DNA of 43,269 nt from an uncultured Lachnospiraceae bacterium (lineage in GTDB: Bacteria > Bacillota > Clostridia > Lachnospirales > Lachnospiraceae): positions 1-43,269 of the forward strand of contig CAMOIJ010000019.1 in the NCBI GenBank assembly GCA_946615865.1. Reading direction: 5' to 3'. The notes below the pieces were generated by a model. That model saw only the letters and a list, made by a program, of their open reading frames with translations. It ran no database searches and was not told where the DNA came from. Each line of letters opens with the position of its first letter. Positions within the stretch are counted from its first letter, which is position 1. Shown in pieces: positions 1 to 43,269 of this stretch. The position numbers were made by a program, and so were the translations under genes.

Positions 1-43
1 GTGGGTGCCGGATTATTCTCACATTGTAATCTGTCAATTTTAT

Positions 44-72
44 TTGACTGACTAAGCAAATAATCTTATAAT
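44..72 (+). promoter_or_regulatory. Sigma-70-type promoter of the rel operon
   Basis: A -35 box TTGACT (44-49) is followed after exactly 17 bases by a perfect -10 box TATAAT (67-72). Transcription would start near 79, leaving a leader of about 45 nt before the rel start codon. I see no operator-like repeat around it. Confidence 0.8.
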
Positions 73-123
73 GGCAGTACTTTATTAAAAGTTTATAAAA
101 ACTGAAAGGATCAGAACGCGAAT

Positions 124-2430
124 ATGGCCGATAATATCGTCAAAAGGGGCTTCGAAGAATTCGACAGGGGCACCATAGAGAATATCGCAGAGTATTTAAG
201 TCCGGAAGAACTGTATTCGGATGTTATTGACCGTGTCCGGAAATACCATCCGTCAGACGACATTTCCCTGATCGAGAAGGGATATGAAGTCGCCAGGAAA
301 GCCCATGAGGGACAGAAGCGCAAGTCCGGGGAACCCTACATCATTCATCCACTCTATGTGGCATTGATCCTTGCAGATCTGGAGCTGGATAAGGAGACGA
401 TCACAGCGGGTCTCCTTCACGATGTTGTAGAAGATACGATCATGACCAGGGAGGAGATCGAGGAGCAGTTCGGCTCTGATGTCGCTCTTTTGGTGGATGG
501 TGTTACCAAACTGGAAAAACTCAAGCTTTCCGGCGATTATCAGGACAAGACCCAGGTCCAGCAGGAGGAGCAGGCCAGAAACCTGCGAAAGATGTTCCTC
601 GCTATGGCCAAGGATATCCGCGTCATTTTGATCAAACTGGCGGACCGCCTTCATAATATGCGCACATTGGGGCACATGCCTCCGGAGAAGCAGATACGCA
701 TAGCTCAGGAAACCCTCGACATCTATTCGCCCATCGCGTCCAGACTCGGTATTTCCATGATCAAGGTGGAACTGGACGATCTTTCTCTCAAATATCTAAA
801 GCCTGACGTTTACTATGACCTCGTGGAGAAGGTAGCACAGCGCAAATCCGAAAGGGAGCGGTATGTCCAGGAGATCGCGGTCGAAGTCGCAGAGCATATC
901 AAGGAAGCCGGCATCGAAGGCAAGGTGGACGGCCGAGTCAAGCATTTTTTCAGTATATATAAGAAAATGGTCAATCAGGGAAAAGCCCTGGACCAGATAT
1001 ATGATCTTTTCGCGGTGAGGATCATCGTGAATTCGGTGAAGGACTGCTACGCGGCGCTGGGCATCATTCATGAGATGTACAAGCCGATCCCCGGGCGGTT
1101 TAAGGACTACATCGCAATGCCAAAGCCCAATATGTACCAGTCGCTGCACACGACTCTGATCGGGCCCACAGGCCAGCCCTTTGAGATCCAGATCCGGACA
1201 TTTGCGATGCACAGGGCCGCTGAATACGGTATCGCGGCGCACTGGAAATATAAAGAACAGTCTGACGGAAAGAAGGTCGAGAACAAGGAAGAAGAGAAAC
1301 TGACCTGGCTTCGCCAGATCCTTGAATGGCAGCGGGACATGTCGGACAACAGGGAGTTCATGGATCTTTTAAAGAGCGACCTGGACCTGTTCTCCGACAG
1401 CGTATATAGTTTTACCCCCAGAGGAGAGGTCAAAAACCTTCCCGCCGGATCTACGCCCATTGACTTTGCCTATTCCATTCACTCTGCGGTCGGCAACAGA
1501 ATGATCGGCGCCAGAGTTAACGGCAGGATCGTCAATATAGATTATAAGATCAGAAACGGCGACCGGATCGAGATAATCACGTCCCAGAACTCCAAGGGGC
1601 CAAGCCCCGACTGGCTCAGTATCGCAAGGAGCGCCTCGACGCGCAATAAGATCAACCAGTGGTTCAGAAGGGAGATGAAGGAAGAGAACATCAGCAGGGG
1701 CAGAGAGCTCATGCTCTCATACTGCAAGTCCAAAGGCTATGTTCTCTCAGACCTGCTCAAACCGGAATACAAAGAAGCGGTACTGAAAAAATACGGATTC
1801 AGGGAGTGGGACGCAGTTCTTGCGGCGATCGGTCATGGCGGTATCAGAGAAGGGCAGGTCGTCAACAAACTCCATGAACTCTATGAAGAGGATCACAAGA
1901 GGCAGATCACGGATGAGGAAGTGCTGAGGGAGATCTCCGAGCACAAGCCGCACATGCACAGTAAGGGACAGAGTTCCATTATTGTCAAGGGAATCCATGA
2001 CGTGGCAGTGAGATTCTCCAAATGCTGCAATCCCGTTCCGGGAGATGAGATCGTCGGATTTGTGACAAGGGGCCGCGGCGTCTCGATCCACAGGGCAGAC
2101 TGCGTCAATGTCGTCAATCTTGATGAAGAAAACAGGGGAAGGGTCATTGAGGCCGCCTGGGTTGACGGCGCAGAGGATGAAAAAGAAGCCGGCTTTGTCT
2201 GCGAGATCAATATCTACGCCAACGACAGGGCGGGACTGCTCAATGATGTGACGAGAAACTTCTCGGAGAGAGATATCAATATACTGAAAGTCAACACCAT
2301 GACCAGCAAGCACGGGATCGCGACCCTGACCATAAGCTTCGAGGTCAAGAGCGCCAAAGAGCTGCAGGAGATCTGCGGAAAACTCCAGAATATCCGCGGA
2401 GTGCAGGCAGTAAAGAGAACAAACGGCTGA
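124..2430 (+). CDS. rel: Bifunctional (p)ppGpp synthetase/hydrolase (Rel)
   Basis: 768 aa, a normal length for long RelA/SpoT homologues. It makes (p)ppGpp from ATP and GTP/GDP during starvation and also hydrolyses it, acting in the cytosol on ribosomes. Visible domains are an N-terminal HD hydrolase (H75, HD 99-100, ED 103-104), a synthetase domain with the G-Y-x-S/Y-Q-S-L-H type motif near residues 337-343, a TGS domain around 410-470, a cysteine-containing region (KCCNPVPGDEIVGF) and a C-terminal ACT/RRM domain. The synthetase loop reads RFKD (325-328), the RxKD form typical of bifunctional Rel enzymes rather than the ExDD form of synthetase-only RelA. The ATG start has AAAGGA upstream at a long spacing. 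Two genes follow closely and are probably co-transcribed. Confidence 0.96.
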   Translation: MADNIVKRGFEEFDRGTIENIAEYLSPEELYSDVIDRVRKYHPSDDISLIEKGYEVARKAHEGQKRKSGEPYIIHPLYVALILADLELDKETITAGLLHDVVEDTIMTREEIEEQFGSDVALLVDGVTKLEKLKLSGDYQDKTQVQQEEQARNLRKMFLAMAKDIRVILIKLADRLHNMRTLGHMPPEKQIRIAQETLDIYSPIASRLGISMIKVELDDLSLKYLKPDVYYDLVEKVAQRKSERERYVQEIAVEVAEHIKEAGIEGKVDGRVKHFFSIYKKMVNQGKALDQIYDLFAVRIIVNSVKDCYAALGIIHEMYKPIPGRFKDYIAMPKPNMYQSLHTTLIGPTGQPFEIQIRTFAMHRAAEYGIAAHWKYKEQSDGKKVENKEEEKLTWLRQILEWQRDMSDNREFMDLLKSDLDLFSDSVYSFTPRGEVKNLPAGSTPIDFAYSIHSAVGNRMIGARVNGRIVNIDYKIRNGDRIEIITSQNSKGPSPDWLSIARSASTRNKINQWFRREMKEENISRGRELMLSYCKSKGYVLSDLLKPEYKEAVLKKYGFREWDAVLAAIGHGGIREGQVVNKLHELYEEDHKRQITDEEVLREISEHKPHMHSKGQSSIIVKGIHDVAVRFSKCCNPVPGDEIVGFVTRGRGVSIHRADCVNVVNLDEENRGRVIEAAWVDGAEDEKEAGFVCEINIYANDRAGLLNDVTRNFSERDINILKVNTMTSKHGIATLTISFEVKSAKELQEICGKLQNIRGVQAVKRTNG

Positions 2431-2451
2431 TATGGCCGCCGGAGGGGATCA

Positions 2452-3102
2452 ATGAAGAAGATAGTGATCAGAAGTTACATGGTCGGCATGGTTCAGACCA
2501 ACGTTTATTACCTTCACAGAGAAGGGGAGTCTGCGGCGATCATATTCGACCCGGCCGATTACGGACGGGAACTCTACGAGGCACTGATGAAGCAGGGGCT
2601 TGAGATCAAGGCAATCTTTCTTACCCACGGTCATTTTGATCACATAAGCGGCGTCAAAGCCCTCAAGCAAGCCTGTGGAGCGCCTGTCTACGCCAGTGCA
2701 CTCGAGAGAGACCTGCTTGAGGACCCGGAGCTCAATGGCTCTGCCGACATCGGAAGACCGGTCACAGTTACGGCCGACCGATATCTGATCGATGGAGAGA
2801 AAGTCACTGAAGCCGGCATGACCATGCGCGTGATCTCTACGCCGGGACACACAGAGGGCGGCTGCTGTTACTATTTTGACGCCGAAGAGACCGGCGGAGC
2901 ACCGATCCTCATCAGCGGAGATACTCTCTTTGAACAGTCCGTGGGAAGAACAGATCTGCCTACCGGGAATATGCAGGATCTTATCGAGTCGATCAGCACA
3001 AAGCTTTATGTCCTTCCGGACGAGACAGAAGTTTACTGCGGACACGGGGGAAGTACGAGCATCGGATATGAGAAGAAGAATAACTTTTTCGTGCACGGGT
3101 GA
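2452..3102 (+). CDS. MBL-fold metallohydrolase, glyoxalase II-like
   Basis: 216 aa. A metallo-beta-lactamase-fold hydrolase of the small hydroxyacylglutathione-hydrolase-like group common beside rel in Firmicutes. The metal-binding signature H-x-H-x-D-H is present (THGHFDHISG, H59, H61, D63, H64). The later ligands are visible as STPGHTEGG, the D of ISGDTLF and the H of YCGHGG, so a binuclear site looks complete. Whether the true substrate is a glutathione-like thioester cannot be told. It starts 21 bases after rel with GGAGGG at 2441-2446 and is followed after 9 bases by hemZ, so one operon is likely. Confidence 0.88.
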   Translation: MKKIVIRSYMVGMVQTNVYYLHREGESAAIIFDPADYGRELYEALMKQGLEIKAIFLTHGHFDHISGVKALKQACGAPVYASALERDLLEDPELNGSADIGRPVTVTADRYLIDGEKVTEAGMTMRVISTPGHTEGGCCYYFDAEETGGAPILISGDTLFEQSVGRTDLPTGNMQDLIESISTKLYVLPDETEVYCGHGGSTSIGYEKKNNFFVHG

Positions 3103-3111
3103 GCCCCGCGC

Positions 3112-4632
3112 GTGAAAAATGATTGGATACAAATGATCGCTGTAGAAAATATTGAACTATATAGATACGAAATACACTCTCTCCTGAAAGCGTTTTATCC
3201 TCAGGAGACAGTTAAGGTATTTGTCGGTGAGCCGGATTTAAGGAAGTATCCTGAACCGGCTTTTCTGCGTGCCGAATTCTCCAAAAACTATATTGAGATG
3301 GCCCTGCTGCCGGAGGGGGCTCCGGGAGGGGAGACGCACGCGCCGCTCACAAGAAGGATCGAAGCGCCCGAAGGAACAGCATTTGACGAGAAAAGTCCCG
3401 CCTGCAAGAATGCGGCTAAACATATGCTGTATGAGATGCTTTCGGAGTACACGGGAACAACTCTGCCATGGGGAGAACTGATCGGGATAAGGCCGACAAA
3501 GATCGCCATGGGAAGGCTCCGGGGAGGCGATACTCCCGAGGAGGCCGCTCTGTATATGCAGAGGGAGCATCTTGTGAGCCGCGAGAAGGCGGAACTGGCA
3601 GCAGAGATCGCGGAGCGGGAGAGGAGGATCCTTTCCGGTATTCACTATGAAAACGGATACAGCCTCTATGTCGGCATTCCTTTCTGCCCTACGACCTGTT
3701 TGTACTGCTCCTTTACTTCATTTCCGCTCACTTCCTGGAGGGACAGAGTGGATGAATATCTCGACGCCCTTGAGAGGGAAATGGAAGCCTCTGCTCCTTT
3801 AATGGAGGGCAGAATACTGGATACACTCTATATCGGCGGCGGAACGCCCACTACGCTGGAACCCTCGCAGTCGAGGAGGCTGATCGGGATGATCAGGCAG
3901 TATTTTGACCTTTCTGCTCTGCAGGAGTTCACAGTGGAAGCCGGCAGACCGGACAGTATCGACGCGGAGAAGCTTGCGGTCCTCAAAGAATGCGGAGTCG
4001 GCAGGATCAGCGTCAATCCCCAGACAATGCGGGACAGTACGCTGAAACTGATCGGGAGACAGCACAGCGCCGCGCAGACTGAAGAAGCTTTCAGACTCGC
4101 CAGGGAGGCGGGGTTTGACAATATCAACATGGATATCATCCTGGGGCTTCCCGGAGAGACGCGGGACGACGTGCAGTATACGATCGACAAGATCAGGGAA
4201 CTGGGACCTGACGACCTGACAGTTCATTCCCTTGCGATCAAACGGGCGTCAAGGCTCCAGAAATGGATCGAGAAAAACGGGTTTTCGTCGATCAACAACA
4301 CGGACGAGAGCATGAAGATCGCCGCTAAGGGAGCGGCGGACATGGGAATGCATCCCTATTACCTCTACAGGCAGAAGAACATGTCAGGGAATTTTGAGAA
4401 CGTGGGCTATGCCAGGGAAGGCAAGGCGGGGATCTACAATATCCTGATCATGGAAGAAAAACAGTCCATTCTGGCGCTGGGAGCGGGAAGCATTTCCAAA
4501 GGAGTCTTTCCCGGCGGCCGGATCGAGAGATGCGACGACGCCAAGGAAGCGTCTGTCTATATCGATCATATAGATGAGATGATCGAAAGGAAAAGAAAAC
4601 TTTTCGGAGATCAAAACAGTCTTGCAAACTGA
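3112..4632 (+). CDS. hemZ: Coproporphyrinogen III oxidase-like radical SAM protein HemZ
   Basis: 506 aa. An oxygen-independent coproporphyrinogen dehydrogenase-like radical SAM protein. The C-x3-C-x2-C cluster motif is seen in PFCPTTCLYCSF, followed by the GGGTPTTL and VEAGRPDSI segments typical of the HemN/HemZ group. HemZ differs from HemN in its extra ~170-residue N-terminal domain, present here. No other heme gene is in view, so the substrate is uncertain; HemN-like proteins also include heme chaperones and methyltransferases. The listed start is a GTG nine bases after the previous gene and has no clear ribosome site. An in-frame ATG at 3133 (MIAVENIELYRYEI) is an equally good start. Confidence 0.88.
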   Translation: MKNDWIQMIAVENIELYRYEIHSLLKAFYPQETVKVFVGEPDLRKYPEPAFLRAEFSKNYIEMALLPEGAPGGETHAPLTRRIEAPEGTAFDEKSPACKNAAKHMLYEMLSEYTGTTLPWGELIGIRPTKIAMGRLRGGDTPEEAALYMQREHLVSREKAELAAEIAERERRILSGIHYENGYSLYVGIPFCPTTCLYCSFTSFPLTSWRDRVDEYLDALEREMEASAPLMEGRILDTLYIGGGTPTTLEPSQSRRLIGMIRQYFDLSALQEFTVEAGRPDSIDAEKLAVLKECGVGRISVNPQTMRDSTLKLIGRQHSAAQTEEAFRLAREAGFDNINMDIILGLPGETRDDVQYTIDKIRELGPDDLTVHSLAIKRASRLQKWIEKNGFSSINNTDESMKIAAKGAADMGMHPYYLYRQKNMSGNFENVGYAREGKAGIYNILIMEEKQSILALGAGSISKGVFPGGRIERCDDAKEASVYIDHIDEMIERKRKLFGDQNSLAN

Positions 4633-4651
4633 GGTGGAATTGTGTTATAGT
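4622..4651 (+). promoter_or_regulatory. Candidate topA promoter with extended -10
   Basis: TTGCAA (4622-4627), an 18-base spacer and TATAGT (4646-4651), with TGT directly before the -10 box giving an extended -10. The -35 lies in the last codons of hemZ. The leader to topA (about 4658-4753) contains a direct repeat TCGATATTA at 4664-4672 and 4686-4694, 22 bases apart, of unknown meaning. Confidence 0.55.
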
Positions 4652-4753
4652 ACCCGAAGTTTGTCGATATTATTTGTCAAAATATTCGATATTACAAAGA
4701 ATTGTGAGACGACTTCAGACAGACTAATAAACTACGATACATAAGAGGTAGAA

Positions 4754-6868
4754 ATGGCAGCAGCACGAAAGCGCAAACACAATCTGGTAATTGTGGAGTC
4801 CCCGGCAAAGGTCAAGACCATCAAGAAGTTTCTTGGAAGCAACTATGATGTGGCGGCAAGTTACGGGCATGTCAGGGACCTTCCCAAGAGCAGGATGGGT
4901 ATCGACGTCGATCATGATTACGAGCCAAAATATATAACGATCCGGGGCAAGGGAGAACTTCTGGCCGAGCTCAGGAAAAAGGTTAAGAAAGCCGACCGCA
5001 TATATCTGGCGACGGACCCTGACCGGGAAGGGGAAGCGATCTCCTGGCACCTTGTCGCGGCGCTCAGGCTTGACGAGATGAAAGACAAGGAGGTCTACAG
5101 GATCACCTTCAACGAGATCACTAAAAAAGCGGTCACAGAGTCTTTAAAGAATCCTCGGAGCATCGATACCAATCTTGTGGACGCGCAGCAGACCAGGAGG
5201 ATCCTGGACAGAGTGGTGGGATATAAGATCTCCCCTCTGTTGTGGGCCAAGGTCAAGAGAGGTCTTTCGGCCGGAAGAGTTCAGTCTGTGGCCCTTCGTA
5301 TGATCGGCGACAGAGAGGAAGAGATTAGCGCCTTTATCCCTCAGGAGTACTGGACGCTGGACGCGCTGCTCACTGCGGACGGATCCGCGGAGCCTTTCAC
5401 AGTACACTACTACGGAAGGACGTCACAGGACGCTAAGCCTGTGAAGCAGGAACTGGAAAACGAAGCTGAGGTGAAAGAGATCACTGAAGCGCTCAGGGAG
5501 GCTCATTTTGAAGTCGCCGAGGTAAAGAAGTCGGAGCGCAGCAGGAAATCGCCGCTGCCCTTTACCACATCGACACTGCAGCAGGAGGCGAGCCGGTCCC
5601 TGAACTTCTCCACCCAGAAAACAATGAGGGTTGCCCAGCAGCTCTACGAAGGAGTCGAGATCAAGGGAAGCGGCACGGTAGCGTTGATCACTTATCTCAG
5701 AACGGACAGCACGCGTGTTTCAGATGAAGCGCAGGCCATGGCGGCGGATTATATCGCAGATCACTATGGCGAAGAATATCTTCTTGTGAGGGAGAAGAAC
5801 GGAAAGAACGAAGGTAAGATCCAGGACGCGCACGAAGCTATACGTCCTACGGATCTGGGGAACCTGCCTTCCGTCATCAAGGATTCACTCTCAAGAGATC
5901 AGTATCGGCTTTATAATCTGATCTGGAAGAGATTTCTCGCAAGCCGCATGAGCGCCGCGAGATACGAGAACACTCAGGTCAGGATCGCGGCAGATCAGAG
6001 CTATATTTTTACAGCTTCCACATCGAGACTTCTCTTTGACGGATATCAGTGTGTATATAATCAGGAGGAGAATGAGGACAAAGGCGAGAAACTGTCAGTC
6101 AATCTCAGTAGGGAGAGCGTGCTCTCACTCGAGAGATTCGATCCCAGGCAGCACTTTACGCAGCCGGCGCCGCATTACACAGAGGCCTCTTTAGTAAAGG
6201 CTCTGGAGGAACAGGGGATCGGCCGTCCCAGCACTTACGCGCCGACGATCACCACGATCCTCGCAAGGCACTATATCGTCAAAGAGGACAAGAACCTTTA
6301 CATGACCGAACTCGGCGAAGTCGTCAATTCCATGATGAAGCGCGCGTTTCCCTCCATTGTGGACCCGGCTTTCACAGCCCAGCTCGAAGGACTTCTGGAC
6401 GGAGTAGCGGAAGGCAGCGTGAAATGGAAGACGGTCATCGAGAATTTCTACCCGGATCTCGATGAAGCGGTCAGCCAGGCGGAGGCCGACCTGGAGAAAG
6501 TTAAGATCGCTGACGAAGAGACCGAAGAGGTCTGCGAGAACTGCGGCAGAAAAATGGTGATCAAATACGGGCCGCATGGAAAATTTCTCGCTTGTCCCGG
6601 TTTCCCGGAGTGCCATAACACAAAGCCTTATTATGAAAAGATCGGCGTGGCCTGCCCTAAATGCGGCAAAGACATTGTTGTCAGAAAGACCAAGAAGGGC
6701 CGCAAATATTACGGATGCATGGGAAATCCCGAATGCGACTTTATGAGCTGGCAGAAACCCTCGGACAAAAAATGTCCCAGATGCGGCAAAATGATGCTTG
6801 AGAAGGGGAACAAACTGGTCTGTGAGGACAGAGAATGCGGGTACATGGAGAACAAGCCCGAAGAGTGA
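4754..6868 (+). CDS. topA: DNA topoisomerase I
   Basis: 704 aa, normal for type IA topoisomerase I of Firmicutes. It relaxes negative supercoils by single-strand passage through a 5'-phosphotyrosine link. The N-terminal Toprim domain begins LVIVESPAKVKTIKKFL and contains the metal-binding DPDREGEAISWH segment. The active-site tyrosine is Y314 in TYLRTDSTRVS. Three four-cysteine zinc ribbons close the protein, starting CENCGRKM, CPKCGKDI and CPRCGKMM. The start is ATG with AAGAGG upstream (AAGAGGTAGAA). codY follows 51 bases downstream, a neighbour pair often seen in Firmicutes. Confidence 0.97.
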   Translation: MAAARKRKHNLVIVESPAKVKTIKKFLGSNYDVAASYGHVRDLPKSRMGIDVDHDYEPKYITIRGKGELLAELRKKVKKADRIYLATDPDREGEAISWHLVAALRLDEMKDKEVYRITFNEITKKAVTESLKNPRSIDTNLVDAQQTRRILDRVVGYKISPLLWAKVKRGLSAGRVQSVALRMIGDREEEISAFIPQEYWTLDALLTADGSAEPFTVHYYGRTSQDAKPVKQELENEAEVKEITEALREAHFEVAEVKKSERSRKSPLPFTTSTLQQEASRSLNFSTQKTMRVAQQLYEGVEIKGSGTVALITYLRTDSTRVSDEAQAMAADYIADHYGEEYLLVREKNGKNEGKIQDAHEAIRPTDLGNLPSVIKDSLSRDQYRLYNLIWKRFLASRMSAARYENTQVRIAADQSYIFTASTSRLLFDGYQCVYNQEENEDKGEKLSVNLSRESVLSLERFDPRQHFTQPAPHYTEASLVKALEEQGIGRPSTYAPTITTILARHYIVKEDKNLYMTELGEVVNSMMKRAFPSIVDPAFTAQLEGLLDGVAEGSVKWKTVIENFYPDLDEAVSQAEADLEKVKIADEETEEVCENCGRKMVIKYGPHGKFLACPGFPECHNTKPYYEKIGVACPKCGKDIVVRKTKKGRKYYGCMGNPECDFMSWQKPSDKKCPRCGKMMLEKGNKLVCEDRECGYMENKPEE

Positions 6869-6919
6869 TCACAGCCGTGAGACAGGGTTTACAGATTCAG
6901 AATAAATAAAGGGCAGAAA

Positions 6920-7756
6920 ATGGAAAGGCCAGGTGGAAAATTGAACAGATCGGCTATGATCGGCAATGTAAAACTGCTGGATAATACAAGAAAAATCGAG
7001 AGACTCCTGCACAACAACGACACAGGAAAAGTCGTGTTTAACGATATCTGCAGAGTGATGAGCGACGTTCTTGAATCCAATATCCTTGTGATCAGCAAGA
7101 AGGGTAAAGTGCTCGGGTTCGGCGAATTTACAGGGATCCCGGCTCTGAGCGAACTTATAACGGATCAGGTCGGCACTTTTATCGACTCTTCGCTCAACGA
7201 GAGATTCTTAGGCGTTTTATCCACAAACGAGAACGTGAATCTCGGGACTCTTGGATTTGTAAGGGAAGAGGACTGCGATAACGTCGGCATCATCGCGCCT
7301 ATTGAGATCGCAGGCGAGAGGCTCGGAACAGTCTTTATCTACAAAAACAGCGAGGGCTTCGACATCGATGATATCATTCTCTGCGAATACGGCACGACAG
7401 TAGTCGGGCTGGAGATGCTCAGGGCCGTCAGCGAGGAGACTGCGGAGGAGAGCCGCAAGATCAATGTTGTAAAGTCCGCCATCAATACACTCAGCTACAC
7501 AGAGATGCATGCGATCGTGCATATTTTCGAGGAGCTCAACGGCATCGAGGGAATCCTGGTGGCAAGCAAGATCGCGGATAAGGCGGGGATCACAAGGAGC
7601 GTTGTGGTGAACGCCCTCAGGAAATTTGAATCCGCCGGCGTGATCGAGTCCCGGTCCTCCGGAATGAAGGGAACCTATATCAAGGTCCTCAACGACGCGA
7701 TCTACGGGGAACTTAAGAACCTGAAAAAGCAGGTGGAACCGGAGAGCCAGAGATAA
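6920..7756 (+). CDS. codY: GTP- and branched-chain-amino-acid-sensing repressor CodY
   Basis: 278 aa as listed; family members are usually about 260. CodY binds DNA when loaded with isoleucine/valine and GTP and represses nutrient-scavenging and biosynthesis genes. The N-terminal GAF-type effector domain includes LLDNTRKIERLL and the VISKKGKVLGFG segment. The C-terminal winged helix contains ASKIADKAGITRSVVVNALR, then ESAGVIESRSSGMKGTYI, the strongly conserved recognition helix and wing. The start is uncertain: ATG 6920 has AAAGGG six bases upstream, TTG 6941 has AGGTGG four bases upstream, and ATG 6956 would fit the family length best. Two good CodY-box matches occur elsewhere in this window (32885-32899 and 42473-42487). 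Confidence 0.96.
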   Translation: MERPGGKLNRSAMIGNVKLLDNTRKIERLLHNNDTGKVVFNDICRVMSDVLESNILVISKKGKVLGFGEFTGIPALSELITDQVGTFIDSSLNERFLGVLSTNENVNLGTLGFVREEDCDNVGIIAPIEIAGERLGTVFIYKNSEGFDIDDIILCEYGTTVVGLEMLRAVSEETAEESRKINVVKSAINTLSYTEMHAIVHIFEELNGIEGILVASKIADKAGITRSVVVNALRKFESAGVIESRSSGMKGTYIKVLNDAIYGELKNLKKQVEPESQR

Positions 7757-7804
7757 TAAACTGCTGCCGGTGAGCGAAATAATGTTTTAGTAAAAATATA
7801 GAAA

Positions 7805-7836
7805 GTCCGCACAAGAAATACTTGTGCGGACCTTTT
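7805..7836 (+). terminator. Rho-independent terminator after codY
   Basis: An 11-bp perfect stem, GTCCGCACAAG (7805-7815) and CTTGTGCGGAC (7821-7831), with a five-base loop, followed by CTTTT. The 3' arm also contains the TTGTGC that serves as -35 of the rpsB promoter candidate. Confidence 0.8.
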
Positions 7837-7850
7837 GATTGTGGTAGTAT
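7822..7850 (+). promoter_or_regulatory. Candidate rpsB promoter embedded in the codY terminator
   Basis: TTGTGC (7822-7827), a 17-base spacer and TAGTAT (7845-7850), with TGG before the -10 box giving an extended -10. The -35 box lies in the 3' arm of the preceding terminator. Start of transcription would be near 7857. Confidence 0.55.
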
Positions 7851-7856
7851 TCTAAT

Positions 7857-7990
7857 GTTGCGTAATAGTAAGCACGCATTTTCGGCATATACCGGTGCTC
7901 TACCCGGGCTCTGACCCGGCAGGGTGGTAGCGAACCTTCATGAATGCATACGGAAATGCGGAAGTACAAACCAAACACGGAGGAAAAGAA
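7857..7990 (+). promoter_or_regulatory. Structured 5' leader of rpsB
   Basis: About 134 nt between the predicted start of transcription and the rpsB ATG. A first weak hairpin has CGG/CCG at 7883-7885 and 7892-7894. A GC-rich element follows: CCGGG (7904-7908) pairs with CCCGG (7915-7919), while GCTCTACCC (7897-7905) can instead pair with GGGTGGTAGC (7922-7931). The two pairings share bases, so they may be alternatives. Leaders bound by S2 are known for rpsB in other bacteria; assignment here is inference from position and folding. Confidence 0.45.
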
Positions 7991-8761
7991 ATGAGTGTTG
8001 TATCAATGAAACAGCTGCTTGAAGCAGGCGTGCACTTCGGACACCAGACAAGGCGCTGGAACCCCAAGATGGCTCCCTATATTTTCACAGAGAGAAACGG
8101 GATCCACATCATCGACCTTCAGAAATCTGTTGTAAAGGTTGACGAGGCATACAGAGCAGTGTTTGAGATCGCCGAGCAGGGAGGCACACTTCTGTTCGTA
8201 GGAACCAAGAAGCAGGCGCAGGACGCAGTTAAGTCCGAGGCAGAGCGCTGCGGCATGTACTATGTAAATGAGAGATGGCTCGGCGGCATGCTGACCAACT
8301 TCAAGACCATCCAGGGCAGGATCGAGCGCCTCAAGAAGATCGAAGCTATGTCTCAGGACGGCACATTCGACGTACTTCCCAAGAAGGAAGTCGCTAAGCT
8401 GAACAAGGAGTGGGAGAAGCTTGAGAAGAACCTCGGCGGCATCAAAGAGATGACTCACATTCCGGACGCTATCTTCGTTATCGACCCCAAGAAGGAGAGA
8501 ATCTGCGTAGCAGAGGCACACGCTCTGGGAATCACTCTGATCGGTATCGGCGACACAAACTGCGATCCCGAAGAGCTCGATTACATCATCCCCGGCAACG
8601 ACGACGCGATCCGCGCTGTCAAGCTGCTTTGCAGCAAGATGGCTGACGCTGTCATCGAGGCAAGACAGGGCGAAGAGAACGTTGACACTTCCGAGCAGGA
8701 AGCTCTGGCTCAGGAGTCCGCTGCAAGCGAGGCTGAGCAGGCACAGGAGGGTACTCTGTAA
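7991..8761 (+). CDS. rpsB: 30S ribosomal protein S2
   Basis: 256 aa. Assembles late onto the 30S subunit and helps recruit S1 where that is present. The sequence is typical: [20 protein letters not shown], the [10 protein letters not shown] segment, FVGTKKQAQ and [14 protein letters not shown]. The start is ATG 7991, with GGAGGA at 7979-7984 seven bases upstream; an in-frame ATG at 7940 would add 17 residues unlike S2 and has no ribosome site. The last ~25 residues are an acidic, alanine/glutamate/glutamine-rich tail ([18 protein letters not shown] type), common in Clostridia. tsf follows after 61 bases, the universal rpsB-tsf order. Confidence 0.97.
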
Positions 8762-8822
8762 TCCCTCTGATAGGTATAGATTCTGTCGGGTATACAGTAT
8801 TGTGAAATAGAGAGGTATAATT

Positions 8823-9779
8823 ATGGCAATTACAGCAGCACAGGTTAAGCAGCTCAGAGATGTTACAGGCGCCGGCATGATGGACTGCAAGAAGGCCCTC
8901 ACTGAGTGCAACGGCGATATGGATGCAGCAGTAGAGTTCCTCAGAAAGAAGGGACAGGCTAAGGCTGAGAAGAAAGCTAACAGGATCGCGGCAGAAGGTA
9001 TCTGCTTCATCGCGCAGGATGGCGATACAAAGGCAGCAGTTGTCGAAGTTAACTCTGAGACTGACTTCGTTGCTCAGAACGAGAAGTTCCGCACATACGT
9101 AGCAAAGGTTGCTCAGCAGGCTCTGAACACAGCAGCTGAGGATATCGATGCATTCATGGGCGAGTCCTGGGCAGAGGATACAACTAAGACTGTCAAGGAT
9201 TCTCTTGTCGATATGATCGCTGTCATCAGCGAGAAGCTCAGCATCCGCAGATTCAAGAAGATCGAAGAGACAGAAGGCTGCGTAGTCACTTACCTTCACG
9301 GCCAGGGCAGGATCGGCGTTATCGTTGATGCTAAGACTGCTGTTGTCAATGACGAGATCAAGACCGCTCTTACAAACGTAGCTATGCAGATCGCAGCTAT
9401 GAATCCCAAGTATATCAGCCAGGCTGATATCCCGGATGATTACAAAGAGCACGAGAAAGAGATCCTTCTCGCTCAGGCGATCGAGGAGAACAACAAGCTT
9501 CCCGAGAACAAGAGAAAACCTCAGAACATCATCGAGAAGATGCTCATCGGCAGACTGAACAAAGAGTTCAAGGAAATCTGCCTCCTCGACCAGGTCTATG
9601 TCCGCGCTGAGGACGGCAAGCAGACTGTCGGCCAGTATCTTGATCAGGTTGGCAAAGCTAACGGAACCAAGATCACCATCAAAGAGTTCGTTCGTTTCGA
9701 GACCGGCGAAGGTATCGAGAAGAGACAGGACAATTTCGCTGAGGAAGTTATGGCACAGGCAGGTGCCGCTGCGAAGTAA
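8823..9779 (+). CDS. tsf: Translation elongation factor Ts
   Basis: 318 aa. Nucleotide-exchange factor that releases GDP from EF-Tu. The N-terminal UBA-like domain and the EF-Tu contact motif are clear (LRDVTGAGMMDCKKAL), as is VNSETDFVAQNEKF in the core. The length is at the upper end for the family and includes a normal two-subdomain core. The ATG has AGAGG at 8811-8815. It is followed directly by a strong terminator, closing the rpsB-tsf operon. Confidence 0.97.
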   Translation: MAITAAQVKQLRDVTGAGMMDCKKALTECNGDMDAAVEFLRKKGQAKAEKKANRIAAEGICFIAQDGDTKAAVVEVNSETDFVAQNEKFRTYVAKVAQQALNTAAEDIDAFMGESWAEDTTKTVKDSLVDMIAVISEKLSIRRFKKIEETEGCVVTYLHGQGRIGVIVDAKTAVVNDEIKTALTNVAMQIAAMNPKYISQADIPDDYKEHEKEILLAQAIEENNKLPENKRKPQNIIEKMLIGRLNKEFKEICLLDQVYVRAEDGKQTVGQYLDQVGKANGTKITIKEFVRFETGEGIEKRQDNFAEEVMAQAGAAAK

Positions 9780-9810
9780 TCCGTTCGGACCCTATAATCA
9801 AATCTGTAAT

Positions 9811-9848
9811 CAGGCGCTGTGCAAATGCTGCACAGCGCCTGTTTTACT
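9811..9848 (+). terminator. Rho-independent terminator after tsf
   Basis: A perfect 12-bp stem, CAGGCGCTGTGC (9811-9822) and GCACAGCGCCTG (9830-9841), with a seven-base loop and then TTTTACTT. Confidence 0.92.
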
Positions 9849-9907
9849 TAGCGCGGGAATAGAGAAGTTTGGCGCCGGGTTCACAAATAAGACTTATTTA
9901 TAGTATT

Positions 9908-9934
9908 TTGATTCGCGCAACTGTGTTGTATAAT
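9908..9934 (+). promoter_or_regulatory. Candidate mecA promoter
   Basis: TTGATT (9908-9913), a 15-base spacer and a perfect TATAAT (9929-9934). The spacer is short. The first in-frame ATG of the downstream frame (9933) lies inside this -10 box, so it cannot be the translation start if this promoter is used. Confidence 0.55.
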
Positions 9935-9971
9935 GGAGAATCAGAAGAATACCCTTGGACGGAGGATCACA

Positions 9972-10634
9972 TTGAAGTTCAGAAAGATCAATGATACGAC
10001 TATAAACTGCATAATCACACAGGATGACCTTAAAAAGCACGGCATCGACCTCGACGACCTTTTCGACCGAAGGAAGAACGCCGTGGAGTTCATCCGGAGG
10101 ATCATTTTAAAGGCGGCAAGTTCAGTAAACCTGAACATTAAGAACGACTACACATCCATGCGGATCTCGGTCCTTCCGGACCAGTCCGTAAGTCTGACGA
10201 TCTCCCAGGATCCGGTGGAATCGGCCAAGATCCGGGAACACAAAGAATTGGCAGCGGAGCAGGGGGAGAGAAAGAGAGACGATAAGGAAGTTATAAGACA
10301 AACGTCGGTGCGAAGGACGTCTCTGACATCTGAAAGCGGCACATATGTGTTTCAGTTTTCATCTGTTATGGAGACTGCGAAGTGCTGCAGGATACTCGCA
10401 TCCTGCAGGGGAATAGAGACTTCGCTCTATTTTGTCAGGGAGACGGGCGCCTATTATCTGCTCGTAGCGAAAGGAACAGATCCTTCTGAGGACTACAGCA
10501 GCATCGTGCTCAGTCTCAATGAGTTCGGCAGCATGGTGTCCTGCGATGAAATCACGCTGGCTTATCTTAAGGAGCACAGCGACTGCATCGTCAGAAGCAG
10601 AGCGGCGCAGCAGATTTCGGAGATTTACAGTTGA
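9972..10634 (+). CDS. mecA: MecA-like adaptor protein
   Basis: 220 aa from the TTG start. MecA family adaptors present substrates to the ClpC AAA+ unfoldase and control competence and stress proteins. The N-terminal domain reads MKFRKINDTTINCIITQDDL, matching the family opening. A variable acidic/basic linker follows (about 80-115), then a C-terminal domain (YVFQFSSVMETAKCCRIL) that would bind ClpC. TTG 9972 is chosen because GGAGG (9961-9965) sits seven bases upstream and the family normally begins at this MK; the upstream ATG 9933 lies in the -10 box. The stop overlaps the TTG start of the next gene (TTGA), implying translational coupling. Confidence 0.88.
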   Translation: MKFRKINDTTINCIITQDDLKKHGIDLDDLFDRRKNAVEFIRRIILKAASSVNLNIKNDYTSMRISVLPDQSVSLTISQDPVESAKIREHKELAAEQGERKRDDKEVIRQTSVRRTSLTSESGTYVFQFSSVMETAKCCRILASCRGIETSLYFVRETGAYYLLVAKGTDPSEDYSSIVLSLNEFGSMVSCDEITLAYLKEHSDCIVRSRAAQQISEIYS

Positions 10635-11359
10635 ACACGGGAAAAGATTCGGGAAGCCGGCTGAATCAGTATATCGCTTCTTGCGGCGTCTGCTCCAGAA
10701 GAGAAGCGGACCGGCTGATCGAGGCTGGCAGAGTTAGTGTGAACGGGATCTCGGCGACGCAGGGAATGCGCGTGCTGGAGACCGATGAGGTTGCGGTTGA
10801 CGGGCGTCCTCTGGGAGGAGCCCTCAAAAAAACCGTGGTTGCATTTTACAAACCTGTCGGAGTCACTTGTACAGAGAGTGACCGGCATGCGGACAGAACG
10901 CTTAATGAAGCCTTTTCTTTCCCTGTCAGACTGACATACGCCGGACGGCTCGACAGGGATTCGGAAGGGCTTCTTCTGATGACCAACGACGGAAATCTGA
11001 TCGATAATATGATGAGAGGAGCCAACGGCCATGAGAAAGAGTATATTGTGCGCGTAAGGAGCAGGATCTCAGACGCTGACCTCGAACGCTTCAGAAAAGG
11101 AGTAAGGCTCAGGGAACTCGGCGTCACTACGCGCCCCTGCAAAGTTGAGCGCCTGGGGGATTATACCTTCAGGATCATCCTTACCCAGGGCCTGAACAGG
11201 CAGATCAGACGGATGTGCCGGGCTGTCGGAAACGAGGTAAGAAAGCTCAAGAGAGTGAGAGTGCTCAATATAGAACTCGGCCCCATGAAACCCGGCGAGC
11301 AGCGGATTATCAGGGGAGAAGAGCTGCAGGAACTCTACAGGATGGCTTCAAAGCCTTGA
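10631..11359 (+). CDS. rRNA pseudouridine synthase, RsuA/RluB/RluF family
   Basis: 242 aa. Isomerises a specific uridine in rRNA to pseudouridine. An N-terminal S4 RNA-binding domain (RLNQYIASCGVCSRREADRL) is followed by the catalytic domain with the aspartate in GRLDRDSEGLLLMTNDG and the C-terminal LNRQIRRMCRAVGNEVRKL motif. The basic LKRVRVLNIEL end resembles RluF (23S position 2604) proteins, but RluB-like or RsuA-like specificity cannot be excluded. It starts with TTG overlapping the mecA stop by four bases (TTGA). The next gene, ligA, begins 11 bases downstream, so mecA, this gene, ligA and metA probably form one transcription unit. Confidence 0.9.
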   Translation: MNTGKDSGSRLNQYIASCGVCSRREADRLIEAGRVSVNGISATQGMRVLETDEVAVDGRPLGGALKKTVVAFYKPVGVTCTESDRHADRTLNEAFSFPVRLTYAGRLDRDSEGLLLMTNDGNLIDNMMRGANGHEKEYIVRVRSRISDADLERFRKGVRLRELGVTTRPCKVERLGDYTFRIILTQGLNRQIRRMCRAVGNEVRKLKRVRVLNIELGPMKPGEQRIIRGEELQELYRMASKP

Positions 11360-11370
11360 AAGGGTGTAAA

Positions 11371-13377
11371 ATGGAACAGAAAATGAAGATCACTGCTGCC
11401 GAACAGAGCCGCATGAAGGAACTTACACAGATACTGAACCGCGCTTCGGAGGCTTATTATAATAAAGACACCGAGATCATGAGCAATTTCGAGTACGACA
11501 GGCTATATGACGAGCTGTCTGAACTTGAGAAGCGCACGGGTATCGTTCTCGCCGGATCGCCCACTGTGCACGTCGGATATACAGCGGCCGACGAACTGCC
11601 CAAGGAGAGGCACGAAAGCCCGATGCTGTCTCTTGATAAGACGAAGAGCCGGGAGGCTCTGGCGGAGTGGCTTGGGGACCAGGAAGGACTCCTTTCCTGG
11701 AAACTTGATGGTCTCACAGTTGTTCTGACTTACGAGAACGGGACTCTGGCAAAGGCAGTCACCAGAGGAAACGGGGAGATCGGCGAAGTGATCACGGATA
11801 ACGCGAGAGTCTTCAAGAACCTTCCGGTGCACATTCCCTGCAAAGAGCCGCTGACTCTTCGCGGAGAGGCGGTTATCCGCTACTCGGATTTTGAGAAGAT
11901 CAATGTGGAACTTGAGGCAGAAGCGGCGGCTTCGGGGAATCTTGCCGACGTACGCTATAAGAATCCCAGAAATCTGTGCAGCGGAAGCGTAAGGCAGCTC
12001 AACAACCGGATCACGGCCAAGAGACGTGTACGCTTTTACGCCTTCTCTCTGGTAAAAGCCGGCGATCTGGATTTTGGCAATTCCAGAGAGAAACAGATGG
12101 AGTTCCTGCGGGGACAGGGATTTGAGACAGTGGAATCTGTCCGGGTAAACTCCTCAAATGTCGCAAAAGAGGTAGACGAGTTCGAGAAGAGGATCGCCGA
12201 TAACGACCTTCCTTCTGACGGCCTGGTACTCACTTTCGACGATATCGCTTACGGGGAATCCCTGGGAACTACGGCCAAATTCCCCAGAAATTCTATTGCT
12301 TTCAAGTGGGCGGATGAGATACAGGAGACCACACTGACAGATGTGGAGTGGAGCGCCAGCCGCACCGGACTGATCAATCCGGTGGCCGTATTTGAACCGG
12401 TGGAGCTGGAAGGTACCACGGTAAAGAGGGCCTCTGTTCATAACGTAAGTATTGTGAAGGACTTAAAACTCGGGATCGGAGACAGGATCACGGTCTACAA
12501 AGCCAATATGATCATACCCCAGATCGCCGAGAACCTGACAGGATCCGGCACTCTCGTGATCCCTTCCAAATGTCCTGTGTGCGGGCAGGATACCCGCATT
12601 AGAAGGGACAACGATACGGAAGTCCTGATCTGCACAAATCCTGACTGCGCCGCGAAGAAGATAAAGGCGTTCTCGCTTTTTGTCAGCCGCAGCGCCATGA
12701 ATATCGACGGACTCTCCGAGATGACTCTGGAGAAATTGATCGCGGCCGGACTGATCCATAACTTCGCGGACATCTATCATCTTGACGCGCACAGAGATGT
12801 GATCGAGAATATGGACGGTTTCGGGAAGAAATCCTGTGACAGGCTGCTCGAAGCAGTCGAGAAGTCCCGGGAGACTACGCCTGCCAGAGTGCTGTGCGCG
12901 GCGGGGATACCCGGCGTCGGCACCTCGGGAGCAAGGGTCCTGTGTTCGAACTTTCACGACGACATCGATGAGATCAGGAAGGCGGACAGGGAGACACTCT
13001 CCTCAGTCGAGGGAATAGGCCCGGTCCTCGCGGAGAACATAGCCGGATATTTTGAGGATGAGCGCACAGCCTCGGCTTTCGACGCGCTCCTTGCGGAACT
13101 GCGGCTTCAGAGGGAGAACACGCAGGACGTTCAGCAGGTCCTCGCCGGCAAGACTTTTGTGATCACCGGCAAAGTCAACCATTTTGCAAATCGGGATGAG
13201 CTTAAGGCAAAGATCCTCAGTCTGGGAGGAAAAGCAGCCGGAAGCGTATCCGCAAAGACTGATTACCTGATCAACAATGATGTGACTTCGTCGTCGTCCA
13301 AGAACAAGAAGGCCAGGGATCTCGGGATCCCGATCCTGTCGGAAGAGGAATTTCTTACAATGATCAGCGGAACATAA
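11371..13377 (+). CDS. ligA: NAD-dependent DNA ligase, divergent at conserved contacts
   Basis: 668 aa with all LigA domains: Ia, adenylation, OB fold, four-cysteine zinc finger (CPVCG and CTNPDC), helix-hairpin-helix region and a C-terminal BRCT domain. It seals nicks in replication and repair. The nucleophile is K111 in WKLDGL, and MLSLD and LRGEAV are conserved. Some contacts differ from the E. coli pattern: ELKLDG is SWKLDG here, RGDG is RGNG (N134), GED is GEV, and the domain Ia aspartate before EYD is N39. These match a divergent Lachnospiraceae-type ligase I recall, so it is probably functional. The start is ATG 11371 after AGGGTGTAAA; the upstream in-frame extension overlaps rluF and is not credible. 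Confidence 0.94.
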   Translation: MEQKMKITAAEQSRMKELTQILNRASEAYYNKDTEIMSNFEYDRLYDELSELEKRTGIVLAGSPTVHVGYTAADELPKERHESPMLSLDKTKSREALAEWLGDQEGLLSWKLDGLTVVLTYENGTLAKAVTRGNGEIGEVITDNARVFKNLPVHIPCKEPLTLRGEAVIRYSDFEKINVELEAEAAASGNLADVRYKNPRNLCSGSVRQLNNRITAKRRVRFYAFSLVKAGDLDFGNSREKQMEFLRGQGFETVESVRVNSSNVAKEVDEFEKRIADNDLPSDGLVLTFDDIAYGESLGTTAKFPRNSIAFKWADEIQETTLTDVEWSASRTGLINPVAVFEPVELEGTTVKRASVHNVSIVKDLKLGIGDRITVYKANMIIPQIAENLTGSGTLVIPSKCPVCGQDTRIRRDNDTEVLICTNPDCAAKKIKAFSLFVSRSAMNIDGLSEMTLEKLIAAGLIHNFADIYHLDAHRDVIENMDGFGKKSCDRLLEAVEKSRETTPARVLCAAGIPGVGTSGARVLCSNFHDDIDEIRKADRETLSSVEGIGPVLAENIAGYFEDERTASAFDALLAELRLQRENTQDVQQVLAGKTFVITGKVNHFANRDELKAKILSLGGKAAGSVSAKTDYLINNDVTSSSSKNKKARDLGIPILSEEEFLTMISGT

Positions 13378-13396
13378 AGAATACGGAGGAACTGAT

Positions 13397-14314
13397 ATGC
13401 CTATCAAAATACAGAATGACCTGCCGGTCAAGGAAATACTGGAAAAGGAAAACCTGTTTGTAGTGGATGAAAACCGCGCTACGCATCAGGATATCCGCCC
13501 GCTGCAGCTCTGTATTCTGAATCTGATGCCCAAGAAAGAGGAGACGGAGCTCCAGCTTCTCAGAATGCTGTCCAACACGCCGCTGCAGATCGACATCACT
13601 TTCATGAGGATGAGCTCCCATAAATCTCTCAACACCCCGATCTCCCACCTGCAGAAGTTCTATTACACGTTTGAGGAACTAAGAGAGCAGAGATTCGACG
13701 GTCTGATCATAACAGGCGCTCCTGTGGAAAAGATGGAGTATGAAGAAGTGGACTATTGGCCCGAGCTCTGCGATGTTTTTGCGTGGAGCAAGACCAATGT
13801 ATTCAGCACATTTCATATCTGCTGGGGAGCCCAGGCAGGTCTCTATTATCATTACGGCCTGAAAAAGAGAATGCTCTCGGAGAAGCTGTTCGGCGTCTAT
13901 TCCCACAAAGTGCGTCACAGAAGAGAGCCTCTGGTCCGGGGATTTGACGACTATTTCCTGATCCCCCACAGCCGTTATACCGAGGTGCCGGCCAGGGCCC
14001 TTCACGGATGCAGGGACCTGAAGATCCTTGCGGAGTCTGAGGAAGCCGGAGTCCTGCTGTGCATGTCAAGGGATGGAAGGATGATCTTTATCATGGGACA
14101 CGCGGAATATGACCGCAACACTCTCAGGGACGAGTACTTCAGGGATGCGCGCAAAGGGCTCGGCACCGCGATCCCGATCAACTATTTCCCGGATGATAAC
14201 CCTGATAATAAGCCGCTTCTCGAGTGGCGCGCCCACAGCTACCTCCTGTACAGCAACTGGCTCAACTATTACGTCTATCAGCGGACGCCTTACGATCTGA
14301 ACGAGATCCGATGA
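13397..14314 (+). CDS. metA: Homoserine O-acetyltransferase (MetA family, E111 form)
   Basis: 305 aa, full length. MetA acylates homoserine in the first committed step of methionine synthesis. The catalytic cysteine C142 (FHICWGAQAG), H235 and E237 (MGHAEYD) are in place. Residue 111 is glutamate (ITGAPVEKMEYEE). Published work on the B. cereus enzyme showed that Glu at 111 gives acetyl-CoA use, whereas Gly gives succinyl-CoA use, so acetyltransferase activity is expected despite the usual succinyltransferase name. GGAGGA lies at 13385-13390. The gene starts 19 bases after ligA with no SAM riboswitch or T-box in between. Confidence 0.94.
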   Translation: MPIKIQNDLPVKEILEKENLFVVDENRATHQDIRPLQLCILNLMPKKEETELQLLRMLSNTPLQIDITFMRMSSHKSLNTPISHLQKFYYTFEELREQRFDGLIITGAPVEKMEYEEVDYWPELCDVFAWSKTNVFSTFHICWGAQAGLYYHYGLKKRMLSEKLFGVYSHKVRHRREPLVRGFDDYFLIPHSRYTEVPARALHGCRDLKILAESEEAGVLLCMSRDGRMIFIMGHAEYDRNTLRDEYFRDARKGLGTAIPINYFPDDNPDNKPLLEWRAHSYLLYSNWLNYYVYQRTPYDLNEIR

Positions 14315-14375
14315 AGAAACCTTCCGCGCTCTCAGACGGGAAGCGGACCCGAAGTTTGGAGAACAGGACAACAGT

Positions 14376-16988
14376 ATGGATGATCTGCATTTGAAACAAA
14401 CAGAGAAGAGATGCTTTTCGGTGCTCTCCGGCACATCAAAAAACAGTGAAGAATTCATGGATTCTCCCACCTTTTTCCTGAGCAGAGCCGCTATGAGAGA
14501 CCGGCTTTGGCTTCTGATCTTTTTAGAGGCTCTGATCGCGATCGAAAACGGATCCGAGGAATACTTTGAGACCGACTACATAATGGCCGTCAATGAGTAC
14601 CTGGTCAGGAGATCGGATCTTTCCGTGCGCATGCTCAACACGTGGATCGGGGGACAGAGCTTCCGCTCTATGCAGGAGGTGACGGATTTCTTCAATGACC
14701 GGTACCGGGTCACGGGCCAGTTCTTTAGGGACAATCAGCTTCTGTGCCGCAGGGAGTGGCAGGAAGCCGCTTCCGTATACAGAGCGAGGTGGATCGAGGC
14801 AGTCAGGGCCCAGGAGGATATTCCCGAGGAGCTCGCGCCGTACGATGAGAAACTCGGGGAGCGCAGATTCAGGGAAAATCCGGTGCAGTACCTGCTTGGG
14901 ATCAGGGAGGAAGAGCGGCTTCGTTTTATTGCCCTGATCACAGAGTGCATTTATGAATATGAACATGCGGCCGGAACAAATGTAGCAGTGAGGACCCAAA
15001 AGAGCATCGGAGATTTCGTGAGAGATTTCGGAAACCTGCTCAATACCTATATCAAGTACCCGGAGGACCCGGAGGTCCAAACGCTGACACTGATGGTCCA
15101 TATGGATATGAACAGCAGGGATTTCAAGGACGACGCCAGAAGGAGATCTTTCTTTGGCGAGTACCTGAGGTCCGCGGCGTATAAGTGGCACACAAATTCC
15201 GCAGGCTGCAGGAAAGCGGTGAGTGAGAAATGGGAGGAGTATGGCGCCCTGTTCAGACATTTTCCGCAGGATGCCAATGAGCCCGGAGTACCTGAGCTGT
15301 ATCTTGATGAAGCTGTTCTCAATATTCCGGAATTTCAGAAGGAACCTTTGAAATTCCTCAGACAGCAGATGAAGAGAGAGCAGTCGATCCATTTTTTGAC
15401 GATGCTGCACGCCTCCTCCGGCACTCCGGAGAATTCCGCTCTTGCAGCTTATCTGATCACAAGGTGGCTGTTATCGCCGGAGCAGGAATACGCCACCGAG
15501 ATGGACTCCTTCTTCGGATGGGACAACAGGACTGATGAAGAGAGAAACTTTACGATCGAACAAGCGGTCCGCGATCTCGTATCCATTTGGAGATATAATT
15601 ACAAGAAGTGCAGAAATACGGTGAAGACCGACTGGGCGGTTTTCGAAGAAGCATATGGCCATGTGATCGCCGACAACGTAGTGCCCGAAGACCTTCAGGC
15701 ATTTGCCGACATACTTGAGAATAACGAATTTGTTGAGGACCCGATCAGTATCCTGAGGGATATGGACAAGGAGGAGATCGAGAAGTTCGTCGACTTCTGC
15801 GGAGCCCTCAACGGGATGGATGAACACGACGCCGCAGTATTTGCGGAAGCCGCCATAACCTGGCTTGAAAACCCGTCCAACGACGCCGCGCGGCAGCTGA
15901 TGGACAGGATCGGAGGATGGAAAGCCGCAGGAGTACAGGGAGAGATTTCCGCACTCAGGGATTTCTTTGAAAAATCCGCGGTCTCCTGGAAATTCAATTA
16001 TGGAGGACTCCGAAGCAGCGCGGTGTATAACCGCAAAACCTACTTCCTTGAGCTTTCCGAGCACAAAGGTGAGAACAGAACGGAGAGTTCAAGGCAGGAA
16101 CTCAGGTCCTTTGAACGGATCATGCGGGAGGAGCGTTTTAAGAGTCACCCCGTAAGTTACCTTCGGGGCATGAGCCAGCTGCAGTGCGAGAGGTTTCTTC
16201 TGTATCTGGCCGCTGTATCGGGAATGGATCCGGACAGCGCCCTTCGCTTCGCAGTGATCTTCAAGAACGCGATCTTTTATCCCAACGACGGACTCAGAAA
16301 GAGAGTCGATACGATCCTTGGACGGCGCAGCCGCGACGACAGACAGAGAATGGGATATATTGAGGAACTTCTCAGGGGATCCGTGAGTGAATCGGTAAGC
16401 GATGAAAAGCGCAGGGAAGTTGAAGATAACTGGAGCCTGTACGCAAAGGCGTTTGATGACCGGCAGGAGAAACAGAAGAAAAATCACTGGGAACTCAATG
16501 AACTGGGTGTAAGGAAACTGTTCCGCTACTGCACGACCGGTAAGGAGAGCGCGAGTACAGTAAGACCGGAGGATGAGGGAACAGTCGTCGTTAAACTTCT
16601 GGGAGATGAGGAACCTGTAAGTGTCGGCTTCAAGGATGTTGCATTAAGTTCAGACAGGATCTACAGCGAGCAGGTGGGGGAGATCCTGAGGTTCATGCTC
16701 GGACAGCTTGAGATGTTCCACCTTCGCGGGGAGAACAGGAATCAGCGCACATATCCTGTGACCTACCCCGTCGACAGGATCCGCGTCCGCAGGGATGCTT
16801 ACGGTGAGAAGATACAGTGGACTGATTCTGAAACTACGGTCTGCCAGCTCCTTTATCTGGCTGTGGGAGCGGAACTTCTTCCGCCGATCCATCAGGAAGT
16901 TAACACAAGGAGCGGTGAAGTAACTCTGATACTCAAACTGGATGAAGCCGGCGCTGACAAAATAGAGACGATCCTCAGAAGCATATAA
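14376..16988 (+). CDS. Unknown 870-residue protein with five diverged ~135-aa repeats
   Basis: I do not recognise this family. There is no signal peptide, membrane segment or catalytic motif that I can name, so it is probably cytosolic and mostly helical. Five repeats open with F-x3-P-x2-[FYI]-L at residues 27-35 (FMDSPTFFL), 165-173 (FRENPVQYL), 320-328 (FQKEPLKFL), 452-460 (FVEDPISIL) and 588-596 (FKSHPVSYL). Spacings are 138, 155, 132 and 136. Each is followed by a helix of L-x2-M-x6-F type, and four of the five end near a W (W128, W286, W420, W686). The C-terminal domain (about 707-870) is different, beta-rich, ending SGEVTLILKLDEAGADKIETIL. AGGA lies at 14365-14368. It follows metA by 61 bases and may be read through from it. 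Confidence 0.85.
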   Translation: MDDLHLKQTEKRCFSVLSGTSKNSEEFMDSPTFFLSRAAMRDRLWLLIFLEALIAIENGSEEYFETDYIMAVNEYLVRRSDLSVRMLNTWIGGQSFRSMQEVTDFFNDRYRVTGQFFRDNQLLCRREWQEAASVYRARWIEAVRAQEDIPEELAPYDEKLGERRFRENPVQYLLGIREEERLRFIALITECIYEYEHAAGTNVAVRTQKSIGDFVRDFGNLLNTYIKYPEDPEVQTLTLMVHMDMNSRDFKDDARRRSFFGEYLRSAAYKWHTNSAGCRKAVSEKWEEYGALFRHFPQDANEPGVPELYLDEAVLNIPEFQKEPLKFLRQQMKREQSIHFLTMLHASSGTPENSALAAYLITRWLLSPEQEYATEMDSFFGWDNRTDEERNFTIEQAVRDLVSIWRYNYKKCRNTVKTDWAVFEEAYGHVIADNVVPEDLQAFADILENNEFVEDPISILRDMDKEEIEKFVDFCGALNGMDEHDAAVFAEAAITWLENPSNDAARQLMDRIGGWKAAGVQGEISALRDFFEKSAVSWKFNYGGLRSSAVYNRKTYFLELSEHKGENRTESSRQELRSFERIMREERFKSHPVSYLRGMSQLQCERFLLYLAAVSGMDPDSALRFAVIFKNAIFYPNDGLRKRVDTILGRRSRDDRQRMGYIEELLRGSVSESVSDEKRREVEDNWSLYAKAFDDRQEKQKKNHWELNELGVRKLFRYCTTGKESASTVRPEDEGTVVVKLLGDEEPVSVGFKDVALSSDRIYSEQVGEILRFMLGQLEMFHLRGENRNQRTYPVTYPVDRIRVRRDAYGEKIQWTDSETTVCQLLYLAVGAELLPPIHQEVNTRSGEVTLILKLDEAGADKIETILRSI

Positions 16989-17050
16989 AAAGGGCTTGTC
17001 CAAAAAACTGCGCTTAACGAAATAATATAGATATTTATTAAATTTTTATA

Positions 17051-17079
17051 TTTACACTTGGAATCAACAAAAATATAAT
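17051..17079 (+). promoter_or_regulatory. Promoter of the zinc-ribbon/hydrolase pair
   Basis: TTTACA (17051-17056), a 17-base spacer and a perfect TATAAT (17074-17079) in a strongly AT-rich stretch after the repeat-protein gene. The leader is about 55 nt, ending with AGGAGG at 17126-17131. Confidence 0.75.
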
Positions 17080-17140
17080 AGAAAAGTGAGATTCCTAAAG
17101 GGAATGATTATAGACGTACTGGTACAGGAGGTTTTGAAAC

Positions 17141-17968
17141 ATGTCTGGTAAAGATCCGGAACTGTCACGACTTGGAGAGGCACTCAGCAGTGCAAGATCT
17201 GCATACGCAGAAGCAAAAAAAATCACAGATGAGGCCAAGGCGCGCCTGAATGAAACAGGTAGCAGGATCCAGACCTTTAATGCGAAGATCACCGAGCTGA
17301 AGAAAGGAATTGACTCTGAGTATAACGCTATGAGAAGTGAGCGCGCTGGCGGCGACAGAGATGCGGCCGACGAGCATCGCTCGATGGCACAGTCAATGCA
17401 GGAGAAACTCACTGAGATCTATGAATCCAAGAAATCCTGCTTCGGAGAGCTTGATGAAGCGCGGGCAGCGTTCAACAAAGCCCTTGACGCCCAGAAGATC
17501 CTCAGGGATAAGGTCCAGGAAGCATGGGACGGATTTAACGCAAGGCTTGAATACCTGAAAGAGGAAAATGCTAAGGAACAGGCCAAGTGGAAGGAGAAAC
17601 CCTGCAAGATCTGCGGAGTTCCGATCCGTTACAATATTGAGTGGAAGCACATACCGAACCTTTGCAAGGAATGTTTTGACAAAGATAAGGAAAACTGGGA
17701 AGACCGCAAATGCGCCAAGTGCGGCAAGACTTTCAGGATCAATAAGGGCTGGGAGCATATTCCCACGATCTGCGGCGACTGCAGAAAGATCGTAAGGGCA
17801 GAGAAATCAGCCAGAATGCAGGCGGAGAAGGAAGCTCAGGAAGAGAGCGCCAGACTTGCGCGCGAGGAGAGGGAGGCTGCGGCTTCTGCTCTTGTAGACG
17901 TCGCCAACGAGGCCGTAAGCGAGATCGCTCCTGCCTTGGAGGTATCGGAGAATGTCCGAAATATTTGA
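17141..17968 (+). CDS. Coiled-coil protein with two tandem C4 zinc-ribbon motifs
   Basis: 275 aa, function unknown. Residues 1-145 are charged and alanine-rich with the look of a long coiled coil (SARSAYAEAKKITDEAKAR). Two near-identical zinc-binding units follow, each C-x2-C-x17-C-x2-C: one runs from CKICG to CKEC, the next from CAKCG to CGDC. They share an internal W-[EK]-H-I-P core, so they arose by duplication. A second charged helix (AEKEAQEESARLAREEREAAA) and a short tail end the protein. It may bind nucleic acid or a partner protein. The stop overlaps the start of the next gene by 17 bases, so the two are translated together. AGGAGG is nine bases before the ATG. Confidence 0.85.
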   Translation: MSGKDPELSRLGEALSSARSAYAEAKKITDEAKARLNETGSRIQTFNAKITELKKGIDSEYNAMRSERAGGDRDAADEHRSMAQSMQEKLTEIYESKKSCFGELDEARAAFNKALDAQKILRDKVQEAWDGFNARLEYLKEENAKEQAKWKEKPCKICGVPIRYNIEWKHIPNLCKECFDKDKENWEDRKCAKCGKTFRINKGWEHIPTICGDCRKIVRAEKSARMQAEKEAQEESARLAREEREAAASALVDVANEAVSEIAPALEVSENVRNI

Positions 17969-18863
17969 AGTTACGATCAGAAGCGGGGAAACGCTCAAAG
18001 GCTGGCACTGGCCTGCGAAAGACCCTGTGACAAATCTTACGATCATTACCGGAATGAATGAATACGCGAAGCGCTATGAGCCGTTTGCGGAATGGATGAA
18101 TGAGCAGCATGTCAATATTTGGTGCCTTGACGCTTTCGGACAGGGACTTAACGCGCCGTCTGAAGATATGCAGGAGAGATGGCCGGAGGGCGCTTTTGAC
18201 AAAACAGTTAAGGCGATCTTTCAGATGGTGAAGCTTGCGTCTTCCAACGGCCTTCCCACTTTTCTTATGGGCCATTCTATGGGGTCCTTTATTGTACAGG
18301 CGTATTTGGAAAAGTATCCGTGCAGTACGAACGGCATTATTCTGTGCGGATCCAACGGCGGACAGGCAAGTCTGATGAAGACAGGATACACCCTTGCAAG
18401 AAGCATTGTGCGCGACAATAACTGGTATCAGAGCAGTCCCGCCCTGCAGAATATGGGAATGGGGAGTTTCTCCAAAGCGGTAAAGGACCGGGAGACGGAT
18501 TACGACTGGCTCTCATACAACAAGGAAAACGTTCAGGCCTATATCAACGATCCCTGGTGCGGACACGAGAACACCGGAGGTTTCTGGAAAGAGTTCCTTA
18601 AGGGGCTCTCCAGGATCTGGGACAAGAACGAGATGGCCAAGATATCCCGCAGAGAGAAGATTTACATCATTTCCGGACAGGATGATCCGGTCGGCCGCAT
18701 GGGGAAAGGACCGGTATGGCTCTGGAGAAAATTCAGAAGTCTCGGACTTACAGGAGCAACTTTAAAACTATACCCGAATATGAGGCATGAGATCCTCAAT
18801 GAGACCGGTAAAGAGATCGTCTATAAAGATGTTCTCAGTTTCGTCCAACCCGGTTACAGATAG
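17952..18863 (+). CDS. Alpha/beta hydrolase, lysophospholipase-like (S33/Hydrolase_4)
   Basis: 303 aa. The nucleophile elbow G-H-S-M-G-S is clear (FLMGHSMGSFIVQAYL). The acid is probably the aspartate of ISGQDDPVG and the histidine is in NMRHEILNE, giving a full triad. The overall pattern is that of monoacylglycerol lipase/lysophospholipase-like hydrolases. There is no signal peptide, so it acts in the cytosol or at the inner membrane face. It overlaps the zinc-ribbon gene and shares its promoter; why a zinc-ribbon protein is coupled to a hydrolase is not evident. A hairpin terminator lies directly behind the stop. Confidence 0.9.
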   Translation: MSEIFEVTIRSGETLKGWHWPAKDPVTNLTIITGMNEYAKRYEPFAEWMNEQHVNIWCLDAFGQGLNAPSEDMQERWPEGAFDKTVKAIFQMVKLASSNGLPTFLMGHSMGSFIVQAYLEKYPCSTNGIILCGSNGGQASLMKTGYTLARSIVRDNNWYQSSPALQNMGMGSFSKAVKDRETDYDWLSYNKENVQAYINDPWCGHENTGGFWKEFLKGLSRIWDKNEMAKISRREKIYIISGQDDPVGRMGKGPVWLWRKFRSLGLTGATLKLYPNMRHEILNETGKEIVYKDVLSFVQPGYR

Positions 18864-18900
18864 AATATACAAATAGGATATAGCCTGTTTGTATATTTTG
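18864..18900 (+). terminator. Terminator hairpin after the alpha/beta hydrolase
   Basis: A 14-bp AT-rich stem, AATATACAAATAGG (18864-18877) and CCTGTTTGTATATT (18884-18897), with one G-T wobble and a six-base loop. The T run is short (ATATTTTG). Confidence 0.65.
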
Positions 18901-18946
18901 ACCAAAACCACCCGTTTACATGCTTTCTTTTAGTGGATTCCCACAT

Positions 18947-18976
18947 CTTACAATTTGCGCTTTTCAATGTTAAGAT
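18947..18976 (+). promoter_or_regulatory. Candidate promoter of the PurF-like gene
   Basis: CTTACA (18947-18952), an 18-base spacer and TAAGAT (18971-18976), with TGT before the -10 box giving an extended -10. I see no purine riboswitch and no PurBox that I would defend in 18898-19028. Confidence 0.45.
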
Positions 18977-19028
18977 TAGCGTGTTGTAACCGATGTGCGA
19001 ATTATCGCTCAATATCTAAGGAGGCAGC

Positions 19029-20453
19029 ATGGGTGGTTTTTTTGGCGCCGCATTGCGTGAGGATGTGGCATTTGATCTGTTTTATGGAACGGACTATCAT
19101 TCACACCTTGGAACAAGGCGCGCCGGTATGGCGCTTTATGATTCGAAAAGCGGGTTTGACAGGGCGATCCACAACATAGAGAGCTCGAATTTCAGGCCTA
19201 AATTTGAAAAAGATCTGGCAAAGATGAAGGGAAATCTCGGCATAGGGTGCATCAGCGATTATGAGCCCCAGCCGCTGATCGTCCGCTCGCATCATGGCAC
19301 TTATGCCATTACTACTGTGGGACGGATCAACAATATCAGGGAACTGACGGATATGCTTTTTGGCGGTACGCACTCTCATTTCCTGGAAATGAGCGGCGGC
19401 GATATCAATCCCACCGAGATGGTCGCCTCCCTGATCAACCAGAAAAAGGATATTCTCGAGGGAATAAAGTATGCGCAGGACATGATCGAGGGCTCTATGA
19501 CATTCCTGATCATGACGCCCAAGGGCATCTATGCTTCCAGGGATAAGTGGGGCAGGACTCCCTGCGTGATCGGAAAGAAGGATACAGGGTACTGTGTATG
19601 CTTTGAGAGTTTCTCCTTCCTCAATCTCGGATACACGACGGAGAAAGAACTCGGCCCCGGCGAAGTTGTTTTCATCGATCCGGAAGGATATGAAGTAAAG
19701 ATACCGGCCCGCAGGGAGATGAGGATCTGCAGCTTTTTATGGATCTATTACGGATTCCCGGCGTCCTCCTACGAGGGACTTAATGTCGAGGACATGAGGT
19801 ACGGCTGCGGCCGCAAACTTGCGGAAAGAGACTTAAAGCGCGGAAACATTCATCCCGACTGTGTCGCGGGCGTTCCGGATTCAGGCGTCGCGCACGCCAT
19901 TGGCTACGCGAACAGATCAAACGTCCCCTATTCGAGACCGTTTGTGAAATATACGCCCACATGGCCCAGGTCCTTTATGCCGACTCATCAGAGCAGGAGA
20001 GACCTGATCGCCAAGATGAAGCTGATCCCGATCCACGAACTGATCGCGGGCAAAAAACTCCTCCTGATCGACGATTCCATTGTCAGGGGCACTCAGCTCA
20101 GAGAGACTACCGAATATCTGTACAGCAGCGGCGCAAGCGAAGTACACATAAGACCCGCCTGTCCGCCCCTTGTGTTCGGATGCAAGTACCTCAACTTCTC
20201 CCGTTCAGACTCTGAGGAAGAACTGATCACGCGAAGAAAGATCGAGATGCTCGAGGGAACATCCAAATTAACGGATGAAATGGTCGAAAAGTATACGGAT
20301 CCCGATTCGGACCAGTACCACGCAATGCTCGAGGAGATCAGGAAAGAACTGAATTTCACATCCCTGCATTACCACCGTCTTGACGATATGATCGAAGCGA
20401 TCGATCTTGAGCCCTGCAAGCTGTGCACATACTGCTGGAACGGAAAAGAATAA
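19029..20453 (+). CDS. PurF-like phosphoribosyltransferase without a glutaminase active site
   Basis: 474 aa, aligning along the whole length of glutamine PRPP amidotransferase, the first enzyme of purine synthesis. The phosphoribosyltransferase half looks intact: PRPP loop LLLIDDSIVRGTQ (345-357) and GVPDSGVAHAIGYA. Cluster-type cysteines are kept at C234, C385, C463, C466 and C469, as in the 4Fe-4S B. subtilis enzyme. The glutaminase half is not intact. The N-terminus is MGGFFG where active PurF has MCGVFG, so the nucleophile cysteine is glycine. The arginine of the HVRYST motif and the asparagine of HNGNL are also absent (CISDYE, TVGRI). It may use free ammonia or have another role. AAGGAGG lies at 19018-19024. 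Confidence 0.85.
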   Translation: MGGFFGAALREDVAFDLFYGTDYHSHLGTRRAGMALYDSKSGFDRAIHNIESSNFRPKFEKDLAKMKGNLGIGCISDYEPQPLIVRSHHGTYAITTVGRINNIRELTDMLFGGTHSHFLEMSGGDINPTEMVASLINQKKDILEGIKYAQDMIEGSMTFLIMTPKGIYASRDKWGRTPCVIGKKDTGYCVCFESFSFLNLGYTTEKELGPGEVVFIDPEGYEVKIPARREMRICSFLWIYYGFPASSYEGLNVEDMRYGCGRKLAERDLKRGNIHPDCVAGVPDSGVAHAIGYANRSNVPYSRPFVKYTPTWPRSFMPTHQSRRDLIAKMKLIPIHELIAGKKLLLIDDSIVRGTQLRETTEYLYSSGASEVHIRPACPPLVFGCKYLNFSRSDSEEELITRRKIEMLEGTSKLTDEMVEKYTDPDSDQYHAMLEEIRKELNFTSLHYHRLDDMIEAIDLEPCKLCTYCWNGKE

Positions 20454-20466
20454 AGACATAAGAAAT

Positions 20467-20498
20467 AGGCTGCCACACTGAGGTGACAGCCTTTTTTT
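20467..20498 (+). terminator. Terminator between the convergent PurF-like gene and citrate synthase
   Basis: A stem of AGGCTG-C-CAC and GTG-A-CAGCCT (20467-20476, 20483-20492) with one mismatch, then seven T residues. It serves the plus-strand gene. On the minus strand the following tract (TATTTCTT) is poorer, so it may work only weakly for gltA. Confidence 0.85.
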
Positions 20499-20519
20499 CG
20501 TTTGAAGTGTATTCGGCTT

Positions 20520-21875
20520 TTATCTCTTCTTCATCGGGACATATTTCTGATGATCGCCGATATATTTGGTAGCGGGACGCATGATCTTTCCGTCGTACAT
20601 CTTGTTCTCAACGTTGTGGGCGACCCAGCCGGCTACACGCGCGATCGCGAACAGAGGCGTAAAGAGATCTTCCGGGATGCCCAGCATCGTGTAGGCGAAA
20701 CCTGAGTAATAATCCACGTTTGTGCAGATCGGCTTTCCGCGGTTCTCAAGGACTGCTTCCTTGACAATGTTCTCGAATTTGGAGTAGAACTTATATCTCT
20801 CGGGGCAGCCTTGCTCTTCCGCAAGAGTCTTGCACAGAGAGCGGAGAAGTTCGCATCTGGGATCGCTCAGAGTGTATACGGCGTGGCCGAATCCGTAGAC
20901 CAGGCCGGAATTGTCAAAATAGTCCTTATCCAGGATCCTGTCCACAATGGAGCGCAGAAGCGCATCGTCACAGGAGTATTTCGTGTCGGCGATGATCTGC
21001 TGCATCATCTTGTTGACGCTGATGTTGGCGCCGCCATGCTTGGGACCCTTGAGGGAGCCGATGGAGCCGCAGACAGCGGAGTACAGATCGGTCCCGGTCG
21101 ATCCCATAACGACGTTGGTGAAGGTGGAGTTATTTCCTCCGCCGTGATCCGCGTGGATCATGAGGATCGCGTCGAGAACAGACGCCTCACGCTCCGTGAA
21201 CTTTCCATCGCTCCTTAGCATGTACAGGATGTTCTCCGCAATTGAGTACTCGGGTCTGGGATAATGTATGATAAGCGACTGCCTGTAAAAATGGTGCATC
21301 TTGGCAAAGTAGGAATAGCACCCGATGGAAGGAAACTTAGCCACAAGATCAATACCCTTGAGCAGGGTCTGATAGACATCCTGCGCATCCGGATCCAGAG
21401 CGTAATTGTAGAGAGAGATCGTACTGGACTGGAGCTTATTCATGAGATTCCTCGAGGGAGTCTGAAGAATATCGTTTGTGAGGAAATCTGCGGGAAGATC
21501 GTAGCGGGCCGAGATGCATTTCTTGAAGTTGTCAAACTCGGTGCGGTCAGGAAGGTAGCCGAACAACAGGAGAAAGACCGTCTCCTCGTAGCCGAAATGG
21601 CCCTGACGGTTTTTTAAAAGATCCCGGATGCTGTAGCCCCGATAGATCAGGTCGCCCTCACAGGGCACAACGTTCCCGTCTGCGTCTTTTGTGTATCCAA
21701 TGACGTCGCTTACCTTGGTGAGGCCGATACGGACGCCTGTACCGTCATCATTTCGAAGTCCTTTCTTGACATTGTACTCTTTGAAGAGCGGATTTGGGAT
21801 ATCTGTATAGTTGGATGATCTGCCGAAGAATCTCGCCAGGATGTTGTCATCGTGGAAATTCAGGTTATTATCCAT
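20520..21875 (-). CDS. gltA: Citrate synthase
   Basis: 451 aa, somewhat longer than the ~430 aa type II enzymes but within the range of the clostridial group. It condenses acetyl-CoA with oxaloacetate, feeding 2-oxoglutarate and glutamate synthesis in an anaerobe. The catalytic residues are visible: the histidine of MIHADHGGGNNS, the histidine of YGFGHAVYTLSDPR and the aspartate of CTNVDYYSGF. A family-typical arginine follows in IARVAGWVAHNVE. The minus-strand start has AGGAGAT (plus 21881-21887). It is a single-gene unit; no aconitase or isocitrate dehydrogenase is next to it. Confidence 0.96.
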   Translation of the reverse strand: MDNNLNFHDDNILARFFGRSSNYTDIPNPLFKEYNVKKGLRNDDGTGVRIGLTKVSDVIGYTKDADGNVVPCEGDLIYRGYSIRDLLKNRQGHFGYEETVFLLLFGYLPDRTEFDNFKKCISARYDLPADFLTNDILQTPSRNLMNKLQSSTISLYNYALDPDAQDVYQTLLKGIDLVAKFPSIGCYSYFAKMHHFYRQSLIIHYPRPEYSIAENILYMLRSDGKFTEREASVLDAILMIHADHGGGNNSTFTNVVMGSTGTDLYSAVCGSIGSLKGPKHGGANISVNKMMQQIIADTKYSCDDALLRSIVDRILDKDYFDNSGLVYGFGHAVYTLSDPRCELLRSLCKTLAEEQGCPERYKFYSKFENIVKEAVLENRGKPICTNVDYYSGFAYTMLGIPEDLFTPLFAIARVAGWVAHNVENKMYDGKIMRPATKYIGDHQKYVPMKKR

Positions 21876-21927
21876 AATGGATCTCCTTTTTGAATCATTG
21901 TATACAAGGATGCATTGGTTTCTGCCT

Positions 21928-21936
21928 ATTATAACA
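21928..21936 (-). promoter_or_regulatory. Extended -10 promoter element of gltA
   Basis: On the minus strand, TGT followed directly by a perfect TATAAT (plus-strand ATTATA at 21928-21933, ACA at 21934-21936). No convincing -35 box lies 16-18 bases upstream, which is acceptable for an extended -10 promoter. Confidence 0.55.
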
Positions 21937-21974
21937 TGTTCTCAATATTTTAAAACAGGAAATTGCTCGTGATG

Positions 21975-22129
21975 TTGAGATTTTTACGGGGGAAATGGTA
22001 TCATTATAAGAGTTTCGGGAGCGTGTTTTGCCTGCCGGAGACCGGCGGCGGACTATAAACCGCTCAAAAATGCGTAATGTATGGGGGAGTTCCGGCCTGT
22101 AACTTGTGACCGGAGTGGAGCGTTACAAT
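21975..22129 (+). promoter_or_regulatory. Candidate promoter and leader of the histidine kinase operon
   Basis: TTGAGA (21975-21980), an 18-base spacer and TATCAT (21999-22004). The leader of about 120 nt has a hairpin GCCGG-AGA-CCGGC (22034-22046) and a second GCGG/CCGC possibility just after it. I do not recognise a known riboswitch here. Confidence 0.45.
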
Positions 22130-23854
22130 ATGAAAGCTAATAATTCAGAACCTGCCAGACCGGCGGCGGATTTAAATGAGGAAGGCGGTGGACTTTCTTC
22201 GAGGCAGAAAGTGATCCTCGACGCGCTCCTTCGTGAATACGAAGTGGCGCTGATACTGGATATGTCGAACGATTCTTATGAGATCTTCAAGATTGCAGGA
22301 AGATTCTCAAGAACCCTGTCCGGAATGTTCAGGGACAAGTTTTCTCTGACAATGCTCGAGATAGCGGACAGCTGTATCTACGCGTACGACTATGATCTGT
22401 TTATCGGAGCCGTGAGTCTCGAGAGCCTTAGGAGCAGGCTTGAGAGCGACGGATTCTGCAGTTTTGTATTCAGGGCGATCACAAGCAGAGGACCGGAATA
22501 CTTCAGGATGAGAATGATACAGGCTGAGGACGGCCCTAAGGCCTTCGTCGGCGTATCCTGCATCCAGGATGAGATGAGCAGGGAACTGCAGCAGAGAAGG
22601 CTGTTCGAAGGAGCTCTCGACAGAGCAAGGAGCGCCGATTCGGCAAAGAGCACTTTCCTCACCAACATGTCTCACGATATCAGAACTCCCATGAACGCGA
22701 TCATGGGATTTACAAAAATTGCGTCTTCTCATCTCGATGACAAAGAGAAGGTCAGGGACGCCCTTGAGAAGATCCGGACTTCCAGCAACCATCTTTTAAG
22801 GCTGATCAACGACGTGCTTGACATGAGCAGGATCGAGAGCGGCAGGATCACGATCAATGAAAACAGATGCGACCTCAGGGACCTTGTGGAGAAGATCCGT
22901 GGTATCCTTCAGCCGCAGATCACGGCCAAGAACCTTACCTTTACGATCGACACAGCGTCGGTGGTGAACTATGAAGTGTACTGCGACGAAACAAGGATCA
23001 CCCAGGTCCTCTTAAATCTCCTGAGCAATTCGGTCAAGTACACGGAGCCCGGAGGTTCTATAAGCCTTATGATCCACCAGAAGCCGTATCAGAGCGGCCG
23101 AAGATACTGCGGCTATGTGTTCAGGGTGACCGACAACGGAATCGGCATAGGAAAGGGCTTTATCGGCCATGTCTTCGAACCCTTTGAGAGAGAGACGGGA
23201 AGGATCGAGAATAATTCTTACGGAAGCGGCCTCGGAATGTCCATAGCCAAGGGTATCGTGGATATGATGGGCGGTAATATCAGTGTGGAGAGCGAGGAGA
23301 ATGTCGGCACTGAGTTCGTAGTCGACCTGGAATTCAGGCCGGCCGGCGAGAATAACTCTGAAGCTAATGAAAACGATAAACAGGAAGTAAAAGGCCTCGA
23401 AGACGGGGATATGGCAGTGTTCGAGGAACGCGGCAGCGCAAACGGAAAGAAAAGCTCCGATGTGGGATGGATAGAGGGAAGGAGACTCCTTCTTGTTGAA
23501 GACAATCCGCTCAACAGGGAGATCGCCGAAGATATGCTGATCGAGGACGGCTTTAAAGTGGAGACGGCAGAGAACGGGAAGAAGGCCCTGCAGAAGATCA
23601 TTGAATCCGACCCCTGGTATTACTCAGCTGTACTGATGGATATTCAGATGCCTGTCATGGACGGATATGAGGCGACAGAGAGAATCCGCTCCCTGCCCGA
23701 CCGGAGCAGGGCGCAGATCCCGATCATCGCAATGACTGCCAACGCATTTAAGGAAGACCGCTGCAAGGCCGCGGAAAGCGGAATGGACGCTTACATTACG
23801 AAACCGGTGGATGTGCTCACTCTGCGCTATGTGCTGAGGCGGGTGCTGCGATAG
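22130..23854 (+). CDS. Cytosolic hybrid histidine kinase with C-terminal receiver
   Basis: 574 aa from ATG 22130. No membrane segment is seen. The N-terminal ~165 residues look like a degenerate PAS-type sensor. HisKA follows with the phospho-accepting histidine in [16 protein letters not shown]. The ATPase domain has an N box ([14 protein letters not shown]), [10 protein letters not shown] and [12 protein letters not shown] linker rich in E, N and K leads to a receiver domain ([40 protein letters not shown]). There is no output domain, so phosphate would have to pass on to another protein. GGAG at 22112-22120 favours ATG 22130; a GTG at 22106 is possible. It lies 14 bases before udp, which is unusual company for a kinase. 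Confidence 0.92.
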
Positions 23855-23868
23855 GAAAGGAGACAAAT

Positions 23869-24651
23869 ATGATACCGGCTTATTCGATCGATCCAGAAAG
23901 ACAGTACCATATTCAGGTGGCGAAAGGTGAAGTGGGCAGGTACGTTCTGCTGCCCGGTGATCCGAAGCGATGCGCGAAGATCGCGCAGTATTTTGACGAC
24001 CCGGTAATGGTGGCAGACAACAGAGAGTATATAACTATTACGGGGACAGTGGACGGCGTCAGGCTGAGCGTGACTTCTACAGGCATCGGCGGGCCTTCCG
24101 CCGCGATCGCTCTGGAGGAACTGGCGAACTGCGGAGCTGACACTTTTATCAGAGTCGGCACATGCGGAGGCATGCAGGAGGAGGTACTGAGCGGAGACCT
24201 GGTGATCGCGTCGGGCGCGATCCGCATGGATGGCACCAGCAGAGAGTACGCGCCCATTGAATATCCTGCAGTCTCGGACTATGCCGTCTTAAGGGCTCTT
24301 GAAGACGCGGCGCAGAAGCGGGGCGAGAGATATCATATCGGCGTCGTACACTGTAAGGACGCGTTCTACGGACAGCATAACCCCGAGCTTCTTCCTAACA
24401 GCGCAGTGCTGCTGCAGAACTGGGACGCTTATCTGAAATTGGGATGCCTGGCCTCGGAGATGGAATCCGCAACCCTGTTCATAGTAGGCGGATACAGAAA
24501 AGTGAGGACCGGCACAGTCCTTCTGACAATGGCCAATCAGACCAGAGCGAAGAAAGGCCTGCCCAATCCCATTGTCCATGACACGGACAGCGCGATCAGG
24601 ACTGCGATTGAGGCTGTTAAGATCCTTGCGCGCATGGACTCCGCGGAATGA
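23869..24651 (+). CDS. udp: Uridine phosphorylase
   Basis: 260 aa. It splits uridine with phosphate to uracil and ribose-1-phosphate in pyrimidine salvage. NP-1 family motifs are clear: LPGDPKRC at the phosphate site, [16 protein letters not shown], and the ribose-binding [18 protein letters not shown] and the [11 protein letters not shown] segment also fit uridine phosphorylase better than the purine enzyme. AAAGGAGA precedes the ATG. The gene lies between the histidine kinase and cytidine deaminase with gaps of 14 and 17 bases; cdd would supply its uridine. Confidence 0.93.
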
Positions 24652-24668
24652 AAAGAGGACGGTGAGAT

Positions 24669-25109
24669 ATGGGAAACAATAAGATCACTCTGAGCGGAGA
24701 ACTTATTACCACTCTGATCGGGGAGGCGCTCTCTATGAGAACACGCTCCTATATACCCTATTCGGGATTTGCCGTGGGCGCGGCTCTTCTCACTGCCAGC
24801 GGAAAGATCTACGGAGGGTGCAATATTGAAAACGCGGCTTATCCGGCTACGATCTGCGCGGAGAGAACAGCTATGGTGAAGGCTGTGAGTGAAGGGGAGC
24901 GCGGATTTCGGGCGATCGCGATCGCAGGCGGCAGAGAAGTAGATCCGGAAGGGTACAGCTATCCCTGCGGCACCTGCAGACAGTTTATGCGCGAGTTCTG
25001 CGACAGTGAAACCTTCGTTGTCATTGTGGCAAGAAGCAGGGAGGACTATAAGATATTCACGCTCGAGGAACTCCTTCCGAGCTCTTTCGGCCCGGAGTCC
25101 CTTGTCTGA
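24669..25109 (+). CDS. cdd: Cytidine deaminase
   Basis: 146 aa, a typical homotetrameric small cytidine deaminase. It converts cytidine and deoxycytidine to uridine and deoxyuridine. The zinc site is complete: the C-A-E of ATICAERTAMVKA supplies a cysteine and the proton-shuttling glutamate, and PCGTCRQ supplies two more cysteines. YSGFAVGAALL and NIENAAYP complete the substrate pocket. The product feeds the udp gene immediately upstream. GGACGGTGAG precedes the ATG. Confidence 0.95.
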   Translation: MGNNKITLSGELITTLIGEALSMRTRSYIPYSGFAVGAALLTASGKIYGGCNIENAAYPATICAERTAMVKAVSEGERGFRAIAIAGGREVDPEGYSYPCGTCRQFMREFCDSETFVVIVARSREDYKIFTLEELLPSSFGPESLV

Positions 25110-25131
25110 AATCAGTGGAGCGAAAGTTCAC

Positions 25132-25458
25132 ATGGATTGTAAAGAGTTTAACGGCCTGATTCAGGATTTCCTTAATGACAGGCTGGACGAGATGAAACTT
25201 TCAGAGTTTTTATCTCATATAGAGGAATGCGAGGACTGCAGGGATGAACTGCGGATCCAGTACCTTATCTATGAGGGACTGGCAAGACTTGAAGAGGGAG
25301 CTACTTTTGACGTTGACAAAGATCTGTCTGATTATATGCAGCTTCAGAAAAAGCGGCTCAGTTCAAGGGAAGGGATCAAACTGGCAGCGATCGCTTCAGA
25401 GATCATCACGACGGCGGCTTTTGTCATCGTCCTTTTTGTGGTGCTGTTTTATCAATAA
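25132..25458 (+). CDS. Small zinc-finger membrane protein, anti-sigma-like
   Basis: 108 aa. The N-terminus has the H-x3-C-x2-C arrangement of zf-HC2/ZAS anti-sigma proteins (SHIEECEDCRDEL, H29, C33, C36), with a further cysteine at C3. A single membrane segment near the C-terminus (IITTAAFVIVLFVVLFYQ) ends the protein with almost no outside part. ZAS proteins normally hold an ECF sigma factor at the membrane, but no sigma gene is nearby, so its partner is unknown. It sits between cdd and polA with gaps of 22 and 34 bases. The ATG has only a distant GGAG upstream. Confidence 0.8.
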   Translation: MDCKEFNGLIQDFLNDRLDEMKLSEFLSHIEECEDCRDELRIQYLIYEGLARLEEGATFDVDKDLSDYMQLQKKRLSSREGIKLAAIASEIITTAAFVIVLFVVLFYQ

Positions 25459-25492
25459 AGAGCTGCCGTGCAGCGGCGAAAGGAAATATCCT

Positions 25493-28273
25493 ATGGACAG
25501 CAAAAAACTTGTGCTTGTGGACGGGCACAGTATTCTCAACAGAGCGTTCTACGGCATGCCGGACCTGACCAATGCGGCGGGACTGCACACAGGGGCCGTT
25601 TACGGCTTTTTAAATATCCTTTTTAAAATCCTTGACGAGGAGAAGGCGGACTATCTGACAGTGGCGTTTGACGTACATGCGCCTACTTTCCGTCACGATA
25701 TGTATAAAGAGTACAAGGGTACCCGCAAAGCTATGCCCGAAGAACTCCGGGAGCAGGTCCCTCTGGTCAAAAAAGTACTGAGAGCCATGGGAGTCCAGAT
25801 CCGCGAACAGGCAGGTCTCGAAGCGGATGATATTCTCGGAACTCTTGCAAGGCGCGGGGAAGCAGAGGGAATGGAAGTCTCACTTGTGTCGGGAGACAGG
25901 GACCTTCTGCAGATCGCTACTGAGCACACATGCATAAGGATCCCCAAGACCAGGCAGGGGCAGACAGTCGTAGAGAACTACTACGCAGCCGATGTCCTCG
26001 AAAGATATCAGGTGACCCCTGACGGCTTCATCCATGTCAAGGCGCTCATGGGCGACAGTTCCGATAATGTACCCGGCGTTCCCAAAGTCGGTGAAAAGAC
26101 GGCGACCCAGCTGATCGTGGACTACGGCAGCGTGGACGGAGTCTATTCCCATCTGGACGAGATCAAAAAACCTGCGCTTAGAAAAAATCTGGCCGAAAAC
26201 GAAGACCTTGCAAGACTGAGCCTGTTTTTGGTGACGATCAAGACCGACTGCGACATAGAGACGGACTGGGCGGACGCCGAGGTCGGGAATCTCTTTACGC
26301 CGGAAGCATTCCATCTCTTCACGGAGCTGGGGTTCAGAGCCCTGCTTCCGAGATTTGACGCTGACGCGGCGGCCGGAAGCCATGAGGAACTCTCTTTCAG
26401 AGTGATCACGAAGAGGTCCGAAGCTCGGGAATACCTTGACAGCGCTGTAAAAGAGATGGAAAAAGCGGATACTTCGTCTCCCTTTTATCTGGGCGTATAC
26501 CCGGTGATGGATCCTGTGAAATACGGTGAGGATAAAGAGGAGATCCTAAGCGCTGCCGCATTGTGCATCGGAAAAAAGGCTGTCTTTATAGAGGCTTCCG
26601 TATCTGAGACAGAGGATCTGCTGACTGAGGCGGACCTTCTCGATATTTTGCATATACTCCGCACGAAGGCTCTCTCCGCCGGAGAAGGTAAAAAAGAGAA
26701 CGATGTCTCGCCCGAACCAGTAAGTCTGTGCGTGTTCGGACTCAAAAACCAGTTTCCGGTATGGGGAATTGACAGTGCTTCTGACTTCAGTGACGGGATC
26801 AGGCTCGAAGGATTTTCGGATCTTCTGTTAGAGTGCTATCTCTTAAATCCTCTGCAGAGCGATTATCAGCCGGAGATGACAGCTTCCGAGTATCTGGAGG
26901 AGTCCTATCCCACATGGAAGCAGGTCTTCGACAAAAAGACGAAGAAACAGGCTCTGAGGGAACAGAGGGAAGAACTTATAAAATATGCATGCAGTATGGC
27001 TTCGGTGCTGAGCAGAGCGGCGATGCCGGTGGAGAAGCGGCTGAAAGAGGAGGGGATGACCTGCCTTTACAGGCAGATCGAGAGGCCCTTATGCTATATT
27101 CTCCATGACATGGAGAGGATAGGGATAAGGATCAGACCCGAGGCTCTGAGGGATTACAGCGCTCAGCTCGGCGAGCAGGCTGACGAACTGGCCGGGAGGA
27201 TCTATGAAGCCTGCGGGGAAGAGTTCAATATCGCTTCTCCCAAGCAGCTCGGCGTTATCCTCTTTGAGAAGCTTGGAATGCCCGGGGGCAAGAAGACCAG
27301 GACGGGCTACTCCACAGCGGCGGGCGTCCTTGAAAAACTTGCGCCCGACTATCCAGTAGTAGACGATATACTGCAGTACAGGGCGGTTACCAAACTTAAA
27401 TCCACGTACGCGGACGGCCTGATGGCATATGTGGCGAAGGATGGGAGGATCCATACAAGCTTCAATCAGACGATAACGGCGACGGGACGGATCAGCTCGA
27501 CGGATCCCAACCTCCAGAATATTCCCATGAAGACAGAGATGGGCAAGAAGATCAGAAAAGCTTTCATTCCCGCGGAAGGAATGCTGTTTGCGGACGCGGA
27601 CTACTCCCAGATCGAACTGAGGATCCTCGCGCATATGAGCGGCGACAAGGAACTGATCGATGCCTATAAGGAGAATGAGGATATCCACAGGATCACGGCC
27701 TCTAAGGTTTTCCACACTCCTTTCGATGAGGTCACGGCGCTTCAGAGAAGAAACGCGAAGGCAGTCAATTTCGGAATCGTATACGGAATAAGCTCCTTCG
27801 GACTAAGTCAGGGACTTAGTATTTCCAGGAAAGAAGCGGCGGAATACATCGAAGCGTATTTCAAAACATATCCCGGGATCAAGGCTTTTCTTGACAGGCT
27901 GGTCGCCGACGCGAAGAAAAACGGCTACGCGGAGACCATGTACGGCCGCAGGAGACCTGTTCCGGAACTTAAGAGCAGTAATTTTATGCAGCGCTCTTTT
28001 GGCGAGCGCGTGGCAATGAATTCGCCCATCCAGGGAACCGCGGCGGATATTATCAAAATAGCGATGATCAGGGTCTGGGAAGCCCTGCGCAGGGAAAACC
28101 TCAGATCAAGGCTCATCCTGCAGATCCACGATGAACTGCTCATAGAGGCGGTCCCTGAGGAAGAAGAGCGCGTCAAAAAGCTCCTCAGCACCGAAATGGC
28201 AGGCTCAGCTGATCTGGAAGTTGATCTGGAAACCGATGTACACACCGGAAAAGATTGGTACATGGCCAAGTAA
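25493..28273 (+). CDS. polA: DNA polymerase I
   Basis: 926 aa. Fills gaps and removes RNA primers during replication and repair. The N-terminal 5'-3' exonuclease domain is clear (LVLVDGHSILNRAFYG, AGLEADDILGTLAR, SGDRDLLQI, MGDSSDNVPGVPKVGEKTA). The middle 3'-5' exonuclease-like domain lacks the metal-binding acidic motifs, as in many Firmicutes, so proofreading is not expected. The polymerase domain has motif A (DADYSQIELRILAH), motif B (RRNAKAVNFGIVYG) and motif C (LQIHDELLIEA). The start is ATG 25493 after AAAGGAAATATCCT; the longer in-frame extension overlaps the previous gene in another frame and is not credible. Confidence 0.97.
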   Translation: MDSKKLVLVDGHSILNRAFYGMPDLTNAAGLHTGAVYGFLNILFKILDEEKADYLTVAFDVHAPTFRHDMYKEYKGTRKAMPEELREQVPLVKKVLRAMGVQIREQAGLEADDILGTLARRGEAEGMEVSLVSGDRDLLQIATEHTCIRIPKTRQGQTVVENYYAADVLERYQVTPDGFIHVKALMGDSSDNVPGVPKVGEKTATQLIVDYGSVDGVYSHLDEIKKPALRKNLAENEDLARLSLFLVTIKTDCDIETDWADAEVGNLFTPEAFHLFTELGFRALLPRFDADAAAGSHEELSFRVITKRSEAREYLDSAVKEMEKADTSSPFYLGVYPVMDPVKYGEDKEEILSAAALCIGKKAVFIEASVSETEDLLTEADLLDILHILRTKALSAGEGKKENDVSPEPVSLCVFGLKNQFPVWGIDSASDFSDGIRLEGFSDLLLECYLLNPLQSDYQPEMTASEYLEESYPTWKQVFDKKTKKQALREQREELIKYACSMASVLSRAAMPVEKRLKEEGMTCLYRQIERPLCYILHDMERIGIRIRPEALRDYSAQLGEQADELAGRIYEACGEEFNIASPKQLGVILFEKLGMPGGKKTRTGYSTAAGVLEKLAPDYPVVDDILQYRAVTKLKSTYADGLMAYVAKDGRIHTSFNQTITATGRISSTDPNLQNIPMKTEMGKKIRKAFIPAEGMLFADADYSQIELRILAHMSGDKELIDAYKENEDIHRITASKVFHTPFDEVTALQRRNAKAVNFGIVYGISSFGLSQGLSISRKEAAEYIEAYFKTYPGIKAFLDRLVADAKKNGYAETMYGRRRPVPELKSSNFMQRSFGERVAMNSPIQGTAADIIKIAMIRVWEALRRENLRSRLILQIHDELLIEAVPEEEERVKKLLSTEMAGSADLEVDLETDVHTGKDWYMAK

Positions 28274-28296
28274 GAATAAATGAAAAGAGAGTATAA

Positions 28297-28950
28297 ATGA
28301 TCACGATCGGCGTCACAGGAGGAGTCGGAGCCGGAAAGAGCGAGATCCTCCGATATCTTGATAATAATTACAGCTGCAGGATCCTGATGTCTGACAATGC
28401 GGCCAAGGAACTGGAAGCTCCCGGAGGAGTTCTCTATGAACCGCTTGTGCGGCTTTTGGAGGAAGCTGATCCGGAGGACGGCTCATCCGGTCCCCTGCTC
28501 CATGAGAACGGCGAAATCGACAAACAGGAGATGGCGCGAAGGATCTTTACGGACCCTCAGCTTCTTACAAAGATCAACGAGCTCGTGCATCCGGCCGTCA
28601 ATAAATATATTCGCGAGGAGATCGCGAGAGAGAAAAAAAGCGGGGAAAAGGAGTTCTTTATTCTTGAATCCGCCCTTCTTATCGAGAACGGATATGACAG
28701 GATACTTGACTCTATGTGGTATATTTACTGCGAGGAAAGTGTCAGAAGCAGCAGACTCAAAGCATCCAGGGGTTATTCCGACGAGAAGATCCGCTCCATC
28801 ATGATGAGTCAGGTATCTGAGGATGTATTCAGAAGTCACTGCGATACTGTGATCGACAACACGGGCGATTTTGACGGGGCCGGCGGAGCGGCTGTCCAGG
28901 TGGATAAAGCCATCGCGGGACTCAGGGAAAGATTCGGGAATGAACAATAG
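28297..28950 (+). CDS. coaE: Dephospho-CoA kinase
   Basis: 217 aa. Phosphorylates the 3' hydroxyl of dephospho-CoA, the last step of coenzyme A synthesis. The P-loop is GGVGAGKSEIL, and MSDNAAKEL and the LVHPAVNKYIREEI helix are typical. The family segment ILESALLIENGYD is in place. A slightly longer insertion after LLEEADPEDG is unremarkable. It follows polA by 23 bases, an order seen widely in Firmicutes, and the next gene starts 2 bases after its stop. Confidence 0.94.
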   Translation: MITIGVTGGVGAGKSEILRYLDNNYSCRILMSDNAAKELEAPGGVLYEPLVRLLEEADPEDGSSGPLLHENGEIDKQEMARRIFTDPQLLTKINELVHPAVNKYIREEIAREKKSGEKEFFILESALLIENGYDRILDSMWYIYCEESVRSSRLKASRGYSDEKIRSIMMSQVSEDVFRSHCDTVIDNTGDFDGAGGAAVQVDKAIAGLRERFGNEQ

Positions 28951-28952
28951 TT

Positions 28953-29750
28953 ATGAGATTTGAAAGTATAGCCAGCGGCAGCAGCGGCAATTGTATTTAT
29001 GTAGGGTCTGATACGACACATCTTCTGCTGGACACCGGGATCAGCAGGAAAAGGACGGTGGAAGCCTTGAAGGACCTTGATCTGGAACTTCGTGACATTG
29101 ACGGCATCTTCATCACTCACGAACATACAGATCATATAAACGGTCTGCCCATGATCGCGAAAAAGTCGCAGATGCCCATCTACGCGACCCGGGGAACGAT
29201 CGATGCGATCAGGAGAATGGAGAAGTTTAAAGATATAGATCCGGACAGGTTTGTGACGATCCGTCCCGATGAGAAGATAACCGTCAAGGATATACAGATC
29301 GACCCGATGAGGATCTCGCATGACGCGGCCGATCCTGTGGGCTACAGGATCTATTACGGGAGAAAGAAAGCCTGCATCTGCACGGATCTGGGGTGCTATA
29401 CAGACTACACTGTGGAATGCCTCAAAAACTCCGATGTGCTTCTCATCGAATCCAATCATGACGTCAATATGCTGCAGGTAGGCAGATATCCCTACATGCT
29501 TAAGCGAAGGATCCTCGGAGACAAGGGACATTTATCCAATGTTTCGAGCGGCCGGCTCCTGAGCAGGGTGCTCAACGACCATCTGAAGGGAATCTTTCTT
29601 GGACACCTGAGTCAGGAGAACAATTTCCCCGAACTCGCTTTTGAGACTGTCAGGGTGGAGATCATGAGTTCTGAGGCTGATTACAGCCCGGAGGACCTTC
29701 CCATCTTCGTGGCGGACAGAAAGAGACCGTCCTGCCTGGTGGAGATCTGA
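28953..29750 (+). CDS. MBL-fold hydrolase, YycJ/WalJ-like
   Basis: 265 aa. The opening MRFESIASGSSGNCIYV and the motif FITHEHTDHINGL (H-x-H-x-D-H) are those of the YycJ/WalJ group of metallo-beta-lactamase-fold proteins, which have been linked to DNA repair and to coordination of cell-wall control with replication. Further ligands are in RISHDAADPVGY and ICTDLGCY, then ESNHDVNML and GHLSQENN. In many Firmicutes yycJ is beside walRK; here it sits in the polA-coaE run instead, two bases after coaE, probably translationally coupled. Confidence 0.9.
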   Translation: MRFESIASGSSGNCIYVGSDTTHLLLDTGISRKRTVEALKDLDLELRDIDGIFITHEHTDHINGLPMIAKKSQMPIYATRGTIDAIRRMEKFKDIDPDRFVTIRPDEKITVKDIQIDPMRISHDAADPVGYRIYYGRKKACICTDLGCYTDYTVECLKNSDVLLIESNHDVNMLQVGRYPYMLKRRILGDKGHLSNVSSGRLLSRVLNDHLKGIFLGHLSQENNFPELAFETVRVEIMSSEADYSPEDLPIFVADRKRPSCLVEI

Positions 29751-29803
29751 TAAAAGACAAGACAATACCGATCAGCGAACAGCACAGCAGTATGGAGGTT
29801 ACA

Positions 29804-30079
29804 ATGCAGAGAGCGATCATTACGGTAGTAGGCAAAGACACCATCGGCATTATTGCCGGCGTATGCACTTATCTTGCGGAAAACAGGATCAATATCCTCG
29901 ACATCTCCCAGACGATCGTACAGGGATATTTCAATATGATGATGGTCGTCGATGTGACGACTCTGGATAAACCTTTCGGACAGATCGCGGACGAACTGGC
30001 TGTTCTCGGAAGAGAGAAGATCGGCGTCCAGATCAAGTGCCAGAAGGAAGAGATCTTTGATCTGATGCATAGGATCTGA
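29804..30079 (+). CDS. ACT-domain protein (UPF0237 type)
   Basis: 91 aa, a single ACT domain (RAIITVVGKDTIGIIAGVCT, then NILDISQTIVQGYFNMMMVVD). ACT domains bind amino acids or similar ligands and regulate partner proteins. It is almost always next to the DUF711 gene that follows 63 bases downstream. The ATG at 29804 is chosen because GGAGG (29794-29798) is five bases upstream; an ATG at 29792 would add four residues but overlaps that ribosome site. Confidence 0.9.
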   Translation: MQRAIITVVGKDTIGIIAGVCTYLAENRINILDISQTIVQGYFNMMMVVDVTTLDKPFGQIADELAVLGREKIGVQIKCQKEEIFDLMHRI

Positions 30080-30142
30080 ACAGATATTTCGCCGCGGTAT
30101 TTCATAAGACTGAAACTGCGCGTTTAAACGACAGGAGGCAAT

Positions 30143-31507
30143 ATGATCAATATCTCTGAAGTCAGCGAGACCAATGCAATGATCGAGAAGGAGAATCTCG
30201 ATGTCAGGACGATCACCATGGGAATCAGTCTCCTGGACTGCATCGATTCCGACCTGCAGGTACTCAGGCAAAAGATTTATGACAAAATATACAAAAGCGC
30301 CGAAAACCTCGTAAAGGTAGGAGAGGAGATCTCCACTGATTACGGGATCCCGATCGTCAACAAGAGGATCTCTGTTACACCGATCGCACTGGTCGGCGGC
30401 AGTGCCTGCCGCTCTCCGGAGGACTTCGCGCAGATCGCGCTTACTCTGGACAAAGCCGCGCACGACGTGGGCGTAAACTTCCTTGGCGGCTACAGCGCCC
30501 TGGTGTCCAAAGGCATGACACCGGCAGACAAACTTCTGCTGGAATCCATACCCCTTGCACTGTCGGAAACAGAGCTTGTGTGCTCATCCGTAAATGTGGG
30601 TTCCACAAAGACGGGAATCGATATGGACGCAGTGCGTCTTATGGGAAAGATCATTAAAAAGACTGCGGAAAAAACTGCGGACCGCGGCTCGATCGGATGC
30701 GCGAAGCTTGTCGTATTCTGCAATGCTCCGGACGACAACCCTTTTATGGCCGGCGCTTTCCATGGAATCACCGAGGCGGACAGGATTCTCAATATCGGCG
30801 TAAGCGGTCCGGGAGTTGTCAAAAAAGCGTTGGAATCCGTTCACGGCAAAGACTTTGAAACTCTCTGCGAGACTGTGAAGAAGACTGCTTTCAAGGTCAC
30901 CCGCGTCGGACAGCTGGTGGCAAAAGAAGCTTCCAGGCGGCTTGGCGTCCCGTTCGGGATCATAGACCTGTCTCTGGCTCCCACTCCTGCGATCGGAGAC
31001 AGCGTCGCGGATATTCTGTGCGAAATGGGGCTGGAGTACGCGGGGGCTCCCGGAACAACAGCGGCCCTTGCTCTGCTGAACGATCAGGTCAAAAAGGGCG
31101 GGGTTATGGCGTCCTCTTATGTGGGCGGCCTGAGCGGAGCTTTCATCCCGGTGAGCGAGGACCAGGGAATGATAAACGCTGTCAACGCCGGATGCCTGAC
31201 GCTTGAGAAACTCGAGGCTATGACCTGCGTGTGCTCTGTCGGTCTTGATATGATCGCCATTCCGGGTGACACTAAGGAAACTACGATAGCCGGCATAATA
31301 GCTGATGAGATGGCCATCGGCATGATCAACCAGAAGACGACGGCGGTCCGCCTGATCCCCGTGATCGGAAAGGGAGTCGGAGACAGGGTCGAATTCGGAG
31401 GACTTTTGGGCTATGCGCCGATCATGCCGGTCAACCCCTACAGCTGCGAGGAGTTTGTAAATCGGAAAGGAAGGATACCCGCTCCGGTGCATAGTTTCAA
31501 GAATTAA
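30143..31507 (+). CDS. PFL-fold family protein, DUF711/UPF0210
   Basis: 454 aa, full length for the DUF711 (UPF0210) family. The function is not established; its structure resembles glycyl-radical enzyme barrels, but I see no glycyl-radical motif. Typical segments are [50 protein letters not shown] and [11 protein letters not shown]. Its partner is the ACT protein upstream, conserved in order across many Firmicutes and archaea, which suggests an amino-acid-controlled activity. AGGAGG precedes the ATG. No clear terminator follows in the 140 bases before the fructokinase gene. Confidence 0.93.
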
Positions 31508-31529
31508 CTGCATAACCATTATTTTTGGC

Positions 31530-31575
31530 AAAAGTAGACGAAAAGTAGACGAAATAGCCGCGTATGTTGTAAAAT
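31530..31575 (+). promoter_or_regulatory. Tandem 11-bp repeat and weak promoter before fructokinase
   Basis: AAAAGTAGACG occurs twice in tandem (31530-31540, 31541-31551). TAGACG of the second copy could be a -35 box, 18 bases before TAAAAT (31570-31575). The promoter is weak by sequence, and the repeats could be an operator; this is inference. Confidence 0.4.
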
Positions 31576-31647
31576 AATCACGATAGGTAGTTGTGCGGGC
31601 CGGTACTGAGGAGCTCGCTTTGACTGATCGGAAAGGGTGATAGAAAT

Positions 31648-32634
31648 ATGAGTATTGAAAAGAAAATCGATGTAACAGCGCTTGGAGAACTTTTGATCGA
31701 CTTTACACAGAACGGGCTGAGCGAACAGGGCAACAATCTGTTTGAGGCGAATCCCGGCGGAGCTCCCTGCAATGTTCTTGCTATGCTGAACAAAGCCGGA
31801 AAGAAAACTGCTTTCATCGGAAAAGTCGGCAATGATATGTTCGGAAGACTCCTTAAGTCCAAGACTGAGGGAGAGGGCATTGATATGAGCGGCCTTGAGA
31901 TGGACGATGAGATCCATACGACCCTTGCGTTTGTGGAAAAGCTTCCTAACGGCGACAGAGATTTCTCCTTCTACAGAAATCCCGGCGCAGATGTCATGCT
32001 TACGTCTGACGAAGTTGAGAAACACCGCGATCTGATCGAAAGCGCGAAGATCTTCCATCTGGGTACTCTTTCCATGACTCACGACACCGTTGAGAAGGCT
32101 ACGCTCAAGGCGCTTGAGATCGCGAAGGAAGCCGGCTGCATGATCTCATTTGATCCCAACCTCCGCCCTCCGCTCTGGAGCAGCGAAGAGAAAGCAAAAG
32201 AGAAGATCGCTTTTGGCCTGACCAAGTGTGATATCCTTAAGATCTCTGACAATGAGATCACTTTCATGACAGGTGAAGAGGATCTTGACAAGGGAATCCA
32301 CAAGATCATTGATCAGTATCACATTCCGCTTGTATTCGCGACATTCGGACCCGACGGCTCCAAGGCTTACTGCGGCGGCAAGGAAGTCTATGAGGCAGGT
32401 TTCCTTAATCCCAATACCATTGAGACTACCGGCGCAGGCGATACATTCTGCGCGAGCGCGCTGCTGCATGTCCTTAAGTATGGGATCGACGGACTTGATA
32501 ATGAAGAGCATCTTCACGAACTTCTCACTTTTGCCAATGCGGCAGCCTCTCTTGTCACAACCAAGAAGGGCGCGCTGTGCGTGATGCCCACTGTGGATCA
32601 GGTTGAGGCATATATTAAGGAATCCGGCAGATGA
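31648..32634 (+). CDS. PfkB-family sugar kinase, probable fructokinase
   Basis: 328 aa. A ribokinase-fold carbohydrate kinase whose best match from memory is bacterial fructokinase (ScrK-like). It has both PfkB signatures: NPGGAPCNVLAMLNKAG near the N-terminus and ETTGAGDTFCASALL with the catalytic aspartate. DVTALGELLIDF is the usual fructokinase opening, and FDPNLRPPLW is the family motif. No sugar transporter or sucrase is adjacent, so the physiological substrate is inferred. It stands alone between its own weak promoter and a very strong terminator. Confidence 0.9.
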   Translation: MSIEKKIDVTALGELLIDFTQNGLSEQGNNLFEANPGGAPCNVLAMLNKAGKKTAFIGKVGNDMFGRLLKSKTEGEGIDMSGLEMDDEIHTTLAFVEKLPNGDRDFSFYRNPGADVMLTSDEVEKHRDLIESAKIFHLGTLSMTHDTVEKATLKALEIAKEAGCMISFDPNLRPPLWSSEEKAKEKIAFGLTKCDILKISDNEITFMTGEEDLDKGIHKIIDQYHIPLVFATFGPDGSKAYCGGKEVYEAGFLNPNTIETTGAGDTFCASALLHVLKYGIDGLDNEEHLHELLTFANAAASLVTTKKGALCVMPTVDQVEAYIKESGR

Positions 32635-32654
32635 TCGCTTGCGGATGACTGATC

Positions 32655-32690
32655 CGGGCTTTGCAAATTTACTTGCAAAGCCCGTTTTTT
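32655..32690 (+). terminator. Strong terminator after fructokinase
   Basis: A perfect 12-bp stem, CGGGCTTTGCAA (32655-32666) and TTGCAAAGCCCG (32673-32684), a six-base loop and six T residues. The 3' arm contains the -35 candidate of the tRNA-Gly promoter. Confidence 0.95.
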
Positions 32691-32700
32691 CTGTTATAAT
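32673..32700 (+). promoter_or_regulatory. Candidate tRNA-Gly promoter using the terminator arm
   Basis: TTGCAA (32673-32678), a 16-base spacer and a perfect TATAAT (32695-32700), with TGT before it giving an extended -10. Transcription would start about nine bases before the mature tRNA. Confidence 0.65.
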
Positions 32701-32715
32701 ATTACTCGTCGATAC

Positions 32716-32786
32716 GCAGGTATAGTTCATCGGTAGAATACCAGCTTCCCAAGCTGGGGAGACGGGTTCGATTCCCGCTACCTGCT
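32716..32786 (+). tRNA. tRNA-Gly, anticodon CCC
   Basis: A 71-nt cloverleaf reading GGG glycine codons. The acceptor stem is GCAGGTA/TACCTGC with discriminator T. The anticodon arm is CCAGC-TTCCCAA-GCTGG with CCC at the centre. The T arm has GGG-TTCGATT-CCC; its outermost pair would be an A-C mismatch. No CCA is encoded, so it must be added after transcription. Confidence 0.95.
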
Positions 32787-32794
32787 CTCAGATG

Positions 32795-32848
32795 AAAGCC
32801 CAGAAATCAAAGGCAACTGACGCTCCTTTGTTTTATGGGCTTTTTCCT
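32795..32848 (+). terminator. Terminator after tRNA-Gly
   Basis: Outer stem AAAGCCCA (32795-32802) with TGGGCTTT (32836-32843), inner stem CAAAGG (32808-32813) with CCTTTG (32825-32830), then a T-rich tract. Confidence 0.8.
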
Positions 32849-32882
32849 TTCTTTATTTAATATATAAACATGAAAACTGCTG

Positions 32883-32911
32883 TGGATTTTCAGTAAATTC
32901 GAGCCTATAAT
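32883..32911 (+). promoter_or_regulatory. Promoter of the LTA-synthase-like gene
   Basis: A perfect TATAAT (32906-32911) with a 17-base spacer from TGGATT (32883-32888), a poor -35 box. Both a CodY-box match and an inverted repeat lie on this promoter, so it is likely to be regulated. Confidence 0.6.
32885..32899 (+). promoter_or_regulatory. CodY-box match on the LTA-synthase-like promoter
   Basis: GATTTTCAGTAAATT matches the published CodY box AATTTTCWGAAAATT at 13 of 15 positions (mismatches at 1 and 10). It overlaps the -35 box and spacer, a position where bound CodY would block RNA polymerase. Confidence 0.6.
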
Positions 32912-32925
32912 AGTTTGGATAGGCT
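32902..32925 (+). repeat. Inverted repeat AGCCTAT-N10-ATAGGCT over the -10 box
   Basis: A perfect 7-bp inverted repeat (32902-32908 and 32919-32925) whose left arm overlaps the TATAAT box and whose right arm covers the expected start of transcription. It could be an operator for a second regulator. The arms are too AT-poor and lack a T run for a terminator. Confidence 0.55.
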
Positions 32926-32952
32926 AATCACAATAACTTCGTTGGAGAATAA

Positions 32953-35316
32953 ATGAAGACAAACAAAATGTCAAAAAAGGATATAGCGCTGGCTGTTCTG
33001 GCGGGACTGATCCTCCTTGCCGGCTGGATCCTTGTCTTTTTGGTCCGCTGGATGTTTTTAACATGGAACGGCCTGCAGATCGAAGAGATGATCTTTCAGC
33101 TCAAAGCTCCCCTGGAGGGAACAGGGGACGGGATCATACTTAAAGGTGTCCTGAGCAGTATACTGCCCGCATTGGCGCTGACCGGCCTTGCATGTTTTTT
33201 ATATATTCAGGCTGCGCTGAGAGGGTTCGGGAAAAAAGCGCTGCTCTTATCAGGGATCCTCGGGATCATTCTGATCGCAGGATCCGCCGGGTACACCTGG
33301 AACAGGCTCGAGATTGGAGAATATGTTAAGAACCAGCTTGATGATTCTCCATTCATAGAAGATAACTTTGCGGATCCCAAAAATGTTGAAATCAGGTTTC
33401 CCGAAAAAAAGAGAAATCTGATCTATATATATATGGAGTCTATTGAGTCGACCTATGCCGATACCGCATCCGGCGGCGCGTTCGCTTACAACAATATTCC
33501 GGAGCTCACGGAACTGTCCGCGGAAGGAGAGAACTTTTCGGGAGACAGCGCGCTGCTCAACGGCGGAAGGGTGCTGCCGGCGACGACATTTACGATGGGC
33601 GGAATATTTGCCCAGTCGGCAGGACTTCCCCTCAAGGTCGACATCGGAGAGAAGTTCTATGACGCCAGGGGATCTTTTAATAAGATGAACACGCAGAAAA
33701 CATTCTTCCGGAAAGTGACGACGCTTGGAGATATCCTGGAAGAAGAGGGTTACAGGAATGTTTTTATGCTGGGATCCAATGCGACATTCGGAGGAAGGCG
33801 TCTGTATTTTGGCCAGCATGGAGATTACGAGATCGACGATTACAAGTGGGCGATCGAGCAGGGGATAATCCCGCAGGACTACTATGTATTCTGGGGAATG
33901 GAAGACTGCAAGCTTTTTGATGCCGCAAGAGACAGGATCACGGAACTGGCGCGGGGAGATCAGCCCTTTAATCTCTCACTCCTCACCGTAGACACTCATT
34001 TTGAAGACGGATATAAGTGCAGTCTGTGCAGGGATGACTATCCGGATAACGACTACGCGAATGCGATCGCGTGTTCCAGCAGGCAGATCTCGGAATTTGT
34101 CAGATGGGTGCAGCAGCAGGATTTTTATGAAAATACGACTATTGTGCTCTGCGGCGATCACCTTACCATGGACAGCGATTTCTGCAGCGAAGTTCCGGCG
34201 GATTACGACAGAAAAGTCTACACGGTCTTTTTGAACGCTGACGCGCAGCCAGAGGATCCTTCAAGAACCAGACTCTATTCTACGATCGACCAGTTCCCGA
34301 CAACTCTTGCGGCGCTCGGATGCAGCATTGAGGGCAACAGGCTGGGCCTTGGTACTAACCTTTATTCTTCGGAAGACACGCTTCTGGAAAAATACGGCGA
34401 AGCGGAAGTAGTCGCCGAGATGCAGAAGAAATCAAACTTCATGAATGAGCTCGCGGACATCGATATTTATGATGAAGCGCTCCTGGAAGCCCAGGGGCTT
34501 TTACCCAAATCGCGGATCACGATGAAAAAGATCGATTATGATAAAGGGACGATATCCTTTGCGGTCAGCCGGATCGACAATATTCATGAAAATTATAAGA
34601 GAGTTGAACTTTGGATAGACGATGGGAACAGGATAATAAAACAGAAGATGAAGGAGGACGAGAACGCGGAAGGCGTTTACCTGGCAGCAGCGGACCTGGA
34701 TTCTTTTGACTACAGAAATGCAAAAGCGATGGCGGTGGTCATAGGCCAATCCGGAAGAGAATATGTGACGTCGACGATGACGGGCGACCTTTCCGTTAAG
34801 CAGACGGAGATCTGCGCTTATCTCGACGCTCTCTCCCGAAATCCGCAGTATACGGTATTTATAACTGTGAGGGACGACGGATCCCATTCCCTTAACGACA
34901 AGATCTGCGAGGGGCTCTGGAACCTCGGACTTAAAGAGGATCTTCGAGGCCACTACAGATGGAGCTATTACGCAGTAATTGAACCGGATAACGTCGTAGA
35001 GGAAATGTCAGAGAAGGAGCTTTACTTCAACGGAACCCTCAGTGACGGCGCGCAGTATTCAGTGATGAGTCAGGGAGGACTGAGCGGAGCCGGAGGAGGC
35101 GCCGGAAGATACCTCACCTGCTCTGTGAAGATAAACGGCGTGGATTATGCCGTAAAGAGGATAGGACTTAATTTTGTGGTCTATGACACGGAGAACAGCC
35201 GCGTCGTCGACAGCTGTGAATTCAATACTTATATGGGACTTGACCCCAAGAGGATCGACGTCCAGGATCTGATCGACAGAGCGGAGGAAGCGGAAGAGCA
35301 GATGGACATCGACTGA
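32953..35316 (+). CDS. LTA-synthase-like membrane sulfatase-fold enzyme with C-terminal ILEI-like region
   Basis: 787 aa. Three hydrophobic segments (about 9-36, 64-86, 95-114) anchor an extracellular alkaline-phosphatase-fold domain like LtaS/MdoB phosphoglycerol transferases. Likely catalytic residues are E162 (YMESIEST), T211/T212 (LPATTFTMGGIF), H349 (TVDTHF) and D402-H403 (CGDHLTMD). It would transfer glycerophosphate or a related group to an envelope polymer. After about residue 505 come ~280 residues not found in LtaS. Residues 625-760 (FITVRDDGSHSL, then LRGHYRWSYYAV, GLNFVVYDTENSRVVDSC) resemble the ILEI/FAM3 (PANDER-like) fold. The end is acidic. GGAG lies six bases before the ATG. 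The gene stands alone, before a cell-wall lysozyme gene. Confidence 0.85.
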   Translation: MKTNKMSKKDIALAVLAGLILLAGWILVFLVRWMFLTWNGLQIEEMIFQLKAPLEGTGDGIILKGVLSSILPALALTGLACFLYIQAALRGFGKKALLLSGILGIILIAGSAGYTWNRLEIGEYVKNQLDDSPFIEDNFADPKNVEIRFPEKKRNLIYIYMESIESTYADTASGGAFAYNNIPELTELSAEGENFSGDSALLNGGRVLPATTFTMGGIFAQSAGLPLKVDIGEKFYDARGSFNKMNTQKTFFRKVTTLGDILEEEGYRNVFMLGSNATFGGRRLYFGQHGDYEIDDYKWAIEQGIIPQDYYVFWGMEDCKLFDAARDRITELARGDQPFNLSLLTVDTHFEDGYKCSLCRDDYPDNDYANAIACSSRQISEFVRWVQQQDFYENTTIVLCGDHLTMDSDFCSEVPADYDRKVYTVFLNADAQPEDPSRTRLYSTIDQFPTTLAALGCSIEGNRLGLGTNLYSSEDTLLEKYGEAEVVAEMQKKSNFMNELADIDIYDEALLEAQGLLPKSRITMKKIDYDKGTISFAVSRIDNIHENYKRVELWIDDGNRIIKQKMKEDENAEGVYLAAADLDSFDYRNAKAMAVVIGQSGREYVTSTMTGDLSVKQTEICAYLDALSRNPQYTVFITVRDDGSHSLNDKICEGLWNLGLKEDLRGHYRWSYYAVIEPDNVVEEMSEKELYFNGTLSDGAQYSVMSQGGLSGAGGGAGRYLTCSVKINGVDYAVKRIGLNFVVYDTENSRVVDSCEFNTYMGLDPKRIDVQDLIDRAEEAEEQMDID

Positions 35317-35394
35317 AATGATTACGACAGATTATAAAATAATTATAAAAATAACAAACAAATAATAAAAAAATTGCGAAAGCATAACAACTCG

Positions 35395-35423
35395 TTGCAA
35401 GTTGGAAACGGAAACTTTATAAT
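35395..35423 (+). promoter_or_regulatory. Strong promoter of the secreted lysozyme-like gene
   Basis: TTGCAA (35395-35400), a 17-base spacer and a perfect TATAAT (35418-35423). The preceding ~75 bases are very AT-rich, as in UP elements. The leader is about 60 nt and ends with AAAGGAG at 35480-35486. Confidence 0.8.
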
Positions 35424-35492
35424 TAATTCGGCTTTTGTTTTGCCCTGTTTCCGACAGAAATTGCGTGTGTGTGATGATACAAAGGAGTTGTT

Positions 35493-36725
35493 ATGAGAAA
35501 CGCGTTGACCTCCAGAATCGGTAAGTATACAGTTGCCTGGCTTGCGGCTGCCGCGATCACTTTAGCAGCCATGGTGCCTTCATTGCCGGCGAAAGCTGCC
35601 AGCAACGAAGAGACAGCATTCTTTTATCTCACCGATACGCTTGGCTTCAACGTGGCCGCTGCCTGCGGGATCATGGCAAACATCCGGCATGAATCCAATT
35701 TCCATCCCGGCGCGGGAAGCTGGGGCGGAGCGTATGGCCTTTGCCAGTGGATGGGAGGCCGCCTGGACGGTCTTGAATATTATTGCTGGGATCACGGATT
35801 CGATTCTGAATCCATGGCAGGGCAGCTTTCCTACCTGACCCACGAGCTGAAGAGTTATTATCCAAGCCTTTATAAATACCTGATGAACATAGAGAACTCA
35901 AGTGAAGGCGCATATAACGCCGCTTACAGGTTCTGCTATGATTTCGAGAGACCGGCAGACAGAGGCGGCCAGTCCAGCAGCAGAGGCAATCTTGCGGGAG
36001 GCACCTATTGGAACAGATATAAGATTTATGCATATGATCAGTGGCTTGAGACGAAACTGGGCACCGTTTATCATTACACAGACGGTTCTCTTCACTATGG
36101 CTGGCTTGAACTTGACGGTGACCGCTTCTATCTCGACCAGGACGGGATCCTGAAGAAAGGCCTCTTTTCTGCCGAAGGAGACAGTTATTTCTCTGATGAG
36201 GACGGAGTGCTCCAGTATGGCTGGCAGGAGATAAACGGCAACAAGTACTATTTTGACGAGGATACCGGGAAAATGCAGGTCGGCTGGACTGAAGTCGACG
36301 GGAAGATGACATTCTTTGACGGCAATGGCAAGATGACCAGCGTCAATTCCTTCAACGACAAGAACAATGTCTCAGATGCGGAGATCGCAAGTTCTGTGAT
36401 CGAGAAGGAAATAGAGCAGGAAGTCACGGTGAATGCACCGTCTGCCGACCCGCTGCCTTTGCCCGACAAGCTCTCTGACGTGGCGCAGACGATCCAGGAA
36501 GCCGGATCAGGCTCCCAGAGTTCAGCCGCATCGGTTGCGACGCCCGGCAAGGAGACGCAGATCAATCCTGACGACTATAATCCGAGCGATGCTGTCAACG
36601 GAAATACTATTGATACGTCTAAACTCGGAGTAGGTGAAGAAAGCAAGGGAGAAGTTGTGTTGGGCGACGACCCGGCGATGGGTAACCCGAGTGAACCTAA
36701 GGTCGTATTTGAGAAACCGGAATGA
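35493..36725 (+). CDS. Secreted phage-tail-type lysozyme with cell-wall-binding repeats
   Basis: 410 aa. A signal peptide is clear (basic MRNALTSRIGKY, hydrophobic core, then a cleavage site near LPAKA-A at about 35-36). The next ~130 residues look like the phage tail lysozyme family (Phage_lysozyme2), with the probable catalytic glutamate E67 in NIRHESNFHPGA and the YGLCQWMGGR segment. About residues 190-285 hold four or five YYF/GW repeats of the choline/cell-wall-binding type (YGWLELDG, YGWQEINGNKYYF, VGWTEVDGK). A long polar, likely disordered tail follows. It probably cuts peptidoglycan outside the cell. The promoter is strong and a terminator follows, so it is monocistronic. There is no prophage context. 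Confidence 0.88.
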   Translation: MRNALTSRIGKYTVAWLAAAAITLAAMVPSLPAKAASNEETAFFYLTDTLGFNVAAACGIMANIRHESNFHPGAGSWGGAYGLCQWMGGRLDGLEYYCWDHGFDSESMAGQLSYLTHELKSYYPSLYKYLMNIENSSEGAYNAAYRFCYDFERPADRGGQSSSRGNLAGGTYWNRYKIYAYDQWLETKLGTVYHYTDGSLHYGWLELDGDRFYLDQDGILKKGLFSAEGDSYFSDEDGVLQYGWQEINGNKYYFDEDTGKMQVGWTEVDGKMTFFDGNGKMTSVNSFNDKNNVSDAEIASSVIEKEIEQEVTVNAPSADPLPLPDKLSDVAQTIQEAGSGSQSSAASVATPGKETQINPDDYNPSDAVNGNTIDTSKLGVGEESKGEVVLGDDPAMGNPSEPKVVFEKPE

Positions 36726-36749
36726 TTAAACAGTAATACCGAACCAGAC

Positions 36750-36786
36750 TGCGGTCGTAAGATCAAATCTTACGGCCGCATTTTAC
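36750..36786 (+). terminator. Terminator after the lysozyme-like gene
   Basis: A 14-bp stem, TGCGGTCGTAAGAT (36750-36763) and ATCTTACGGCCGCA (36767-36780), with one wobble, a three-base loop and TTTTACC. Confidence 0.88.
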
Positions 36787-36811
36787 CGATGACGCCGGAG
36801 GCCGGAAATTC

Positions 36812-37858
36812 ATGAAAAAGGATTTGGAAATATACGGAACACTTGGACCATCCTGCAGGGAGACAGAGGTGCTCAGACAAATGTTTGCTGCCGGGATAAC
36901 CGGTATGAGACTTAATCTGTCCCATGGCACACTTGATGACAGCGCTCCCATGATCGAAGCATTTCACAGAGCTTCAGCACTGGAGGGGGTCAGGCCGTCG
37001 CTGCTTATCGACATGCAGGGGCCTGAACTGCGGATCGGCATAGTGAAAGAAGGATTTACAGCGGATTTTGGGGATACCGTTCTTCTGTCAGTAAAAGACG
37101 ACACCCCGCAGGATCCCGACTCGATCCCGGTTCCCTGTGAGATCTTCGACCATTATGAGCCCGGAATGGTCGTCATGATCGACGACGGAAAGATCCGACT
37201 TCGTCTTGAGAAGAAAGATGAAGCGGCCCGCTGCAGAAGAATCCGGGCGTCTGTGCTCACGGGAGGTCCTGTCCTGAGCCGGAAGAGTATCGCGGTCGAG
37301 GGCATGTCTGTCACAGGGAATACTCTCACGCAGATGGACCTGCTCAATCTCAGGTGCGCCGCGGGAGCAGGCGTAACAGATGTAATGCAGCCTTTTGTGC
37401 GCGGCAGAAACGATCTCCTCGAAGTGAGAAAGGCAATGGCACAGTGCGGTGCCGGAAACTGCCGGCTTTTCGCCAAAATAGAGAACAGAGAAGGAATAAG
37501 CGCCGCAGAGGAGATACTCCCCCTTGCGGATATGGTCGTCATTGCAAGAGGAGATCTGGGAAACGCTGTCCCGCTTTGGACACTGCCCAGAATACAGAAA
37601 GAAATCTCAGAAAAATGCCTTCTGGCGGATGTCCCCTTTATGGTAGTGACGCAGATGCTTGCGAGTATGGACCGCTCGCCGGTTCCGACAAGGGCAGAGG
37701 TGTCCGATATTTTCAATGCGGTCAGCGACGGAGCTTCGGCAGTTATGATCACAGGGGAATCAGCCTCAGGGCTGTATCCCGTTCGCGCCTCGGAATATCT
37801 CGTTAAGACAGCCATGGAAGGCCTTAAATGGCGAAGAGAAAGAGAAAAGCGCGGTTGA
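36812..37858 (+). CDS. Short pyruvate-kinase-like protein lacking the C-terminal domain
   Basis: 348 aa, against about 470-585 for normal pyruvate kinase, which makes pyruvate and ATP from phosphoenolpyruvate. The A-domain barrel and B domain are present, with R33 (MRLNLSHG), K222 and E224 (FAKIENREG), D248 (ARGDLG) and T280 (VVTQMLASM). The C-terminal allosteric/tetramer domain is missing; the frame simply ends after the last barrel helix. Two substitutions stand out: LDTKGPE is IDMQGPE here (the usual K+-binding threonine is methionine), and ARGDLGVEIP is ARGDLGNAVP. It may be a monomeric unregulated paralogue or have another role. GGAG is about 12 bases before the ATG. Confidence 0.85.
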   Translation: MKKDLEIYGTLGPSCRETEVLRQMFAAGITGMRLNLSHGTLDDSAPMIEAFHRASALEGVRPSLLIDMQGPELRIGIVKEGFTADFGDTVLLSVKDDTPQDPDSIPVPCEIFDHYEPGMVVMIDDGKIRLRLEKKDEAARCRRIRASVLTGGPVLSRKSIAVEGMSVTGNTLTQMDLLNLRCAAGAGVTDVMQPFVRGRNDLLEVRKAMAQCGAGNCRLFAKIENREGISAAEEILPLADMVVIARGDLGNAVPLWTLPRIQKEISEKCLLADVPFMVVTQMLASMDRSPVPTRAEVSDIFNAVSDGASAVMITGESASGLYPVRASEYLVKTAMEGLKWRREREKRG

Positions 37859-37883
37859 TGCTTTAGCGGAATTAAGGTATCAT
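37855..37883 (+). promoter_or_regulatory. Candidate nrdR promoter
   Basis: TTGATG (37855-37860), a 17-base spacer and TATCAT (37878-37883). The -35 box overlaps the stop codon of the pyruvate-kinase-like gene. Confidence 0.6.
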
Positions 37884-37933
37884 AAAAAACTGGAAATGTA
37901 AAAAAGCGCCGATACTCAGGAAGAGGTGGATTC

Positions 37934-38392
37934 ATGAGATGTCCCTACTGCGGAAAAGATGACACAAGAGTAATTGATTCAAGGCCGGTGGAGGATAATA
38001 ATTCGATCCGCAGAAGAAGGATCTGCGATTCATGCGGCAAGAGATTCACTACATATGAGAAGATCGAAATGATCCCCATGATGGTCACTAAGAAGGACAA
38101 TAACAGAGAGATCTTTGACCGCTCCAAGATCGAAGGCGGCATCCTGCGCGCCTGCCATAAGAGGCCGGTCAGCGCGGCCCAGATCAAGAAGATCGTAGAC
38201 GAGATCGAGGCTGAAGTCTTCGAAAGAGATGAGAAGGAGATCTCCAGCAAGCAGATCGGAGAACTGGTCATGGCTAAGATCAATAAGCTCGACCCGGTCG
38301 CTTATGTCAGATTCGCGTCAGTTTACAGGGAGTTCAAGGACGTGGAGACTTTTATGGAGGAACTGAGAAAAGTTTTGAACTCCGAGGAGTGA
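37934..38392 (+). CDS. nrdR: Transcriptional repressor NrdR
   Basis: 152 aa, the exact family length. NrdR represses ribonucleotide reductase genes when dATP and ATP are bound. The N-terminal zinc ribbon is complete (MRCPYCGKDDTRVIDSR, then RRRRICDSCGKRFTTYE). The ATP-cone domain follows (VTKKDNNREIFDRSKI, then ILRACHKRPVS). AGAGGTGGA precedes the ATG. No ribonucleotide reductase gene and no NrdR-box pair is in view here. After the stop, a weak ACTC/GAGT hairpin (38379-38390) and seven T residues may act as a terminator. Confidence 0.97.
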   Translation: MRCPYCGKDDTRVIDSRPVEDNNSIRRRRICDSCGKRFTTYEKIEMIPMMVTKKDNNREIFDRSKIEGGILRACHKRPVSAAQIKKIVDEIEAEVFERDEKEISSKQIGELVMAKINKLDPVAYVRFASVYREFKDVETFMEELRKVLNSEE

Positions 38393-38441
38393 TTTTTTTC
38401 CGGACCCGACGGACTTCATCCGGAAGGCCTGGAATTGTTTG

Positions 38442-38470
38442 TTGAAAAATGAGGCTCTGTAGTATAGAAT
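38442..38470 (+). promoter_or_regulatory. efp promoter
   Basis: TTGAAA (38442-38447), a 17-base spacer and TAGAAT (38465-38470). The leader of about 35 nt carries AGGAGG at 38497-38502. Confidence 0.7.
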
Positions 38471-38509
38471 AAATTAGTATTAGACGCGAATACATCAGGA
38501 GGTATCTTT

Positions 38510-39067
38510 ATGATTTCTGCAAGTGATTTCAGAAACGGCATTACGATTGAAAAGGACGGAACAGTACTGGAGATCATCGAATTCCAGCACGTCAAACCCG
38601 GCAAGGGCGCCGCGTTTGTAAGAACCAAGTTAAAAGATGTGATCAATGGCGGTGTTACAGAGACGACTTTCCGCCCCACTGAGAAATTCCCTCAGGCAAG
38701 GATCGACAGGAAAGAGTATCAGTATCTGTATGCTGATGGCGACCTTTATGCTTACATGGATACAGAGACCTATGATCAGATCAGCCTCGGCAAGGATGTG
38801 GTCGGCGACAACATGAAGTTCGTCAAGGAAAATGACATGGTCAAACTCGTATCCTACAATGGAAACGTGTTCAGCATGGAGCCTCCGATGTTCGTGGAAC
38901 TTGAGATCACGGAGACGGAGCCCGGCTTCAAGGGCAACACAGCTACCGGCGCCACAAAGCCTGCTACAGTTGAGACAGGCGCTACAGTGAGCGTGCCGCT
39001 GTTCTGCAACATCGGCGATGTGATCAAGATCGACACAAGAACCGGCGAGTATCTGTCCAGAGCTTAA
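38510..39067 (+). CDS. efp: Translation elongation factor P
   Basis: 185 aa, full length. EF-P rescues ribosomes stalled on consecutive prolines. The three domains are clear; the tip of the first loop is [12 protein letters not shown], where the lysine of PGKGAA is the residue modified in some bacteria. No epmA/epmB/epmC or rhamnosyl-transferase gene is nearby, as expected for a Firmicute, where modification differs or is absent. The end, [17 protein letters not shown], is canonical. It is monocistronic, with its own promoter and terminator. Confidence 0.97.
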
Positions 39068-39103
39068 GAGTACGCGAATACTTTTCAAATCATGATAATG
39101 CTG

Positions 39104-39141
39104 AAAGACAATGGGAAAGGTTTATTCCCATTGTCTTTTTT
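39104..39141 (+). terminator. Terminator after efp
   Basis: A perfect 14-bp stem, AAAGACAATGGGAA (39104-39117) and TTCCCATTGTCTTT (39125-39138), ending in a run of T residues. Confidence 0.92.
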
Positions 39142-39173
39142 ATTGCACATCTGTATTTGATAAGGAGAGTATT

Positions 39174-40061
39174 TTGAAGACTGATAAAAAGAACAGATTC
39201 TATGATGAAATGAAAGAGTGTCTTATGAGACTCAGACCGGAAGAGATGGAGATCACATTTAAGAGGATAACTAAACAAAACAGAAAGAGACTCCATGGCT
39301 GCACGCTGCAGCTTCCCGGAGCTGCGGCGGCGCCGACCTTTTATTTTGAGGACTTGTACGAGGCTTATTTAAACGGAACAGCGCCGGAAGATATTGCCGA
39401 GAGCCTGATCAATTACGCGAAAGAGAATAATCTGGACGCGATCCCCGGAAATATTGATATCGATGATTATGAGTGTGTAAGAAAAAATCTTGGTCTTGTT
39501 GTCATAGGAGAGGAGAACAACAGGGAGTACCTCAGGAAAATGATCTACAAAAAGATCGAGGATCTTGCACTGATCCCGATCATCTTTACAAATGATCGTT
39601 ACGGCACCGGATGTATCAAGGTAAGAGAAGAGTTTCTGGACCATTGGGGCGTGACTGCAAACGAAGTTATGGAAGAGGCGATCCTGAATGCTCCAAAGAT
39701 CTTACCTCCCACATTCAGACAGCTGAACGAGATCCTCTCTGCCCGGGACACGGATGAAAATGACGATGAGCTGTTTGTGATCAGCAACAAGTATTACGCG
39801 GGAGGAGCAGCAGTCGCATTTTATCCGGGCTTTCTTGACTGCATCGGAACAGCGCTCGGAAAAGATCTGTTCATTCTCCCCAGTTCTGTAAATGAACTGA
39901 TCCTCGTGACCGACAGCGGGCAGGATCCGGAGCTGCTCCTTCAGATCGTAAAAGAGGTAAACAGGACACAAGTAGAACCTGGAGATGTCCTTACTGACGC
40001 CGTCTATCATTACGGCAGAAACGGAGAAGGTTTTCACAGGCTCCTGCCTTCCCGAATGTGA
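39174..40061 (+). CDS. DUF5688 family protein, function unknown
   Basis: 295 aa from the TTG start. I recognise the Lachnospiraceae-rich DUF5688 family by its pattern: FYFEDLYEAYLNGTAPEDIA early, a central LALIPIIFTNDRYGTGCIKV, an ILPPTFRQLNEIL motif, and a C-terminal AFYPGFLDCIGTALG, then LFILPSSVNELILVTDSG. No enzymatic motif or membrane segment is seen, and no biological role is known to me. TTG 39174 is chosen because AAGGAGAG (39162-39169) is four bases upstream; an earlier in-frame ATG at 39111 lies inside the efp terminator hairpin. No clear promoter of its own is visible, so readthrough or a weak start is possible. Confidence 0.82.
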   Translation: MKTDKKNRFYDEMKECLMRLRPEEMEITFKRITKQNRKRLHGCTLQLPGAAAAPTFYFEDLYEAYLNGTAPEDIAESLINYAKENNLDAIPGNIDIDDYECVRKNLGLVVIGEENNREYLRKMIYKKIEDLALIPIIFTNDRYGTGCIKVREEFLDHWGVTANEVMEEAILNAPKILPPTFRQLNEILSARDTDENDDELFVISNKYYAGGAAVAFYPGFLDCIGTALGKDLFILPSSVNELILVTDSGQDPELLLQIVKEVNRTQVEPGDVLTDAVYHYGRNGEGFHRLLPSRM

Positions 40062-40075
40062 AATGTAAGTCCTTA

Positions 40076-40118
40076 AGTTGTCCGAGTTGTCCGAACGGAC
40101 TGCGGGGATGCTGGACAA
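40076..40118 (+). repeat. TTGTCC/GGACAA repeat cluster upstream of tRNA-Arg
   Basis: AGTTGTCCG occurs twice in perfect tandem (40076-40084, 40085-40093). The second copy forms an inverted repeat GTCCG-AA-CGGAC (40089-40100), and a further inverted GGACAA (40113-40118) overlaps the -35 box of the tRNA promoter. The arrangement looks like a multi-site operator. Confidence 0.55.
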
Positions 40119-40140
40119 TTTAATATCGTTATGTTATATT
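40112..40140 (+). promoter_or_regulatory. tRNA-Arg promoter
   Basis: TGGACA (40112-40117), a 17-base spacer and TATATT (40135-40140) with TGT before it, giving an extended -10. Start of transcription would be near 40147. Confidence 0.75.
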
Positions 40141-40147
40141 GATTAGG

Positions 40148-40175
40148 CTGAAGGCAGAACCCATTCTGCCTTCAG
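40148..40175 (+). other. Perfect hairpin in the tRNA-Arg precursor leader
   Basis: CTGAAGGCAGAA (40148-40159) and TTCTGCCTTCAG (40164-40175) form a 12-bp perfect stem with a four-base loop CCCA. It begins at the predicted start of transcription and ends seven bases before the tRNA. No T run follows, so it is unlikely to terminate transcription from upstream. Confidence 0.6.
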
Positions 40176-40182
40176 ACAATAT

Positions 40183-40254
40183 GCACTCGTAGTCTAACGG
40201 ATAGAACGAAGGCCTCCGACGCCTTTAATGCAGGTTCGATTCCTGTCGGGTGCA
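40183..40254 (+). tRNA. tRNA-Arg, anticodon CCG
   Basis: A 72-nt cloverleaf reading CGG codons. The acceptor is GCACTCG/CGGGTGC with one G-T wobble and discriminator A. The anticodon arm is AAGGC-CTCCGAC-GCCTT with CCG at the centre, and the T arm is GCAGG-TTCGATT-CCTGT. No CCA is encoded. Eight T residues follow directly (40255-40262) and may end transcription. Confidence 0.95.
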
Positions 40255-40383
40255 TTTTTTTTGTGCGCCAAATAAAAAGTGCCGGATGCGGAATCCGTGA
40301 ACGGTAGTATAATGGTGACAGAAAGAGCAACATCCGGGTCCCGTGATCTGGGATCCTGAGGTATTTACGAAAGCGAGGGCACT

Positions 40384-41577
40384 ATGTTTGGACTCGGCAG
40401 ACTTAACGCGGCAGTGGTCGGCACCGGCTATATGGCTTCCAAAATGACAGCGGTACTGAATTCTTCAGGGACTGTCAGACCTTACGCTATAGTATCCAGA
40501 GATATCGAGAGGGCGCTTCAGTTCGGCAGAGAAAACGGGTTTAAGAAGGCATATGACTCGATGGAGAGTATGCTTGCGGACAAAAAGGTGGATCTTGTTT
40601 ATATCGCTACGCCTGCGTCCGAACATGCCGGGCAGGTGAGAGCGTGCATTGAGGCGGGAAAGCCTGTGTTGTGCGAGACGCCTATAGCGCTGACTTCCGC
40701 CGAAGCGGAGAGTCTGTTCGCTCTGTCATCTTCTCTCGACGTGCTTGTGGTCGAAGCGATGCACATCAGATTTCTTCCTTTTTTCAAGCAGATCGTCAGC
40801 GCTATTTCCAGCGGTGCGATCGGAACGCCCGTGATGCTCACTGCCAATCTTGCGTCTGATATTGAAAATCTTCCCAGACTCCAGAGACCATCTCTGGGGG
40901 GAGGCGCCCTGGGGGACCTTGGGTATTTTCTCCTCGCCTTTTCCACGATGATCTTCGGCAATCAGATCAAGAGGATTCAGTCGAGCTGCGCCTTTACGCC
41001 TATGCGCGTCGACCGACAGCTCAGCATGGTCCTGCAGTATAAAGATGACAGAATGGCTGTTCTTTCATGCACAACGAGCGGCAACGGAGAGAGCAGGGCT
41101 GTTATACAGGGAACAAAGGGATATATTGTTGTCGAAGATCTGAGAAACTTCGCTTCTGCGACAGTATACGATTCGAGAAAGAATAAAACGGCGTCATATA
41201 AGAGGGGCAAAATAAAGAGCGAGTTTGAGTTTGAGATGACGGCATTTACCGCCGCGATGAAATCGGGATGGAAAGAATGTCCGGAAATCCCTCACGCCCA
41301 GACTCTCTCCATGATGCAGATGATGGACTTCATCCGCAGACAGCTGGGGATCTCCTATGAGGATATCCAGATATCGCAGATCCCCAATATGATCGAGGGA
41401 AGCGCCGCAGCACATCCTACCGTACAGGATATATCGGCCGCCGCAGAAACGGCCGCAGTCAGCGCTGAAGAAACTGCCCCTTCTGACGTCAATGAGGCAT
41501 CTGAAGGACAGGACATTCCCGAAGCTGAATTTGAGAAAGCCGCAGAAGACACCGCGACTGAAGAGAAAACTGAATGA
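40384..41577 (+). CDS. Gfo/Idh/MocA-family oxidoreductase with altered EKP motif and acidic tail
   Basis: 397 aa. An NAD(P)-binding Rossmann domain (AAVVGTGYMASKM) and a C-terminal alpha/beta domain place it in the Gfo/Idh/MocA family. The usual E-K-P motif, whose lysine is catalytic, reads C-E-T-P (97-100), so the lysine is replaced by threonine at residue 99. The segment VEAMHIRFLPFFKQI and LGGGALGDLGYF are otherwise typical. Residues from about 335 form an alanine/glutamate-rich disordered tail (AAETAAVSAEETAPSD), unusual for the family. The substrate is unknown; loss of catalytic lysine may mean a changed reaction or a non-catalytic role. It stands alone between tRNA-Arg and a terminator. 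Confidence 0.85.
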   Translation: MFGLGRLNAAVVGTGYMASKMTAVLNSSGTVRPYAIVSRDIERALQFGRENGFKKAYDSMESMLADKKVDLVYIATPASEHAGQVRACIEAGKPVLCETPIALTSAEAESLFALSSSLDVLVVEAMHIRFLPFFKQIVSAISSGAIGTPVMLTANLASDIENLPRLQRPSLGGGALGDLGYFLLAFSTMIFGNQIKRIQSSCAFTPMRVDRQLSMVLQYKDDRMAVLSCTTSGNGESRAVIQGTKGYIVVEDLRNFASATVYDSRKNKTASYKRGKIKSEFEFEMTAFTAAMKSGWKECPEIPHAQTLSMMQMMDFIRRQLGISYEDIQISQIPNMIEGSAAAHPTVQDISAAAETAAVSAEETAPSDVNEASEGQDIPEAEFEKAAEDTATEEKTE

Positions 41578-41614
41578 TATGGGCGCCGATTATCAAAGCC
41601 GGAACTGGCTCAAG

Positions 41615-41657
41615 AGCCTCTGATGCTTCATAAAGGGAACATCAGGGGCTTTCTTTC
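41615..41657 (+). terminator. Terminator after the Gfo/Idh/MocA gene
   Basis: An 11-bp stem, AGCCTCTGATG (41615-41625) and CATCAGGGGCT (41640-41650), with one wobble, then TTCTTTCC. The 3' arm lies within the last codons of the convergent PHP gene. Confidence 0.7.
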
Positions 41658-42455
41658 CCTGTAAACGGCGTAATGACTAAATCCCAGAGATCTGAGAATC
41701 TCAGCGGTTTCTTCAAAGCAGCCCGCTATTCTTTCCGGAACATGGGCATCCGAGCCTATAGTGATCAGTTCGCCGCCCATTTCCCTGTACCTGGAAAGTA
41801 TGTCGGGAAGGGGGTTAAAATACCGCATACCCTTTGTGAGAGGAGCAGTATTGACTTCCAAGGCAATACCGCGGTTTATGAGCTCGCTGAGAATGGGGTC
41901 GATCAGTTCCGCAAAGGCGCTATAAGTATAAAATCTTTCCCTTTCCGGAAGATATCTGGCCACATAATCAAGGTGACCGCATGAGTCAATGCCCGGAAAG
42001 GCCCTGATGTTTAATAAGGTATCCTCAAGATACAGCGCCAGAGCTTCCTCCTGAGTGCGCGTCTTAAGAAAATCAGGGTAGTAGGGATCCGTCCCGCCGC
42101 AGAGATGGTTGGATCCTATGACAAAGTCATAATCGGTGTGGGAGTCGAAATAGGACTTGAGAAAATCTCCGAGATGGGGCTGAAGACCGATCTCGATCCC
42201 GAACCTGAGCTCGATCCGGTCCTTATATCTGTCTCTCATTTCCAGGTATTCTTCCCGGTAGGGCGCGTAACTGAGTTCGAACGTGCCGGGTGAAACATCC
42301 GGGACATTTTCGTACGGAAAGTCGGGATCATAGTGATCTGTGAAGCACATGATCTTAAGTCCCTTTTCTATCCCGGTAAGGATCTGGGTCTCCATCGGAG
42401 CCTTACTGTCCCCTGAATGATCGGTATGAAGATGATAATCCGCTATAATGCACAT
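41628..42455 (-). CDS. PHP-domain phosphatase, probable histidinol-phosphatase
   Basis: 275 aa from the chosen start. Histidinol-phosphatases of the HisJ/HisK PHP type remove phosphate from histidinol phosphate in histidine synthesis, using a trinuclear metal site. The metal ligands are visible: H-x-H in DYHLHTDHS, FTDHYD, FGIEIGLQPH, GSNHL, GHLDYV and GSDAHVPERI. The minus-strand ATG at 42455 has GGAGGCGG eight bases upstream; an upstream TTG at 42494 lies inside the promoter. No other his gene is adjacent. A strong promoter overlapped by a CodY-box match suggests control by amino-acid and GTP supply, which fits a role in histidine synthesis. Confidence 0.88.
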   Translation of the reverse strand: MCIIADYHLHTDHSGDSKAPMETQILTGIEKGLKIMCFTDHYDPDFPYENVPDVSPGTFELSYAPYREEYLEMRDRYKDRIELRFGIEIGLQPHLGDFLKSYFDSHTDYDFVIGSNHLCGGTDPYYPDFLKTRTQEEALALYLEDTLLNIRAFPGIDSCGHLDYVARYLPERERFYTYSAFAELIDPILSELINRGIALEVNTAPLTKGMRYFNPLPDILSRYREMGGELITIGSDAHVPERIAGCFEETAEILRSLGFSHYAVYRERKPLMFPL

Positions 42456-42472
42456 AAAACCGCCTCCGTCAG

Positions 42473-42487
42473 CACTTTCAGAAAATT
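42473..42487 (-). promoter_or_regulatory. CodY-box match on the PHP gene promoter
   Basis: On the minus strand AATTTTCTGAAAGTG matches the CodY box AATTTTCWGAAAATT at 13 of 15 positions. It overlaps the -10 box and the expected start of transcription, a classic repression position. Confidence 0.65.
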
Positions 42488-42513
42488 TTAGCAATAATTT
42501 ATCAAAGTATCAA
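42485..42513 (-). promoter_or_regulatory. PHP gene promoter
   Basis: On the minus strand: TTGATA (plus 42508-42513), a 17-base spacer and TAAAAT (plus 42485-42490). Confidence 0.75.
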
Positions 42514-42575
42514 TCAATTGTTACTAAAACCGGCTGGTATTTGTGGCGCTATTTGTGTAAAATTCCATGAAATAC

Positions 42576-42605
42576 TTGAAAATCATACTATAGATGCGTT
42601 AAAAT
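42576..42605 (+). promoter_or_regulatory. Candidate gap promoter
   Basis: TTGAAA (42576-42581), an 18-base spacer and TAAAAT (42600-42605). The leader of about 140 nt to gap has GC-rich short repeats (42636-42670) but no structure I recognise. AGGAGGAAAG lies at 42738-42747. Confidence 0.6.
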
Positions 42606-42751
42606 GAGTTAGTCGACAAAGTATGGTGTTCTCGGGCGCGAATCGGCGGGAAGTGACGCGCGCAGGCGGAATAATTCGCAGAGGAAATGTTTATGAAGAA
42701 CACCGGCGTTTGTTACATTATCATCTCTAACTTTTTTAGGAGGAAAGAAAC

Positions 42752-43269
42752 ATGGCAGTAAAAGTAGCAATTAATGGTTTCGGACGTATTGGCCGTCTGG
42801 CATTCCGTCAGATGTTCGGCGCAGAGGGATTTGAGATCGTAGCGATCAACGACCTTACTTCTCCCGCTATGCTGGCACACCTGCTCAAGTATGACAGCAC
42901 ACAGGGCAGATATGAGAAGGCTGACACAGTTTCCGCAGGCGAGGATTTCATCACAGTTGATGGCAAGGATATCAAGATCTATGCTAAGGCTAACGCAGCT
43001 GAGCTTCCTTGGGGCGAGATCGGTGTTGACGTAGTTCTGGAGTGCACAGGCTTCTATACCTCCAAGGCTAAGGCACAGGCTCACATCGATGCAGGCGCTA
43101 AGCATGTCATCATTTCTGCTCCTGCAGGAAATGACCTTCCTACAATCGTCTACAACGTAAACCATCAGTCCCTGACAAGCGAAGATAAGATCATCTCCGC
43201 TGCATCCTGCACAACCAACTGCCTGGCTCCTATGGCTAAGGCTCTCAATGATCTGGCTCCCATCAAGGC
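42752..43269 (+). CDS. gap: Glyceraldehyde-3-phosphate dehydrogenase (partial, runs off the window)
   Basis: 172 codons of about 335 are visible. The glycolytic enzyme oxidises and phosphorylates glyceraldehyde-3-phosphate with NAD+. The N-terminal NAD-binding motif [16 protein letters not shown] is complete, with [21 protein letters not shown]. The catalytic cysteine is in [12 protein letters not shown], near the end of the window. Codon use is strongly biased (GCT/GCA for alanine, AAG for lysine, CTG for leucine), as in rpsB and tsf, indicating high expression. AGGAGG is nine bases before the ATG. Confidence 0.97.

Follow-up and report, generated by a model that had tools for sequence, protein, structure and literature searches.

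A bacterial PurF-like family without a glutaminase site and its probable role as a glutamine-independent phosphoribosylamine synthase

Purine synthesis is taught as depending on glutamine at its first committed step. The window analysed here, a stretch of 43,269 nucleotides from an uncultured Lachnospiraceae bacterium (contig CAMOIJ010000019.1), encodes at 19029..20453 on the + strand a 474-amino-acid PurF homologue whose glutaminase is, judged from its sequence, dead. This raises the question of what a PurF without a glutaminase site does. We consider it probable (roughly 0.7) that the PurF-like protein is a glutamine-independent, probably ammonia-dependent 5-phosphoribosylamine (PRA) synthase serving de novo purine synthesis. 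Gene content gives good support to a role in the purine pathway; the chemistry, the use of ammonia as donor and the role of the N-terminal domain are inferred.

The protein scores 179 bits against the PurF model TIGR01134 and does not reach the curated cut-off of 350 (NCBIfam). Its closest solved relative is Bacillus subtilis PurF (4.6e-46), and a whole PurF fold is predicted for it despite the absent glutaminase site. Our main alignment contained 120 PurF-like members over 440 aa and 29 true PurFs. Gly2 (codon 19032..19034, +) replaces the catalytic N-terminal Cys; residue 2 is Gly in 118 and Ser in 2 of the 120 PurF-like members, while it is Cys in all 29 true PurFs. Across 122 distinct members, with the truncated row L022 (no N terminus) left out, it is Gly in 120, Ser in 2 and Cys in none. 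At the canonical LQHRGQE region lies DYHSHLGTRR (residues 22-31, 19092..19121, +), and LQHRGQE of true PurF has mostly become [HN]SHLGT[RK] in PurF-like members. Here D22, Y23, S25, H26, L27, G28 and T29 are each found in 120/120; H26 and G28 are also present in PurF, and Leu27 occupies the PurF Arg position. The glutamine loop is reduced to a remnant (residues 76-80, 19254..19268, +) that is 5 residues long in 120/120 PurF-like members versus 13 in 29/29 true PurFs, and both Arg73 and Tyr74 are absent. TVGR (residues 96-99, 19314..19325, +) stands at the HNGN position, which is mostly TVG[KR] in the family, with Val (116) or Ile (4) in place of Asn among the 120 members. The Asp127 region is alignment-dependent (Gly in 89/94 in one alignment, a gap in the 120-member alignment) and was not relied on.

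The PRTase half of the protein is retained. The flexible loop starts with KYTPTWPRSFM (residues 307-317, 19947..19979, +), where PurF has KNxYVGRTFI, and its Lys and Arg are kept; K307, R314, R324 and K331 are retained in 119-120 of the 120 members. The PRPP-binding loop DDSIVRGTQ (residues 348-356, 20070..20096, +) retains D348, D349, S350, R353, G354 and T355 to the same extent (119-120/120), as well as I351 and V352 in 94/94 of an alignment of 94, while the canonical final Thr is Gln356 in 119/120. Since the flexible loop and the Thr-to-Gln change both differ from PurF, catalysis may differ as well. All four putative 4Fe-4S ligands are found in 120/120 members: Cys234 (19728..19730, +), which aligns with a Cys in 29/29 true PurFs, Cys385 (20181..20183, +), and Cys466 and Cys469 of the CTYC motif (20424..20435, +). 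Our data therefore bear out the initial annotation in reading the PurF nucleophile as Gly (MGGFFG), the glutamine-binding Asn as lost (HNGNL to TVGRI), and the PRPP loop and likely 4Fe-4S cysteines as remaining. Its reading of the glutamine-binding Arg (HVRYST to CISDYE) was right as to loss but not as to substitution, since Arg73 was deleted along with its loop.

Escherichia coli residue numbers were placed provisionally on alignment columns. On that basis we take E. coli K349, R342 and R371 to be K331, R324 and R353 here (119/120 each), T333 to be Ser315, and I335 to be a Met in 112/120 members; Y74 is presumably gone with its loop. The passages of PMC7953260 on ligand contacts in PurF list R73, T76 and G102 among those to a glutamine analogue and include R342, K344, K349, R371 and T333 among those to cPRPP, and assign a wall of the ammonia channel to Y74 together with I335. 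Because the glutaminase site is absent, glutamine-dependent PRA synthesis by the PurF-like protein appears very unlikely.

The gene itself is intact, with no internal stop in an open frame of 477 codons. A strong Shine-Dalgarno sequence, AAGGAGG, lies at 19018..19024 (+), and direct reading of the sequence places an in-frame TAA at 19017..19019 (+), four codons 5' of the ATG. The initial annotation had named an upstream start giving a cysteine after processing as a possible refutation; because of this stop codon, no upstream start could supply one, and a wrong start concealing a Cys is ruled out. The claim that the gene has its own promoter could not be established, as a consensus scan of the + strand found no sigma-70 site in the gap upstream of the gene. 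A 16-base block, TTTAGTGGATTCCCAC, lies at 18929..18944 (+) and is found at the same place in the relatives L003, L004 and L005/L085, and is absent from L006; this comparison had nine rows, of which L084, L086 and L087 (wrong strand) give no information. The block is possibly part of a promoter or operator. With up to 2 mismatches allowed, it occurs only once in its own genome, and it is kept in L005 although the L005 gene is near saturation at silent sites. A known riboswitch upstream was rejected, with 0 Rfam matches at gathering score in 17000-22200 and a sole listed match at E 0.64. Downstream, a consensus scan alone gave a terminator-like stem of 10 pairs (20467..20492, strand "." and reported on the - strand), which sits between the PurF-like gene and a convergent citrate synthase gene. 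The neighbors of the PurF-like gene in the window are an alpha/beta hydrolase and this citrate synthase, with no adjacent purB. Two proteins encoded upstream, of 870 aa (14376-16988) and 275 aa (17141-17968), match nothing in Pfam, and nothing in NCBIfam above a curated cut-off, and both are retained in the close relatives L003-L005. Further downstream, at 23869-25109, a uridine phosphorylase gene is paired with a cytidine deaminase gene; the citrate synthase and a hybrid histidine kinase come before them.

The family is widespread. A scan of genome contigs gave at least 595 candidate stretches, at least 573 of them encoding a relative, and 80 were kept as loci; among the window's own genome and 40 relatives, 35/41 have a match, true PurF included. 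When 43 members, thinned at 80% identity, were placed in one tree with 29 true PurFs, the PurF-like proteins formed one clade cleanly apart from true PurF with 100/100 support, and this clade is also present in Bacteroidales and Peptoclostridium. Four of eight pairwise comparisons (70-89% identity) gave dN/dS of 0.04-0.07; the 99% identical L003 gave 0.18 with few changes, and the other three were saturated and not measurable. These data support purifying selection on the gene and agree with the initial description of it as intact, selected and not decaying. A same-genus genome, G016, has an interrupted PurF-like copy (C16:49765-51176) with one TGA and an end that is a separate overlapping match, and it carries a second, true-PurF-like match elsewhere. 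The expectation that such genes are annotated as ordinary PurF held for two of the three annotated relatives checked (Bacteroides finegoldii, Parabacteroides distasonis and Peptoclostridium acidaminophilum), which are named amidophosphoribosyltransferase, and failed for the third, a "hypothetical protein"; a fourth relative's record, from Phocaeicola, has no annotation.

Does the PurF-like protein coexist with true PurF? The check for a second copy with Cys1 in the window's own genome (106 contigs, 88% complete) was positive: there is one further match, a PurF with a normal ECGVFG start and 32% identity, and the genome also has PurD. This true purF adjoins a gene that is carA-like (carbamoyl-phosphate synthase small subunit) by eye (L002, 1477-4186), and no recognised purine gene is adjacent to it within the 4.2 kb stretch. 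Our sample of the order comprised 245 genomes, 244 at 96% completeness or more and the window's own at 88%. The PurF-like gene is carried by 108 of these, and with a single query that finds both kinds, a second match turns up in 93 of these carriers, in most cases probably true PurF, and in 15 there is none. Being an obligate partner of true PurF is thus ruled out by these 15 carriers. With G394, a genome outside the order added from a phylum sample, there are 16 PurF-less carriers. None of the 16 has a TIGR01134 match over the cut-off; their best match is the PurF-like protein at 156-199 bits, which in every case begins [MV]GG and holds DDSIVRGTQ. These genomes are assemblies of 98-100% completeness, so that single gaps are possible, but 16 matching gaps are unlikely, and no PurF was seen in their purM-purN-purD regions.

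We found that PurF-less carriers keep the purine pathway. PurD, PurM and PurL are each over cut-off in 16/16 PurF-less carriers (the PurL match of G394 has one internal TGA) versus 1/12 genomes with neither protein, and none of these 12 has TIGR01134 PurF over the cut-off. The probability of 16/16 versus 1/12 by chance is 6e-7, with shared ancestry ignored. The single exception, G436, keeps the pathway with neither protein and has the first 34 PurF positions at a contig end; several of the remaining 11 have weak matches below the cut-offs. PurD was found in 107/107 carriers tested (the 16 PurF-less ones, 10 plus 80 with two or more matches, and the window's own genome; carriers G538 and G580 stand outside this count), and the controls gave PurD in 10/10 genomes with two matches and 10/10 with true PurF only. 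Absence of true PurF as such is not commoner in carriers (15/108) than in non-carriers (13/137; p 0.19), while absence with PurD kept differs between carriers and non-carriers at p 5e-5, assuming that G436 is the sole such non-carrier. The genome G465, with only a weak match (5.1e-4), was counted among the 13 non-carriers and left out of the PurD test. Overall, lack of true PurF is coupled to pathway loss in the tested non-carriers and not in carriers. The 15 PurF-less carriers of the order span 13 genera, 14 with the genus of G394, and 7 of the 13 (g292, g299, g311, g17, g373, g382 and g384) also include a carrier with two or more matches; nine PurF-less genomes in the thinned tree are scattered over several places. 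G612, a single contig, has neither protein and no PurD, PurM or PurL over cut-off; its congener G660 has both PurD and the PurF-like gene.

Gene order was compared over 96 loci, 80 from the contig scan and 16 from PurF-less genomes; because gene calling was simple, the counts are lower bounds. In at least 13/96 loci (8 of the 11 named ones are Acetatifactor) the gene immediately upstream, on the same strand, is purB, and in at least 14/96 the stretch contains purA, purB or purC. L058 and L063 show the full order purC-purF-purB-[PurF-like]-purA, and other loci show parts of it. In the PurF-less genome G545 (L142) the order is purC-purB-[PurF-like]-purA, without purF, and it is identical in PurF-less G527 (L137). 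Names were HMM-checked for purC, purB and purA of L142 and for purF and purB of L055, and the rest were assigned by clustering with these. A different context is found in Bacteroides finegoldii and Parabacteroides distasonis, where pepT and gcvT come after the PurF-like gene (L165, 9564-11904, and L166, 9464-11783, both Bacteroidales), and in Peptoclostridium acidaminophilum, where pepT comes after it (L164, 8574-9800). This adjacency may point to a link with peptide and glycine breakdown, which releases ammonia.

Taken together, comparison of sequences and gene content shows that the glutaminase site is lost and the PRPP site kept, that the gene is under purifying selection and associated with the purine pathway, and that in some purine-pathway genomes the PurF-like protein is the sole detectable PurF homologue. 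In the reaction we favor, the PRTase half would bind Mg-PRPP and convert PRPP and NH3, either free or from another enzyme, to PRA and PPi at the PRTase site, and PRA would be passed on to PurD. The N-terminal Ntn/glutaminase domain would persist for a structural, gating or regulatory purpose, with invariant residues of its own. The protein would work beside Cys-PurF in the window's own genome and as the only PurF found in some others. Given that 93/108 carriers have a second match, the protein in the window's own genome may do something additional. Gene content is compatible alike with free ammonia, ammonia delivered by a partner, or another amine.

The invariant residues of the N domain suggest a ligand or partner. 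D22, Y23, S25, L27, T29, H48, S76, D77 and S87 are found in 120/120 members, unlike in PurF, which is more than a passive scaffold seems to need. A separate glutaminase or ammonia-releasing enzyme might therefore dock on the degenerate N domain and feed the PRTase site in place of bulk ammonia, and pepT and gcvT after the gene in the two Bacteroidales species, or pepT in Peptoclostridium, would fit such a partner. We regard this version of a PRA synthase as unlikely, since no neighbor family recurs in more than 14/96 loci with simple gene calling, and no relatives of pepT and gcvT were found in the loci searched for them, all of which are from the window's phylum. The initial annotation offered an ammonia-dependent synthase, a different amine donor or a regulator. 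That the 15 PurF-less carriers and G394 retain PurD, PurM and PurL favors the synthase and disfavors a pure regulator with little or no catalytic activity, for instance a sensor of PRPP or nucleotides or a subunit modulating true PurF. Catalytically dead paralogues acting as regulators are a known pattern, and most carriers do have a second match, usually true PurF; with the PRPP-site residues conserved as well, we consider a regulator improbable.

The family-specific loop KYTPTWPRSFM and Gln356 of the PRPP loop would also be compatible with a different amine as acceptor of the phosphoribose, and with another product. PurF-less genomes would then need to obtain PRA otherwise, for example non-enzymatically or from a TrpD side reaction. 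PurD in every carrier tested and the location within purC-purB-purA clusters in some genomes speak against it, so that a different amine donor, though conceivable, seems very improbable. We give almost no weight to a recent pseudo-enzyme or an annotation error, such as a decaying paralogue or a wrong start. The interrupted copy in G016 is what such decay would look like, but 122 distinct sequences lack the Cys, dN/dS is low where measurable at distance, the family forms a single fully supported clade, and a stop codon lies in frame upstream. Decay of the family as a whole is ruled out by the first three of these. A glutamine-independent PRA synthase thus remains our preferred reading.

How does the family compare with known systems? 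It resembles PurF (EC 2.4.2.14; TIGR01134) in whole-length homology, predicted fold, PRPP loop, 4Fe-4S cysteines and association with the purine pathway, and differs from it in lacking Cys1, the Arg and Tyr of the glutamine loop and the HNGN Asn, in its separate side of the tree, and in the scores in the 16 PurF-less genomes, which lie far below the TIGR01134 cut-off. Beta-lactam synthetase and carbapenam synthetase (1jgt, 1q15), which have a synthetase domain of the asparagine-synthetase type, are not PRTases and belong to a different pathway. The closest precedent is crenarchaeal PurF', whose activity is itself putative. In the passages of PMC3261824 (Brown et al. 2011) that describe it, PurF' is a PurF paralogue without the N-terminal Cys, encoded near purF and other purine genes, and an ammonia-dependent PRPP aminotransferase is one possibility named for it. 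The likeness is drawn from that published description; as to gene context, purB directly precedes the PurF-like gene at some loci and not in the window. In PurF' as described there, Ala or Val frequently takes the place of the Cys, and every crenarchaeon carries one PurF and one PurF' gene, while our family has Gly, is bacterial, and is the only PurF found in some genomes. According to Mei and Zalkin 1989, as cited in PMC3261824, replacing Cys1 of E. coli PurF by Ala or Ser leaves an enzyme that uses ammonia and not glutamine. The nucleophile is lost in both cases, and the ammonia use reported in that citation is a feature of the E. coli enzyme, a laboratory point change; our family occurs in nature, and its N domain is rebuilt. 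In the open-licence literature searched, we found no paper on the bacterial PurF-like family.

What is new is the order-wide profile in which PurF-less carriers keep the purine pathway; the altered PurF itself has a partial precedent in archaea. The profile concerns a large bacterial family that is usually annotated as ordinary PurF, that would be unable to use glutamine by any known mechanism, and that provides the only PurF homologue detected in purine-pathway genomes of 14 genera. If our reading is true, the nitrogen source given for the first purine step in models of rumen and gut bacterial metabolism is wrong, and the ammonia-dependent PRPP aminotransferase suggested in 2011 gains a bacterial case that is testable in culture. 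The conserved but site-less N domain also makes a good case of Ntn domain reuse. The rumen and gut are rich in ammonia. We tentatively propose, with clearly less confidence than in the synthase itself, that a natural and widespread PurF lineage abandoned glutamine and that its glutaminase domain was rebuilt as a ligand- or partner-binding module controlling or feeding an ammonia-using PRA synthase. Many gut and rumen anaerobes might then start purines from ammonia, some of them without a glutamine-dependent PurF.

We also observed that three of the four sampled genomes of family f34 (G048, G087 and G120) have five matches each to the PurF model. The best PurF-model matches in these three are far weaker than usual (7.5e-92, 3.8e-74 and 6.0e-92, respectively; the fourth genome, G193, has 5.8e-123), and the three genomes perhaps encode another divergent PurF.
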